Source of the DNA: Marinobacter sp.
Lineage (GTDB): Bacteria; Pseudomonadota; Gammaproteobacteria; Pseudomonadales; Oleiphilaceae
Assembly (NCBI RefSeq): GCF_014859525.1
Contig: NZ_JACUUB010000001.1
Location: forward strand, 1-64,000
Direction of reading: 5' to 3'
DNA length: 64,000 bases
The notes beneath the pieces are model-generated. The model was not told the DNA's origin. It worked only from the letters and a program-made list of their open reading frames with translations, and made no database searches. Both the position numbers and the translations under genes were made by a program. Positions within the stretch are counted from its first letter, which is position 1. Every line of letters starts with the position of its first letter. This document shows positions 1-64,000 of the stretch, in pieces.

Positions 1-54
1 ACCTTCGACCAATTGGTTAAAAGCCAACTGCTCTACCAACTGAGCTAACGACCC
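1..54 (-). tRNA. tRNA-Lys (UUU), partial
   Basis: The 5' portion of a tRNA identical over the visible bases to the complete tRNA-Lys at 116-191. The anticodon loop CTTTTAA gives anticodon UUU. The 3' part (T arm, acceptor 3' strand) lies beyond the window edge. The two copies are separated by about 61 bp and probably form a tandem tRNA-Lys transcript. Confidence 0.93.
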
Positions 55-115
55 ATAGCTGGATGCCGGCCTTGCTTCCGGCGAACAAGCGTTCAAATGA
101 CCCTTGCTCTGCGTT

Positions 116-191
116 TGGTGGGTCGTGAAGGATTCGAACCTTCGACCAATTGGTTAAAAGCCAACTGCTCTACCAACTGAGCTAACGACCC
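116..191 (-). tRNA. tRNA-Lys (UUU)
   Basis: A complete 76-nt cloverleaf on the minus strand. The acceptor stem GGGTCGT pairs with ACGACCC, the D-arm contains AGCTCAGTTGGTAGAGC, the anticodon loop is CTTTTAA (UUU, lysine), and the T-arm contains GGTTCGAATCC. The 3' CCA is encoded in the DNA (positions 116-118). It is a second copy of the partial tRNA at the window start. Confidence 0.97.
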
Positions 192-309
192 AAACGAGGC
201 GCACATATTACTGATATTTCGTCGCTGATCAACCCCTTTCTCGGGGATTCCCCAACTTTTTTATCGATCCGGTCAAGATACAAACATCTCGGTTAATCTG
301 TAACCAGAT

Positions 310-1083
310 TCACGCAGACTCAAGAAACTTACGCGCAAGATCGGCTGCGCCAGTATCCGGATAGCGCTCTACAACGCTTTGCATCCGGCGCTTCGCTTCA
401 TCTTTTTCGCCCAGCCGATTCAACGTAATGCCAAGCTTGTAAACGGCGTCTGGCGCCTTACGGTGATCGTGGAACCGCGTGGCGACAATGGTAAAGGCCT
501 GTTTTGCCTGCTCCAGCTTCGGATCTGCCAGATACACTTCACCAAGCCAATAATAGGCATTAACGGTTAGATCGCCCTCTGGGTACTGGTCGATGAAATC
601 ATAGAGTTGGCTGATCGCGGCATCAAAGTCTTTCTTGTTGCGAATCAGGTCAATAATGGCGCTGTAGGTTTTCTGCTCCTCCGCACCCGGAGAACGATAC
701 ACTCTGGCTGGAGTCGAGCGCGTAGCCTCGCCAGGCCGGCTGGCCTGCGAATTTGCCGAAGCGTCGTCGGCAGCTTTGCTTTCAAGGCTCTTGGACAGAT
801 CCAGAATCCGCTGATCCAGATCCACGTACCGGTCACGGCTTTGCTGTTGCAACCGACTGACCTGATGCTGCTGCTCCTCAACCTGCCCCTGAAGCCTGCG
901 CACATCAGCCTGGAGTTGCTGGATCATATAGAACAATTCCGCAGTGGCCTGGTTGTTACCTGCCTTGCGCTGGGCCTCTGAGGTGTTGTTCTGAAACGCG
1001 GGTGTGGACGACTGTGCATGACTGACTCCCGCCAGGCCGAAGCCCAGCGGGAACAGCACTGTCGCCATGAGCAGTTTTCTCAT
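310..1083 (-). CDS. cpoB: Cell division coordinator CpoB (YbgF)
   Basis: Periplasmic TolA-binding protein of 257 aa that links peptidoglycan synthesis with Tol-Pal-driven outer-membrane constriction in characterised relatives. A Sec signal peptide ends at about residue 23 (SHA). Next comes a Gln/Arg-rich trimerising coiled coil (about 45-100), an Ala/Ser/Pro linker, and C-terminal TPR repeats (about 135-255) with motifs such as YWLGEVYL and AVYKLGITL. It is the last gene of the tol-pal cluster, 25 bp after pal, which is its usual place. The ATG start has GGAAGG upstream. Confidence 0.95.
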   Translation of the reverse strand: MRKLLMATVLFPLGFGLAGVSHAQSSTPAFQNNTSEAQRKAGNNQATAELFYMIQQLQADVRRLQGQVEEQQHQVSRLQQQSRDRYVDLDQRILDLSKSLESKAADDASANSQASRPGEATRSTPARVYRSPGAEEQKTYSAIIDLIRNKKDFDAAISQLYDFIDQYPEGDLTVNAYYWLGEVYLADPKLEQAKQAFTIVATRFHDHRKAPDAVYKLGITLNRLGEKDEAKRRMQSVVERYPDTGAADLARKFLESA

Positions 1084-1108
1084 GGGACCTTCCGATAGTT
1101 AGCTTTGA

Positions 1109-1678
1109 TTACTCGAACACCAGCTCAACGCGACGGTTCTGCGCCCAGGCGCTTTCCGAAGAACCATGCACAGCTGGCTTCTCTTCACCATAGCTTACGG
1201 TTTCAAGCTGACCACGGGAAGCACCGTTAACGACAAGGAATCGCTGAACTGCACTCGCGCGACGCTCGCCCAGCGCCAGGTTGTATTCTTTGGTGCCACG
1301 CTCATCGGTGTGACCCTCCAGTCGTACTTTCTGACGCGGATTGTCGGCCAGGAACCGAGCATGTGCGACCAGTACGTCCCGGGCTTCCTGCTTGATTTCA
1401 GAGGTGTCGAAATCGAAGTAGAAGACGGTGATGTTACGCAGGGCCTGTTGTTCTGCCTGCTGCTGAGCCGCCTGGCGTTCATCATCGGTCAAACCTCGGG
1501 ACGAAACGCCATCGCCATCCGCACCGCCATACACGGTAGAGCCGCCATCCTGATCGATAGCAGCCACGTCAGACCCGTAGGTACCGTCTTCCATGGTATC
1601 CCCGGTGGAGCTACAACCGGCTACCAGACCAACGGATAACAGCATTGCAAACGCTTTGGACTGTACTGAGAATTTCAT
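1109..1678 (-). CDS. pal: Peptidoglycan-associated lipoprotein Pal
   Basis: Outer-membrane lipoprotein of 189 aa that binds peptidoglycan and TolB. The lipobox LVAGC places the acylated cysteine at residue 22. A Gly/Asp-rich linker follows, then the OmpA-like peptidoglycan-binding domain (about 85-189) with FYFDFDTSEI, the conserved GHTDERGT and the terminal NRRVELVFE. It lies between tolB and cpoB, as is standard. The ATG start is preceded by GGAAGTG. The long Gly/Asp linker after the lipobox is the only variable part. Confidence 0.97.
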   Translation of the reverse strand: MKFSVQSKAFAMLLSVGLVAGCSSTGDTMEDGTYGSDVAAIDQDGGSTVYGGADGDGVSSRGLTDDERQAAQQQAEQQALRNITVFYFDFDTSEIKQEARDVLVAHARFLADNPRQKVRLEGHTDERGTKEYNLALGERRASAVQRFLVVNGASRGQLETVSYGEEKPAVHGSSESAWAQNRRVELVFE

Positions 1679-1724
1679 CTACACACTTCCTTTTTTGACT
1701 TGGTTTAATCGAACAACAACTTAA

Positions 1725-3062
1725 TCAGCGAACGATAGGACCCCACGCGGGCTCACGCACATCACCGTCCGCTGCAGGCAAGCTATAAGCTGCCCCACCG
1801 TTCGCTGACACTACCGTAAGCACACTGGTACCGTTTTGCTGGGTGGCATAAATCAACATGCGTCCGTTTGGCGAAACGCTGGGTGATTCATCGGACTCGG
1901 TTCGGGTGATGACGGTTTCCTCACCGTTTTTCAGATTAATTCGGGCGATGTGAAAGGCCCGATTTCTTTGATGAACGTAGTAAACATACTCGCCTTTGGC
2001 ATCCGGACGGGCACGGGCGTTGTAACGGCTGCCGAAGGTAATCCGCCGAGGTTCGGCACCCAGACGCTCCATATAATAGATCTGGGGCCCACCGGATCGG
2101 TCAGAGGTGAAAAAGATCCCCCTGCCGGCATGATCCCAGGCACCCTCGGTGTCAATCGCCCAATGATTAGTCAGCCTGGTGAGGTTGCCCGATGCAATTT
2201 CGAGCCGGTAAATCTCGGCGTTGCCATCTTTTGACAGAGTCAGCAACAAAGACTTGCCATCCGGCGACCAGGCCGGTGCTGAGTTGAGCCCCGGGAAGTC
2301 GGCGACTTTCTTGCGCTCACCGCTGGCCAGTTCATGGGTGAACACGACCGGCTTTCCGGTTTCAAATGACACGTAGGCCAACTGCTTGCCATCCGGCGAC
2401 CAGGCCGGCGAAAGAATCGGCTCCTTGCTTTCCAGGCGCACTCTGGCTCGCTTGCCATCAAGATCACTCACCTGAAGCCGATACAGGGTCTCGCCCCCCG
2501 TTCTGCTGAGCGTTACGTAGGCCAGCTTTGTGGAAAACACCCCTGGATCACCGGTAATAGCCTCGTAAACCCGATCACTGATGTGGTGGGCCAGGGTACG
2601 AACATTATTGGCAGAGGCTCCGGCAGTTTCACCCAGAATGCGTTCTTCACGGTTGACATCGAACAACTCGTATCTCGCCTCTATGCGCTCGCCCGAGCGT
2701 GTAAGCTGACCTACCAGAACATACCGTTGGCCAAGCATGCGCCAGTCGCGGAAATACACCTCTGACCGTTGTGATGGCAAACTGAGCATTCTGGTGGGCT
2801 CCAGCGGGCGAAACTCGCCGCTCATGGTCAGGTCGGCCTGAACAATACTGCTGACCTTGTCACCGGCGGGCATCGCGCCGCTCTCGGCAAAGGGCACCAC
2901 AGCGATCGGGATGGCTGAGTCTGCACCTTCGGTAATGCGAATGAGCAACTCCGCCCTGGCCGTGCTGGCAACCAGCATGGACACCAGCAGTGCGGTCAGC
3001 ACCGCGGCAAAAGAAAATCCCTGGCGATAAGCGTTATGTGCGTTCAAAGTCATAGGCCTCAC
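1725..3062 (-). CDS. tolB: Tol-Pal system translocation protein TolB
   Basis: Periplasmic beta-propeller protein that interacts with Pal and TolA. It is 445 aa from a GTG start whose first bases overlap the tolA stop (GTGA), which suggests translational coupling; an in-frame ATG at 3053 is an alternative start. The signal peptide ends near residue 37 (TARA). An N-terminal alpha/beta domain (about 38-170) is followed by PD40/WD-like propeller blades recognisable by repeated PAWSPDGK and SPSVSPNGR motifs (about 215-440). The order tolA-tolB-pal-cpoB is intact. Confidence 0.97.
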   Translation of the reverse strand: MRPMTLNAHNAYRQGFSFAAVLTALLVSMLVASTARAELLIRITEGADSAIPIAVVPFAESGAMPAGDKVSSIVQADLTMSGEFRPLEPTRMLSLPSQRSEVYFRDWRMLGQRYVLVGQLTRSGERIEARYELFDVNREERILGETAGASANNVRTLAHHISDRVYEAITGDPGVFSTKLAYVTLSRTGGETLYRLQVSDLDGKRARVRLESKEPILSPAWSPDGKQLAYVSFETGKPVVFTHELASGERKKVADFPGLNSAPAWSPDGKSLLLTLSKDGNAEIYRLEIASGNLTRLTNHWAIDTEGAWDHAGRGIFFTSDRSGGPQIYYMERLGAEPRRITFGSRYNARARPDAKGEYVYYVHQRNRAFHIARINLKNGEETVITRTESDESPSVSPNGRMLIYATQQNGTSVLTVVSANGGAAYSLPAADGDVREPAWGPIVR

Positions 3063-4102
3063 CGCAACCGTTGCGGGTTAAATTCAATGGTAAACTGACG
3101 GAAATAGCGCTCAAATGTATTCCGGTCCGAAGGCACAGGGTAACGACTTAACGACCGCACCGCCCCCAACGCCGAATTATCAAACGCGGTATTCCCGCTA
3201 CTGCTGACCAGCCTCGCGTTAACCAGTTCCCCGGTTGGCAACAAGGTTATCTGTATTCGGGCCGTCATGTCCTCCGTCGCCGACGACGGCGGATACCAGG
3301 CCTGACTCAGCCGCTCTCGAATCAGAGACTGATATCGTTCGCTCTCCGACAGCATTTGCGCCTCTCTCGCGCGGGCCGCTGCAGCCTCTTGCTGACGCCG
3401 GGCCTCGGCCTCGCGCTGACGATCGGACTCGTCCGCCAATGCCTCAAGCTGTTGCTCTCTCAAACGACGCTCCGCTTCCTGACGCCTGCGTTCCGCCTCT
3501 TGCCGGGCAGCTTCTTCCTGGCGTTTTCGCTCGGCCTCTTCCTGTTTACGCCGCTCTTCCTGGCGCCTTTTCTCTTCTTCGGCTTTGCGCTGCGCCTCTT
3601 CCTGCTGACGGCGCTCTTGCTCAGCCCGCTGACGCTCCCGCTCTTTAGCTTCAGCCTCTGCCCGCTGGCGCGCAGCCTCTTGCTCACGAGCTTGCTGCTG
3701 TTCGCGCTCTCGCGCCTGGGCTTGTTGCCGCTGCTGCTCTTCTTGCTGTCGCTGCCTGGCCTGAGCCTCAGCCTGCGCCTGACGCTCAGCCTCTTGCCGG
3801 GCCTGTTCTTGCTGTCGCCTGCGTTCAGCTTCTTCTTCCTGACGTTCCCGCTCCTGCTGTTGGCGGCGCTCTTGATCACGATCTCGCTGGTCCTGATCAT
3901 CGACCACCGGGCTGGGTCGCGGCTCCGGACTGACCAGGCGCGCAGAGATCTGCCTGGGCTCAGGCTCAGACACCGGCGATGTCCAGGACCAGCCGGCAAG
4001 GGCAATTCCGACAATCAGCAAGTGTAAGGCCAACGACATCACCACCGGTGATTTCAGCGATGCAGGCTCGGTACTGATAATTTCCCGTTTGTGACCCTTC
4101 AC
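3059..4102 (-). CDS. tolA: Cell envelope integrity protein TolA
   Basis: Inner-membrane protein that spans the periplasm and couples TolQR energy to TolB-Pal. It is 347 aa from a GTG start, 18 bp after tolR. A single membrane segment lies at about residues 19-42. A very long Gln/Arg/Glu/Ala-rich helical domain II follows (about 60-250), and the C-terminal TolA domain III (about 250-347) contains YQSLIRERLSQAWYPP. The low-complexity domain makes long antisense open frames that are not genes. Domain II is richer in Arg/Gln than the Ala/Lys-rich E. coli version. Confidence 0.95.
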   Translation of the reverse strand: MKGHKREIISTEPASLKSPVVMSLALHLLIVGIALAGWSWTSPVSEPEPRQISARLVSPEPRPSPVVDDQDQRDRDQERRQQQERERQEEEAERRRQQEQARQEAERQAQAEAQARQRQQEEQQRQQAQAREREQQQAREQEAARQRAEAEAKERERQRAEQERRQQEEAQRKAEEEKRRQEERRKQEEAERKRQEEAARQEAERRRQEAERRLREQQLEALADESDRQREAEARRQQEAAAARAREAQMLSESERYQSLIRERLSQAWYPPSSATEDMTARIQITLLPTGELVNARLVSSSGNTAFDNSALGAVRSLSRYPVPSDRNTFERYFRQFTIEFNPQRLR

Positions 4103-4120
4103 AACAATAATGCCACCCTG

Positions 4121-4570
4121 TTACTGCCTTTCCCGGGGCGTGTCGGTGATTAAACCAACACCGGTTGCACCCGCAGCCTGGAGTTCAGCCATTAATCTGA
4201 CCACCACTCCGTATTCAACAAATTCATCGCCTCGCACCAATACTTCCCCACTGGTACGTTGTGACAGGATGTTAGCAACCTGCTCCCTGACCTCCGACAA
4301 AGACATGGGATCACCGCTGCGATCACCTACCTCCAGGTAATAGGCACCATTGCTGTCCACCGAGACCGTTATAGACTCCACATCCTTATCTTGCTGGATC
4401 GGGTCTGATGTGGTTTGAGGCAAATCCACTTTCACGCCCTGGGTCAGCATCGGTGCCGTCACCATAAAGATCACCAGCAGCACCAGCATAACGTCGATAT
4501 AAGGCACTACGTTGATCTCTGACATCGGTTTGCGCCGACTCTGGGACATCATGCCCTTCATGCCGCTCAT
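4121..4570 (-). CDS. tolR: Biopolymer transport protein TolR
   Basis: Inner-membrane subunit of the TolQR proton-driven motor, 149 aa. The single N-terminal membrane segment (about 19-42) carries the conserved Asp26 in VVPYIDVMLVLLV, the residue thought to carry protons in this family. The rest is the periplasmic ExbD/TolR domain. The ATG start has GGGAG upstream. It lies between tolQ and tolA. A second ExbD-type protein is encoded at 31224-31649. Confidence 0.96.
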   Translation of the reverse strand: MSGMKGMMSQSRRKPMSEINVVPYIDVMLVLLVIFMVTAPMLTQGVKVDLPQTTSDPIQQDKDVESITVSVDSNGAYYLEVGDRSGDPMSLSEVREQVANILSQRTSGEVLVRGDEFVEYGVVVRLMAELQAAGATGVGLITDTPRERQ

Positions 4571-4601
4571 ACCGTTACACTCCCGTTACCGATAACCGCC
4601 A

Positions 4602-5288
4602 TCAGGCAGCCTGATCGTTGTTGTGCACACGCCTGTGCAGAATGCTGGAAAACTCTTCGGCGAAGGTTTCGTAGTTCTTCAGAAGCGCATCCGACATGGC
4701 CGAAAAACGGTTATAGGCGATAACGGCCGGAATCGCGGCAAACAAACCCATAGCAGTTGCGATCAAAGCCTCGGAAATACCAGGCGCCACCGTAGCCAAC
4801 GTTGCCTGTTGCGCCTGAGCAAGGCCACGGAAGGAGTTCATGATGCCCCACACCGTACCGAACAAGCCGACGTAGGGGCTGGTTGAGCCAACGGTGGCCA
4901 AAAACGGCTGGTGCATTTCCAGACGTTCCTGCTCGCGTGAGAACGCAACGCGCATCGCCCGCTGGGTACCTTCCATCACGGCATCGGCATCCCTGCTTTG
5001 CTGGCGCAAGCGGGAGAACTCCTTGAAGCCGGCGCGGAATACCGATTCCATACCGGAGAACGGGGTCGGATTGGCATTCACCTCTTTGTAAAGCTGGCCA
5101 AGATCCATACCAGACCAAAATCGTTCCTCAAACGCCAATTGCGCCTGTTTCGCCTGCCGAAATACCTGAACACGCTGAAATATCAACGCCCAGGACACCA
5201 CCGACGCCACCACCAGCAACAACATGACCAACTGCACCAGAATCCCGGCATTGGCAATCAAATACCAGACTGAAAGTTCCGCTTCCAC
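4602..5288 (-). CDS. tolQ: Tol-Pal system protein TolQ
   Basis: MotA/TolQ/ExbB proton-channel protein of 228 aa, three predicted membrane segments: about 8-35, then two in the C-terminal half including PYVGLFGTVWGIMNSF and the segment after ISEALIATAMGLFAAIPAV. With TolR it powers TolA. The GTG start has GGGAG upstream. It follows ybgC in the usual ybgC-tolQRAB-pal-cpoB order. Confidence 0.96.
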   Translation of the reverse strand: MEAELSVWYLIANAGILVQLVMLLLVVASVVSWALIFQRVQVFRQAKQAQLAFEERFWSGMDLGQLYKEVNANPTPFSGMESVFRAGFKEFSRLRQQSRDADAVMEGTQRAMRVAFSREQERLEMHQPFLATVGSTSPYVGLFGTVWGIMNSFRGLAQAQQATLATVAPGISEALIATAMGLFAAIPAVIAYNRFSAMSDALLKNYETFAEEFSSILHRRVHNNDQAA

Positions 5289-5326
5289 TGTGCACTCCCG
5301 ACTAAGTTTGTATGCTTTTCAATAAA

Positions 5327-5752
5327 TTACAGAAACTTTTTAAGAATCATTTGCATATTATCTGGCAACCTGCGCGGGCGGCCTGTATCCAGCGCAATAC
5401 ACGCAACACGCACCTCGGCCTCGCACAGTAGCCGGCGATCAGCTGATCTGAACACCTGCTGCCGAAATGTCATCCACACCCGCGACGAGGCAATCGGCTC
5501 TGCGGTTACCAGCACCTGATCATCCAGCCTGGCCGGAACCAGGTAGTGCAGATTCATGCGCTGCACCACGTAACTGATGTTGTCCTCCAGCCCCGCTCTG
5601 AGGCCGACGCCCTGGCTTCGAACCCACTCTGTCCTGGCTCTCTCCATGAAGTGGAGATACTTGGCGTGAAACACAATGCCGCCGGCATCCGTGTCTTCGA
5701 TATACACCCGGATCGGCAGTTCAAAAACCTCTTTACTCGCGCCATCAGTCAA
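5327..5752 (-). CDS. ybgC: Tol-Pal-associated acyl-CoA thioesterase YbgC
   Basis: Hot-dog-fold acyl-CoA thioesterase. The motif [19 protein letters not shown] contains the conserved Asp and His/Tyr region of the 4-hydroxybenzoyl-CoA thioesterase family. I chose a TTG start at 5752: it overlaps the ruvB stop by 8 bp, has GAGAGGG about 8 nt upstream, and yields 141 aa, near the usual 130-140. An upstream ATG at 5809 would give 160 aa but overlaps ruvB by 65 bp. It sits at the head of the tol genes, as in most Gammaproteobacteria. Its physiological substrate is not evident from sequence. Confidence 0.9.
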
Positions 5753-6776
5753 AGGAGCCGCCCTCTCTGTCCGATTTCGGCGGCACCACACCAAAGTGCT
5801 GGTAAGCACTGGACGTTACCATGCGGCCTCTTGGCGTTCGCAGCATATAGCCCTGCTGAATCAGGAAAGGCTCCAGAACATCCTCGATCGTGCCCCGCTC
5901 CTCACTGATGGCAGCCGCCAGACTCTCGACACCCACTGGACCACCATCGAATTTCTCGATCATCGCCAACAACAGCCGGCGGTCCATGTGATCAAAACCC
6001 TGACTGTCCACTTTCAACATGTTCAGCGCCTGATCGGCAATGTCTGCGGTGATGCGACCGTCGGCGCGCACCTCTGCAAAATCCCTCACGCGCCTGAGTA
6101 AGCGGTTAGCAATCCTTGGTGTGCCACGAGACCGGCGGGCTATCTCAAACGCCCCGGCGCTGTCGATAGACACCGACGACAACCGGGCAGACCGCGTGAT
6201 GATGTGCGTCAAATCCTGCGTGTTGTAAAACTCCAGGCGCTGAACAATACCAAACCGGTCACGCAGCGGTGACGTTAGCAAGCCGGCACGCGTGGTCGCT
6301 CCTACCAGGGTAAATGGCGGTAAATCCAGCTTGATAGACCGGGCCGCAGGGCCTTCGCCGATCATAATGTCCAGCTGGTAGTCCTCCATGGCCGGATACA
6401 AGACTTCCTCTACCGCCGCACTCAGACGATGGATCTCGTCAATAAACAAGACATCGCCTTCTTCGAGATTGGTGAGCATTGCTGCAAGGTCACCGGCTTT
6501 TTCCAGTACCGGCCCGGAGGTCGTCTTGATGGCCACACCCATTTCGTTAGCAATGATGTTCGCCAACGTGGTTTTACCGAGCCCGGGTGGGCCAAAGATC
6601 AAAACATGATCCAGGGCCTCCTGGCGGGCTCGTGCAGCAGAAATAAAAATTTCCATCTGCTCCCGAACCGTCGGCTGACCAACATACTCGGATAACAAGG
6701 TCGGGCGAATAGCTCGATCATGCACTTCCTCGTATTCACCGCCCTTTGCCGATATCAGTCGGTCGGATTCAATCAT
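5745..6776 (-). CDS. ruvB: Holliday junction branch migration helicase RuvB
   Basis: AAA+ motor of the RuvAB branch-migration complex, 343 aa. Walker [10 protein letters not shown] is at about residues 62-70, and Walker B is LFIDEIHRL. The C-terminal winged helix (about 265-335) includes the conserved RTPRGR. An ATG start is used. A terminator-like hairpin separates it from ruvA (6897-6927), so ruvB probably starts a new transcript running into ybgC and tol. Confidence 0.98.
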
Positions 6777-6896
6777 GGCATTATCCGCTTGCTGGGAATA
6801 AACAACCTGCCCGCTTGTTCAGGATGCACCAATTGTACAAAGGGCATTGTGGGAGTCACGTTACGCTCTCTACACATTGGTGTCATGAGGCGACAT

Positions 6897-6927
6897 AAAA
6901 AAGCCGGAGAATCAGAAATTACCCGGC
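6897..6927 (-). terminator. Probable rho-independent terminator after ruvA
   Basis: Read on the minus strand, GCCGG and CCGGC flank a 15-nt loop and are followed directly by TTTTTT. The first arm overlaps the last codons of ruvA. The stem is only 5 bp, but the U-tract is clean. It would separate ruvCA from ruvB-ybgC-tol. Confidence 0.6.
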
Positions 6928-7548
6928 CGGAATCATATTGCGCAAGGCGAGACGAATCAGCGTCTCGCTGGTCATCTCCGGCTCCGCGACTTTGGCGATC
7001 GCTCTGGCAGCCTCCTGGGGCTTGTAACCGAGTGAAATCAGGGCGGATTCCGCTTCTTCTCTGGGATCGTGATTTGCCACAGGCGCTACCTGAAGCTCGC
7101 CTGAACCGGTCACACCCGGTGCAGCTGGTATAAACTGCCCCTCGAGCTGACCAATTCGATCGGTCATTTCAATCAATAACCGCTCGGCCGTTTTCTTGCC
7201 GACACCGGGCAGTTTGACCAGTGAGCTGACGTCTCGCGCCTCAACACAGCGGATAAACTGTTGCGCATCCAGGCCGGAGAGAATACCCACCGCAAGCTTC
7301 GGCCCTACCCCGTTAACCTTGATCAACAACCGGAACAGATTACGATCCAGCCGGGAGGCAAAGCCAAAGAGGCTCTGGGCATCTTCGCGAACAGCAAAGT
7401 GTGTGTGCAGGGTGACTTCCTGCCCGATCTCTGGCAGGTGAAAGAAAGTGGTGTAGGGAATATCAATTTCATAACCCAGCCCGGAACACTCAACCAGTGC
7501 ATGGCCTGGGTTTTTTTCTACAAGCAATCCTCGGATACGACCAATCAA
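6919..7548 (-). CDS. ruvA: Holliday junction branch migration protein RuvA
   Basis: Tetrameric Holliday-junction-binding protein, 209 aa. It starts with MIGRIRGLL (OB fold), continues with helix-hairpin-helix motifs (VNGVGPKLAVGILSG and LPGVGKKTAERLLIEM), and ends with the C-terminal RuvB-interacting three-helix domain (about 160-209) after a flexible linker. The start is TTG, supported by AGGAG 7 nt upstream. It lies 30 bp after ruvC. Confidence 0.97.
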   Translation of the reverse strand: MIGRIRGLLVEKNPGHALVECSGLGYEIDIPYTTFFHLPEIGQEVTLHTHFAVREDAQSLFGFASRLDRNLFRLLIKVNGVGPKLAVGILSGLDAQQFIRCVEARDVSSLVKLPGVGKKTAERLLIEMTDRIGQLEGQFIPAAPGVTGSGELQVAPVANHDPREEAESALISLGYKPQEAARAIAKVAEPEMTSETLIRLALRNMIPAG

Positions 7549-7578
7549 AGCAGGTCTCCTGTGGCTGTTGTGAGCTTG

Positions 7579-8106
7579 TTATTGTCGCCGGACACGCCCA
7601 CCCCTGACCTTGCCACCGATCCCGGCCAGCTTGAGCATGCTCTGGTTCATGTGGGCATGGCATAAGGCAATAGCCAGAGCGTCGGCGGCGTCTTCCTGAG
7701 GCTTGCGCGACAACCCCAACAGGGTCTGCACCATGTGTTGGATCTGGGCCTTGTCGGCGCCGCCGGTGCCGACTACCGCCTGCTTTACCTGCCTTGCGGA
7801 GTACTCATGCACCGCCAATCCACTGTTGGCAGCACTGACAATGGCCGCGCCCCGGGCCTGACCCAGCTTGAGGGCAGAATCTGGATTGCGTGCCATGAAT
7901 ACTTGCTCGATGGCAAATTCTTCAGGACGATACTCGCCAATCAGCACTGCGAGGCTTTGAAAAATGGTTTGCAGGCGCTCCGCCATCGGCTTTTCACCAA
8001 CCCGGATGCAGCCGCTGTCGAGGTATTCGATCTGGCGGCCATCCACGCGAATGATGCCGTAACCGGTAATTCGGGAGCCCGGATCTACTCCAAGGATGAT
8101 TGGCAT
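7579..8106 (-). CDS. ruvC: Crossover junction endodeoxyribonuclease RuvC
   Basis: Holliday-junction resolvase, 175 aa from the ATG at 8106, which has GAGGGCAGGCGG upstream and matches the family length of about 172. The open frame extends 28 codons upstream, but that extension has no family similarity that I recognise. Acidic catalytic residues are visible in LGVDPGSR (Asp8), FAIEQVF (Glu) and [12 protein letters not shown] (two Asp). It is directly downstream of aspS; the yebC gene usually found between them is absent. Confidence 0.97.
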
Positions 8107-8190
8107 CCGCCTGCCCTCAGAGGTGCATTGGTCATACCAGCATGCCGGGCCGGGAATGCGGACACTGCCCGCTCTCCCGACCCCAGGCAC

Positions 8191-9990
8191 TTACTCTTGG
8201 TCTTCTGCTTTGTTGCCTTCAACCGGCTTGGCAGAGCGACGCAGGCGAATGTGCAACTCTTTGAGCTGTTTTTCGTCTACTTCGCCCGGCGCCTGAGTCA
8301 TCAGGCAGGTGGCGCTCTGGGTCTTCGGGAAGGCAATCACGTCACGAATCGACGACGAGCCGGTCATCAGCATCACCAGACGGTCCAGGCCAAAGGCCAG
8401 GCCACCGTGAGGTGGGCAACCAAACTTCAGTGCGTCCAGCAGGAAGCCGAACTTGGCTCGGGCTTCTTCCTCACCAATGCCAAGAATGCGGAAAACAGTT
8501 TCCTGCATCTTGCCGTCGTGAATACGGATAGAACCGCCGCCCAGCTCGGTGCCGTTCAGCACCATGTCGTAGGCACGGGACAGTGCGGTAGCGGGATCGG
8601 AGGCCAGCTCTTCCGGGCTGCACGAGGGTGCTGTGAACGGATGATGAATGGCCGTCAGGCCACCATCCGAGGTCTCTTCGAACATCGGGAAGTCGACAAC
8701 CCACATCGGTGCCCACTCGCAGGTCAACATGTTCAGATCGTGGCCGACTTTGATGCGTAATGCGCCCAGCGCTTCGTTGACCACAGTGGCTTTGTCGGCA
8801 CCGAAGAACACGATGTCGCCGTCTTCCGCACCCACGCGCTCGATGATCGCCAGGGCAATGTCATCACCCAGGAACTTCACAATCGGAGACTGCAAGCCTT
8901 CGACACCTTTGGCCAGGTCGTTAACCTTGATGTAGGCCAGGCCCTTGGCCCCATAGATGCCAACAAATTTGGTGTAGTCGTCGATCTGCTTTCGGCTCAG
9001 CTCGCCACCTTTCGGGACGCGCAGCGCCGCAACACGGCCTTTCGGGTCTTTTGCCGGGCCAGCGAATACTTTAAAGTCGACGCCTTCAACCAGGTCACCA
9101 ACGTCGAGCAGTTCGAGCGGAATCCGCAGGTCTGGTTTGTCACTACCAAAACGCTGCATGGCTTCGGAGTATGGCATGCGCGGGAAGTCTGGCAGCTCAA
9201 CATCCAGCACGTCTTTGAACAGGGACCGAATCATGTCTTCGTTCAGCTGCATCAAAGTCTCTTCGTCAATGAAGGAGGCCTCGATATCTACCTGGGTAAA
9301 TTCAGGCTGGCGATCTGCCCGCAGGTCTTCGTCGCGGAAACATTTGGCGATCTGGTAGTAGCGATCAACGCCAGACACCATCAGCATTTGTTTGAACAGC
9401 TGAGGTGACTGGGGCAGCGCAAAGAAGGAACCGTCGTGGGTCCGGCTGGGTACCAGGTAATCGCGGGCACCTTCCGGGGTGGCCCGGGTCAGAATGGGCG
9501 TTTCCACATCCATGAAGCCGCGGCTGTCCAGGAAGTTACGGATGTAGCTGGTAACCCGGGAGCGGAAGCGCAGACGATTGATCATTTCTGGCCGACGCAG
9601 GTCGATAAAGCGGTAACGCAGGCGAACGTCTTCGCCCACGTCTACGTGTTCATCCAGCGGGAACGGCGGGGTGGCGGCTGCGTTCAGGATAACCAGCTCT
9701 TTACCCAGCAGCTCTACCTGGCCGGTAGGCATAGTGTTGTTTTCGGTGCCGGCAGGGCGACGACGTACGCGGCCAGTGATTTTGACCACAAATTCGCTAC
9801 GGACTTTTTCCGCCAGACCAAAGCTTTCAGGGGTGTCTGGATCGATAACCACCTGAGACATGCCATCCCGATCCCGCAGATCCAGGAAGATAACCCCGCC
9901 GTGGTCACGGCGGCGGTGTACCCATCCGCAGAGTGTGACTTCCTGATCAATGTGGGATTCGTTGATCCCACCGCAATAATGACTGCGCAT
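8191..9990 (-). CDS. aspS: Aspartate--tRNA ligase
   Basis: Class II aminoacyl-tRNA synthetase of the bacterial type, 599 aa. An N-terminal OB-fold anticodon-binding domain (about 1-105, with [15 protein letters not shown]) is followed by the catalytic core with motif 2 ([20 protein letters not shown]), an inserted GAD domain (about 290-415) and motif 3 ([13 protein letters not shown], about 525-540). It attaches Asp to tRNA-Asp. The ATG start is preceded by a long leader with a perfect inverted repeat (10039-10149), and a TATAAT at 10206-10211 is a candidate -10 box. Confidence 0.98.
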
Positions 9991-10038
9991 ATCGGTTCCC
10001 GTTCGTTCTGAATGTGTGCGTTAATTCGTGATGTCTGG

Positions 10039-10149
10039 GCAATCAGGTGGGGATGGCTTTCCGAAACCGTGCGGAGCCATGGATGGCGAAGCCGAGCTTA
10101 CACGGACGTATTCACAGCGTGTTTCGGAAAGCCATCCCCACCTGATTGC
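10039..10149. repeat. Perfect 29-bp inverted repeat with structured 53-nt loop
   Basis: Arms at 10039-10067 and 10121-10149 are exact reverse complements over 29 bp. The arm begins GCAATCAGGTGGGGATGG. The loop has further pairing: CCGTG with CACGG, and GCCAT-GG-ATGGC near 10076-10087. The element lies between divergent genes aspS and the FabR-like gene, inside the probable aspS leader. No U-tract follows, so it is not a textbook terminator. It may be a dispersed intergenic repeat or a structured leader RNA. Confidence 0.9.
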
Positions 10150-10205
10150 TTGCAGCGAAATCCTGGCCGATGGAAATTTTTGCGACCTTACTGGAAAAGC
10201 CGCCC

Positions 10206-10211
10206 ATTATA
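10206..10211 (-). promoter_or_regulatory. Candidate -10 box for aspS
   Basis: TATAAT on the minus strand, about 216 bp upstream of the aspS ATG. The -35 region (TGATTT at 17-bp spacing) is weak. If used, the aspS mRNA would carry a leader of about 210 nt containing the 29-bp inverted repeat. Confidence 0.35.
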
Positions 10212-10324
10212 AACACAATGCCGTTGAAAATCAGGCGTACCGAAACGCATTTGAGCCACTCAGATGACTCCATGTGAACAGACGGCTAAAATGCCGGGTT
10301 TTAGCGGTCGTTGGAGTAGCCATT

Positions 10325-10951
10325 TTGGCCACCAGAGCAGAGCAGAAACTGAAGACCCGCCGGGCATTAATGGACGCCGCCCTGGCGCAGCTGAGCGCAG
10401 ACCGGGGCTTTGGCAGCCTGAGCTTGCGAGAAGTAGCCCGTGAAGCTGGCATCGCCCCAACCTCATTCTATCGGCACTTTTCAGAGCTGGATGAATTGGG
10501 CCTGGCCTTGGTGGATGAAGGCGGTGTGGCGCTGCGGCAACTGATGCGCCAGGCCCGCAAGCGGATTGTTCGGAACGGGAGTGCGATTTCCACCTCGGTA
10601 GACACATTCATGGAGTATCTGGGCAATAATGCCAACCTGTTCCGCCTGATGTTGCGGGAGCGCACCGGGGTATCCAAGCCCTTTCGTACGGCGGTGAAGG
10701 CGGAAATTGATCACTTTGTGACCGAGCTTGCAGATGACCTGCGCCGCTTTGCAGAAGAGCAGAACAAACAGCTGGCAGAGCCACGCCTGGTGGCTGAAGC
10801 CATGGTAACGCTGGTGTTTAATCAGGGAGCGGAAGCACTGGATGCCACACCCAAAGAGCGGGAAGAGCTGAAAGTCAAATTGAAAACCGAGTTGCGAATG
10901 ATTCTGGTGGGCTCCCAGACCCTGGCCCAGTGGCAACAGGGCCCGGAGTAG
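10325..10951 (+). CDS. fabR: FabR-like TetR-family transcriptional repressor
   Basis: TetR-family regulator closely resembling FabR, which represses unsaturated-fatty-acid genes (fabA/fabB) in enterics. The start chosen is TTG at 10325, with GGAG 8 nt upstream and an N-terminus ([20 protein letters not shown]) that aligns with FabR, giving 208 aa; a GTG at 10274 is possible but less likely. The HTH is [20 protein letters not shown] (about 34-53), followed by the family motif [12 protein letters not shown]. The remainder is the ligand-binding helical domain. It diverges from aspS. Confidence 0.85.
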
Positions 10952-10963
10952 ACACGGGCCGGA

Positions 10964-11374
10964 TCAGGCCAGGGACTGCAATAATGGATGCAGCCTGGCA
11001 CTGACTTCCGCCAGCTGATCATCTGTGTACGGCACGGGCGCCTGCTTGCCCCAAACCGGACCCGGCCATGCCGGGTCTCCTTGATACCGCACAATGTGAT
11101 GCAAATGCAGCTGCGGCACCATGTTGCCCAGTGCCGCAACGTTCATTTTGTCGCCGCTAAAAAGCTCCATCATACCTCGGCTTAATACCGAGGATTCTTC
11201 CACTAACCGCACCTGTTGATTATGCTTCAGCTCGTAGATTTCCCGGATGCCGGGTACGGCCGGCACCAGGATAATCCACGGCCAGGTTTTGTCGTTCATC
11301 AGACAAACCTCACACAAACGGGAGTATCCCAGCTTGTGTGTATCTGCCGTCAGCCGCTCGTGTAGCTGAAACAT
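10964..11374 (-). CDS. HIT domain-containing protein
   Basis: Small histidine-triad-fold protein of 136 aa, probably a nucleotide hydrolase or transferase; the substrate is unknown. The triad region reads PQLHLHHIVRYQGD (His90, His92, His93), so the classical H-x-H-x-H pattern is altered: Ile occupies the expected third-His position. N-terminal Cys21 and Cys24 form a CxxC-like pair. An ATG at 11374 follows GGGAG; a GTG immediately before it is an alternative. It lies 15 bp after ugd on the same strand, convergent with fabR. Confidence 0.85.
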   Translation of the reverse strand: MFQLHERLTADTHKLGYSRLCEVCLMNDKTWPWIILVPAVPGIREIYELKHNQQVRLVEESSVLSRGMMELFSGDKMNVAALGNMVPQLHLHHIVRYQGDPAWPGPVWGKQAPVPYTDDQLAEVSARLHPLLQSLA

Positions 11375-11392
11375 CACCTGAACTCCCTGTTA

Positions 11393-12739
11393 TTAACCGG
11401 CTGAGTGGAACTGGTTAAGACCGCGGCCAACGGCATAATAGACCAGGCCATGGCGCTCAAGCATTTCAGGCTCATACAGGTTGCGACCATCAAAGATGGC
11501 GGGCTGCTTCAGAGCGCCGGCAATCAGATCAAAATCCGGCGACCGGAATTCTTTCCATTCGGTACAGATGGCCAGCACATCAGCCCCTTTAAGTGCCTGC
11601 TCTTTGGTGCCGCACAGTGTCAGCCCGTCATGGCCCTCATAAATGCGCTGGGTTTCTTCCATGGCTTCCGGATCAAAGGCCTGTACCGTGGCACCCGCCT
11701 CCCAGAGAGTTTCCATCAGGGTACGTGATGAGGCTTCGCGCATGTCGTCGGTATTCGGCTTGAACGCCAGGCCCCAAAGCGCAACCACCTTGCCTTTCAG
11801 GTTACCCTGGAAGTAATGACTGATCTTGTCGAACAGCACGTGCTTCTGTGCGTAATTGACAGCTTCTACGGCATTCAGCAGCTTGGCTTCATAACCACAA
11901 TTACCAGCAGTGCGCGCCAGCGCCTGAACGTCTTTCGGGAAGCAGGAGCCACCGTAGCCGCAGCCGGGATAAATGAAGTGATAGCCGATGCGCGGATCAG
12001 AACCAATGCCACGGCGCACGGCTTCGATGTCAGCACCCAGGCGTTCGGCCAGGTTGGACATTTCATTCATAAAGCTGATTTTGGTGGCCAGCATCGAGTT
12101 AGCCGCATACTTGGTCAGCTCGGCAGAGCGAATGTCCATAAAGATCATTCGGTCATGGCTGCGGTTGAACGGGTAGTAGACCTCGCGCAGCACTTCAGCA
12201 GCCTGCTCGCTGTCAGTTCCGACCACAATGCGATCCGGCTTCATGAAATCGTTGATAGCCGCGCCTTCTTTCAGGAATTCCGGATTGGATACCACATCGA
12301 AACCCAGCTCCAGGCCGCGCTTGTCAAGTTGGCCACGCACCGCAGCTTTCACTTTGTCTCCGGTACCCACGGGCACGGTGGACTTGTCCACTATCACCTT
12401 GTAGTCGTCCATGTACTGACCAATAGATTTGGCCACAGCGAGCACGTATTGCAGGTCGGCAGAGCCGTCTTCATCCGGCGGCGTGCCTACGGCGATGAAC
12501 TGCAAGGTGCCGTGCTTGACGGCGTCTTCGGCATCGGTCGTGAACGACAGCCGGCCGGCCTCGACCGTGTGTTTGACGATGCCATCAAGGCCTGGCTCAT
12601 AAATTGGGATCTGGCCATTCTTCAGTTTTTCGATCTTGCCCTGGTCCACATCCATGCACAGTACGTCATGGCCCACATCCGCAAGGCAAGCGCCCGTTAC
12701 CAGGCCCACGTATCCGGTTCCGAAAATCGTAATTTTCAT
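11393..12739 (-). CDS. ugd: UDP-glucose 6-dehydrogenase
   Basis: NAD-dependent oxidation of UDP-glucose to UDP-glucuronate, a precursor of exopolysaccharide or LPS sugars. It is 448 aa, the usual family length. The N-terminal Rossmann motif is [11 protein letters not shown]. The catalytic Cys lies in [16 protein letters not shown] (about 260-275), and the C-terminal UDP-binding domain starts near 315 ([16 protein letters not shown]). It lies downstream of galE (33-bp gap); the pair supplies UDP-galactose and UDP-glucuronate. Confidence 0.97.
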
Positions 12740-12772
12740 TGCATCATTCCTGAAATTCGTTGGTTAACAATT

Positions 12773-13762
12773 TTATTTGGAGGCTTTTTTCTTCTGCCAG
12801 ACGGCTTCCCAGGCAAGAGCAGTGCGTACGATGGTATTGAGGTCATCGTAATCCGGCTGCCAACCCAAAACGTCTTTGATACGGGTGTTGTCTGCCATTA
12901 AAGCGGCAGGATCTCCGGCCCGACGGCCAGCTTGCTCTACCGGGAATGAGGCACCAGACTCCAGCTTCACCACGTCGATCACTTCCTGAACAGTGAAGCC
13001 ACGGCCATAACCACAATTCAGGACCTGAGACTTGCCACCACCGGACATGTAATCGAGCGCCATCACGTGAGCCTTCGCCAGGTCCTCCACGTGGATGTAA
13101 TCGCGAATACAGGTGCCATCGCGAGTGTCGTAATCGGTACCAAACACGCTCATACCCTGGCGCTGGCCGGTCACGCACTCACAGGCGACCTTGATCAGGT
13201 GCGTTGCCTCGGGCGTTGCCTGTCCCAGACGTCCTTCCGGGTTGGCTCCGGCGACATTGAAGTAACGCAGGATGACGTAATTGAGGTCCGAGGCAGCGGC
13301 AAGATCCATGATCATGCGCTCGCTCATCATCTTGGAGGCACCATAGGGATTAATGGGCGCCAGCGGCAGGTCTTCAGTCAATACCGTCTGTTCAGGCATG
13401 CCATACACCGCAGCCGTAGAGGAAAACACCATCGATGGTATTTTGTGGCGCTCCACGGCTTTCAGCAGATTCAGGGTGTTGCGGGTATTGTTGCTGTAAT
13501 ACTTGAGAGGATTAGTGACCGATTCTGGCACCACAATGTTGGCTGCGAAGTGTAAAACGGCCTCAAACCGGTGCTTTGAGAACACCGCCTCAATGGCGTC
13601 TTCATCCGCCAGATCTGCCACCACCAGCTCGCCGGCCGTGACCGCCCAGCGGTAGCCGGTCGAGAGATTGTCGAACACCACAATGTCGTGGCCTGCCTCC
13701 GCCAATTGGCGCACAACGTGACTGCCGATGTAGCCGGCACCACCGGTAACGAGAACTTTCAT
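12773..13762 (-). CDS. galE: UDP-glucose 4-epimerase
   Basis: Short-chain dehydrogenase/reductase-fold epimerase interconverting UDP-glucose and UDP-galactose, 329 aa. The NAD-binding motif TGGAGYIGSH is at about 7-16. The catalytic Ser/Tyr/Lys are in FSSTAAVYG and NPYGASKMMSE. The ATG overlaps the tadA stop (ATGA), so it is translationally coupled to tadA. It is followed by ugd, giving a small nucleotide-sugar module. Confidence 0.96.
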   Translation of the reverse strand: MKVLVTGGAGYIGSHVVRQLAEAGHDIVVFDNLSTGYRWAVTAGELVVADLADEDAIEAVFSKHRFEAVLHFAANIVVPESVTNPLKYYSNNTRNTLNLLKAVERHKIPSMVFSSTAAVYGMPEQTVLTEDLPLAPINPYGASKMMSERMIMDLAAASDLNYVILRYFNVAGANPEGRLGQATPEATHLIKVACECVTGQRQGMSVFGTDYDTRDGTCIRDYIHVEDLAKAHVMALDYMSGGGKSQVLNCGYGRGFTVQEVIDVVKLESGASFPVEQAGRRAGDPAALMADNTRIKDVLGWQPDYDDLNTIVRTALAWEAVWQKKKASK

Positions 13763-14271
13763 GAGGCTGCGCTTCCCTTCCCTGAGTGTTGTTGACGGCG
13801 CTGCCGGATTTCCCGACGGCGCCGGCTAAAAAATTCGGATATCACCTGGCCGCACTGGTCAGCCATTACACCGCCAGACACGTCTACCCGCCAGTTCAGG
13901 TGCGGCTCTTCCAGAGTTCTTCGGGCTGATTCCACAGCTCCGGCTTTCGGCTCCGCCGCTCCATACACCAAACGGCTGATTCGGCCATGAACGATCGCAC
14001 CCACACACATGGTGCAAGGCTCCAGCGTCACATACAGCGTGGCGCCTGTCAGCCGGTAGTTACCCACCCTGGCAGCGGCATCCCGCAGGGCTCGTATCTC
14101 GGCATGAGCGGTCGGATCGCAGCCAGAAATCGGCGCATTGAAACCGGCCCCGACTTCCTTACCATCGAGAACCACCACTGCGCCAACAGGCACTTCACCC
14201 ATCCTGGCCGCCTGGCCGGCAAGGTCCAACGCCCGTTCCATCCAGTATCGGTCTTCCCGGGCATTATTCAC
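13759..14271 (-). CDS. tadA: tRNA adenosine(34) deaminase TadA
   Basis: Zinc-dependent deaminase making inosine at the wobble position of tRNA-Arg(ACG), 170 aa. The zinc/catalytic motifs are TAHAEIRAL (His and catalytic Glu) and PCTMCVGAI (two Cys). The GTG start has GGGAG about 10 nt upstream. It lies between guaA (31-bp gap) and galE. The C-terminal tail (FFSRRRREIRQRRQQ) is basic, as is common for tRNA-binding enzymes. Confidence 0.95.
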   Translation of the reverse strand: MNNAREDRYWMERALDLAGQAARMGEVPVGAVVVLDGKEVGAGFNAPISGCDPTAHAEIRALRDAAARVGNYRLTGATLYVTLEPCTMCVGAIVHGRISRLVYGAAEPKAGAVESARRTLEEPHLNWRVDVSGGVMADQCGQVISEFFSRRRREIRQRRQQHSGKGSAAS

Positions 14272-14302
14272 AATAGCTTATCTCCCGCCCGTTAACCGCC
14301 GC

Positions 14303-15880
14303 TTATTCCCATTCGATGGTGGCCGGCGGCTTGGACGAGATATCGTAGGTTACCCGAGACACGCCCGAGATTTCGTTGATAATCCGATTAGACACGGTTT
14401 CCAAAAGATCGTACGGCAGGCGCGCCCAGCGAGCGGTCATGAAGTCGACGGTCTCCACCGCACGGATGGCGATCACATACTCGTAACGGCGGGCATCACC
14501 CACCACGCCAACCGACTTCACCGGCAGGAACACCGCAAAGGCCTGACTGGTCTTGTGGTAGAAGTCTGCGCGGTGCAGCTCCTCCAGGAAGATGGCGTCA
14601 GCCCGGCGCAAGATCTCGGCGTACTCTTTCTTGACCTCGCCCAGAATCCGCACACCCAGACCAGGGCCCGGGAACGGGTGACGGTAAACCATATCGTAGG
14701 GCAGGCCCAACTCCAGGCCGATCTTGCGTACTTCGTCTTTGAACAGTTCGCGCAGCGGCTCAACCAGTTTCAGCTTCATGGTTTCCGGCAAGCCACCGAC
14801 ATTGTGGTGAGACTTGATGACATGTGCTTTACCGGTTTTGGACGCGGCGGATTCGATGACATCCGGATAGATGGTGCCCTGGGCCAGCCAGATCACGTCT
14901 TTGATGCGCGTAGCTTCTTGATCAAACACCTCGATAAAGGTGTTGCCGATCACTTTACGCTTCTGCTCCGGGTCGTTCACACCCTTGAGCTTGGACAGGA
15001 ACAGGTCTTCTGCATCGGCACGGATCACTTTTACGCCCATGTTACTGGCGAACATGTCCATCACCTGGTCGCCTTCGTGCAGTCGCAGCAAGCCGTTATC
15101 AACAAACACGCACGTCAGCTGATCACCAATGGCCTTGTGCAACAGCGCTGCGGTAACCGAGGAGTCAACACCACCTGACAGCCCCAGCAACACTTTGTCA
15201 TTACCCACCTGCTCACGAATCTGACGGACCGCGTCGTCAACAATCTTGGCGGGGGTCCAAAGTGCCTCACAGCCACTGATGTTCAGGATAAAGTGCTCAA
15301 GAAGCCTCTTGCCCTGCAGGGTGTGGGTCACTTCCGGATGGAACTGCACGCCATAAAGATTGCGGTTGAGATCCTGCATGGCTGCAATCGGCGCGCTTTC
15401 AGTGGACGCCAGCAGCTCGAAACCTTCCGGCATGACCACAACTTTGTCACCGTGACTCATCCAGACATCCAGCAAGGACTCGCCCGCCGGGGTCAGGTGG
15501 TCCGTGATGTCCTGCAGCAACGGACCCTGGGCCCTCACCTTGACCTGAGCGTAACCGAATTCACGCTTCTCGGAGCTGGCCACACGCCCCCCCAGCTGCT
15601 CTGCCATGGTTTGCATGCCATAGCAGATGCCAAGAACCGGAATTCCCTTATCGAACAACCCTTCAGGGGCCCGTGGACCGCCCAGCTGGGTAACAGACTC
15701 CGGGCCGCCGGCCAGGATAATGCCCTTGGGGTTGAATGCTTTCAGTTCGTCGTCTGTGATATCGAACGCTTTGATCTCACAGTACACGCCGATTTCTCGC
15801 ACACGGCGAGCAATTAACTGGGTGTACTGAGAACCGAAATCGAGAATCAGGATACGGTGGTCGTGAATATTCTGAGCCAT
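14303..15880 (-). CDS. guaA: GMP synthase (glutamine-hydrolysing)
   Basis: Converts XMP to GMP using glutamine and ATP; 525 aa. The N-terminal class I glutamine amidotransferase domain (about 8-205) has the nucleophile in GICYGMQ and the His/Glu in QFHPEVTHT. The ATP pyrophosphatase domain has the PP-loop [11 protein letters not shown] (about 233-243). The C-terminal dimerisation domain ends in TIEWE. It follows guaB, separated by a GC-rich hairpin at 15906-15930. Confidence 0.98.
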
Positions 15881-15905
15881 GGAGTCCTCGGGCTGTAAAG
15901 AAACA

Positions 15906-15930
15906 ACACGGCCCGGAAACCGGGCCGTGT
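15906..15930 (-). terminator. GC-rich hairpin between guaB and guaA
   Basis: An 11-bp perfect stem (ACACGGCCCGG with CCGGGCCGTGT) around a 3-nt loop. On the minus strand it is followed by TGTTTCTTT, a fairly U-rich tail. It could terminate or attenuate guaB transcription before guaA. Confidence 0.6.
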
Positions 15931-15945
15931 CAGATCGAGCAAAGA

Positions 15946-17451
<1,506 letters not shown>

Positions 17452-17597
17452 TTACACTCGAGACGGTGCAACACAGCAAAATCCTTAATCGACCTATTAT
17501 AAAGAGGTGACTACGGACAGTAAACCGCGAGGTTTTTGCACTTCTATTGCATCTTGCTGAATTTCCGTTATTTTTACCCGTCTCTCGGCTATTGCGT

Positions 17598-18977
17598 ATG
17601 AACGATCTTGGAGCGCCATTTTTGACTTCCCCCTACCCGGATACCCGCCCAAGGGCTTTAACCGTCAGCGAACTCAATCGTCAGGCCCGGCATTTGCTCG
17701 AATCCAGCTTTATGCAGGTGTGGGTAGAAGGCGAACTGTCCAGCTTTTCAAAACCTTCATCCGGGCACTGGTACTTCTCCCTGAAAGACCAGAAATGCCA
17801 GATCCGATGCGCCATGTTCCGGGGCGCTAACCAACGCATCCGCCCCTTGCCCCGCGAAGGCGACCAGATCCGTATTCGCGGCAAGGTCACGCTTTACGAA
17901 AATCGTGGCGATTTTCAAATCATCGTTGAGCACATGGAGCCCGCCGGGATTGGCGCTTTGCAGCAGGCTTTTGAAGCATTAAAGCTGAAATTACACGCTG
18001 AGGGCTTGTTTGACCCGGCGCGAAAAAAACCGATTCCGTCGATGCCGCGCCACATTGGCGTCATTACCTCCCCGACCGGTGCTGCCATACACGACATACT
18101 GACCGTTCTGGCTCGACGCTGCCCCGCGATTCCCGTGACACTCTACCCCACGGCGGTTCAAGGGCAGGCTGCAACCGCCGACATTGTCCGCGCCATAGAC
18201 CAGGCGCAACGCCATGGAGTCGCCGACTTACTGATCATTGGTCGTGGGGGCGGTTCACTGGAAGATCTCTGGTGCTTCAATGAAGAGACGGTCGCCAGGG
18301 CCATTGCCAGCTGCTCAATACCAACCGTCAGCGCGGTCGGCCACGAGGTCGATGTCACCATTGCGGATTTTGTGGCGGATCTCAGAGCACCGACACCCTC
18401 AGCGGCGGCTGAAAAGGCCTCTCCCGATCAACTCCAATGGCTACGCCGGCTTGGTGAGCAGGAGTTGCGGCTCGGTCAGTCCGCGCGCCGGCTGTTTCAG
18501 CGCCTGCAAACCCAGCTGGGCCACCTTGCCGCCAGATTGCGGGATCCACGCAGGCAGCTACAGGACAAAGCTCAACGCATGGACGAGCTGGACCTGCGCC
18601 TGAACAAAGCGATGGCGCAGCAACTTGTTCAGACCAGACTCAAGGCCAACCACCTCAGCCAACGACTGAGCACCCAATCGCCTCACAAAACCCTGCTCGC
18701 AGCCAGTGAGCAGACAACCAGGCTGAACGACCGGCTCGAAGCTGCCATCCGGCAACAGCTTCGACAACAGCATGAGCACCTGCAACATAATGCTCAAACC
18801 CTGCACCTAGTCAGTCCGCTAGCCACCCTTGGGCGGGGTTACGCAATTGTAAGGGATGACCAGAACCGGATTGTTCGCAACTCTGAGGCCCTCAGCGAAG
18901 GCTCATCAATCACCGCCCGCTTTGGCCAGGGCAGTGTTCGCGCACAGGTGACAGAGGTCAACTCTGATAGCCATTGA
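17598..18977 (+). CDS. xseA: Exodeoxyribonuclease VII large subunit
   Basis: Catalytic subunit of the ssDNA exonuclease ExoVII, 459 aa from the ATG at 17598; a TTG at 17547 would add 17 residues without family similarity. The N-terminal OB fold contains [20 protein letters not shown]. The catalytic domain (about 115-310) includes [11 protein letters not shown] and [15 protein letters not shown], and a long helical coiled-coil region follows. A C-terminal segment carries LGRGYAIV. It diverges from guaB. No xseB lies adjacent. Confidence 0.96.
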
Positions 18978-19088
18978 GCGTTAAATACCAGGCGACTTCG
19001 CCTATGGTCTAGTAGTCATGGTTTTTAAAGCTTCTACAGTTGTGTTTAACAATCACAGAACAAAAACAGCACAGCTGAGGTGGCAAGC

Positions 19089-20963
19089 ATGAACTACCAC
19101 TCTGAGTTCCGCCGGTCGATCGACCAACGGGATGACTTCTGGCGAGAACAAGCTCAAGATATAGATTGGATTGAATCTCCGAAAACCATTTGGCAGGCAC
19201 TGAATAACGGTCACGGCGAGTGGTTCCCCGACGGAACCCTCAACACCAGCGATGCCGCGCTTGATGCCAACATCCGCGCCGGCCGCGGGCAACAGACCGC
19301 CCTTATCTACGACTCGCCGGTAACCAATACTCAGCAAAAATATACCTACAACGAATTACGCGATGACGTTGCGCGATTCGCCGGCGCTTTGCGGGCCCGC
19401 GGTATCGAGAAGGGCGACCGGGTTATCCTGTATATGCCCATGATCCCGCAGGCAGCCATCGCCATGCTGGCCTGCGCACGCCTGGGCGCCGTTCACTCTG
19501 TCGTGTTCGGGGGTTTTGCCGCCCATGAACTGGCGGTGCGAATTGAAGATGCCCAGCCAAAAGCGCTGATTACCGCCTCTTGCGGCATCGAAGTCACCAA
19601 AGTGATTGAATACAAACCACTGGTGGACAAGGCCATTGAGCTGTCCAGCCACAAACCCGACCTGTGCGTGGTCTATCAGAGACCTCAAACCACAGCGACG
19701 CTAAAAGACGGGCGTGATTTTGACTGGGAAGAGATCTGCGCCAGCGCGGAGCCAGCCGATCCGGTACCCGTAAAATCAACCGACCCGCTTTACGTTCTCT
19801 ACACCTCTGGCACCACGGGCAAGCCAAAAGGGGTGGTACGAGATAACGGCGGCCATGCAGTAGCCCTGAAATACAGCATGAAGCTGGTGTACGACGCCAA
19901 ACCCGGCGACGTGTTCTGGGCTGCCTCGGATGTTGGCTGGGTGGTGGGTCACAGTTATATTGTTTATGCGCCGCTATTCGCCGGCTGCACCACTATCCTT
20001 TATGAAGGCAAGCCAGTCAGAACCCCAGACGCAGGCGCATTCTGGCGCGTGGTGCAGGATCACAAAGTGAATATGCTGTTCACTGCTCCAACCGCTTTCC
20101 GAGCCGTTCGCAAGGAAGACCCGGAAGCCGATCAGCTTGGCCGCTACGATGTATCATCGCTAAAGCGCATCTTCCTGGCCGGTGAACGGCTGGACCCACC
20201 CACCTATGAGTGGCTCAAGGAGCATACTGGCCTGCCGATTCTGGACCACTGGTGGCAGACCGAAACCGGCTGGGCCATCTGCTGCAACCCGGTGGGCCTT
20301 GAAATGATGGCCACCAAGCCGGGGTCGGCCACCGTGCCCTCGCCAGGGTTCAACGTTCAGGTGGTGGACCCGGAAGGCAGCCAGATACCTGCCGGCGAAC
20401 AGGGCCAGATTGCCGTCAAACTCCCGCTGCCACCTGGCTGTCTGATGACAGTTTGGGGCGATGACAAACGGTTTCAGAGCAGCTATCTGGACCCGATTCC
20501 CGGGTTCTACAGCTCTGGCGACGGCGGCTTTATCGACGACGATGGCTACGTCTTTATCATGGGGCGCACCGACGACGTGATCAACGTGGCCGGCCACCGC
20601 CTGTCCACCGGCGAAATGGAAGAAGTCGTTGCTTCACACCCGGCCATCGCCGAGTGTTGTGTGGTTGGCGCTCACGATGACATGAAAGGCCAGATCCCCA
20701 TTGGCCTGGTGTTGATCAAAGATGGCGCAACCATTGATCAGGACGAACTCGAAGAAGAACTGGTTGACATGGTTCGGGAGAAAATCGGCGCCATTGCCTG
20801 CTTCCGTCGAGCCATTGTGGTGGATCGACTGCCCAAGACCCGCTCAGGCAAGATTTTGCGCCGGGTCATTCGGCAAATTGCCGACGGGGAGCAGTACAAT
20901 GTGCCCAGCACGATCGACGACCCCGCCATTCTTGAGGAAATCAGCGAGAAATTCGGGCGCTGA
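19089..20963 (+). CDS. prpE: Propionyl-CoA synthetase (PrpE-like)
   Basis: ANL-superfamily acyl-CoA synthetase, 624 aa from the ATG at 19089, which has GAGG 8 nt upstream. Adenylate-binding motif YTSGTTGKPKGVVRDNGG and the later GRTDDVINVAGHRLSTGE match PrpE more closely than acetate-specific Acs. The C-terminal catalytic Lys lies in PKTRSGKILRR. It probably activates propionate and perhaps other short chains. It stands alone, without prpBCD methylcitrate genes. A perfect hairpin follows at 20981-21029. Confidence 0.88.
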   Translation: MNYHSEFRRSIDQRDDFWREQAQDIDWIESPKTIWQALNNGHGEWFPDGTLNTSDAALDANIRAGRGQQTALIYDSPVTNTQQKYTYNELRDDVARFAGALRARGIEKGDRVILYMPMIPQAAIAMLACARLGAVHSVVFGGFAAHELAVRIEDAQPKALITASCGIEVTKVIEYKPLVDKAIELSSHKPDLCVVYQRPQTTATLKDGRDFDWEEICASAEPADPVPVKSTDPLYVLYTSGTTGKPKGVVRDNGGHAVALKYSMKLVYDAKPGDVFWAASDVGWVVGHSYIVYAPLFAGCTTILYEGKPVRTPDAGAFWRVVQDHKVNMLFTAPTAFRAVRKEDPEADQLGRYDVSSLKRIFLAGERLDPPTYEWLKEHTGLPILDHWWQTETGWAICCNPVGLEMMATKPGSATVPSPGFNVQVVDPEGSQIPAGEQGQIAVKLPLPPGCLMTVWGDDKRFQSSYLDPIPGFYSSGDGGFIDDDGYVFIMGRTDDVINVAGHRLSTGEMEEVVASHPAIAECCVVGAHDDMKGQIPIGLVLIKDGATIDQDELEEELVDMVREKIGAIACFRRAIVVDRLPKTRSGKILRRVIRQIADGEQYNVPSTIDDPAILEEISEKFGR

Positions 20964-20980
20964 TTCGCAAAGCCTTCATA

Positions 20981-21029
20981 ATATGCAACACAACTTTGCC
21001 TGAAACCCAGGCAAAGTTGTGTTGCATAT
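20981..21029. terminator. Perfect 22-bp hairpin downstream of prpE
   Basis: Arms at 20981-21002 and 21008-21029 pair perfectly over 22 bp around a 5-nt loop (AAACC). The arm starts ATATGCAACACAACTTTGCC. It begins 18 bp after the prpE stop. Neither side has a clean U-tract, so termination activity is uncertain; it may instead protect the mRNA 3' end. Confidence 0.6.
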
Positions 21030-21088
21030 CTGTGACAACCCACTGTTTTTAAACATTTTAAATCTTTAAAAACTTCCTGAAAAAACAA

Positions 21089-21116
21089 TTGACGCCCCCC
21101 AAACACGGTCTATACT
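21089..21116 (+). promoter_or_regulatory. Promoter of the cold-shock gene
   Basis: TTGACG (21089-21094) and TATACT (21111-21116) are separated by 16 bp, a good sigma-70 match. A transcript starting near 21123 would carry a 5' leader of about 200 nt, typical of cold-shock genes whose leader folds as a thermosensor. The region upstream is A/T-rich, like an UP element. Confidence 0.65.
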
Positions 21117-21321
21117 AAAAATTGCTGTGATCCTCTGCAGCGGTATTTGGCGAATGCGTTTCAACGTCCTGCCCAAGGCTTTTCGTTGCCCTTCCTCAGT
21201 ACGCTCCGGATGTTCCAGCAACGGTTTCCGCTCCGGCAGAAGCCGAGTCCGTACAGGCTGCTACCTGTGCGGAATCCGAACGTCCCGTGAGGGCAACATT
21301 TCAGTAAGACAGGAAAGATCG

Positions 21322-21531
21322 ATGTCCGATACCAAGACTGGCCAAGTAAAGTGGTTCAACGAATCCAAAGGCTTTGGCTTTATTGCTCAGGAAGGCGGCA
21401 GTGACGTTTTCGTTCACTACAGTGCAATCAATTCCGGCGGTTTCCGTACTCTGGCAGAGGGCCAGCAAGTACAGTTCACCGTTACTCAGGGACCGAAAGG
21501 CCCGCAGGCGGAAAACGTAACCCCGCTGTAA
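21322..21531 (+). CDS. Cold-shock protein (CspA family)
   Basis: Single cold-shock OB-fold domain of 69 aa that binds ssRNA and ssDNA. RNP1 is KGFGFI and RNP2 is VFVHYS. The ATG at 21322 is preceded by AGGA; the open frame extends 65 codons upstream, but that part is the untranslated leader. A strong hairpin follows (21575-21605). A second cold-shock gene (cspD-like) occurs at 47695. Confidence 0.95.
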
Positions 21532-21574
21532 GCGGTTGCGTTAACTGCCGGATGCCCCTCACGGGCAGACGGAA

Positions 21575-21605
21575 AAGAACGGCCAGCACATCGCTGGCCG
21601 TTCTT
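21575..21605. terminator. Bidirectional terminator between csp and leuA
   Basis: A perfect 13-bp stem (AAGAACGGCCAGC with GCTGGCCGTTCTT) around a 5-nt loop lies between convergent genes. On the plus strand it ends TTCTTGTATTT, and on the minus strand TTCTTTTCC. It probably serves both csp and leuA. Confidence 0.85.
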
Positions 21606-21624
21606 GTATTTGAAGGCTACCGGC

Positions 21625-23319
21625 TCAGGCCTGGGCAACCGCGCCAGTTTCTGAGGTAGTAGCGGCATCGCTGGCTGCCGTCTGAGCAACGGCTGAGAAT
21701 AGCGCCTGCAAGGTCGCCGAGGTCGTATCCTCCGCCAGCGCAGCTGCACTGCAATGCTGGCCATTGGCGGTCAGGCGGATGCAGGCCAGAGCATTGGCAT
21801 TGGTCCCCTCGCCCAACGCAAACTCATCATACGCCTCAACCGCAACGGCAATCCCGAACCGTTTTGCCAGCGCGTCCGATACTGCCTCAACGGCACCCAG
21901 CCCCTGCCCTACCAGCGTTATCGGGGAGGCATCACGACCCACCACCACCTCGGCCCGAACGCCATCATTATCCCGATGCAAATCATAAGAGCGCAAAGCC
22001 CAATCGGTATGCACTTTCAGGTAGCGCTCATCAAACAACCGGTGAATGGTGTGGGAGTCAATTTCACCACCGTTGGTTTCGGCTTCGCGTTGCACCACTT
22101 TGCTGAACTCGATCTGCAACCAACGGGGCAAGCTGATCTTGTAATCCCGTTCCAGCACGTACGCTACCCCGCCCTTGCCGGACTGGCTGTTGATGCGCAC
22201 CACTTCTTCGTATCGCCGGCCAAGATCAAAGGGATCAATCGGCAGATAGGCGACATTCCAGGTTTCGCCCTCCGTACGTCTTGCCAGGCACTTTCGAATA
22301 GCATCCTGGTGACTGCCAGAAAACGCCGTAAACACCAACTCACCCGCGTAGGGATGGCGTGGGTGAGTGGAAATCTCAGTACACGCTTCTACCACATCGG
22401 TAATTTCAGCCATACCAGAGAGGTCCAGCATCGGGTCAATGCCTTGCGAATACAGATTCATAGCCATGGTAACCAGATCCATATTACCGGTGCGCTCTCC
22501 GTTACCCATCAACGTGCCTTCAACCCGGTCAGCTCCTGCCATCACCGCCAATTCAGCGGCTGCCACAGCACAACCCCGGTCATTGTGGGTGTGCACACTG
22601 ATCCTGACGTGCTCACGGTAGCGGATATTCTCACAAATCCATTCCACCTGGTCGGCAAACACGTTAGGGGTTGCCATCTCAACGGTGGCAGGCAAGTTTA
22701 TGATCACTGGCTGGCCCTGGTCCGGTCGCCAGACATCGTTCACTGCATCAACTACCTCGGCCGCGAAATCCAGCTCGGTGCCGGTAAAGCTCTCTGGCGA
22801 ATACTGGAACGTCCAGTCAGTATCCGGATAACGCTCAGCGATCTCTTTGACCACGGTTGCGCCCTGTACGGCGATGTCTTTGATGCCGGCGCGGTCCAGA
22901 CCGAACACCTGCTCACGCTGAACGGCAGACGTTGAGTTGTAAACGTGAACAACGGCTTGCTTCACCCCCTCAAGTGCCTGATAGGTGCGTTTAATGAGTT
23001 CCGGCCGCGCCTGGGTAAGCACCTGAATTTTCACATCAGCGGGGATTCGGTTTTCTTCAATCAGTTTGCGGCAAAAATCAAAGTCGGGCTGACTGGCTGC
23101 CGGAAAGCCGATTTCAATTTCCTTAAAGCCAAGTTTGACTAACAAATCGAACAGCCGTTGTTTTTGAGCGACGCCCATAGGCTTAACCAGCGCCTGGTTG
23201 CCATCGCGCAGATCAACGGCGCACCAGACCGGGGCTTTCTCGATGACCTGATCCGGCCAACGACGATCTTCTTTAGCTACTGGCTTAAAGGCGCTGTATT
23301 TACGATGGTCAAAGGCCAT
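21625..23319 (-). CDS. leuA: 2-isopropylmalate synthase
   Basis: First committed step of leucine biosynthesis: acetyl-CoA plus 2-oxoisovalerate to 2-isopropylmalate. It is 564 aa from the ATG at 23319 (GGAAGGA upstream), the length of the class that starts with a DHRKYSAF-like segment. The TIM-barrel motif is VDLRDGNQAL, and the metal site includes HTHNDRGCAVAAAELA. The C-terminal LeuA allosteric domain is at about 440-550. The Ala/Thr-rich tail is likely disordered. It diverges from an Lrp/AsnC regulator that may control it. Confidence 0.95.
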   Translation of the reverse strand: MAFDHRKYSAFKPVAKEDRRWPDQVIEKAPVWCAVDLRDGNQALVKPMGVAQKQRLFDLLVKLGFKEIEIGFPAASQPDFDFCRKLIEENRIPADVKIQVLTQARPELIKRTYQALEGVKQAVVHVYNSTSAVQREQVFGLDRAGIKDIAVQGATVVKEIAERYPDTDWTFQYSPESFTGTELDFAAEVVDAVNDVWRPDQGQPVIINLPATVEMATPNVFADQVEWICENIRYREHVRISVHTHNDRGCAVAAAELAVMAGADRVEGTLMGNGERTGNMDLVTMAMNLYSQGIDPMLDLSGMAEITDVVEACTEISTHPRHPYAGELVFTAFSGSHQDAIRKCLARRTEGETWNVAYLPIDPFDLGRRYEEVVRINSQSGKGGVAYVLERDYKISLPRWLQIEFSKVVQREAETNGGEIDSHTIHRLFDERYLKVHTDWALRSYDLHRDNDGVRAEVVVGRDASPITLVGQGLGAVEAVSDALAKRFGIAVAVEAYDEFALGEGTNANALACIRLTANGQHCSAAALAEDTTSATLQALFSAVAQTAASDAATTSETGAVAQA

Positions 23320-23453
23320 ACCTGAACATTCCTTCCGCTGATCGTGACTATAAAGAGCAGTGTAACGCCCCCAGCGCGCCATTTGGTTGCTATTTGCGCA
23401 AGCATTCGATATTTTTAGCAATATAATTGCCGTACTCTAATCAGGCGAAGAAG

Positions 23454-23954
23454 ATGATTGCGAATAACGCCAAGCCGTTGGCCAGAATCGACAAAACCGA
23501 CCGTAAAATCCTCGAACAATTGCAGAGCAATGGCTCGCTCACGAATCAGCAGTTGGCCGAAAAAGTCGGGCTATCCCCTTCCCCATGCCTGCGCCGGGTG
23601 AGAACCCTTGAAGAAGCAGGTATTATCGTGCGGACAGTAACCATTCTGGATCACAAGAAACTCGGGCTGGCGCTGACAGCGATTATCCTGATCGGTATGG
23701 ACCGTCACACGCCGGAACGGTTTGCCGCTTTCGAGGAGCAAGTCGCTGCGTACCCGGAAGTCCAGGAGTGTTATCTGATTACCGGACAAAGCGCCGATTA
23801 TATGCTGAAAGTGGTGGTACCCGACATGGACCACTACCACCAGTTTCTGCTCAACCGGATTACCCGCATTCAAGGCGTCAGTGGGGTGCACTCCAGCTTT
23901 GTGCTGCGGCGGGTGATAGACAGCACCGCCTTGCCACTGGGTTACCTTTCCTGA
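23454..23954 (+). CDS. Lrp/AsnC family transcriptional regulator
   Basis: Feast/famine regulator of 166 aa. An N-terminal HTH (LTNQQLAEKVGLSPSPCLRRVRTLEEAGII, in two pieces: LTNQQLAEKVGLS and PSPCLRRVRTLEEAG) precedes the RAM effector-binding domain (about 80-160). An ATG at 23454 follows AGGCGAAGAAG; a TTG at 23427 is a weaker alternative. It is divergent from leuA, separated by 134 bp, so control of leucine synthesis is plausible but not shown. Confidence 0.92.
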   Translation: MIANNAKPLARIDKTDRKILEQLQSNGSLTNQQLAEKVGLSPSPCLRRVRTLEEAGIIVRTVTILDHKKLGLALTAIILIGMDRHTPERFAAFEEQVAAYPEVQECYLITGQSADYMLKVVVPDMDHYHQFLLNRITRIQGVSGVHSSFVLRRVIDSTALPLGYLS

Positions 23955-24111
23955 GGCGACTACCAGTCTGTAGATTAGCGCCTCATCGTCTGTACCTTGT
24001 GCCACAGGCTCCGTACAATAAAAGCCACTTTACGACCATGACAGGCAGACCCGGGCCAGCCCTCCTGCCGATCAGTCTACATTTCTACTTTTCATCAAAG
24101 CGGAAGAAACG

Positions 24112-25845
24112 ATGCGAGCAAGCCGTTATCTGATTGCCACCCAGAAAGAGACCCCTGCCGACGCCGAAATTATCAGTCATCAGCTGATGCTGCGTGCGGG
24201 CATGATCCGGAAACTGGCCGCAGGCCTATACTCCTGGCTGCCGATGGGCCTGCGTACTTTGCGCAAAGTGGAACGGATTGTTCGTGAAGAGATGGACAAG
24301 AGCGGGGCCCAGGAAGTTCTGATGCCGGGGGTTCAGCCTGCGGAATTGTGGCAGGAATCCGGCCGTTGGGAACAGTACGGCGGCGAATTGCTGCGCATGA
24401 ACGACCGTCACGGTCGGGACTTCTGCCTCGGCCCAACTCATGAAGAAGTGATCACCGACCTGATCCGCAATGAGCTGAAAAGCTACAAGGAACTGCCGGC
24501 CAACTTCTATCAGATCCAGACCAAATTCCGCGACGAGCGCCGTCCCCGTTTTGGCGTTATGCGTTCACGCGAGTTCATCATGAAGGATGCCTACTCCTTT
24601 CACGTCAACGCGGCTTCTCTGGACGACACCTACCAGGTGATGCACCAGACCTACTGCAACATCTTTGACCGTCTGGGCCTTGATTACCGCCCGGTGCAGG
24701 CAGACTCCGGCGCCATCGGCGGCAGTGCATCCCATGAATTCCACGTACTGGCATCCTCCGGTGAAGATGCCATCGTGTTCAGCACCGACAGCGACTACGC
24801 CGCCAACATGGAGAAAGCCGAAGCAGTTGCACCGGCCGGCGAGCGCCCTGGGGCCACAGAACCCCTGACCGAAGTGCACACACCGGGCCAGAAAACCATC
24901 GAGGCCGTTTCTCAGTTCCTCGGCCTGCCGGCTGAGCGCAGCGTGAAGACACTGCTGGTCAAGGCTGAAGCCGATGACAATGGCGATGCCGGTCTGGTGG
25001 CACTGATTCTGCGCGGCGACCATACTCTGAACGAAATCAAAGCTGAAAACCTGCAGGGAATTGCCGAGCCGCTAACCATGGCGACTGATGAAGAAATCGA
25101 AAGAGCCATCGGCTGCAAACCCGGCTCTATTGGCCCGGTGAACCTTCCGGTGCCTGTGATTATTGATCGCAGCGCCGCTCATTTGGCTGACTTTGTCTGC
25201 GGGGCCAACAAGGATGACTACCACCTGACCGGCGTAAACTGGCAAAGAGATCTACCGCTGGGCCGAGTTGAAGATCTTCGCAACGTGGTGGAGGGCGACC
25301 TGAGCCCCGACGGCAAGGGCACACTGGAAATTCGCCGCGGCATCGAAGTGGGCCACATCTTCAAGCTGGGCAACAAATACAGCTCGGCCATGAACGCCAC
25401 TGTACTGGATGAGAACGGCAAGACCGTGATCATGGAAATGGGCTGCTACGGCATCGGGGTTTCGCGCATCGTGGCGGCCTCCATTGAGCAGAACCATGAC
25501 GACAAGGGCATCATCTGGCCAGATGCCATTGCGCCATTTGAAGTCGCCATTGTGACGTTGAATGCGCATAAGTCACCCATCGTCGCAGAGGCTGGCGAGA
25601 AGCTCTACGAGCAACTGCGACAGGCTGGCTATGACGTACTGCTGGACGACCGGAACGAGCGACCGGGCGTTAAGTTTGCAGACATGGAGCTGATAGGTAT
25701 ACCGCACCGGTTTGTGGTTTCCGAGCGCGGTCTTACGGCTGGCACCCTGGAATACAAGGGTCGTCGCGATGAAGACAAGCAGGATATTGCTGTCGAAGAT
25801 GCCCTGCTGTTTCTGGTAAAGGCCTCTCCCAAAGGCAGCCTGTAA
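24112..25845 (+). CDS. proS: Proline--tRNA ligase
   Basis: Class II synthetase of the bacterial type, 577 aa. The catalytic core has motif 2 ([21 protein letters not shown]) split by the normal YbaK-like editing insertion (about 225-385), which hydrolyses Ala-tRNA-Pro. The C-terminal anticodon-binding domain is at about 475-570. The ATG start has GGAAG upstream. It is monocistronic, bounded by 157 bp upstream and a convergent hairpin downstream. Confidence 0.98.
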
Positions 25846-25854
25846 GTTGTTCTG

Positions 25855-25893
25855 GCCGTTCCGGGCATCGCGTTATCGATCACCCGGAACGGC
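25855..25893. terminator. Stem-loop between convergent proS and murB
   Basis: An 11-bp perfect stem (GCCGTTCCGGG with CCCGGAACGGC) around a 17-nt loop, in the short gap between two convergent stops. There is no strong U-tract on either side, so it is a probable rather than certain terminator. Confidence 0.5.
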
Positions 25894-25903
25894 AACACCA
25901 ACG

Positions 25904-26935
25904 CTACCGTCGACCAACGATGCCCGGCTCCATTTCCAGTTCTACCCCGAACTTATCCTGCACAGACTGGCGCACCTCTTTCGCCAACGCCAGCACATCG
26001 TCACCGGTACCACCTGAGTGATTAATCAGAACCAGCGCCTGTCGGTTATGAATTCCAACCCGGGCACTGCGGAAGCCTTTCCAGCCGGCCTGATCAATCA
26101 ACCACGCGGCCGCCAGTTTAACGCCCTGCTCCGCCGGATAAGAGACCACGTCAGGGAATTGCGACTGCAAACGTTCAAACCGGGAGGCATCAATCACCGG
26201 ATTTTTAAAGAAACTGCCCACATTGGGCAGCACCGAAGGGTCCGGCAGCTTGCGACGACGCACCGCCATAACGGCTTCAGCCACATCCAGAGGTGTTAAA
26301 GACGCAGTATCAGTATCCGCCAGATAGCTCTGAAGATCGCGATAACCCAGTTTGAGCGGCCGTGAGCGGGATAGGCCCAGGCGGATTTCCAGAATGATGT
26401 AACGGCCCGGGTGATGCTTGAACAGACTGTCCCGGTAACCTAACTCACAATCTGCTGCCGTCAGGGTGACCGACTTCATTGTACTGCGATCGAGTGCCGT
26501 AACGCTTATCAGGGTATCGCCCAACTCAACGCCGTAAGCGCCGATGTTCTGCACCGGAGCCGCACCGGCAGTGCCGGGAATCAGCGCCAGATTCTCAATG
26601 CCACGGTATCCCGACCGGGCTGCGTACACGACCGCCTCATGCCAATTCTCGCCGGCGCCCAGTACCAGCACCGCATCATCACCACTGGCCTGCTCCCACC
26701 TTCGGCCACGAATGGCCATGTGCAGCACCAAACCATCATAGTCACCGGCAAAGACCAGGTTACTGCCACCGCCAAGCACCAGGGTATCCAGCTTACGGTC
26801 GGAAGCCCAGCGGAGCGCATCCCGCAACTGGCCTTCGCTGCCAATAGCCACCAGATACCGGGCGTGAGCGGCAACCGCCAGGGTGTTCAGAGCACTCAAA
26901 CTGGCCTGCTCGTTAATGGTGAGGCCCAGGCTCAA
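25904..26935 (-). CDS. murB: UDP-N-acetylenolpyruvoylglucosamine reductase
   Basis: FAD/NADPH enzyme forming UDP-MurNAc in peptidoglycan synthesis, 343 aa (type I, with the longer C-terminus). The FAD-binding motif is VLGGGSNLVFAGDYDG; the catalytic Ser is in PNVGSFFKNPV. The start is TTG at 26935: it overlaps the phosphatase stop (TTGA) and has GGAGG 8 nt upstream. It is the last gene of the long envelope operon. Confidence 0.95.
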   Translation of the reverse strand: MSLGLTINEQASLSALNTLAVAAHARYLVAIGSEGQLRDALRWASDRKLDTLVLGGGSNLVFAGDYDGLVLHMAIRGRRWEQASGDDAVLVLGAGENWHEAVVYAARSGYRGIENLALIPGTAGAAPVQNIGAYGVELGDTLISVTALDRSTMKSVTLTAADCELGYRDSLFKHHPGRYIILEIRLGLSRSRPLKLGYRDLQSYLADTDTASLTPLDVAEAVMAVRRRKLPDPSVLPNVGSFFKNPVIDASRFERLQSQFPDVVSYPAEQGVKLAAAWLIDQAGWKGFRSARVGIHNRQALVLINHSGGTGDDVLALAKEVRQSVQDKFGVELEMEPGIVGRR

Positions 26936-27411
26936 GCGAGTCGCCTCCGGATGTCCTCCAGCAAGCCCTTGCTGGCGTCGTGTATCAAGTCCAGGACTCG
27001 TTCAAACCCGTCTTCACCGCCATAATAGGGATCGGGCACTTCAGCTTGCCCAGACTCGCCAAACTCAAGTAACAACCGAGGCTCTGTTCCCCCGTTCTGA
27101 TGCCACAGGTCTCTAACGTCAGCCAGATTCTCGCGGTCCATCACCAATACGTAGTCAAACCGGTCAAGATCCTCCACAGCAATCTGGCGCGCCCGAAGAC
27201 CGCTGATATCAATTCCCCGGCGCCCTGCGGCTTCCATCGAGCGGGTGTCCGGTGCTTTACCAATGTGCCAGTTGCCAGTGCCACAGGAATCGATGCGCAA
27301 TCTTTCCGAAATCCCCTGCTGGCTTGCCAGCTGCCGGAAGACGCCTTCGGCGGTGGGTGAACGGCAGATATTCCCCAGGCACACAAACAGTACGCTGACG
27401 TGCTCAGACAT
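26932..27411 (-). CDS. Low-molecular-weight protein-tyrosine phosphatase
   Basis: 159-aa Cys-based phosphatase. The P-loop [16 protein letters not shown] lies at residues 10-25, with catalytic Cys and Arg; the general-acid Asp is in the DPYYGG motif near 124-130. It overlaps kdsB by 8 bp and murB by 4 bp. The same kdsB-ptpA-murB order occurs in Pseudomonas. Its substrate is unknown; the envelope-operon context hints at regulation of polysaccharide or LPS enzymes. Confidence 0.94.
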
Positions 27412-28189
27412 AACGTCCTCCTGCTTCTAACAAAACCCTGATCCGGGCCAGATCTTCCTCGGTGTCGACGCCCGGGGCGGGCGGTTGATCGGCAATATCC
27501 ACATGAATACGAGCGCCATTGTACAACGCACGCAACTGCTCCAATGCTTCTATCTGCTCGGTAGGCGCAGGCGGCCAACTGACGAACTGGCCCAATACAC
27601 TGGCGCGATAGCCATAAATGCCGATGTGCCGGAAGTACCCGATACCGTCAGGCAGATCGACATCGGCTTCCCAGGCATTCGCCGGCCAGAAATCCCGTGC
27701 CCAGGGAATCGGCGCACGGCTGAAGTAATGGGCGATACCCCGGGCATCGAACACCACTTTCACTACGTTGGGATTGAATACCTGCCTTGGGTCATGGATC
27801 CGTTCACACAGGGTCGAAATGGCCACTTCGGGGTACAGGTCCAGATTCTCGGCTACCTGATTGATCAATACCGGCGGGATCAGAGGCTCATCGCCCTGCA
27901 CGTTGACGACCCGATGGTCCGGGTCGAGGCCCAGCTTTCTGGCAACCTCTTCCAGGCGATCGGTGCCGCTGGCGTGATACGGCGAGGTCATCACCACTTC
28001 TGCACCAAACGCCTGGCAGGCGTCCTGAATACGCGAGTCATCCGTGGCAACCACCACCCTGTCGGCCTGACTTTCTCTGGCCCGCTCACACACATGCTGA
28101 ACCATTGGCTTACCAGCAATCATCGCCAGGGGCTTGCCCGGCAATCGGCTGGAGGCATAGCGAGCGGGAATGACAACGGTAAATGACAT
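27404..28189 (-). CDS. kdsB: 3-deoxy-manno-octulosonate cytidylyltransferase
   Basis: Activates KDO to CMP-KDO for the LPS inner core, 261 aa. The nucleotidyltransferase motif [15 protein letters not shown] is at 7-21, and the metal-binding region is [12 protein letters not shown]. The ATG start lies 26 bp after the YcaR-like gene, and the end overlaps the phosphatase gene. With lpxK and msbA nearby, this operon assembles and exports lipid A-core. Confidence 0.97.
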
Positions 28190-28215
28190 GATGGCGCGTC
28201 CTGCTTGCAGGTTAA

Positions 28216-28404
28216 TCAGTGTTTATCGAGTCGCTCGTCAGAGCTCAGTGTGCGGGCTTCAACAGCCAGCATCACCGGAATGCCTTCACGGATCGGAAAG
28301 GCCATGGCATCGTGATAGCAGATCAGCTCGGTGCGAGCTTCGTTAAGCTTGAGTTCGCCCTTACAAACCGGGCAGGCCAGCATGGCCAACAATTTCTTAT
28401 CCAT
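28216..28404 (-). CDS. Trm112/YcaR-family zinc-ribbon protein
   Basis: Small UPF0434/Trm112-like protein of 62 aa from the ATG at 28404. The zinc-ribbon CPVCKGEL is near residues 10-17, followed by the family motif [11 protein letters not shown]. It overlaps lpxK by 8 bp and precedes kdsB, as in E. coli and Pseudomonas (lpxK-ycaR-kdsB). A molecular role has not been settled; it may act as a chaperone-like partner of methyltransferases or LPS enzymes. Confidence 0.92.
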
Positions 28405-29458
28405 GGTGTGTTCTCTCAGTGTTTTGTTGATGCAACAACTTGGAGCACCGCCGGAGCCGCTCCAGAAAACGGTGTTCAAAAGGTTCTGACAGGCAAGCAT
28501 CCACCGTCAGCACCCAGGCGTTGTCTGGCGCAAAGTCCCGACATTTAACAGCATCCTTTGCCGTCATCACCAACCATTCACCCGGCCTGGAGCCAAGATC
28601 TTGCGGGCGAAAGCGATGATGATCCGCATACGGCGCCTCCTGAACCCGAGCTCCCAGTGACCGAAGCGTGTCGAAAAACCGCGAAGGGTTACCGATACCG
28701 GCAACCGCTCGAACAGACTGTCCCTGCAACGCGCCAGGGGTAAGCGTTTCGCCTGAGTTCAGGTTAACCAGTGAGGATGGCCGCAGCGCCATAGCGTGAA
28801 TATCCGGGTGCTCGATGCCGGCAAATTCATCAATCTGCTGCCCGGATGGCGGGAACTCTGCCCCGTTCAGGACGACAAAATCTACGGTCGCCAGTCGCGA
28901 CACAGGCTCTCGCAATGGTCCTACCGGTATCAACGCACCATTGCCAACACCCCGCCGATCGTCAAAAACCGCCAGCTCTATGTCTCTTGGCAATCGGTAA
29001 TGCTGAAGCCCGTCGTCGCAGATCAACACATCACCCAGCTGTTGCTCAAGGGCCCAGTGGGCGCCGCGACAACGGTCTGGATCGACCACCACCGGGCAAC
29101 TCGTGGCCAGTGCCAGCATCAAGGGCTCGTCGCCACTGACGGTCGCCGGCGTTGTGTGACTGACCAACAGTGGATAGCGGTCGCTTTTACCACCGTAGCC
29201 CCGGCTGAGGATGACCGGCCTCCAACCTTCCTGCTGCATTCGCTGGACCAGCCGGGCCGTCAGCGGCGATTTACCGGTACCACCCGCCGTGATATTGCCA
29301 ACCACGACCACCGGCACCGGCAAAGGTTCGTTACGGGCCTGCCAGGCTTTGCGCCGTTTGGACTCAGCCACTGTCCGGTATAACCAGGCCAGCGGCGACA
29401 GCACCGCCAGTGGTTTACCCTGTTGGTACCAAAGGCGCTCAATCAAACCGGCACTCAT
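28397..29458 (-). CDS. lpxK: Tetraacyldisaccharide 4'-kinase LpxK
   Basis: Membrane-associated kinase adding the 4'-phosphate to the lipid A precursor, 353 aa. The N-terminus has a hydrophobic helix region ([14 protein letters not shown]). The P-loop [13 protein letters not shown] lies at about 53-65, and the Walker-B-like DDGLQHYRL at about 148-156. The ATG overlaps the msbA stop by 4 bp, and the 3' end overlaps ycaR, so translation is coupled. Confidence 0.97.
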
Positions 29459-31227
29459 GCATGCTCGCTGAACTGAATCTGGTGCAGCTGAGCATAAGCG
29501 CCATCGGCGGCAAGCAGCTCTTCGTGAGTGCCAGACTCCACAATGTGTCCTTTATCCATCACCAGAATCCGGTCCGCTTTCTCTATAGTCGATAAACGAT
29601 GCGCGATGACCAGCGTCGTCCGCCCGGCCATGACCGTCTCCAGCGCCTCCTGAATGTGGCGTTCAGATTCGGTATCAAGGGCCGATGTGGCTTCGTCAAG
29701 GATCAGAATGGGCGCATCCTTCAGCAGTGCACGAGCAATAGCCAATCGCTGGCGCTGGCCGCCAGACAACATCACGCCGTTGTCGCCAATCATCGTATCC
29801 AGCCCTTCCGGCATCCGGTCAATAAACTCCAGAGCGTGGGCTTTTGCCGCCGCGCTCCGGATCTCCTCACGACTGCAATGACGCAATGCGCCGTAGGCAA
29901 TGTTGGCGGCAATGGTGTCATTGAATAACACCACGTTCTGGTTGACCAAGGCAATCTGGGAGCGCAAACCCTTAAGCGAAAACTCGTTCAGAGAGTGTCC
30001 GTCAATCCGGACATCACCACCGGTGTATTCATAGAACCGCGGCAGCAGACTGACCATGGATGATTTACCACTGCCGGAACGGCCCACCAAGGCGACGCTC
30101 TGGCCGGCAGGAACTCTCACCGATATACCGTCGAGTACGTTGTCCAGCTGGTCACGATAGCGGAAGCAAACCTTATCGAACTCGATATCGCCGTTTACTC
30201 TTTTTGGCGAATAGTGACCCGAGTCTTCCTCGGGCTGCTCATCCATGGTTTCAAACACGTCGTAAGCGGCGGCGACACCTTTCTGAATCTTGGCGTGCAC
30301 CGAGGTCACCTGGCGAATAGGTTTGGCCATGGTGGTTGCTGCAGTAATAAAGGCAATCAACTGACCGGTACTCATTTCGCCCCGGATCTCCGGCGACAGC
30401 ATGGTCCAGACCAGCGCGGCAATGGCGATGGCGACCAGCACCTGGATGACCGGCACACTGATCGCCTGGGTGGACGCCATCTTCAGGCTCTGCTTGAGGT
30501 TCCGATTACTGACATCGCGGAAGCGTTCCCGCTCGTAGTCTTCCCCGCCAAAGGTCCGGACTACCCGATAGCCGGCGATAGATTCCGAGGCAACGTGGGT
30601 AATGTCGCCCATTGAGCCCTGAATCCGTTGGCTGATCTTGCGAAAGCGCTTGCTGGCGTAATTTACCACCAGCCCGATCACCGGGCCCACGGTCAGGAAC
30701 ACCAGCGTGAGCTTCCAGTTGGTGTAGAGCATGAAGCCCAGCAAGCCGACAATGGTCAGGCCTTCCCGCAGCGTGATGGTGATGGCGTTGGTGGCGGCCT
30801 CTGCCACCTGCTCGACGTTGAAGGTGAGTTTGGATACCAGGCGCCCGGCGGCGTTGTCATCGAAATAGCGGGACGGCAGCGTCATCAGCCGATCAAACAC
30901 GTCATTTCTGAGCGCGTTGATGACCTGGCGGCCAACGTAACTGATGAAGTACTGACTGAAGAACGTGCCCACGCCGCGAAAAGCGAAAATGCCCACGATC
31001 AGACCGGTTAACATCAGGCGGTTCTGGTCTGTGGGGTTTTCGATGGCGGTGATCACATACTCCATGGCAGCCGCCATGCCCGTGGACGCAGCGGCATAAA
31101 TGATGTTGCCAAACACGGCCAGCGAAAACGCAAACCAGAACGGCTTTACGTAGCCCAGCAACCGCTTGTAGGTTGCCCAGCTGCCTGTTGGTGTCACCTG
31201 AAGCGGTTCAGGCTTTGAGTCAATCAC
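29455..31227 (-). CDS. msbA: Lipid A export ATP-binding/permease protein MsbA
   Basis: Homodimeric ABC flippase for lipid A-core, 590 aa. Six membrane helices occupy about 20-315. The NBD has Walker A GRSGSGKSS, signature LSGGQRQRL, Walker B ILILDEATSALD and H-loop IAHRLST. The GTG start overlaps the exbD stop (GTGA). In Pseudomonas msbA is elsewhere; here it is inserted between exbD and lpxK, which matches the enteric msbA-lpxK pairing. Confidence 0.95.
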   Translation of the reverse strand: MIDSKPEPLQVTPTGSWATYKRLLGYVKPFWFAFSLAVFGNIIYAAASTGMAAAMEYVITAIENPTDQNRLMLTGLIVGIFAFRGVGTFFSQYFISYVGRQVINALRNDVFDRLMTLPSRYFDDNAAGRLVSKLTFNVEQVAEAATNAITITLREGLTIVGLLGFMLYTNWKLTLVFLTVGPVIGLVVNYASKRFRKISQRIQGSMGDITHVASESIAGYRVVRTFGGEDYERERFRDVSNRNLKQSLKMASTQAISVPVIQVLVAIAIAALVWTMLSPEIRGEMSTGQLIAFITAATTMAKPIRQVTSVHAKIQKGVAAAYDVFETMDEQPEEDSGHYSPKRVNGDIEFDKVCFRYRDQLDNVLDGISVRVPAGQSVALVGRSGSGKSSMVSLLPRFYEYTGGDVRIDGHSLNEFSLKGLRSQIALVNQNVVLFNDTIAANIAYGALRHCSREEIRSAAAKAHALEFIDRMPEGLDTMIGDNGVMLSGGQRQRLAIARALLKDAPILILDEATSALDTESERHIQEALETVMAGRTTLVIAHRLSTIEKADRILVMDKGHIVESGTHEELLAADGAYAQLHQIQFSEHA

Positions 31228-31649
31228 GGGCTGTCAGCCTCCCGCTCTGTGGTTATGCTCAATTTCGCAAACCCCAGGCGGCCGGCCACATCCATGGCAC
31301 GCACAACAAATTCATGGGGAGTTCTTGCGTCTGCAGTAATGATGAACGGCAGACTGCTGTCTCCCTCAGCCAGCTCCCTGACACCCCGCTCAAGGGTTTC
31401 ACGCCGGTTGTTGACCAGCGTTCGCTCGTTAAGAATATATTGGCCTTCAGCGTTGATAACGACGTCTATCTGGCGTAATTCTGACGGCGATGCCGGTTCG
31501 CCACTGGCTGACGGCAGTTCCACCTGCAGGTGACTTTCCCGGGTGAAGGTGGTGGACACCATAAAGAAAATCAGCAGCAGGAACACCACATCGATCAGTG
31601 GCGTCAGGTCGACCCCGACTTCCTGGCTTCTCTGGCGCTTGAACTTCAC
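31224..31649 (-). CDS. exbD: ExbD/TolR-family biopolymer transport protein
   Basis: 141-aa inner-membrane protein with one N-terminal membrane segment carrying the conserved Asp20 in LTPLIDVVFLLLIFF, and a periplasmic domain. With the ExbB-like protein 5 bp upstream it would form a proton-driven motor. The start is GTG. No TonB or TolA partner is encoded beside it, so the energised process is unknown. Its place in the lipid A operon is shared with Pseudomonas. Confidence 0.92.
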   Translation of the reverse strand: MKFKRQRSQEVGVDLTPLIDVVFLLLIFFMVSTTFTRESHLQVELPSASGEPASPSELRQIDVVINAEGQYILNERTLVNNRRETLERGVRELAEGDSSLPFIITADARTPHEFVVRAMDVAGRLGFAKLSITTEREADSP

Positions 31650-31654
31650 GGCGT

Positions 31655-32281
31655 TCAGGCTCCTTCCACGTCGATTTCACGGTCACCATGAACCACTTCC
31701 ACCAGTTTGATGGCTTCCTGCTCCATGTTAACCACCAGTTCATCAACGCGGCGGATGAAATAACGGTGGCAGATCAGCGCCGGGATAGCGACGCTCAGAC
31801 CTGCAGCGGTGGTGATCAAGGCCTCGGAAATACCACCGGCAAGATTGCCGGCATCGCCAACACCTGCCAATTGGATCTCGGCGAACACCTTGATCATACC
31901 AATGACGGTGCCAAGCAGCCCCAGTAACGGCGCAATCGTAGCGATCGTACCCAGAGGGTTCAGAAAACGCTCTAGCTCATGAATAACCTGACTGGCTTCA
32001 TGCTCAATGCTTTCTTTCATGATGTCCCGGCCATGCTTGGCATTAATCAGCCCGCCAGCCAGGATACGCCCAAGAGGAGAAGACCCCTGAAGCGCTTTGA
32101 GCTTGCGCCCGTTAAGTTCTTTTTTCTTTATCCAGCGCCAGAGTTCATTGATTGACTGGACCGGAGCTACCCTTGAGGGCCGCAGAGTCCAGAATCGCTC
32201 CAGAACGATGGCAAGCGCCAGAATGGAACAGGCAACAATCGGCACCATCAGGATGCCACCGGCTTTCAACAGCTCGAACAC
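31655..32281 (-). CDS. exbB: ExbB/TolQ-family proton channel protein
   Basis: 208-aa MotA/TolQ/ExbB protein with three membrane segments: residues 7-27, about 110-140 (TIAPLLGLLGTVIGMI) and about 155-185. The GTG start has GGGAG 7 nt upstream. It is paired with exbD and is a paralogue of the tolQ at 4602-5288. It lies 72 bp after comEC on the same strand and probably begins the tight exbBD-msbA-lpxK-kdsB-murB operon. Confidence 0.92.
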   Translation of the reverse strand: MFELLKAGGILMVPIVACSILALAIVLERFWTLRPSRVAPVQSINELWRWIKKKELNGRKLKALQGSSPLGRILAGGLINAKHGRDIMKESIEHEASQVIHELERFLNPLGTIATIAPLLGLLGTVIGMIKVFAEIQLAGVGDAGNLAGGISEALITTAAGLSVAIPALICHRYFIRRVDELVVNMEQEAIKLVEVVHGDREIDVEGA

Positions 32282-32353
32282 GCTTGATCTCCCTGATTAG
32301 TTACAAGCCGCGCTACTTTAGCATAGGTGCCGGTTGAGGCCACACCTGGAATG

Positions 32354-34810
32354 TCACGGACTATTGCATTGATCCCGGGTAAGCCCCCGGCCGCCTATCC
32401 AAAAACGTGAAGCATGCCGCAGTTCACTGATTTTCGGGCCATCTTGATTGAGCTCAATCGTAATCTCACCGGCACAGGCGGTGTTCAAAGCCTGCACATC
32501 TGCAGCCTGGTAACGACTCATAACATCTGGGTGCGGGTGGCCAAAACGATGGCGATAACCGGCGGTGTAGATCACCCAGTCAGCCCGCAAGGCACTCACC
32601 CAGGTGGCCGATGAAGACGTCTTGCTGCCATGATGGGGAGCCAGCACCATTCGATGAGCAACGGCCTGATCAAACCAATCGACACCGTCTGGGCCAAGCA
32701 TTTCAGCTTCTTGCCGGCGAGTAATATCGCCAGTCAGCCACAGGTCGGTGGACGACACCGCGTGGTAGACACGCAGTACGCAGGAGGCGTCGTTACCTGG
32801 CCGCCCGGAGTTAGAGCGCCAGAATTCAAACGCCAGATCCTGCCAGGTGAAACCTTGCTGCGGGCACGGCTCGACCGCAAACCCGGAGCGATTGCCCAAC
32901 TTGTCGGCAATCGCCTCCGGCTCGCCACTGCTGATCAATCCAATCTCAAAAGCAGACGCGAGCAGCCCAAGCCCTCCCGAGTGGTCGCTATCAGCGTGGC
33001 TCAGCACCAGATGATCGATTCGATTGACTCCAAGGGCCTTAAGACCGGGAATCAGAGTGGACTCCACCGCAGAGAACACACCACGTACCTCCGGGCCAGT
33101 ATCGTAAATCAGCACGTTGTCATCGACTCGCACAAGAACCGACAACCCTTGTCCGACATCCCAGATGCGGATTTCCGGCCGTTCAACCATCGGATTGGAC
33201 GTTACTTGAGCACCTGCGGCCGCCAACAACCCCCAGGCGCCCAAAAGGCTTGCGGCCATCAGGCGAAACCTTTGGTCCGGGTAACGAAGCACAAGCAAAA
33301 TCACGCCTGCCAGCACTGCCAACAGCAGGGGCGCCGCCGTGGGTGCCAACAACGCGACAGGAGCGGCCAGGGCTTCGACCCACTCCAGCCAGACCATGAG
33401 CAGACCGAGCACCGAATCAAAACCAAAAATGACCCAATCCGTTAAGGCACCCCCGGAAAGCAGTATCAGGAAGGTCCCGGCGAACAATGCGGGCATCACC
33501 ACCAATGACACCCACGGGATCGCCAGCAGGTTCGCGAGCAAGCCCGCCACAGGCTGCGATTGCCCCAACCCTGCCAACAATGGCCACAGGCCCGCAAACA
33601 CTGCCAACTGCGCAAGCACAAGCCCCTTGAGCCAGCCTGGAGCGCCCAATCGACCGGTGAACACCAGCAACAGCACACCGACCGCTCCGAACGACAACCA
33701 GAACCCTTGATCGAGCGGTGCAAAAGGGTCCATTAACAGAACGATGAACAGCGCTACCGAAAAGGGCCGCCAGGCAGAGACGTCCCGAGCCACCAAAAGG
33801 TACCAGCCACCCACAATAACCATGATCAGGGCCCGCCGGGTTGGCACCGAGAACCCGGCCACAAGGGCGTATATCAGACAGGCCGCTGCCACCAGGATAA
33901 ACGCCGCCTTCCGCCTTGCCCGCTCCCCGCCCCAGCGGGCCGGCGCGGCTAACAAAAGCCTGCGCACAATCAACCCTGCCCCGATAGCCACCAACCCAAG
34001 ATGCAGCCCAGAGATCGCGACAAGGTGAATCGTTCCGGTCGCCCTGAGCGTATGCCAGTGTTCGTCGGTCAAATGACCACGATTGCCAATCAGTAGCGAC
34101 GCAATTAACGGGTATTGTCGGGCATCAGAAAACCGCTGATGAACAGCCTGCGCCACCGACTGATGCCATTGATGGTATTGGCAATGCCAGCCACAGGTGA
34201 CAAAGGGAGCATCACTGACGCCCCTGACGGTGCCTGTGGCGCGGTAGCCGTGCCGGAACAACCAGTCCTCGTAACGAAAACCGTTGCTGTTCAGCGTTCC
34301 ATGGGGCTGTTTCAATACGACGTCTAACCGGAGCCGATGTCCGGGCAGCGCCTGGCCATCACGGCCATACCAGGCCAACCGGATTTTGTGGGGAAGGCGC
34401 TGAGGGTCTATACGGTCATCCGGATGGTGCCAACGGGAAACGCAAAGACTGAATCGAAGACTGCCAAAGCTTCCTGCTTGCGGCAGGTCACACAGGTAGC
34501 CAGATACCGTAATGCGCGCGCCCTCAAGCTCCCCGGGCAACCGCTCAGACAACCGGGCATTGGCATGCCAGCAAGCCCAGGCCAGACCCAGTAACAAACA
34601 CAATGCCCAAAGGCTGGTCCGCTTGAGCCATAACGACTTGCCGCAAATGACACCCCCGGTAACAACCAATATGGCGAGAAACAAGATCGGATACGGTGGT
34701 AAAACTGTCAGCTGATACAGTAAGATAACGCCGCACGAGAACGCGATAATACCGGCAACACTGCCCGCGCCAGTTTCAAGCGTGTGATCATCGCAAAGCA
34801 GATAGGACAA
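32354..34810 (-). CDS. comEC: ComEC/Rec2-family DNA uptake channel protein
   Basis: Inner-membrane DNA translocation protein, 818 aa from a TTG at 34810, chosen because GGAGG lies 7 nt upstream; longer starts overlap the divergent DUF2062 gene. Order: N-terminal DUF4131/OB region (about 20-180), multi-helix competence domain (about 220-500, with LVAISGLHLGLVAIG), then a metallo-beta-lactamase-like domain (about 560-800) with LSHADSDHSGG and APHHGSKTSS. This suggests competence for transformation, although no pilus genes are in view. Confidence 0.93.
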   Translation of the reverse strand: MSYLLCDDHTLETGAGSVAGIIAFSCGVILLYQLTVLPPYPILFLAILVVTGGVICGKSLWLKRTSLWALCLLLGLAWACWHANARLSERLPGELEGARITVSGYLCDLPQAGSFGSLRFSLCVSRWHHPDDRIDPQRLPHKIRLAWYGRDGQALPGHRLRLDVVLKQPHGTLNSNGFRYEDWLFRHGYRATGTVRGVSDAPFVTCGWHCQYHQWHQSVAQAVHQRFSDARQYPLIASLLIGNRGHLTDEHWHTLRATGTIHLVAISGLHLGLVAIGAGLIVRRLLLAAPARWGGERARRKAAFILVAAACLIYALVAGFSVPTRRALIMVIVGGWYLLVARDVSAWRPFSVALFIVLLMDPFAPLDQGFWLSFGAVGVLLLVFTGRLGAPGWLKGLVLAQLAVFAGLWPLLAGLGQSQPVAGLLANLLAIPWVSLVVMPALFAGTFLILLSGGALTDWVIFGFDSVLGLLMVWLEWVEALAAPVALLAPTAAPLLLAVLAGVILLVLRYPDQRFRLMAASLLGAWGLLAAAGAQVTSNPMVERPEIRIWDVGQGLSVLVRVDDNVLIYDTGPEVRGVFSAVESTLIPGLKALGVNRIDHLVLSHADSDHSGGLGLLASAFEIGLISSGEPEAIADKLGNRSGFAVEPCPQQGFTWQDLAFEFWRSNSGRPGNDASCVLRVYHAVSSTDLWLTGDITRRQEAEMLGPDGVDWFDQAVAHRMVLAPHHGSKTSSSATWVSALRADWVIYTAGYRHRFGHPHPDVMSRYQAADVQALNTACAGEITIELNQDGPKISELRHASRFWIGGRGLTRDQCNSP

Positions 34811-34891
34811 TCCTTGTCCTCCAGTTCGTAAGCCCGGCATTTTTTGATGTGCCGGATAATATTCATCGAGACGCAACAGGCCGAACTTCCG

Positions 34892-35449
34892 ATGCCCAAG
34901 AAGTTCATGAAACGGTATCTGCCAACTCCGGAGAAAGTGCAATCGATAGAATCATTGCGCTTTCTTGGCCATATCCTTCATGAACCCAACCTTTGGCACA
35001 TCAATCGTCACAGCGTGTCGCGGGCTTTTCTGATTGGCATTTTTCTGACCTTTATCCCGATGCCATTTCAGATGGTTGCTGCCTCCTTTATGGCGATCTG
35101 GATTAATGCCAACCTGCCTCTATCGGTGGCGCTGGTCTGGATCAGCAACCCGCTGACCATGCCCCCCATCTTCTATTTCAACTACAAAGTCGGCGCCTGG
35201 ATACTCGATCGACCGGTCCTGGCTTTCGAGTTTCAGCTGTCCTGGTCCTGGCTGAGCAGCCGCCTGATGGAGATCGGGGTGCCGCTGTATGTTGGCTCAA
35301 TCGTCGTGGCGACCATGGCTGGCTGCTCAGCTTACATGGTCATCCAGTTTCTGTGGCGGCGAAAAATTCGCACCGACTGGCAGGTTCGCCGCCACGCCCG
35401 AAAGATGCGCAAAAAAGCCCGTAAAGAGGCCCGCGATCAGGCTTCCTGA
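34892..35449 (+). CDS. DUF2062 domain-containing membrane protein
   Basis: Small inner-membrane protein of 185 aa from the ATG at 34892. The core has at least two hydrophobic segments (around 45-100 and 125-150) with motifs VSRAFLIGIFLTFIPMPFQM and ISNPLTMPPIFYFNY typical of DUF2062. The C-terminal tail is very basic (RRHARKMRKKARKEAR). The function is unknown. It is the only plus-strand gene between comEC and lolD and overlaps lolD tail-to-tail by 13 bp. Pseudomonas has a homologue in the same place. Confidence 0.88.
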   Translation: MPKKFMKRYLPTPEKVQSIESLRFLGHILHEPNLWHINRHSVSRAFLIGIFLTFIPMPFQMVAASFMAIWINANLPLSVALVWISNPLTMPPIFYFNYKVGAWILDRPVLAFEFQLSWSWLSSRLMEIGVPLYVGSIVVATMAGCSAYMVIQFLWRRKIRTDWQVRRHARKMRKKARKEARDQAS

Positions 35450-36144
35450 ATAAGCCGTCCCTGCTCAAGGCGCAACACCCGCCCCAAACTCCGAGCCATC
35501 TTCATGTCATGGGTGACCATCACAAAGGCGATGCCCGACTGATCTCTGAGATCCTCGATCAATGCCCGAATGCCCTCTCCTGTATGCTCATCCAGATTGC
35601 CGGTCGGCTCATCCATCAAAACGCAGTCCGGCTCGTTCACCAGGGCGCGGGCGATAGCCACTCGCTGGCGCTCACCGCCGGACAGCTCCGAAGGCTTGTG
35701 CCTCAAGCGTTCGCCAAGCCCTACCTTCACCAACAATGATTCTGCCTTGGCTTTGGCCGTCGCCAGAGGCTGCCCACCTAAAGCACAGGGCATCATAACA
35801 TTCTCCAGTGCCGAAAACTCTGGAAGCAGGTGGTGAAACTGATACACGAAGCCAAGGTGGCCATTACGGAACCTGGCTCGACCTGCCTCCGACAACCGAT
35901 GGATGTCCTCGCCACAAATGTGAATCTGCCCGGAGGAGGGACGGTCCAGCCCGCCTAACAAATTCAGCAGGGTGGTTTTACCCGCGCCGCTGCTACCCAC
36001 AATGGCCACGGTCTCGCCGGCAGACACCTCCAGAGAGATATCGGAGAAGATGGTCAGTACTTCCGGTCCCTCAGAGTAAGTTCGGGTTACCTGTCGACAG
36101 TCAATGACCAGGGGCTTGCCCGCGCTCTGTTCAGTATTACTCAT
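35437..36144 (-). CDS. lolD: Lipoprotein-releasing system ATP-binding protein LolD
   Basis: ABC ATPase that drives release of outer-membrane lipoproteins to LolA, 235 aa from the ATG at 36144. Walker A GSSGAGKTT, Q-loop FVYQFHHLLPEFSALENVMMP (seen in part), signature LSGGERQR and Walker B CVLMDEPTGNLDEHTGE are present. The LolD motif around HHLLPEF is typical of contact with the permease. The start overlaps the permease stop by 8 bp. Confidence 0.97.
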   Translation of the reverse strand: MSNTEQSAGKPLVIDCRQVTRTYSEGPEVLTIFSDISLEVSAGETVAIVGSSGAGKTTLLNLLGGLDRPSSGQIHICGEDIHRLSEAGRARFRNGHLGFVYQFHHLLPEFSALENVMMPCALGGQPLATAKAKAESLLVKVGLGERLRHKPSELSGGERQRVAIARALVNEPDCVLMDEPTGNLDEHTGEGIRALIEDLRDQSGIAFVMVTHDMKMARSLGRVLRLEQGRLIQEA

Positions 36145-37381
36145 AACGCAAAGCCTCCGCCGGTTCAATTCTCGATGCCCGCCATGCCGGATAGATGGTT
36201 GCCAACAGGCTCAAAGCGAACCCGGCGCCACTGATGATTGCTACATCATTCCATTGCAACTGGGACGGCAGGTAACTGATAAAATAAACATCCGCACTCA
36301 AAAACTGATGCCCCATCAGATCTTCAAGCCAGGCAATGAACGCGCTGATATTCAAGGCACCGACAATACCCAGGACCGTGCCCATCAGGGTGCCGAACAC
36401 ACCGATCACCGCACCCTGAATAATAAATATCCGCATCACGCGGCCCGGCGTTGCGCCCATGGTTCGCAGAATGGCAATGTCGGCGGTTTTGTCCGTCACC
36501 ACCATCACCAAAGTGGACACGATGTTGAACGCCGCCACCGCTACAATAAACATCAACAACAGTCCGATCATGGTCTTTTCCATACGGATCGCCTGGAACA
36601 GATTACCGTGGGTGCGAGTCCAGTCCGACACGTAATAGCGCCCACCCAAATCCTGGGCAACCTGATTCACCACCCGTGGTGCGGCAAACAGATCATCCAC
36701 CAGCAAACGCACACCTTCGGCCCGACCACCGGTGCGCATCAGTCGAGCGGCGTCATCCATATGAATCAAGGCATAGTTGCCATCAAGTTCAGCGCCAACA
36801 CTGAAAATACCTTTTACAGTGAAGCGTTTGAGCCTGGGCAAGACCCCGGCCGGGGTCACAGACGCCTCTGGCAGAACGACGGTCAACTTGTCGCCCACCT
36901 GCAGGCGCAAACTGGAGGCCATCAACCGGCCAACGATGATGCCAAATTCACCGGATTTCAGCTGATCCAGCCCACCCTCAATAAAGTGATTTTCAATGAT
37001 CGATACGGTAGCTTCCTGTTCCGGCAGGATACCGCTAAGCATCACACCCCGAACCTCGCCACCACCGGTCACCATGCCCTGCCCCTGGATAAAAGGCGCT
37101 GCAGCCAGTACCCGTGGGTGCTCCTGAACCCGGCGATCCACCTCTTCCCAGTCTTCGAGGGGACCGGAGGCGCCTTGAATGGTGGCATGGGGCACCATGC
37201 CCAGAATGCGTTGCTTCAACTCCCGGTCAAAACCGTTCATCACAGACAACACGATAATCAGTACGGCCACCCCGAGCATCAGCCCGAGCATGGAAGTCAG
37301 GGATATAAAGGATATAAAGTGATTACGCCGTTTGGCTGCGGTATACCGCAAACCAATATAGAACGATAACGGTCTGAACAT
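36137..37381 (-). CDS. Lipoprotein-releasing ABC permease (LolC/LolE/LolF type)
   Basis: Four-helix ABC permease of 414 aa from the ATG at 37381. Helix 1 (about 25-50, SLTSMLGLMLGVAVLIIVLS) precedes a large periplasmic domain (about 50-265) and three C-terminal helices around 270-400. Only one permease gene accompanies lolD here, whereas enterics and Pseudomonas have both lolC and lolE; it may therefore be a LolF-type permease acting as a homodimer, unless a second gene is elsewhere. It is divergent from the PilZ gene. Confidence 0.93.
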   Translation of the reverse strand: MFRPLSFYIGLRYTAAKRRNHFISFISLTSMLGLMLGVAVLIIVLSVMNGFDRELKQRILGMVPHATIQGASGPLEDWEEVDRRVQEHPRVLAAAPFIQGQGMVTGGGEVRGVMLSGILPEQEATVSIIENHFIEGGLDQLKSGEFGIIVGRLMASSLRLQVGDKLTVVLPEASVTPAGVLPRLKRFTVKGIFSVGAELDGNYALIHMDDAARLMRTGGRAEGVRLLVDDLFAAPRVVNQVAQDLGGRYYVSDWTRTHGNLFQAIRMEKTMIGLLLMFIVAVAAFNIVSTLVMVVTDKTADIAILRTMGATPGRVMRIFIIQGAVIGVFGTLMGTVLGIVGALNISAFIAWLEDLMGHQFLSADVYFISYLPSQLQWNDVAIISGAGFALSLLATIYPAWRASRIEPAEALRYE

Positions 37382-37502
37382 GAGGAGATGCCTGTCGCTG
37401 CCTTCAGATCTGTCGTGGCTTGATATCCCGGGCCGCTTACTCACACCCGGGAAACTGCTAAACTATTCTCAATTAATAACAAATCAGCCCAGCGGAGACA
37501 GA

Positions 37503-38090
37503 ATGCCAGGCTCGCGCGCAACGCACCCGACCAAGGAATCCAAAGCCGATCGACGAGAGTATTTTCGGATCGAGGACCACATTGGCCTGGAAATCCGCAG
37601 GCTCACTCAGGGCCAGGACAACGATCCGGATCCGTTTAATGGCACGCCACTGGAGAGCCTCAAAGCTGAGTTTCGCCGGCTTGACCAAGACGTCAAAGCA
37701 CACCTGGCCAGTTTGGCTGAGCGCGACCGCTTGCTAACCGGACTGGTCAAATCGATGAACAGCAAGCTCGACACGCTGGCGCGCATTATCGCCTTTGAGC
37801 AAAATCCGTTGCAACCGGAAGACTGGCAGGATGTGACTCTGAGCGAAGGTGGACTGTCTTTCTGCAGCAGCACTCGAGCCTGGAACAAAGGCGACCGGAT
37901 CGCCGTGCGGATGACGCTACCACCGGAGCTCTACCAGCCGCAAGCACTTGCAGAAGTTCTCACCGCTGAACCGGATGACCGGGGTGGAGCAAGGGTTCAC
38001 ACCGAATTTGTAAAACTGGAAGACAGCGATCGCCAACAAATTGCCCGCCATGTGATGCGCTGGCAAATCCGACAACGGCAAAAAGAGTAG
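37503..38090 (+). CDS. PilZ-like domain protein
   Basis: 195-aa cytoplasmic protein, start ATG at 37503 with GGAG 5 nt upstream. The N-terminal RREYFR fits the c-di-GMP RxxxR motif. A helical stretch of about 80 residues follows (LKAEFRRLDQDVKAHLASLA), then a C-terminal beta-rich part with TLSEGGLSF, which matches [D/N]xSxxG except that Thr replaces Asp/Asn. The usual PilZ barrel therefore appears interrupted by a helical insert. A PilZ gene beside lol genes is also known in Pseudomonas. Ligand binding is uncertain. Confidence 0.8.
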   Translation: MPGSRATHPTKESKADRREYFRIEDHIGLEIRRLTQGQDNDPDPFNGTPLESLKAEFRRLDQDVKAHLASLAERDRLLTGLVKSMNSKLDTLARIIAFEQNPLQPEDWQDVTLSEGGLSFCSSTRAWNKGDRIAVRMTLPPELYQPQALAEVLTAEPDDRGGARVHTEFVKLEDSDRQQIARHVMRWQIRQRQKE

Positions 38091-38191
38091 AATCGAAAAA
38101 ACGCTGACTTTTCCTCGTTTTTCCGAGATATTACGTTTTATCCATGTCCTGCGGGTTGTCTCGCAGGGAACAGGCATTAATGGAGAACCCA

Positions 38192-38497
38192 ATGAAGAGC
38201 AAGCACAATCTGATCGCCGCTATGGCCCTGACGTCGTTGATTTCAGCTGGTGTGGCCAGTCACGTTCACGCTGAAGAGCTCACCATTCCGGTTGGCAGCC
38301 AGGCTGACCGTAGCGAAATCAGCCTGCCCTCCACCGGCATGAGCCAGGACTCGGTGCGAAATCGCTGGGGTGCACCACAAGAAATGAAAGGCCCGGTTGG
38401 CGAACCGCCGATCAGCCAGTGGCACTACCCGAACTTCATCGTCTATTTCGAGCATAACCAGGTACTGCATTCCGTCGTTAAACGTAACCGCAAATAA
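38192..38497 (+). CDS. Small exported BamE/SmpA-like protein
   Basis: 101-aa protein from the ATG at 38192 (GGAG 6 nt upstream). The Sec signal peptide ends near residue 27 (VHA), with no lipobox, so it is probably soluble in the periplasm. The mature part contains GMSQDSVRNRWGAP, then WHYPNFIVYFEHNQVLHSVV, a pattern like the SmpA/OmlA (BamE-type) fold. Function unknown. It is flanked by the PilZ gene and aguA, with no overlap with either. Confidence 0.75.
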   Translation: MKSKHNLIAAMALTSLISAGVASHVHAEELTIPVGSQADRSEISLPSTGMSQDSVRNRWGAPQEMKGPVGEPPISQWHYPNFIVYFEHNQVLHSVVKRNRK

Positions 38498-38592
38498 CTT
38501 TTCTGAGAGTTCAATTTTCTCTGTTCATGGCCTGACGTTATCGCAACGGTCAGATAGAATGGCGACTTTTGCGAACCAAGGTGACGAATACA

Positions 38593-39645
38593 GTGACTTC
38601 CAAGCGAGTGTTGCCTGCGGAGTGGGCACCCCAGAGTGCGGTTATGTTGACCTGGCCACACCCGGGCACCGACTGGGCCCGAATGATGGCCGAGGTCGAG
38701 CCGGTGTTTCTGACCATTGCCCGACAAGTGCTGCGATTTGAGCATCTGCTGATCAGCTGCGAGTTTGTGGTCAGGTTGCAGGAGCTGCAACGGGAGCTGA
38801 ACGAGTTTGCTGTGGCCGAAGACCTGCCCGGGCGGGTCATCACCGTGCCTGCACCCGCCAACGACACCTGGGCACGAGATCACGGCCCGATTACCGTAGA
38901 CACTGGCGACGGCCCGGTCGTGCTTGATTTCAGCTTCAACGCCTGGGGTGGCAAGTTCCCCTGGGAGAAAGACAACGCACTCAATCAGCACTTGGCTAAT
39001 GCCCGAGTGTTTGGCAAGCATCCGCTGCAATCGGTTGCGTTTGTGCTCGAAGGCGGCTCTATTGAGTCTGATGGCGACGGCACCATTCTTACCACCAGTG
39101 AATGCATGCTGACGCCGTCAAGAAACCCCTCCATGGATCGCTCCGCCATTGAGCAGCTGCTATCGGAGATGCTCGGGGCAGACCGCATGCTCTGGCTCAA
39201 TCATGGGTATCTGGCCGGGGATGATACCGACAGCCACATCGACACACTGGCTCGCTTCTGCGCCCGCGATCATATCTGTTATGTGGCCTGCCCGGATGTG
39301 GCAGACGAACATTACAGAGCACTGGCGGCCATGGAAGACGAACTGAAAGAATTTCAGCAAAGAGACGGCAGCCCCTACAAGCTCACGGCGCTGCCCTGGC
39401 CAGACGCCATCTACGATGAAGACGGCGAGCGCTTGCCGGCCACCTATGCAAACTTCCTGATTATTAACGGGGCCGTTTTACTGCCGGTCTACGATGTACC
39501 TCAGGATCAGGAGGCTATCCGCATCATGGCGGATATCTTCCCGAACCGGGAGATCATCCCGATCAACTGCCGACCGCTGATCCACCAACATGGCAGTCTG
39601 CATTGCGTCACTATGCAGATTCCTGCAGGCGTGGTGACTTTATGA
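38593..39645 (+). CDS. aguA: Agmatine deiminase
   Basis: Hydrolyses agmatine to N-carbamoylputrescine and ammonia; 350 aa from a GTG at 38593 with AAGGTGA 8 nt upstream (an earlier in-frame TTG at 38569 and GTG at 38581 are possible). Family motifs include DTWARDHGP and LEGGSIESDGDGT; the nucleophilic Cys is near residue 338 in GSLHCVTMQ. The stop overlaps aguB (ATGA), giving a two-gene route from agmatine to putrescine. Confidence 0.95.
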   Translation: MTSKRVLPAEWAPQSAVMLTWPHPGTDWARMMAEVEPVFLTIARQVLRFEHLLISCEFVVRLQELQRELNEFAVAEDLPGRVITVPAPANDTWARDHGPITVDTGDGPVVLDFSFNAWGGKFPWEKDNALNQHLANARVFGKHPLQSVAFVLEGGSIESDGDGTILTTSECMLTPSRNPSMDRSAIEQLLSEMLGADRMLWLNHGYLAGDDTDSHIDTLARFCARDHICYVACPDVADEHYRALAAMEDELKEFQQRDGSPYKLTALPWPDAIYDEDGERLPATYANFLIINGAVLLPVYDVPQDQEAIRIMADIFPNREIIPINCRPLIHQHGSLHCVTMQIPAGVVTL

Positions 39646-40565
39646 GCAACACACCCGACGACAACCAACTTAGCATCGCCGCGATCCAGCAAAAATGCAG
39701 CGCGGATAAGGCTGCCAGCCTCGCCACCTCGGAAGTGCTGATTCGCGAAGCGGCGAAAGGTGGAGCCCAGCTGATTGTTCTACAGGAGCTGCACGCCACG
39801 CTGTATTTTTGCCAGACTGAAGACACCGCCGTGTTTGAGCTGGCTGAACCCATCCCGGGGCCAACCAGCAACCGGTTGTCTGCCTTGGCAAAGGAGCTCG
39901 GCATTGTTCTGGTCGGTTCCATTTTCGAACGCCGGATGAACGGCGTTTACCACAACACAGCCGTGGTGTTTGATACCGACGGCAGCCTGGCCGGCATCTA
40001 CCGTAAAATGCACATCCCTGATGATCCGGGCTTCTACGAAAAATTCTATTTTACACCTGGCGATGCCCGGTTTAACGAGGGACATAGCGGGTTCACCCCC
40101 ATTGAAACATCCCTTGGCAAACTCGGTGTACTGGTGTGCTGGGATCAATGGTACCCAGAAGCCGCACGCCTGATGGCATTAGCCGGCGCAGACCTGCTGA
40201 TTTACCCCACCGCCATCGGCTGGGACATCACCGATGAGCCCGATGAACAAGCCCGCCAGCTTGAGGCCTGGGTAACCGTGCAGCGGGGTCATGCGATCGC
40301 CAACAACTTGCCAGTCATCGCCCCCAACCGCGTTGGTACAGAACCAGACCCGTCGGGCCAAAGCAACGGCATCCGCTTCTGGGGCAACAGCTTCATTTGT
40401 GGGCCCCAAGGTGAGTTTTTGGCACGGGCTGACGAACACAGTGAATCCATTCTTACCGCAACCCTGGACCGCAACCGTACCGAATCTGTTCGTCGCATAT
40501 GGCCGTATTTCCGTGATCGACGTATTGATGCCTACGAAGACATTCTCAAACGGGTACGGGACTGA
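39642..40565 (+). CDS. aguB: N-carbamoylputrescine amidase
   Basis: Nitrilase-superfamily amidase producing putrescine, CO2 and ammonia; 307 aa from the ATG at 39642, which overlaps the aguA stop. The Glu-Lys-Cys triad is visible in VLQELHA, YRKMHIPDDPGFYEKFYF (split here as YRKMHIPDD and FYEKFYF) and VLVCWDQWYPE. Length is normal. It is translationally coupled to aguA. Confidence 0.96.
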   Translation: MSNTPDDNQLSIAAIQQKCSADKAASLATSEVLIREAAKGGAQLIVLQELHATLYFCQTEDTAVFELAEPIPGPTSNRLSALAKELGIVLVGSIFERRMNGVYHNTAVVFDTDGSLAGIYRKMHIPDDPGFYEKFYFTPGDARFNEGHSGFTPIETSLGKLGVLVCWDQWYPEAARLMALAGADLLIYPTAIGWDITDEPDEQARQLEAWVTVQRGHAIANNLPVIAPNRVGTEPDPSGQSNGIRFWGNSFICGPQGEFLARADEHSESILTATLDRNRTESVRRIWPYFRDRRIDAYEDILKRVRD

Positions 40566-40572
40566 AATCTGC

Positions 40573-42491
<1,919 letters not shown>

Positions 42492-42507
42492 CACGGGCAG
42501 CAAAGCG

Positions 42508-43221
42508 ATGACTGCGCTACCCTGGCTGGACCCGGACAAACTCTGGTTCCCCCCTGCGGATGAGGCGCTGGACGACCCTGACGGTCTTCTGGCCCTGGGC
42601 GGCGACCTGTCACCCGAACGGTTATCGCTGGCCTACCGTAACGGCATTTTCCCGTGGTTTAGCGATGACCAACCCATTTTGTGGTGGTCTCCCGATCCAA
42701 GGTGCGTGCTATTTCCTCACGAAATACACATCTCCCGGAGCCTGCGGCGCACTCTCAACCAAAGACGTTTTCGGGTTACTGCCGATCAGAGCTTTCATCG
42801 AGTCATCCGTTTGTGCGCCAATACCCGAAGTGAGGGTACCTGGATTACCGATGAGATGATGGCTGCCTACACCGAGCTATACCGGCTGGGTGTTGCTCAT
42901 TCCATCGAAATCTGGAATCAACAGGGTGAGCTGGCCGGCGGAATGTATGGAGTCGCCCTGGGCGCATGCTTTTTTGGCGAATCCATGTTCTCTCTCGAGA
43001 CCAACGCCTCGAAAGTTCTGATGGTGCATCTGGCGCACCAATTGGCAGCCTGGGGTTATCAGATGATGGACTGCCAGGTGGAAAGCAGCCACCTGATCAG
43101 CATGGGTGCAAGGACCCTTCCCCGTGCGGAATTTTTATCTATACTCAGATCGTGTGTGGATCGAAAGGCCGATCAGCCAGACTGGACATTCACCTGGCAA
43201 TGGCCTGGGCCGGAGGTGTAA
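42508..43221 (+). CDS. aat: Leucyl/phenylalanyl-tRNA--protein transferase
   Basis: Attaches Leu or Phe to proteins with N-terminal Lys/Arg, creating N-degrons for ClpS-ClpAP. It is 237 aa from the ATG at 42508. Typical N-terminus WFPPADEAL and GLLALGGDLSPERL; catalytic-domain motifs WWSPDPRCVLFP and GVALGACFFGESMFS. The stop directly abuts bpt. With bpt, clpA and clpS it forms a near-contiguous N-degron cluster. Confidence 0.97.
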   Translation: MTALPWLDPDKLWFPPADEALDDPDGLLALGGDLSPERLSLAYRNGIFPWFSDDQPILWWSPDPRCVLFPHEIHISRSLRRTLNQRRFRVTADQSFHRVIRLCANTRSEGTWITDEMMAAYTELYRLGVAHSIEIWNQQGELAGGMYGVALGACFFGESMFSLETNASKVLMVHLAHQLAAWGYQMMDCQVESSHLISMGARTLPRAEFLSILRSCVDRKADQPDWTFTWQWPGPEV

Positions 43222-43935
43222 ATGAGTAATCTGAGAACTCTTGTTTTCTTTGCGACGCCTCCCCACGATTGCAGCTATCTGCCAGACCGAGAAGCAACCA
43301 CCATGTTTGTGGACCCCAGGGCCCACATAGACAAAAAACTTTACAGCCAATTAACCGCGCTGGGCTTTCGCCGCAGCGGCTCGCACTATTACCGGCCCCA
43401 TTGCGAGCAATGCAATGCCTGCATTCCGGTGCGCCTGAAGGTGGATCAGTTCCGCGCAGACCGTAATCAACGCCGCGTGCTGCGCAAGAATGAAGACATC
43501 ACCTGCAAACTGGTCCCCGCCTCATTCAGCGAGCGCTACTACCGCCTCTATGCACATTATATTGAGGAGCGGCACCGGGATGGCGATATGTACCCACCGT
43601 CAAAGGAGCAGTTCACGTCGTTTCTGGTAGAGGGCTCAACCGAATCCTGGTTCCTGGAAATGACGCTGGCTGGCGAATTGGTGGGTCTGGCGGCGGTAGA
43701 TTTACTGGACGACGGTTTGTCTGCGATCTATACCATTTTTGCCCCGGAGCTTGAGCTCCGGAGCCTGGGCACCTTCGCGGTGCTTTGGCAAATTGAAGAA
43801 GCAAAGCGGCGAGGTTTACCTCACCTATATCTGGGCTACTGGATCAGGGATTGCCGTAAAATGAATTACAAAACCCGATTCAAACCCATTGAAGCACTGC
43901 GGGACGGCCACTGGCGCGAGCTACAAACCGACTGA
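43222..43935 (+). CDS. bpt: Aspartate/glutamate leucyltransferase (Bpt)
   Basis: Transfers Leu to proteins with N-terminal Asp or Glu, 237 aa. The N-terminal arginyltransferase-like domain has CEQCNACIPVRL, and the C-terminal GNAT-like domain includes YLGYWIRDCRKMNYK. The ATG follows the aat stop without a gap, with GGAGG upstream. Enterics usually lack Bpt; having both aat and bpt gives two tiers of secondary degrons. Confidence 0.96.
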   Translation: MSNLRTLVFFATPPHDCSYLPDREATTMFVDPRAHIDKKLYSQLTALGFRRSGSHYYRPHCEQCNACIPVRLKVDQFRADRNQRRVLRKNEDITCKLVPASFSERYYRLYAHYIEERHRDGDMYPPSKEQFTSFLVEGSTESWFLEMTLAGELVGLAAVDLLDDGLSAIYTIFAPELELRSLGTFAVLWQIEEAKRRGLPHLYLGYWIRDCRKMNYKTRFKPIEALRDGHWRELQTD

Positions 43936-44016
43936 ATTTTGCTAAACGTTAAGAAATCAGGCAGAATTGCGCAATTTAAAATCACCGAAAAGTATTCCGA
44001 ACGAGGTTTTTACTGA

Positions 44017-44235
44017 ATGGCGAAATCAGATGTCATTGAAATGGAAGGCGTTATTCTAGACACCCTTCCAAACACTATGTTTCGTGTTGAGCTGTCCAAC
44101 GGCCACGTTGTGACCGCGCACATCTCAGGCAAAATGCGCAAGAACTACATCCGCATCCTGACCGGCGACAAGGTCAAGGTTGAGTTAACACCTTACGATC
44201 TGAGCAAGGGGCGCATCGTTTACCGCGCCCGTTAA
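44017..44235 (+). CDS. infA: Translation initiation factor IF-1
   Basis: 72-aa S1/OB-fold protein binding the 30S A site. The sequence [19 protein letters not shown] and the end [10 protein letters not shown] are characteristic. It is followed by a strong terminator at 44252-44277. In many Gammaproteobacteria it lies between aat and clpA, as here. Confidence 0.98.
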
Positions 44236-44251
44236 TGCCAAGTGACATCTG

Positions 44252-44277
44252 AAAAACCCCGCGTATGCGGGGTTTTT
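44252..44277 (+). terminator. Rho-independent terminator of infA
   Basis: AAAAACCCCGC, loop GTAT, GCGGGGTTTTTT: a perfect stem with a clean U-tract, 17 bp after the infA stop. Confidence 0.95.
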
Positions 44278-44640
44278 TATTGCGCCAGACAAAGCCATCT
44301 CGTAACGAGGAACTACTCCCTGTTCTGATCGGAACACTCAATGCCTCCCGGATTGGTGTAACAGCGAATTTTGCGAAGTATTGTCATCATATCTTCATGG
44401 TAGACAGCCGCCGCCAACGGTGCCCCCTGTTGGTTATCGGCAAGCAGATCAATGCGCACTTGTCTGAGCATTTCCTGATACTCCCGCATATCCTCTGGCC
44501 CGATATCCACCCACCGCTTCCTTATCATTGTTCTTGGCGAGCCGTGTAGCACCACGGGATTACCGCCTAAAACTGACAGAAGTCATCCTGAATTGAATTG
44601 ACAGCGCGGCCCGGGAAATAAGCCAGATTCGGCCAACAGA
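44278..44640. other. infA-clpA intergenic region
   Basis: Apart from the doubtful frame at 44313-44555, I see no feature here. The tRNA-Ser found at this place in enterics is not present; no cloverleaf is visible. Terminators bound the region on both sides. Confidence 0.5.
44313..44555 (-). CDS. Possible small hypothetical protein
   Basis: An 80-codon open frame in the 465-bp gap between infA and clpA. The translation (for example RKRWVDIGPEDMREYQEM and QGAPLAAAVYHEDMMTIL) is balanced and protein-like, with no low complexity, but no domain is recognised. The GTG start lacks a clear ribosome site; an ATG at 44528 (codon 10) is an alternative. It lies between two terminators, so it would need its own promoter, which I do not see. 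An overlapping plus-strand frame (44265-44549) is less convincing. Confidence 0.35.
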   Translation of the reverse strand: MVLHGSPRTMIRKRWVDIGPEDMREYQEMLRQVRIDLLADNQQGAPLAAAVYHEDMMTILRKIRCYTNPGGIECSDQNRE

Positions 44641-44641
44641 T

Positions 44642-44675
44642 AAAAAAAACCCGCTGTTGTAGCCGACAGCGGGTT
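44642..44675 (-). terminator. Rho-independent terminator of clpA
   Basis: On the minus strand, AACCCGCTGT pairs with ACAGCGGGTT around an 8-nt loop, and a run of eight T follows. It lies 25 bp after the clpA stop. Confidence 0.93.
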
Positions 44676-44700
44676 TTCGGGACAAGCCAAAGTAATCGAA

Positions 44701-46971
44701 TCAGACCGCTTCGGCGGGCTCATCCTCGTAGTCAAAAACCAGCTCATCGCCTTTCAGTTGAATGAAGACATCACCTCCCTTCTCTGCCAGCCTGCCAAAC
44801 AGGATCTGCTCAGCCAACGGCCGCTTTATCTTGTCCTGAATCAGACGCGCCATCGGCCTGGCACCCATGGTTACATCGTAGCCTTTCTCGGCCAACCAGG
44901 ATTTCGCCGCGCCATCCACATGCAGTACCACGTGCTTCTCATCCAGTTGCGCTTGCAGCTCTGTCAGGAACTTGTCGACCACGTGCGTAATGGTCGCCTT
45001 CTGCAGGTCAGCAAACTGAATGATTCCGTCCAGGCGGTTGCGGAACTCGGGCGTAAAGGTCTTGCTGATAATCTCCATGCCATCACTGCTGTGATCCTGC
45101 TCGCTGAAGCCAATAGACCTGCGCGCCATGCTCTCCGCACCGGCGTTGGTGGTCATCACCAGGATTACGTGGCGGAAGTCTGCTTTGCGACCGTTGTTGT
45201 CGGTCAGGGTACCGTGATCCATAACCTGCAGCAGCAAGTTGAAGACCTCCGGATGGGCCTTTTCAATCTCATCCAACAGCAAAACGCAATGTGGATGTTT
45301 GTTGACCGACTCTGTCAGCAAACCGCCCTGGTCATAGCCCACATAGCCCGGAGGCGCACCGATCAGACGAGAGACGGTATGCCGCTCCATGTACTCCGAC
45401 ATATCAAATCGTACCAGCTCAATACCCAGCACTTTTGCCAACTGCTTGGTGACTTCGGTTTTACCCACACCGGTAGGCCCGGCAAACAGGAACGCACCTT
45501 CAGGTTTCTCCGGCGCCTTAAGGCCGGCACGAGCCAGCTTGATGGCCGTTGCCAGAGATTCGATGGCAGGATCTTGACCAAATACCACCATTTTGAGGTC
45601 TCGCTCCAGATTACGCAGCAGGTCCTTGTCGCTGGTAGAGACATTTTTCGGCGGTATGCGCGCAATGCTGGCCACGATGTCTTCAATGTCGGTTACATCG
45701 ACCGTTTTCTTGCGTTTACCCTCAGGCTGCAATCGCTGTCTTGCACCGGCTTCATCAATCACATCAATTGCCTTGTCTGGCAGATGACGATCAGTGATGT
45801 ATCTATCCGCCAGCTCAGCAGCAACCCTAAGCGCCTGGTCGGTGTACTTCAGGTCGTGATGCTTCTCGAAATTTGGCTTGAGGCCTTTCAAAATCTGGTA
45901 GGTATCCTCAACACTGGGCTCGTTCACATCGATTTTCTGGAAACGTCTCGCCAGAGCGCTGTCTTTTTCAAAGATGCCCCGAAATTCCTGGAAGGTTGTT
46001 GAACCGATGCAACGCAACTCACCCGAGCCGAGCATAGGTTTCAGCAAGTTTGACGCGTCCATAACGCCGCCAGAAGCCGAACCAGCGCCAATGATGGTGT
46101 GGATCTCGTCGATAAACAGGATGGCATGATCCTGCTTTTTCAGATCATTAAGCAGACCTTTCAGGCGCTTCTCGAAATCACCCCGATATTTGGTACCGGC
46201 AAGCAGCGCGCCCATATCCAGTGAATACACCACCGCATCGGAAATAATATCCGGCACCTGACCGTCTACAATGCGCTTGGCCAGGCCTTCCGCTATGGCG
46301 GTTTTCCCGACGCCGGCTTCACCCACCAACAATGGATTGTTCTTGCGCCGACGCACAAGAATCTGAACCACCCGCTCCACTTCGTGTTCGCGACCGATCA
46401 GCGGGTCGATTCTGCCCTGCCGAGCCTGCTCGTTCAGGTTGGTCGCATAACTTTCGAGCGGGCGAGAGTGAGAACCCTCCTCGCCTGCTTCATCCTGGGC
46501 GACATGATCAGCGCCATCCTGATCCTCCGCCCCTTGTACACGGGATATACCATGAGAGACGAAGTTCACCACGTCGATTCTGGCAATGCTTTGTTTCTTC
46601 AGAACGTAAACCGCCTGGCTCTCCTGCTCACTGAAAATGGCAACCAGCACGTTGGCTCCGGTCACCTCTTTTTTGCCAGAAGATTGCACGTGAAACACAG
46701 CACGTTGCAACACGCGCTGGAACCCCAGTGTTGGCTGGGTTTCACGCTCGCCGTCGGAACTGGGGATCAAGGGTGTGGTGGAGTCTACAAACTCAACCAG
46801 CTCATCTTCGAGCCGCTTCAGGTCTGCACCACAGGCTTTGAGAACACCCACTGCCGATTCATTGTCGAGAAGGGCCAGCAACAAATGCTCAACGGTCATA
46901 AATTCATGACGCTTGTCCCTGGCATTTTTGAAGGCCGTATTCAGCGTAATTTCAAGATCTTTGCTAAGCAT
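44701..46971 (-). CDS. clpA: ATP-dependent Clp protease ATP-binding subunit ClpA
   Basis: Hexameric unfoldase of ClpAP, 756 aa. The N-domain (about 1-140) binds ClpS. D1 has Walker [10 protein letters not shown] and D2 has GPTGVGKTE. The ClpP-binding IGF loop is visible in [11 protein letters not shown] poly-acidic linker around 150-165 separates the N-domain. It lies 18 bp after clpS on the same strand, and with aat and bpt upstream it completes an N-degron pathway. Confidence 0.98.
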
Positions 46972-46989
46972 GTGCCACCCCGCCTTCTA

Positions 46990-47349
46990 TCAGTCCGCAC
47001 GTTCAATCTCACAAAGGAGCGGGTGGTCACATTCCGAAGAATACTGATTCACCTGCGCCGCCTTTGTTTCCGCGATGTCGCGGGTATATACCCCACATAC
47101 GGCTTTTCCCTGCGTATGGACGAGCAGCATCACCTGCGTCGCCTTCTCTTCATTCATTGCAAAGAATGTCATCAGTACATCCACCACGAAGTCCATGGGG
47201 GTGTAATCATCATTCAGGAGCAACACCCGGTACCGGGCCGGGCGCTTCAACGCTGGCTTCTCGGGCGCAACACTGACGCCATCCTGGCGACCGGGTTGTT
47301 CGTCCTCCCCCTGATTAAATACTAGTAGAGAATTCTCAATTGTCCGCAT
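46990..47349 (-). CDS. clpS: ATP-dependent Clp protease adaptor ClpS
   Basis: N-recognin that hands proteins with N-terminal Leu/Phe/Tyr/Trp to ClpAP. It is 119 aa from the ATG at 47349; a TTG at 47412 extends it to 140 aa without clear support. The binding-pocket motif [20 protein letters not shown] and the helix motif [19 protein letters not shown] are present. A disordered N-terminal tail (about 1-40) is needed for delivery in homologues. It is divergent from cspD. Confidence 0.96.
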
Positions 47350-47595
47350 GATTCTGTTTACCGGATTTTCGGCTTCCTGAGTAACTGTGGTTGCCCGACA
47401 CACGGTTTTCAAGAGAAAGACCGTCTCGAACGTGCGTTATTTATCAATACGACCATGATACCGCTTCCAGACCTTCTTGAACCACTCATTCAACCACTCG
47501 TTACTCTTGACTCAGGCCCGGGTTTGGTCGACAGTTAACGTTGATTGTAAAATCATGTTAATTTGCGCAATCGCATGTAACCAGATGCGACAGCT

Positions 47596-47601
47596 TATAC
47601 T
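47596..47601 (+). promoter_or_regulatory. Candidate -10 box for cspD
   Basis: TATACT about 94 bp upstream of the cspD start, without a convincing -35 hexamer. The 345-bp clpS-cspD gap otherwise holds only divergent promoter sequence. Confidence 0.3.
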
Positions 47602-47694
47602 GCCGCAAGGCACCGGGGCCGGCACGGAACAGGCCCGACCGGAAGCAGCCACTCCAAGAACAATATTGACAAACACGGAACAGGGGAGTTCATC

Positions 47695-48006
47695 ATGCCA
47701 AAAGGCAAGGTCAAGTGGTTCAACAACGCCAAGGGGTACGGCTTTATCATCGAAGACGGCTGCAGCGACGATCTGTTTGCCCATTTTACTTCGGTACAGA
47801 TGGAGGGCTATAAAACGCTGAAAGCCGGCCAACCCGTAACCTTTGAGAAAAAGCCGGGGGATAAAGGCATTCACGCCGTCAATATCGTTCCAGATGAATC
47901 GACGGCCACGCAGACTCCGGAGATTGGCTCGCAGCAGCGAGACTCATCTTCCGGGGCCGCAAAGCCAGAGCGCGAAGGGTATCCACCAAGAGCGGTAAAC
48001 GGCTAA
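47695..48006 (+). CDS. cspD: Cold-shock domain protein (CspD-like)
   Basis: 103-aa protein with an N-terminal cold-shock domain (about 1-67; KGYGFI, LFAHFTSV) and a C-terminal extension of about 35 residues rich in Ser/Thr/Gln/Pro, likely disordered. GGGGAG precedes the ATG. The position next to clpS-clpA matches cspD, which inhibits replication in stationary phase in E. coli. A terminator follows at 48034. Confidence 0.9.
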   Translation: MPKGKVKWFNNAKGYGFIIEDGCSDDLFAHFTSVQMEGYKTLKAGQPVTFEKKPGDKGIHAVNIVPDESTATQTPEIGSQQRDSSSGAAKPEREGYPPRAVNG

Positions 48007-48033
48007 CAAAGCCCCTCAACAGTGCATTTTGTT

Positions 48034-48077
48034 CCTGCTGGCTTCGCCGGCAGGCCTTCCCTTTTTGTGCTTTTTTC
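48034..48077 (+). terminator. Rho-independent terminator of cspD
   Basis: CCTGCTGGC pairs with GCCGGCAGG (one G-U pair) around a 3-nt TTC loop, followed by CCTTCCCTTTTTGTGCTTTT. Confidence 0.8.
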
Positions 48078-48136
48078 ACGAACACGAATCCGCTAGGCTT
48101 ACCTCTCCCGAGCATTCGTCAGACAGGATCCCGTGA

Positions 48137-48775
48137 ATGGCCGAGCTGATACTTTTTAATAAACCGTTCCAGGTATTAAGCCAATTCACTGACGACCGCC
48201 CCCGGAATCCCCGTGCCACGCTGGCGGACTGGATCGATAAGCCCGGGTTCTACCCTGCCGGGCGACTGGATTACGACTCCGAAGGCTTGCTACTGCTCAC
48301 GGATCATGGGCCGCTTCAACACCGGATCGCCTCGCCCGAAAATAAAATGCCAAAAACCTACTGGGCTCAGGTAGAGGGCGAAATCAGCGAATCGGCCATC
48401 AAACACCTCTGCACTGGCGTAGAATTGAACGATGGCATTACCCGACCGGCAAAAGCGCACGTTATTCAGCAGCCTGCAATCTGGCCAAGAGTACCACCGA
48501 TAAGATACCGGCCTTCGGTACCCACCAGCTGGCTGGAACTGACCATCAATGAAGGGCGCAATCGACAGGTGCGCAGAATGACAGCAGCGGTTGGCTACCC
48601 TACCCTGAGACTTATACGATGCCGGATTGGCGAGTGGGCACTGGATCATCTGCAACCCGGTGAATTCCGGCTTGAAAGCGTAAACATGCCCGACAACTCA
48701 GCACCAGACAAGTCCAACTCCGGCAAACCCGGAACCCAATCCCGAAAATCCGGCAGGAGACCCCACCGAAAATGA
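48137..48775 (+). CDS. rluE: 23S rRNA pseudouridine synthase RluE
   Basis: RsuA/RluB-subfamily enzyme making pseudouridine at 23S rRNA position 2457 (E. coli numbering), 212 aa. The catalytic Asp lies in GRLDYDSEGLLLLTDHG, and the later NEGRNRQVRRMTAAVGYP is a family signature. There is no N-terminal S4 domain. The ATG of nudJ overlaps its stop. The gene order rluE-nudJ-mnmA-hflD-purB equals that of E. coli, though icd, usually upstream, is absent here. Confidence 0.95.
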   Translation: MAELILFNKPFQVLSQFTDDRPRNPRATLADWIDKPGFYPAGRLDYDSEGLLLLTDHGPLQHRIASPENKMPKTYWAQVEGEISESAIKHLCTGVELNDGITRPAKAHVIQQPAIWPRVPPIRYRPSVPTSWLELTINEGRNRQVRRMTAAVGYPTLRLIRCRIGEWALDHLQPGEFRLESVNMPDNSAPDKSNSGKPGTQSRKSGRRPHRK

Positions 48776-49221
48776 CCTGGAAGCCCCACGCCACAGTCGC
48801 GGTTATCGTGGAAGACGATCAGGGCCGGTTCCTGTTGGTGGAAGAACTCAGCAACGGTAAGGTTGTGTTCAATCAACCGGCCGGGCACATTGAAGAAGAC
48901 GAACGGATCATGGATGCCGTGCGCCGGGAAACCCTCGAAGAAACCGGCTGGGAAATAGAGCCAACTTACTTTTTGGGCGTTTACACCTACACGGCTCCCG
49001 CTAACGGTGTCACCTATTACCGATTTTGCTACGCCGCCAAAGCCATTCGCCATGTCACCACGGAGCTGGATGCCGGCATCATTGCCCCGCACTGGCTCAC
49101 ACTGCAGGAAGTGCGCGATCTTGGCAGCAAGTTGCGCAGCCCTTTGGTCTTACAATGCATCGAGGATTACCGAAACGGCCGGCAATTCCCCCTGGATGTG
49201 GTCATCGACGGACAGACGTAA
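48772..49221 (+). CDS. nudJ: NUDIX hydrolase NudJ
   Basis: 149-aa phosphatase acting on nucleoside di- and triphosphates and HMP-PP in E. coli. The Nudix box fits G-x5-E-x7-REUxEExGU, with GHIEEDE and RRETLEETGW visible. The start overlaps rluE (ATGA), and mnmA follows 50 bp later. The conserved cluster supports the NudJ assignment over a generic Nudix call. Confidence 0.94.
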   Translation: MTWKPHATVAVIVEDDQGRFLLVEELSNGKVVFNQPAGHIEEDERIMDAVRRETLEETGWEIEPTYFLGVYTYTAPANGVTYYRFCYAAKAIRHVTTELDAGIIAPHWLTLQEVRDLGSKLRSPLVLQCIEDYRNGRQFPLDVVIDGQT

Positions 49222-49271
49222 TCATCACAAAGTGATAAAATTTCAGCTTTTAACCGATTACCAGAAGGCCC

Positions 49272-50450
49272 ATGACCCAGAATCCTGCAACCAAAGCCCC
49301 TCAAAACACCCGTGTAATCGTTGGCATGTCCGGTGGCGTAGATTCCTCCGTAGCCGCCTGGCTGCTAAAAGACCAGGGCTATCAGGTAGAAGGCCTGTTC
49401 ATGAAAAACTGGGACGAAGACGATGGCACCGAGTACTGCACCGCCATGACCGACCTGGCGGATGCCCGGGCGGTGGCCGACGCTATCGGTATCAAACTTC
49501 ATACCGCCAGCTTTGCCGCCGAATACTGGGACCGTGTTTTTGAGCATTTTCTGTCTGAGTACAGCGCCGGGCGCACCCCCAATCCGGACATCCTGTGCAA
49601 CAAGGAAGTCAAATTCCGGGCGTTTCTCGATTACGCCGTTACCCTGGGCGCAGACTATATCGCGACCGGCCACTATACGCGCCAGCGCCCGCTTGAAGAC
49701 GGCAGCGGCAAGGCTGAACTGTTAAAGGGGCTGGATCCGAACAAAGATCAAAGCTACTTCTTGCACGCCGTATCCGGCGACCGGATTGCCCGCACACTGT
49801 TTCCGATTGGTGAACTTGAAAAGCCAGAGGTACGCCGCATTGCCGAGGCCCAGGGCTTCATCACCCACGACAAAAAAGACTCCACCGGCATCTGCTTCAT
49901 CGGCGAGCGCAAGTTCACTGATTTTCTGAAACAGTACCTGCCGGCTCAGCCTGGCCACATTGAGACCCCGGATGGCAAGGTCATCGGCAAGCATCAGGGC
50001 CTGATGTATCACACCATTGGCCAGCGTCAGGGCCTTGGCATTGGCGGCCTCGCTGAATTCGGAGACGAACCCTGGTATGTCGCAGAAAAAGACCTCACCC
50101 GTAACGTGCTGATCGCCGTTCAGGGTAAGCATCATTCTTTGCTGTTCTCGCGAGGCCTGGTGTCTGGCCCCATCGACTGGATTGCCGGCGAGGCCCCGGC
50201 GCCACAATTTCGCTGCAAAGCGAAGACCCGTTACCGTCAGCCGGATCAAGACTGCGAAGTCACTGTTATCGATGGCGGCGTAAAAGTGGTGTTTGACGAC
50301 GCTCAGCGGGCGGTTACTCCGGGGCAGTCAGTGGTTTTCTATTTCGACGAGATCTGTCTTGGCGGTGGCGTTATTGAGCAAACCTGGCGTGACCATGAGG
50401 CATTGCCAGAACGCCTATGCCAGACTGAAGCCACAGGAGCCGCATCATGA
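49272..50450 (+). CDS. mnmA: tRNA 2-thiouridylase MnmA
   Basis: Forms 2-thiouridine at the wobble base of tRNA-Lys, -Glu and -Gln; 392 aa. PP-loop [16 protein letters not shown] at about 17-32. Catalytic Cys residues lie in [13 protein letters not shown] and STGICFIGE. The C-terminal beta-barrel domains start near 225. hflD overlaps the stop by 4 bp. One of its substrates, tRNA-Lys(UUU), is encoded at the start of this window. Confidence 0.97.
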
Positions 50451-51067
50451 GCCGCTCCCTGCACGATCAGACCATTGCGCTGGCCGGTCTTTTTCAGGCC
50501 GCATCGTTAGTGCGACAGGTTGCCCACAACGGCACCTGCAACGAGGAGAGCCTGGAAACCTGCATTCGTTCGCTGTTCGCCAGCGATCCAGCGTCAACGC
50601 TGGATGTTTATGGCGGCGAACTGTCTGACATCCGCGAAGGCCTAGACGCCCTGTCAACCTCGCTGGCCCAACAAAGCCGGCCCCAGGACGTCGAAATACT
50701 CCGCTATGTACTGAACCTGATTCACCTCGAGTCCAAGCTCAAGCGCGATCCAGACATGCTGGATGTGATCGGCAGTCGCATCGACCAGGCCCGCCACACC
50801 GCCAGTCATTTTGGCTATGTCCACAGCAACCTGATAGGCAATCTGGCATCTGTTTATGGCGACACCATCAGCACCTTTCGCCTGCGCATTCAGGTCAGCG
50901 GCAATCCGCAGGTACTGCAGCAGGAGGAAAACGCTGCCAAAGTCAGAGCCTTGCTATTATCCGGTATTCGCTCGGCAGTACTCTGGCGGCAAAGTGGCGG
51001 CCGCCGCTGGCAGCTGATTTTTGCACGCAAAAAAGTGATTCACCACGCCCGCGAGCTGTTGCGCTGA
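50447..51067 (+). CDS. hflD: High frequency lysogenization protein HflD homologue
   Basis: 206-aa helical protein. The characteristic segment is [20 protein letters not shown] at the N-terminus. In E. coli HflD is membrane-associated and binds lambda CII; the normal cellular role is unclear. It is translationally coupled to mnmA (ATGA overlap) and precedes purB, as in E. coli. Confidence 0.94.
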
Positions 51068-51125
51068 TTCAAACCGGGCGCTGGTGTATCATACAGCCCC
51101 TATTTTTTGTCCGATTCTTTGATGA

Positions 51126-52508
<1,383 letters not shown>

Positions 52509-52522
52509 ACCGGAGCAACACC

Positions 52523-53674
52523 ATGGACATGCTTGGCGGACTGACAGCCTCTGAATTTCTGCGAGACTACTGGCAGAAAAAGCCTCTAGTGATCCGCCAG
52601 GCATTCCCCGATTTTCAATGCCCGGTCAGCCCGGACGAGCTGGCAGGGCTGGCTTGCGAAGAAGCGGTGGAATCCCGCCTCATCCTTGAGGAGGACTCGG
52701 GCAAACCCTGGCAACTGCACAACGGCCCATTCACCCCGGAGCGCTTCAGCCAACTGCCAGAGCAGGACTGGACACTGCTAGTGCAAGGGCTGGACCACTG
52801 GGTGCCCGACGTCGCCGACCTGCTGGAGCCATTCCGCTTCATCCCGAACTGGCGCCTGGACGACATCATGGCCAGTTACGCGCCCAGGGGTGGCAGTGTT
52901 GGCCCCCATTACGACATGTATGACGTCTTTCTTCTGCAGGCCCAAGGCCATCGTCGCTGGACCTTTGGTGGCCATTGCGATCACACCTCGCCGCGGGTAG
53001 ACGGCACACCCTTGCGTATTCTCAGTAGCTGGGACGGTGAACAGACCGTCACCCTGGCGCCGGGCGACATGCTCTACCTGCCCCCTGGCATTGGCCATCA
53101 CGGCGTCGCCGAAGACGACTGCATCACCCTGTCTATCGGATTCCGGGCACCCACGCTGGATGACCTGCTGACCGGCTTCACCGATTATCTGAGCCAGCAT
53201 GCAAAAGCCTCAGAACACCTGAATGACCCGGACCTGACAATACAGGACAACCCCGGCACCATTTCTCCAGACGTGATCGATCGCCTGGACAGCGTTATCC
53301 GCGAACAGCTTGGAGATCGCCGCAACCTGGCACTGTGGTTTGGCCAGTTTGCAACAGCACCCAAGAGCCTCGACATCGTCGTGCCCGCCGATGAGCCGGC
53401 CACGGCGGAGGATCTGACCGAAGCCATTCACGCCGGTGAACAGCTGCGCTGGAACGAAGGCTCCCGTTTCGCCTACCATGAACTGGACAATGAAACTGCC
53501 TTGTTCGTAGATGGTGAACAGTATCTGCTAAAGGGCGATGCGCAACCGCTGGCCCCCCTGCTGTGCGCCGCCGCGCGCATCAATATGGCGGAGCTGACCA
53601 AGTTTACGGGTGATGACGCGCTGCTTGGGTTGCTGACCACACTTTATAATCAAGGCTCGGTCTACTTCGAGTAA
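52523..53674 (+). CDS. roxA: 50S ribosomal protein L16 arginine hydroxylase (RoxA/YcfD)
   Basis: JmjC-type Fe(II)/2-oxoglutarate oxygenase hydroxylating an arginine of ribosomal protein L16 in E. coli; 383 aa. The metal-binding H-x-D is in GPHYDMYDVF (about 128-137) and the distal His in GIGHHGV (about 190). The C-terminal winged-helix domain is at about 300-383. It lies 14 bp after purB and just before the GNAT gene. Confidence 0.92.
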   Translation: MDMLGGLTASEFLRDYWQKKPLVIRQAFPDFQCPVSPDELAGLACEEAVESRLILEEDSGKPWQLHNGPFTPERFSQLPEQDWTLLVQGLDHWVPDVADLLEPFRFIPNWRLDDIMASYAPRGGSVGPHYDMYDVFLLQAQGHRRWTFGGHCDHTSPRVDGTPLRILSSWDGEQTVTLAPGDMLYLPPGIGHHGVAEDDCITLSIGFRAPTLDDLLTGFTDYLSQHAKASEHLNDPDLTIQDNPGTISPDVIDRLDSVIREQLGDRRNLALWFGQFATAPKSLDIVVPADEPATAEDLTEAIHAGEQLRWNEGSRFAYHELDNETALFVDGEQYLLKGDAQPLAPLLCAAARINMAELTKFTGDDALLGLLTTLYNQGSVYFE

Positions 53675-53677
53675 GTC

Positions 53678-54643
53678 ATGACACCAAGATTCCGAAAATA
53701 CAGCTGGCAACTGGCTCCCGACTCGGTTCGTGACATCCGGCAGCGGGTGTTTATTGATGAACAGAAGGTGCCGCCAGAGCTGGAGTGGGACGACACTGAT
53801 GAAATTGCCGACCACTACCTGGCAGTCGATCGCAACAACCAGCCCATTGCCACCGCCCGCCTGTTTTCGACCCTCGAAGAAACCGGCTATATCGGCAGGA
53901 TGGCGGTAATGCCGGAATATCGGGGCAAAGGTATTGGTAAAACCCTACTGCGCCACCTGTTAACCGAGTCTGCCGGGCGTTTCCAGGAGTTGCGGCTTTC
54001 AGCGCAACAACACGCTACCGGTTTTTATCAACGTTGCGGTTTTCATGTCTGCTCAGACCTCTACGACGATGCCGGCATACCTCACCTCGACATGCGCTGC
54101 CTGGCACCCGCCCTGGCCGACAGCGTCATCGGCCAGAGGCCTCAACCACTGATCCTCGGTGCCGATGCCGAGAGCTGGCTGTTTGATCACGACAGCGCCC
54201 TGCTTGGGTTGATGGATTCGCTGATTGGCCAGGCCGGCCAACGGCTTTGGCTGTATGACCGTTTTCTGGATCACGACCTGTACGATCGTCACCAACTCCG
54301 CGAGCTGATTTCGGCGATTGCCCGCCGCCACAGGCTGAGTGATGTTAGGTTACTGATTCATGATGACAAGCCCCTGGTGCAGCGACGCCACCAACTGGTG
54401 GAGCTGATGCGACGGCTAACCAGTCGTATTGAGCTGAGACTGGTAAACCAGGATTACCCGATCGAAGGCCAACCCTTTTTGTTGACTGACCGCGAAGGTA
54501 TTCTCTGTCGACACGATTTCAACAAACCCGAAGGCTTTGCCAATTTTGCGGCTGGCGGGCGAGTGAAGGTCAAGGCAGAAGCCTTCCAACGCATGTGGGA
54601 CGCTGCCCGGCCCTCACTTGAGCTGCGTGAATTACCGATCTGA
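53678..54643 (+). CDS. GNAT-family acetyltransferase with C-terminal extension
   Basis: 321-aa protein. The N-terminal GNAT fold (about 1-145) includes MAVMPEYRGKGIGKTLLRHL (acetyl-CoA loop) and ATGFYQRCGF. A C-terminal domain of about 170 residues (LYDRFLDHDLYDRHQLREL; LLTDREGILCRHDFNK) resembles a phospholipase-D-like half-fold or DUF7931-type region, but I am not sure. Substrate unknown. It begins 3 bp after roxA, so they are co-transcribed, and its end overlaps the LysR gene by 12 bp tail-to-tail. Confidence 0.85.
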   Translation: MTPRFRKYSWQLAPDSVRDIRQRVFIDEQKVPPELEWDDTDEIADHYLAVDRNNQPIATARLFSTLEETGYIGRMAVMPEYRGKGIGKTLLRHLLTESAGRFQELRLSAQQHATGFYQRCGFHVCSDLYDDAGIPHLDMRCLAPALADSVIGQRPQPLILGADAESWLFDHDSALLGLMDSLIGQAGQRLWLYDRFLDHDLYDRHQLRELISAIARRHRLSDVRLLIHDDKPLVQRRHQLVELMRRLTSRIELRLVNQDYPIEGQPFLLTDREGILCRHDFNKPEGFANFAAGGRVKVKAEAFQRMWDAARPSLELRELPI

Positions 54644-55642
54644 GTGCTGGCTCTGTGACACCTGAGGCGACTCAAACTGGGCGCCAAAAGGTGCGAACTC
54701 CTCGTCAACTTCTTCAGCCACTTCGGCAATCAGCTTTCTCAACCATTGGTGATCCGAGTTGTGTTGCAACAAGGGACTCCAGGCCATCTTCAGCTCAAAA
54801 GGCGGAATTTCGAAGGGGGGCACTTTTACCACCAGGTTGGGGTTATGCTTCTGAAGCCAGGCCGCCCTTGATGGCAGGGTAGCAATCAAGTCGTGCTGCT
54901 CCGCCAGCAGCATGGCCACCTGATAGTGCCGGGTGAACACTGAGATCTGACGCTTTCGGCCCATACGCCCCAGAGCCTCATCCACCCAACCCAGTCGCTG
55001 TACGTCTTTTGGGTTCACCCCCACACCCACCCCAAAGCCAGTTTTACTGACCCAGATGTGGCTGGCATCCAGGTAGGTATCCAGTGTAAACGGCTCTCTC
55101 AGGATGGGGTTGCGGGCATTCATCAGGCAGGCGAAGTACTCGGTCCACAGGGTTTTCTGATGAAACGACTGAGGAATCTTGTCAAACCGGTTAATCGCCA
55201 TGTCCAGCCGGCCCTGCTCCACGTCCAGAAAGCTCACGTCACTCGGCGTCAGCACATCCAGCGTAACATGGGGCGCTTCCTGGCGAATACGCCGCAGAAC
55301 CCTCGGCATCAGGCAGGACTCTGCGTAATCACTGGCCATAATCCGGAACACCCGCTGGCTTTCCTGCGCTGCAAACGGTGTTTTCTCCTGCACCGCCTGT
55401 TCGATATCGGAGATAATACTCCTTACCAGTGGCTGCAATTCGCGAGCCCGCTCCGTTGCCGTCATACCTTCGCTGGTGCGCACCAGCAATGGGTCACCCA
55501 GCAGATCCCGCAAACGCCGCAGACCGTTACTCATGGCGGGCTGGGTAATACCGAGGTGATTGGCCGCTTTGGTTACATTTCGCTCACGCAGCAAAACGTC
55601 GAGGTACACGAGCAAGTTAAGATCAACCCGGGAAATATCCAT
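54632..55642 (-). CDS. LysR-family transcriptional regulator
   Basis: 336-aa LysR regulator with the HTH at about 8-65 (NVTKAANHLGITQPAMSNGL) and an effector domain (about 95-310) of the NodD/LinR-like type. The C-terminal tail is acidic, then Gln/Ser-rich. No divergent target operon is obvious; the nearest gene upstream, an unknown membrane protein, is divergent across a 239-bp A/T-rich region. Its effector is unknown. Confidence 0.92.
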   Translation of the reverse strand: MDISRVDLNLLVYLDVLLRERNVTKAANHLGITQPAMSNGLRRLRDLLGDPLLVRTSEGMTATERARELQPLVRSIISDIEQAVQEKTPFAAQESQRVFRIMASDYAESCLMPRVLRRIRQEAPHVTLDVLTPSDVSFLDVEQGRLDMAINRFDKIPQSFHQKTLWTEYFACLMNARNPILREPFTLDTYLDASHIWVSKTGFGVGVGVNPKDVQRLGWVDEALGRMGRKRQISVFTRHYQVAMLLAEQHDLIATLPSRAAWLQKHNPNLVVKVPPFEIPPFELKMAWSPLLQHNSDHQWLRKLIAEVAEEVDEEFAPFGAQFESPQVSQSQHSDR

Positions 55643-55881
55643 TCGGTGCTCCGTTCAAATAACCACACGACCACCAAGAGGCCGCCAAATCATTCACCCA
55701 CCCAATATACAGAAAACAATTGATTCATAAAATAAATGCTCATTAAGCGAGCTTACAACTAGAAACGGACGAGTGCCCATAATTCTGCTAGGCTTTCAGG
55801 GCGTTACCCAATAACATCAAAACCCAGAGACTGGCTTGCCAGGCCGCCCGCTCACTGATATCCGGAGCCAATACCAACACC

Positions 55882-56652
55882 ATGGACGCAACCACCATTG
55901 TGCTACTGCTCGGGGCGATCGTCGCCATCTCGCTGGCTATTATTGTTATCAGCCAGATGCGTGAGAAAGCCCGGATTGAACGGGTGCGTAAGATGACCAC
56001 CCAGGAAGACCTCTACAATCGGGCCAACCGCCTGATCTCAGAGATTCCGGGCCAATACCTGACCCCTGACCTCAAACTTTTACTCCTCAAACGCATGGAA
56101 GACGCGTGCCAGGAGCTGGTCATGCTGAAAACCGATCAGCCCGTCAATAAATGGCTCGAGGCCGTCAAACAAACCAAAAAGCAAGTCCTTGAGAATACCG
56201 ATGACCGCCCCCCGGTGAAAATTGACTCACCTGAGAAAGCAACCTACATCAAGGACTTGTTACAAAACCTGTTCAAGATGATTGAAACAATGCACAAGGC
56301 CGGGCGCATTGATACCGCTACCGCCAAAAAGAATCTCAAACACGTCCTGTTTTTGGTACACAAAACCCACGCCGACTTGCACGTTTTTCAGGCCCGCGAC
56401 TATATCCGACAGAATCAGATCCGTAAGGCTGTCCACGCTTATCATCTGGCGAGCACCGAGCTTGGCAAATCAAAAGATAACCCGCTGGCCATGAAAGCGG
56501 TCAAAAGCTTCCGGACTCGAATCAAGGAGCTTGAGGCGAGCATCGTCGAAGGCAACACCGATGCCGAAGGCCACGCCAAGCTGGACCGTGAATGGGACAA
56601 CTTCCTTCAGGATGACGATTCCTGGAAGAAAAAGGCTGATTACGACAGTTGA
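55882..56652 (+). CDS. Unrecognised membrane-anchored helical protein
   Basis: 256-aa protein with one N-terminal membrane helix (about 5-25, VLLLGAIVAISLAIIVIS) and a long, charged, mostly helical cytoplasmic part (MREKARIERVRKMTTQEDLY; NLFKMIETMHKAGRIDT; ARDYIRQNQIRKAVHAYHLA), the last suggestive of a TPR-like helical repeat. I do not recognise a family. It lies 48 bp before a hybrid sensor kinase on the same strand and may be co-expressed with it. The composition looks native. Confidence 0.82.
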   Translation: MDATTIVLLLGAIVAISLAIIVISQMREKARIERVRKMTTQEDLYNRANRLISEIPGQYLTPDLKLLLLKRMEDACQELVMLKTDQPVNKWLEAVKQTKKQVLENTDDRPPVKIDSPEKATYIKDLLQNLFKMIETMHKAGRIDTATAKKNLKHVLFLVHKTHADLHVFQARDYIRQNQIRKAVHAYHLASTELGKSKDNPLAMKAVKSFRTRIKELEASIVEGNTDAEGHAKLDREWDNFLQDDDSWKKKADYDS

Positions 56653-56700
56653 GGTTCACGCTCTCTACCCACTGACCAGTCACAGGGATGATCTTGCACC

Positions 56701-59046
56701 GTGTTTAACAACTCCGGGAAACGACTGTCTTACCGCCTGACCCGCGACACGGTTTTGGTGGCTATGGCATTGGGCCTGGTCTTGAACGTGATTCAGATTA
56801 CCCTTGATTATTTTTCAGCCAAAGACGCCATGAAGCGGGATATCCAGGCCCTGATTGAGATCAGCAATAGCCCTGCGTCCCAGATTGCCTACAACATTGA
56901 TGTTCGGCTAGCCGAAGAGTTGCTGGATGGCCTCCTGCGACACCCTGCGACGGTCGATGCCCGAATTCTGGACAGCGATGGCATGACCATGTCGGCGGCA
57001 AGTGAGAGCAGCCCGGTATCCCGTTACCGCTGGTCCAGCGACTTGCTGTTTGGTACCAGCCAGGTATTCAGCTCCGAACTGCGTGTACCTCAGTTGCAAG
57101 ACCTGCCCCTGGGCCAGCTTGTCGTGACCATCGACACCTGGCATTACGGCTTGCAATTCATTCAGCGGGCCACCTACACCCTGCTGATCGGCCTGTTCAA
57201 GAGCCTGGTGTTATCCGCCGTCCTGCTGGCCATATTCTACTTTGTGCTGACCCGACCGATGCTCAGCGTCATTGAGGCATTAGGCAAGGTCAGGGCCAGC
57301 ACGCCTGAAAAAGTGCGCCTTCCGGTGCCGCCAAATCATCGTTTTGATGAAATTGGCACCATGGTGGGCATCATCAACCAGCATCTGGAGAGTATGGAAG
57401 GCAGCGTGGCACAACTGAAGGCCGCCGAAAGCGCCATGAAGAACTATTCCACTCAGCTGGAACAGGAAGTTGAAGACCGAACCCGAGAAATTTCTGAGAA
57501 AAATCAGGCGCTGCAACGGGGTAACCGTGCCCTCGTGAGGGCCAAAGAAGATGCTGTTCGCCGGGCGCGGGCCAGGGCCAACTTCCTGGCCAGCATGAGC
57601 CACGAGATTCGCACACCCCTGAACGGCGTGCTGGGGATGCTGGGACTGGCCCTTGAAAGCGAGCGCGATGCCGGCCAACGCAATCAGCTGAAGATTGCCC
57701 TGAATGCGGGCGAAAGCCTGCTGGGGCTGCTCAATGACATCCTCGACATTTCAAAAGTTGAAGCCGGCAAGCTGAGCCTTGAGAGCATTCCGTTCAGTGT
57801 TCGACATCTGGTTGAGGAGTGCGCCACGCTTCACGCACAACAGGCGCGCCGAAAACACATTCACCTGGTCAACGAAACCGATCCGATGTTGCCCGAGCAA
57901 TTCCTCGGCGACCCAACCCGGACCCGTCAGATTCTCAACAATCTTCTGAGTAACGCAATCAAGTTCACCGATGATGGCAGTGTGCGTGTGCGCACCTCCT
58001 GTTCGGGCGGCAGTCTGCGCCTGGAAGTGATAGATACCGGCATTGGCATGTCACAAAGCGGACTGCATCGTATTTTTTCCCCATTCTCTCAGGCTGACTC
58101 TGACACCACTCGGCTCTACGGAGGTACCGGCCTGGGGCTGACGCTTTGCCGTCAGCTGGTCGAGCGAATGCATGGCCAGATCATGGTGGACTCCAGCGAA
58201 GGTTCGGGCACCCACTTTACCGTTACCCTGCCCGTCCCCATCAACGAGCCAGCCCATCCGACATTACCTGAGGGGGCAGCAACCCAGCTCCGCAAGGTTG
58301 GCGTCGCCATGGCGATTCCTCCCGCGCACCCTCACCGACTGGCTCTGGAATCACAACTGCGAGCCTGGGCGATACCGGTGCGAAGTGCCAGCCGGCACCC
58401 GGAAGGCATTCTATTGGTGGCGGCAGAACCCGGAGACGCCGAATCCAAAGCCTTTGCCGATGGCTGGAGCGGCGTGGGGGTGGTGCTGGCAGATACAACA
58501 GCAACGTTCAGCAGCAGCCAACCCGGACAGTACATTCTTTCCTTGCCTCTGCGACGAGATGATCTTTACCAGTGCCTGTGTTCAGCGGCGAAGCTGTCAG
58601 GCCCAGAATACGGAACGCCCGCAGATCAAACCATTGAGACCGCAGATAACACCCGACCTCTGTCGCTGCTGTTGGTGGAAGACAATCAGGTCAATCAACT
58701 GGTCGCCAGTAGCCTGCTGAAGAAACTCGGCCATCGGGTTGACCACGCGGAAAACGGCCAACGTGCGCTAGACGCACTTCAGAAACATCACTACGATCTG
58801 ATTCTTATGGATTGCCAGATGCCCGTCATGGACGGCTATGCAGCGACTCGAGCGATAAGGCAGAACCCTCAATGGCAGAACCTGCCCATCATTGCCATTA
58901 CCGCCAATGTTATGCAGGGAGATCGGGAGGAGTGCCTCGCGTCGGGCATGAACGATTACATCACAAAGCCCTATAAACGGGACGATCTGAAAGCCGTCAT
59001 TGATCGCTGGACGCCGGCGCCTCCAGAATCGCAAGCAGACTCCTGA
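56701..59046 (+). CDS. Hybrid sensor histidine kinase/response regulator
   Basis: 781-aa membrane kinase from a GTG start. TM1 (about 17-38), a periplasmic sensor region (about 40-155) and TM2 (about 158-184) are followed by a HAMP-like segment and coiled coil, HisKA with His301 (FLASMSHEIRTPLNGV), HATPase_c (N box NNLLSNAIKFTDDG, GTGLGL), a degenerate region (525-650), and a REC domain with Asp704 (LILMDCQMPVMDG). Unlike BarA, it has no C-terminal HPt domain, so a separate phosphotransfer protein would be needed. No cognate regulator is adjacent. Its 3' end overlaps ohrR by 50 bp. Confidence 0.93.
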   Translation: MFNNSGKRLSYRLTRDTVLVAMALGLVLNVIQITLDYFSAKDAMKRDIQALIEISNSPASQIAYNIDVRLAEELLDGLLRHPATVDARILDSDGMTMSAASESSPVSRYRWSSDLLFGTSQVFSSELRVPQLQDLPLGQLVVTIDTWHYGLQFIQRATYTLLIGLFKSLVLSAVLLAIFYFVLTRPMLSVIEALGKVRASTPEKVRLPVPPNHRFDEIGTMVGIINQHLESMEGSVAQLKAAESAMKNYSTQLEQEVEDRTREISEKNQALQRGNRALVRAKEDAVRRARARANFLASMSHEIRTPLNGVLGMLGLALESERDAGQRNQLKIALNAGESLLGLLNDILDISKVEAGKLSLESIPFSVRHLVEECATLHAQQARRKHIHLVNETDPMLPEQFLGDPTRTRQILNNLLSNAIKFTDDGSVRVRTSCSGGSLRLEVIDTGIGMSQSGLHRIFSPFSQADSDTTRLYGGTGLGLTLCRQLVERMHGQIMVDSSEGSGTHFTVTLPVPINEPAHPTLPEGAATQLRKVGVAMAIPPAHPHRLALESQLRAWAIPVRSASRHPEGILLVAAEPGDAESKAFADGWSGVGVVLADTTATFSSSQPGQYILSLPLRRDDLYQCLCSAAKLSGPEYGTPADQTIETADNTRPLSLLLVEDNQVNQLVASSLLKKLGHRVDHAENGQRALDALQKHHYDLILMDCQMPVMDGYAATRAIRQNPQWQNLPIIAITANVMQGDREECLASGMNDYITKPYKRDDLKAVIDRWTPAPPESQADS

Positions 59047-59461
59047 GCTCCTGCCGGAGCGCAATCAGTCGTTGCGGGTCGACATCCAGACCACACAAAA
59101 GCTGCTCAGGCACCTGACGAGCAGCAGCCCGAAGCTGCCAACCAGCCTCGGTCAGTCCCAGGCGCACCACTCGCTCGTCACCCGCTTGCCGCCGTCTGAT
59201 CACCAGCCCCCGCTGTTCAAGACGCTTCAAAAGCGGTGTCAGCGTGCCACTGTCGAGCCGCAAACGATCGCCCACATCCGATACCCGAGCCGGCTCACCC
59301 TGCTCTCGCTCCCAGAGCACCAGCATCACCAGATACTGTGGGTAGGTCAGGTCCAGCTTTGTCAGCAACGGACGATACCGGGCGGTCACCGCCCGGTTCA
59401 GCGCGTACAGCGCAAAGCAGATCTGGTTATCCAGCCCCAGAACGTCGTCTCCGACGGCCAC
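58997..59461 (-). CDS. ohrR: OhrR-like MarR-family peroxide sensor
   Basis: 154-aa MarR-family regulator from a GTG at 59461, immediately after the gpx stop. Near the N-terminus LDNQICFALYALNRAV contains Cys15, the position of the peroxide-sensing cysteine of OhrR. The winged-helix region is VSDVGDRLRLDSGTLTPLLKRLE. OhrR normally represses ohr; here its operon partner is a glutathione peroxidase. A longer start (59542) lies inside gpx and is less likely. It overlaps the sensor kinase gene convergently by 50 bp. Confidence 0.88.
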   Translation of the reverse strand: MAVGDDVLGLDNQICFALYALNRAVTARYRPLLTKLDLTYPQYLVMLVLWEREQGEPARVSDVGDRLRLDSGTLTPLLKRLEQRGLVIRRRQAGDERVVRLGLTEAGWQLRAAARQVPEQLLCGLDVDPQRLIALRQELRSLLAILEAPASSDQ

Positions 59462-59462
59462 G

Positions 59463-59948
59463 TCAGAGCAGTTTTTCAATGTCTGCACGGATGTCGGACG
59501 GCTTCGCCGTTGGTGCGTAACGTCGCACAACCCGCCCCTCACGGTTAACCAGAAACTTCGTAAAGTTCCATTTTACTTTCTCAGACCCCATCAAGCCTTT
59601 TGCCTCTTTTTTCAGGAAGTTGAACAGTGGGTGCGTGCCCTCTCCGTTCACGTCGACCTTGGCAAACATCGGGAAATTGACACCATAGTTCAAAGAGCAG
59701 AATTGACTGATGGCATCATCACTGCCCGGATCCTGGTTCATAAACTGATTACAAGGAAAACCCAGCACCTCAAAGCCTTTGTCGCCCAACTGGTCATGCA
59801 GCGCCTGCAGACCCTCAAACTGAGGGGTAAAACCGCATTTAGATGCGGTATTAACGATCAGCAAAACCTTGCCCTGATAATCCGCCATTGCGGTTTCATT
59901 ACCCTTTATATCGCGGGCACTGAACTGATAGATGGTTTCATCTGACAT
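59463..59948 (-). CDS. Glutathione peroxidase-family peroxidase
   Basis: 161-aa thiol peroxidase of the BtuE/GPx family. Peroxidatic Cys38 lies in VNTASKCGFTPQFEGLQ, followed by LGFPCNQFMNQDPG (Gln and the resolving-Cys region) and KVKWNFTKFLV (Trp/Asn). It uses Cys, not selenocysteine. The ATG at 59948 has GGAGTGA upstream. It is the first gene of a gpx-ohrR operon whose promoter carries a 12-bp palindrome. Confidence 0.94.
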   Translation of the reverse strand: MSDETIYQFSARDIKGNETAMADYQGKVLLIVNTASKCGFTPQFEGLQALHDQLGDKGFEVLGFPCNQFMNQDPGSDDAISQFCSLNYGVNFPMFAKVDVNGEGTHPLFNFLKKEAKGLMGSEKVKWNFTKFLVNREGRVVRRYAPTAKPSDIRADIEKLL

Positions 59949-59979
59949 ACACTCACTCCGGTTATGGCTGACAACGAAG

Positions 59980-60008
59980 ATTACATTGTGCACAATTTTA
60001 TTTGACAA
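59980..60008 (-). promoter_or_regulatory. gpx-ohrR promoter with OhrR-type operator
   Basis: On the minus strand TTGTCA (60003-60008) and TGTAAT (59980-59985) are spaced by 17 bp. A perfect 12-bp palindrome ATTGTGCACAAT (59985-59996) lies between and overlapping the -10, an ideal position for repression. Autoregulation by the downstream OhrR is an inference. Confidence 0.6.
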
Positions 60009-60112
60009 AACCAGATGAATTCCAACGCTTCTCAGGCCATACATCAGACGTCATCTCAACAAACCACCGCAAACTATCCGGATTTGGCCACAATTCCCCA
60101 CAATTGCCCCTG

Positions 60113-60140
60113 TTGCCCCAGGCCATCCCTCCGCTAGAAT
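60113..60140 (+). promoter_or_regulatory. Candidate promoter of alaA
   Basis: TTGCCC (60113-60118) and TAGAAT (60135-60140), spacing 16 bp, about 60 bp upstream of the alaA ATG. Confidence 0.45.
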
Positions 60141-60200
60141 GGGTAGCTTCCGTTTTGCCAGAATCTCTTTCAGACCGTTTGTTAAGGACGCCAGTACCCC

Positions 60201-61415
60201 ATGCAGAATTACTTTAAATCCGCCAAGCTCGACAACGTATGTTACGAAATTCGTGGTGTGGTTCTGCGTGAAGCCCGTCGCCTCGAAGAGGAAGGTCATC
60301 GCGTACTGAAACTGAACATTGGTAACCCGGCAGCCTTCGAACTGGATGTTCCAGAAGAAATCCAGCAAGACGTCATCTATAACATGCATCAGGCTCAGGG
60401 TTATGTGGAGTCCAAGGGTCTGTTTTCCGCCCGCAAGGCGGTCATGCATTATTGCCAGCAGCGCGGCATCGCCAAGGTGGACATTGATGACATTTTCCTT
60501 GGCAACGGCGTCAGCGAACTGATTGTGATGTCCATGCAGGCGATGCTTAACACCGGTGACGAGGTGCTTATTCCGGCCCCGGATTATCCGCTGTGGACCG
60601 CCGCCGTTACCCTGTCCAGTGGCAAACCGGTACATTACCGCTGCGACGAACAGCAGAACTGGTTTCCGGATATCGACGACATTAAAAAGAAGATCACCCG
60701 GCGCACCCGGGCTATTGTGTTGATCAACCCTAATAACCCGACCGGGGCGGTCTATTCCGAAGAGCTCCTGCACCAGGTTATCGAGCTGGCAAGACAACAC
60801 AACCTGATGATCCTGTCGGATGAAATCTACGACAAGATCCTGTACGACGGCACCCAGCACACGTCGATTGCCTCGCTGGCTGACGACGTCCTGTTCTTTA
60901 CTTATAACGGCTTGTCCAAGAACTATCGGGCAGCGGGTTACCGCTCGGGCTGGATGATTATCAGCGGTGCCAAGCACCGGGCAAAAGACCTGATCGAGGG
61001 CATCGAAATGCTCTCTAACATGAGGCTCTGTGCCAATGTGCCTGCGCAGCTGGCAATCCAGACATCGCTCGGTGGCTACCAGTCGATCAACGACCTGGTC
61101 GCCCCCGCTGGCCGTCTTTACGAGCAGAGAGAGATCGCCTGGCGCATGCTCAACGACATTCCCGGTGTCAGTTGTGTGAAGCCCCAGGGCGCACTGTATC
61201 TTTTCCCGAGACTCGACCCGAAGCACTTCCCGGTGGTCAACGACGAAAAGCTGGTGCTCGATCTGTTGCTGCAGGAAAAAATCCTGCTGGTGCAGGGTTC
61301 TGCCTTCAATATTGATGACAAACAGCACCTCCGGGTAGTGTTTTTGCCCAGAAAAGACACGCTTGAGGACGCCATGACCCGTCTCGGAAACTTTCTGGAG
61401 CATTACCGCCAGTAA
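60201..61415 (+). CDS. alaA: Alanine aminotransferase AlaA (YfbQ family)
   Basis: PLP-dependent class I/II aminotransferase of 404 aa producing alanine from pyruvate and glutamate. The N-terminus FKSAKLDNVCYEIRGVVL is typical of AlaA. PLP contacts are in NPNNPTGAVYS and SDEIYDKILYDG; the Schiff-base Lys is in NGLSKNYRAAGYRSGW. It is separated from gpx by a divergent promoter region and followed 11 bp later by a small unknown gene. Confidence 0.95.
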   Translation: MQNYFKSAKLDNVCYEIRGVVLREARRLEEEGHRVLKLNIGNPAAFELDVPEEIQQDVIYNMHQAQGYVESKGLFSARKAVMHYCQQRGIAKVDIDDIFLGNGVSELIVMSMQAMLNTGDEVLIPAPDYPLWTAAVTLSSGKPVHYRCDEQQNWFPDIDDIKKKITRRTRAIVLINPNNPTGAVYSEELLHQVIELARQHNLMILSDEIYDKILYDGTQHTSIASLADDVLFFTYNGLSKNYRAAGYRSGWMIISGAKHRAKDLIEGIEMLSNMRLCANVPAQLAIQTSLGGYQSINDLVAPAGRLYEQREIAWRMLNDIPGVSCVKPQGALYLFPRLDPKHFPVVNDEKLVLDLLLQEKILLVQGSAFNIDDKQHLRVVFLPRKDTLEDAMTRLGNFLEHYRQ

Positions 61416-61426
61416 CCGGAGTTGAT

Positions 61427-61900
61427 ATGGCTGATATCCACGTCGAAGAGTTTTACAAGGACGTTGCGATCGCAATGATCCAGCTCTATTCCGCCTTTCC
61501 AAGACGGATCAACCTGTTTGTAGAAGACATTGCAGGGCCGGACGAACCCGATGAGTTTGGGCTTCACAGCAAGCGGCACATGGCCTGTTTTGGCACCCTG
61601 CTCTGGCTGGCCGAGGAGGGTCTGCTCCGTTATGTTGACACCATTCGGCAGGAGGCATTGGATCAGGTGGTTCTGACCCGCGATGCCTTCACCCGGCTCA
61701 GCTCGCCCGCACCAATGGCCCTGGTCAGAGCCTTAACTGAACCAATGTCTGAGCCAGAACTGCCGGTCTCTGTGCAAAAGGATCTGTCCACATATATTCA
61801 TCTGTTGCGGTCCGCGTTCAAGAGCGGCAGCTCAAGTCAAATCAGCCTTGCCGTCCAGTCCGCCTTCTTTACAGACAGCAACGACGGACGGATTCATTAA
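61427..61900 (+). CDS. Small conserved-looking protein of unknown function
   Basis: 157-aa soluble protein without a recognised domain or signal peptide. The sequence is well balanced (VEEFYKDVAIAMIQLYSAFP; SKRHMACFGTLLWLAEEGL) and predicted mainly helical; the segment LLWLAEEGLLRY resembles a winged-helix wing region, but this is weak. GGAG precedes the ATG. It follows alaA by 11 bp and is probably in its operon. Confidence 0.82.
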   Translation: MADIHVEEFYKDVAIAMIQLYSAFPRRINLFVEDIAGPDEPDEFGLHSKRHMACFGTLLWLAEEGLLRYVDTIRQEALDQVVLTRDAFTRLSSPAPMALVRALTEPMSEPELPVSVQKDLSTYIHLLRSAFKSGSSSQISLAVQSAFFTDSNDGRIH

Positions 61901-61993
61901 ATCGAGGTAAGCTACTTGAAGCGGAGAACCCGTACCACAACTATCGGTCAGACAGGCAAACAGTTTCAGGGAACGTTAACACGGGAATAAGCT

Positions 61994-62875
61994 ATGCGGA
62001 TTATGTTGTTTCTGGCCACCAACCTGGCCGTTATCCTCGTTGCAAGTTTCACCTTGCGATTGCTTGGCGTTGATAGCTATCTGGCGCAACAAGGCATCAA
62101 CTACGGTTCCTTGCTTGCCTTCGCCGCGGTCTTTGGTTTTGCTGGTGCGATCATCTCACTGCTGATCTCCAAGCCCATGGCGAAATGGAGCACCAAGGCC
62201 AGGGTCATCGACACCCCAAGAACACCTGCCGAACGCTGGCTGGTGGATACCGTGGCCGATCTGGCAAAACGAGCCGGCATTGGCATGCCAGAGGTGGCGA
62301 TCTTTCCGGCAACCCAGTCTAATGCGTTCGCGACCGGCTGGAACAAAAACGACTCTTTGGTCGCGGTCAGTGAAGGCTTGTTACACCGCTTCAACAAAGA
62401 CGAAATTCGAGCCGTCCTTGGTCACGAAATCGGCCACGTTGCGAACGGCGACATGATTACTCTGGCGTTGATTCAGGGTGTCGTAAACACGTTTGTCATC
62501 TTTGCCTCTCGGGTGATTGGCTCGTTTGTTGATCGAGTGGTGTTCAAGAACGAAAATGGCCACGGTATCGCGTTTTTCGTGGTCAGTATCATTGCCGAGA
62601 TTGTCCTGGGCATACTGGCCAGCACCATTGTGTTCTGGTTCTCTCGCCGTCGGGAATTCCGGGCCGACATTGCCGGCGCTCAGCTTGCCGGAACCGGCGC
62701 CATGATCAGTGCCCTGGCGAGACTGAAACAGGAAAGTGAAGTCCCTGATCAAATGCCCGATACACTCCAGGCCTTTGGCATAAACCGCGGTGCCCGCTCA
62801 GGTCTGTCGGCGATGTTCATGACACACCCTCCACTGGAAGACCGGATCGCAGCACTGCAAAATGCCAGGATCTGA
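61994..62875 (+). CDS. htpX: Protease HtpX
   Basis: Inner-membrane M48 zinc metalloprotease that degrades misfolded membrane proteins, 293 aa. N-terminal membrane segments at about 4-22 and 37-55, zinc motif HEIGH (about 140-144) in [13 protein letters not shown], and further hydrophobic segments around 157-215. The third zinc ligand is in the [10 protein letters not shown] motif. It is followed by a terminator. Confidence 0.97.
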
Positions 62876-62899
62876 TCCAGGCCAACTCCCATTCACGGA

Positions 62900-62932
62900 A
62901 AAGGGGCGCTGCCTGCGCCCCTTTCTCTTTCT
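62900..62932 (+). terminator. Rho-independent terminator of htpX
   Basis: AAAGGGGCGC pairs with GCGCCCCTTT around a 5-nt loop, followed by CTCTTTCTT. It is 25 bp after the stop. The minus strand, toward pdxB, also has a short U-run (TTTTCC), so it may serve both convergent genes. Confidence 0.85.
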
Positions 62933-62955
62933 TATGGTCAGCCCAACCACGACGC

Positions 62956-64000
62956 TCAGAGTTTCAGTTTGAATCCCATAGCCCGAAACCCGTCCTGAAG
63001 TGACTTACTGGTGCCTTTCAACTGGATTTTCACGCTGGAGCATTCTCGGCGTACCGGATAATCACGTCGAAGCCGATCAAATTCTGCGGCTCTTTCAGCC
63101 GTATTTCCCTTCATGGCCAACCTGAGCCGCGCATCGTCCGCTCTGGGGTCATAGCAAGCAAGGAGTGCCGTACGAAGCGCCCTGTCCTCCTCTGCAGCAC
63201 TGGTAAATGAGAGCTTGCTCAAGGCTGGCTCTGGTAAAAACTGACCGGCTTTTTTCCGCACTGGCAAGCCCATGGATTGGCTCATGGCCTGATAGATCAT
63301 TTCCGTGCCCTGCATTTTGCCTTCCAGGCTGTAACCGGCAACATGTGGGGTCGCTAACCAGACCTTGTCGACCAGATCCGGGCTAATACCGGGTTCCCGC
63401 TCCCAAACGTCGAGCACAACCAGCGGGGCATCGGCTTGCTCAAGTCGGCGCAGCAAGGCCACGGAATCAATCACCTCGCCCCGCCCCGCATTGATCAGCA
63501 ACTGCTCGGGCCCAATCATCGCTAACTGAGGCTCAGACAACAGGTGATGGGTGGCATGGGGTAGTTGCCGAGTCAACGGCGTATGCAAGGTCACCACATC
63601 GCATTCCAGGGCATCTGCCAGGCTGACAAAGGGCACATCTGATTCGGGCTCATCTTGTTGTCTCGGGGGGTCACATAAGCGCACCTCAAAGCCCAGCTTT
63701 TCCAGCATCTGCGCCAACTGACCACCGACATTGCCCACACCGACAATACCGACACTCAGGTCCGTCCAATCGGCCAGACCACGTCGTTCGGCAAACAAGG
63801 AAACGACAGACAAGACATACTCTGCCACGCTTGTGGCATTGCAGCCCGGTGCCGCCGCAAAGCGGATGCCTTGAGACGCAAGCCATTCAAGATCAATATG
63901 ATCCGTACCGATGGTGGCAGTGCCCACAAAGCGAACACGGCTACCCTCCAGAAGCGCCTGATTGACTCGAGTGACCGAGCGCACCAGCAGCACATCGGCA
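62956..64000 (-). CDS. pdxB: Erythronate-4-phosphate dehydrogenase (partial)
   Basis: NAD-dependent D-2-hydroxyacid dehydrogenase of the pyridoxal-phosphate pathway, cut at its 5' end by the window (roughly the first 35-40 residues are missing). Visible: LLVRSVTRVNQALL, the Rossmann motif GIVGVGNVGGQL, LLINAGRGEVIDS (catalytic Arg), VVLDVWEREPG (Glu) and TPHVAGYSLEGK (catalytic His). The C-terminal PdxB dimerisation domain is present. It is convergent with htpX. Confidence 0.95.
   Translation of the reverse strand, partial: ADVLLVRSVTRVNQALLEGSRVRFVGTATIGTDHIDLEWLASQGIRFAAAPGCNATSVAEYVLSVVSLFAERRGLADWTDLSVGIVGVGNVGGQLAQMLEKLGFEVRLCDPPRQQDEPESDVPFVSLADALECDVVTLHTPLTRQLPHATHHLLSEPQLAMIGPEQLLINAGRGEVIDSVALLRRLEQADAPLVVLDVWEREPGISPDLVDKVWLATPHVAGYSLEGKMQGTEMIYQAMSQSMGLPVRKKAGQFLPEPALSKLSFTSAAEEDRALRTALLACYDPRADDARLRLAMKGNTAERAAEFDRLRRDYPVRRECSSVKIQLKGTSKSLQDGFRAMGFKLKL

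Follow-up and report, generated by a model that had tools for sequence, protein, structure and literature searches.

CsrA/RsmA is a dimer that binds hairpin loops, and CsrB, CsrC and RsmX/Y/Z are RNAs with many sites each, encoded by a small number of dedicated sRNA genes. According to PMC4333381, the GGA-loop hairpins of these RNAs are able to sequester CsrA, and TwoAYGGAY has previously been proposed as a CsrA binder from motif matches; CANGGANG is given as an Rsm-binding motif in PMC6849547. TwoAYGGAY itself was recorded as a probable RNA of the human gut, γ-Proteobacteria and Clostridiales (PMC2864571). The Yersinia repeat YPAL is described in a review with target duplications of 3-26 bp at dyads (PMC2229807). 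Ysr224 is presented in two further sources as a multi-copy small RNA (PMC12112432) and as being among the most abundant annotated sRNAs (PMC9029176). Within the partial literature coverage, no passage joins TwoAYGGAY, YPAL, Ysr224 and CsrA-linked dispersed repeats.

We analysed a window of 64,000 nucleotides of Marinobacter sp. (contig NZ_JACUUB010000001.1, positions 1 to 64,000), in which an initial annotation had pointed to an inverted repeat in the probable leader of aspS. Judged from its sequence and fold, this element is of the YPAL/TwoAYGGAY kind and related to the YPAL repeat of Yersinia. As a feature of aspS it is ordinary; at the level of the family the strand-specific folding signal is strong, and a docking role for CsrA/Rsm is plausible.

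The window element and its copies

The features of the locus are listed in Table 1. The perfect inverted repeat of the initial annotation is present as described: the arms are complementary at 29 of 29 positions, are separated by 53 nt and span 111 nt from outer end to outer end. On the + strand, the left arm is followed by a joint, hairpin 1, AG, hairpin 2, GCG and the right arm. Of the two helices previously proposed within the loop, GCCAT/ATGGC is real and corresponds to hairpin 1, whereas CCGTG/CACGG found no support, its CACGG being the conserved CANGG part of loop 2. The + strand folds at -73.5 kcal/mol compared with a mean of -39.7 for shuffled sequences (z -9.2, with none of 200 shuffles equally stable), and the corresponding z value for the - strand is -10.2. 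A scan of positions 9900-10400 found no terminator-like site, in keeping with the reported lack of a U-tract; the element does not show the G+C stem followed by a U-run of an intrinsic terminator.

Table 1. Features of the window element and its surroundings (positions in the window)
Feature	Positions	Strand	Remarks
aspS, aspartate-tRNA ligase	8191..9990	-	599-aa ORF; named from the initial annotation and the look of the translation
Whole element per covariance model R1	10027..10161	+	128.6 bits
Outer-stem left arm, 29 nt	10039..10067	+	perfect complement of 10121-10149; arm sequence varies among copies, pairing kept
Hairpin 1, GCC-AUGGAU-GGC	10076..10087	+	CANGGANG motif at 10078-10085; stem pairs with changes on both sides
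Near-invariant AG between hairpins	10095..10096	+	each 115/116; AG likewise here in the RF01731 consensus
Hairpin 2, UAC-ACGGAC-GUA	10099..10110	+	CANGGANG motif at 10101-10108; closing pairs covary
Near-invariant GCG preceding right arm	10117..10119	+	G 116, C 113, G 116 of 116
Outer-stem right arm, 29 nt	10121..10149	+	perfect complement of left arm
TATAAT of probable aspS promoter	10206..10211	-	element sits between TATAAT and start codon
Divergent neighbouring ORF	10274..10951	+	from the ORF list, start uncertain; presumably TetR-like (by eye)

A DNA search of the Marinobacter sp. genome returned 40 matching pieces, and a covariance model (R1) was built from 36 copies, all from this source genome. 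Single-genome searches with R1 (source, G035, G045 and G052; best 150 candidates per genome scored) gave 94 rows in the source genome, comprising 68 places of at least 65 bits on the strand with the ANGGAY motifs (hereafter the ANGGAY strand), a further 23 rows that represent the opposite strand of such places, and three weak ones; G035, G045 and the single-contig G052 gave 94, 90 and 106 matches, respectively. R1 matches occur in 60 of the 61 genomes of the genus, source included, with numbers per genome from 0 (G048) to at least 53. Across the order, at an E-value of 1e-6, 90 of the 244 genomes have a match, and 47 of the 112 genera are represented. The copy counting proposed in the initial annotation thus shows that the sequence is not single-copy, 67 of the 68 source-genome places lying away from aspS.

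A core-pattern scan of named genomes yielded at least 120 stretches. Among the 80 matches listed by name, Marinobacter forms the largest group (36), with 13 Yersinia and 11 Pectobacterium titles; the remaining listed matches belong to Morganella, Samsonia, Stenotrophomonas, Vreelandella, Halovibrio, Klebsiella and other metagenome bins. The other 40 stretches (L230-L269) also entered the counts of arm mismatches, neighbouring pairs and gene orientation given below. Of 14 named loci with a 500-nt match to stretches of the source genome, 12 are Marinobacter, at 72-82% identity. Of the two interpretations offered at the outset, that of a dispersed structured repeat of Marinobacter type is borne out by these figures, and that of an aspS regulatory RNA is not, as detailed below. 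The core pattern was also seen on one contig of a viral collection (L270:6239-6273), and two copies (L201 and L166) come from contigs whose titles name a Klebsiella pneumoniae MAG. These contigs may be misbinned, given the similarity of the L201 core to that of L200, a Pseudomonadales bin.

Motifs in the flanks of other copies suggest that the true repeat unit extends beyond the arms. The 5' motif, AAAGTTTGG, adjoins the arm and extends the stem (best motif in 148 flanks, a count that, like those of gene orientation and of the first neighbour pairs, may miss a few copies), and the motif search placed a 3' motif, CCAGAAGGCTAGG, some 7-16 nt past the arm. Among the single best motifs examined per width in the 148 5' flanks, headed by AAAGTTTGG, there was no promoter motif of the element's own. 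Visual inspection had suggested a "TACTC" box before the arm, but the motif search did not return it and it was dropped.

Conserved loops and strand-specific pairing

Both loops read C-A-N-G-G-A-N-G, that is CANGGANG, almost without exception in 116 R1 copies from 40 stretches of two other genomes (covariance-model hits, the model having been built on pattern-picked copies and the alignment fitted to it). In either loop, all 116 copies have the C, A, G, G and the closing G, and the last A is kept in 115 of 116 for hairpin 1 and in all 115 rows with letters for hairpin 2. Two strict CANGGAYG loops are present in 105 of the 116 rows in the slice examined; of the other 11, eight carry a purine (A or G) instead of Y and still conform to CANGGANG, one is cut by the slice, and two are true departures (L274 in loop 1 and L295 in loop 2). 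The pattern-picked sets of copies, including those used for arm mismatches and gene orientation, required two GGA loops and cannot serve as a measure of loop conservation. With CANGGANG in two hairpin loops, the window copy has the sequence features of a CsrA/RsmA-binding RNA, for which at least two such sites were sought.

In the alignment fitted to the model, 96.6% of the cells are paired, compared with 66.0% in shuffles and 35-46% when the alignment is slid. The covariance analysis proposed in the initial annotation revealed both-sided changes at 36 of 40 base pairs, with pairing of the arms kept through double changes. Turnover of the arms was then assessed in 52 orthologous element pairs with matching flanks from the source genome, G035 and G045, the three genomes being compared pairwise so that some events are counted more than once. 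The inner 24 arm pairs comprise 1022 unchanged pairs, 45 single changes and 175 double changes. Thirty of the 52 orthologous pairs differ at three positions or fewer, and these least diverged pairs account for 20 single and eight double changes; the other 22 differ at four positions or more. Some of the strongly changed pairs have also switched core subtype, and one hybrid element (L280, in G035 at about 2191-2326) has a left arm as in the source genome and a right arm as in G045, possibly a snapshot of arm replacement. Point-wise compensation and block replacement between copies thus both take place. Because the double changes in the arms come partly from block replacement, the covariation counts overstate point-wise compensation. 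In the seven aspS-site elements that share the window orientation, the arms differ solely by double changes, with no single ones. The strand asymmetry speaks against pure correction of a DNA palindrome as a complete account, but replacement or recombination between copies does contribute double changes.

The mismatches that survive in the arms are asymmetric between the strands. In 255 distinct arm pairs (6085 positions), 96.6% of the positions are Watson-Crick; read on the ANGGAY strand, 117 of the mismatches are G·T and 17 are A·C, with a further 70 of other kinds (p 1.5e-19 for G·T versus A·C; every mismatch was scored alike in the choice of helix). The counts were 11 versus 3 (p 0.057) in an earlier set of the first 36 copies, and 99 versus 14 after similar arms were thinned to 201 pairs. 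When 234 arm pairs were divided according to the arrangement of the flanking genes, the G·T to A·C counts were 36:6, 34:4, 17:3 and 21:4, such that the contrast persists (36 versus 6) where both flanking genes are oriented against the ANGGAY strand. Because G·T exceeds A·C whatever the orientation of the neighbouring genes, a single-stranded fold of the ANGGAY strand is maintained; and because the asymmetry is seen in all four gene arrangements, it is not due to read-through from neighbours. The family therefore carries a strand-resolved evolutionary signal, the fold of one strand being kept wherever a copy sits. The G·T excess could reflect folding of RNA or of single-stranded DNA alike. In G052 the copies show no replication-strand bias (58 versus 48, p 0.38, with the origin placed at dnaA and the genome length approximate), and the lack of an excess on either replication strand lends no support to a lagging-strand single-stranded DNA substrate.

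Proposed mechanism and alternative explanations

Among the mechanisms considered for the element, a two-site CsrA/Rsm-binding RNA fits best and is plausible from the motifs and the fold. The reading that we favour, at roughly even chances, is that of a dispersed, non-coding and non-autonomous element of the YPAL/TwoAYGGAY kind, whose functional form is the ANGGAY single strand, acting as an RNA that captures CsrA. The strand in question (the + strand in the window, antisense to aspS), most likely as RNA, would fold into an outer stem of 23-33 bp that presents two CANGGANG-loop hairpins, a shape of the kind bound by the CsrA/RsmA dimer. Each transcribed copy would then capture CsrA, and this capture would either protect or silence the copy's own transcript or make the copy one of many decoys, and movement of the copies would be brought about by an enzyme supplied in trans. 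One csrA match was found in each of the seven genomes tested, and none of the seven yielded PrrB_RsmZ, the sole Csr/Rsm sRNA sought, over its cut-off. Since G048 has csrA without the element, the latter is not needed for CsrA control; this genome, from the same genus and with no element match, represents a natural control and also contains three Y1 transposase matches. Elsewhere in the window, positions 21121-21606 match the cspA thermoregulator RNA (88.1 bits, compared with an Rfam cut-off of 78).

The genomic setting was examined mainly in the G035 and G045 stretches, in which 2 of 103 elements overlap called genes. Convergent genes flank 28 of 99 elements, compared with 57 of 405 intergenic regions, and divergent genes flank 16 of 99 versus 92 of 405; the upstream gene is directed towards the element in 52 of 99 copies, and the downstream gene is convergent in 59 of 99 (genes were called by a simple script based on codon scores, with the window as training set, which the orientation analysis applied to other genera as well). 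Because about half of the upstream genes face the element and the downstream genes are more often convergent, read-through often yields the opposite strand. When all analysed loci are taken together, 37 of 39 pairs of close neighbouring copies are divergent, including 15 of 15 in G035 and G045; in G052 the figure is 13 of 13. In L205 and L216 (and similarly in L246), the spacers between divergent copies contain another palindromic repeat, GTCGGATTAGCGAAGCGTAATCCGAC, which has GTAG-like ends and looks REP-like by eye.

The leading alternative is a selfish miniature element. Its conserved loops and stem would be the recognition signal of a mobilising enzyme on a single-stranded DNA or RNA intermediate, with no benefit to the host, and we consider this a serious possibility, though one on the doubtful side. 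It is favoured by the spread of matches per species, from 0 to at least 53 and up to 106 in G052, by the pattern at aspS, where the 11 genomes closest in AspS have the element and most others have lost or altered it, by a strand asymmetry unaffected by neighbouring genes, and by the divergent order of 37 of 39 close neighbours. Against it, a mutual comparison of 386 ORFs that lie near copies (40 stretches from two genomes) brought up no transposase recognisable by eye among the rows listed, none of the 30 Y1 transposase loci scanned (of 71 places) has a copy, and the replication strands of G052 are used without bias. The comparisons yielded no recent insertion that shows a clear target duplication, and the aspS sites are too diverged to judge. 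The one clean presence/absence difference, of about 188 nt (L063 filled, L281 empty), shows no clear target duplication and is probably more simply a loss in G035 than an insertion, because the source genome and G045 both have the copy.

An element that acts at the DNA level as a palindrome (a cruciform, a nucleoid or gyrase site, or a bidirectional terminator), with no role for a single strand, is improbable. The good folding of both strands and the frequency of copies between convergent genes (28 of 99 versus 57 of 405 intergenic regions) agree with such a role, but the 117 G·T versus 17 A·C mismatches are unexpected if the strands count equally, the loop letters are nearly invariant and a U-tract is lacking. 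Still less probable is a REP/REPIN moved by a RAYT (TnpA-REP) transposase, even though the copies are palindromic, intergenic, dispersed and often arranged in inverted pairs. Y1_Tnp is found in only 34 of the 61 genus genomes, several with at least 53 element matches having none, whereas the element-free G048 has three matches; this origin was rejected, as the presence of Y1_Tnp does not track the copies and 0 of the 30 loci scanned are flanked by a copy within about 1.5 kb.

The aspS site was compared in the best 30 of the 60 genomes with a strong AspS match (60 of 61 in the genus), source included. The TATAAT noted earlier is present, and 28 of the 30 genomes have TATAATGG in the 420 nt upstream of aspS; a two-hexamer scan of 9900-10400, in which a -35 hexamer was required, found no minus-strand promoter and a single one on the + strand (10264-10292). 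The distance from TATAAT to ATG is 221 nt in the window, so the leader length predicted earlier (about 210 nt) is approximately correct provided that this TATAAT is used, and the window element is likely to lie inside the aspS 5' leader. Twelve of the 30 genomes have a full-length element at aspS (L090-L100, and L111 with two copies), one has a degenerate element (L106), and in 17 there is a core-less remnant or no recognisable element. The ANGGAY strand is antisense to aspS at seven of the full-length sites, sense at four (L092, L094, L095 and L098) and in both orientations in L111. Ranked by AspS similarity, the first 11 genomes all have the element, which is absent or altered in most others. 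The TATAAT-to-ATG distance is 62-95 nt without the element, 209-224 nt at filled sites and 126-136 nt at five sites with apparent remnants (L110, L113, L115, L117 and L118). Neither place nor orientation before aspS is conserved among the 30 genomes, although the promoter is, and the comparison thus refutes a general aspS regulatory RNA; a species-specific effect on aspS is possible. The element is best described, from this comparison, as an insertion in the aspS leader with turnover at the site and not as a dedicated aspS switch. A cis-acting regulator of the aspS leader, for which the position between the conserved TATAAT and the start codon would speak, is hardly credible in view of the 12 of 30 occupied sites, the varying orientation and the 67 further copies elsewhere in the source genome.

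Relation to known elements

Like the repeat family of the window, YPAL/RU-2 (about 168 bp in Yersinia) is short and dispersed. By eye, the RU-2 sequence displayed in Table 1b of PMC2759123 has the same core, namely a CAAGGAUG-loop hairpin, GAGC, a CAUGGAUG-loop hairpin and GCG. R1 was run on 34 of the 80 listed named loci, and matched all 20 of the Yersinia, Pectobacterium, Samsonia and Morganella loci given (49-69 bits; loci fetched by core pattern), such that core sequence and structure are common to both. The enterobacterial copies differ in having arms with internal loops and another sequence, whereas the Marinobacter arms of 23-33 bp are nearly perfect. YPAL measures about 167-168 bp, compared with 111 nt from arm to arm for the window element and 188 nt in the one presence/absence difference, and its target duplications have no counterpart shown for the Marinobacter copies.

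The window copy shares with TwoAYGGAY (RF01731) a long outer stem, two AYGGAY-loop hairpins and the AG between them. RF01731 gave 35 matches in the source genome, all of them R1 copies and two above the cut-off of 43 (48.6 and 45.2 bits), and none in 14 control genomes. The window copy, at 27.2 bits, falls below the gathering score and is therefore of the same kind only, not an Rfam member. RF01731 and the Ysr224 model (RF02770) were both run on eight of the 80 listed named loci, all non-Marinobacter. The former, at an E-value of 0.1, matched none of them, YPAL-type loci included, so it is the R1 copies that link TwoAYGGAY to YPAL. In the literature passages available, TwoAYGGAY is not presented as a mobile repeat. 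Ysr224 exceeded its cut-off in four of the eight loci, two from Yersinia and two from Pectobacterium, at the position of the repeat (L162:1814-1920, L171:5814-5920, L163:2077-2183 and L157:638-745), its model representing the strand opposite to the ANGGAY strand. The reported abundance of Ysr224 may reflect the repeat family and not a single sRNA gene.

An orphan RNA family, a mobile repeat of Yersinia and, on the opposite strand, an Rfam sRNA are hereby tied to one architecture. A broader proposal, which we put forward tentatively and consider rather unlikely as a whole, is that YPAL, TwoAYGGAY and Ysr224 are names for parts of one class of widespread mobile elements, each carrying a two-site CsrA/Rsm docking RNA. 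The roughly 70-106 sites counted per genome would then act as distributed decoys and as portable CsrA-responsive modules, and their spread may use a folded single-stranded (perhaps RNA) ANGGAY intermediate. If so, tens of dispersed two-site CsrA targets per genome would alter the accounting of CsrA titration. The element has GGA-loop hairpins in common with the decoys CsrB, CsrC and RsmX/Y/Z; in contrast to these RNAs, the element would offer its sites in some 70 dispersed copies, with two candidate sites each.
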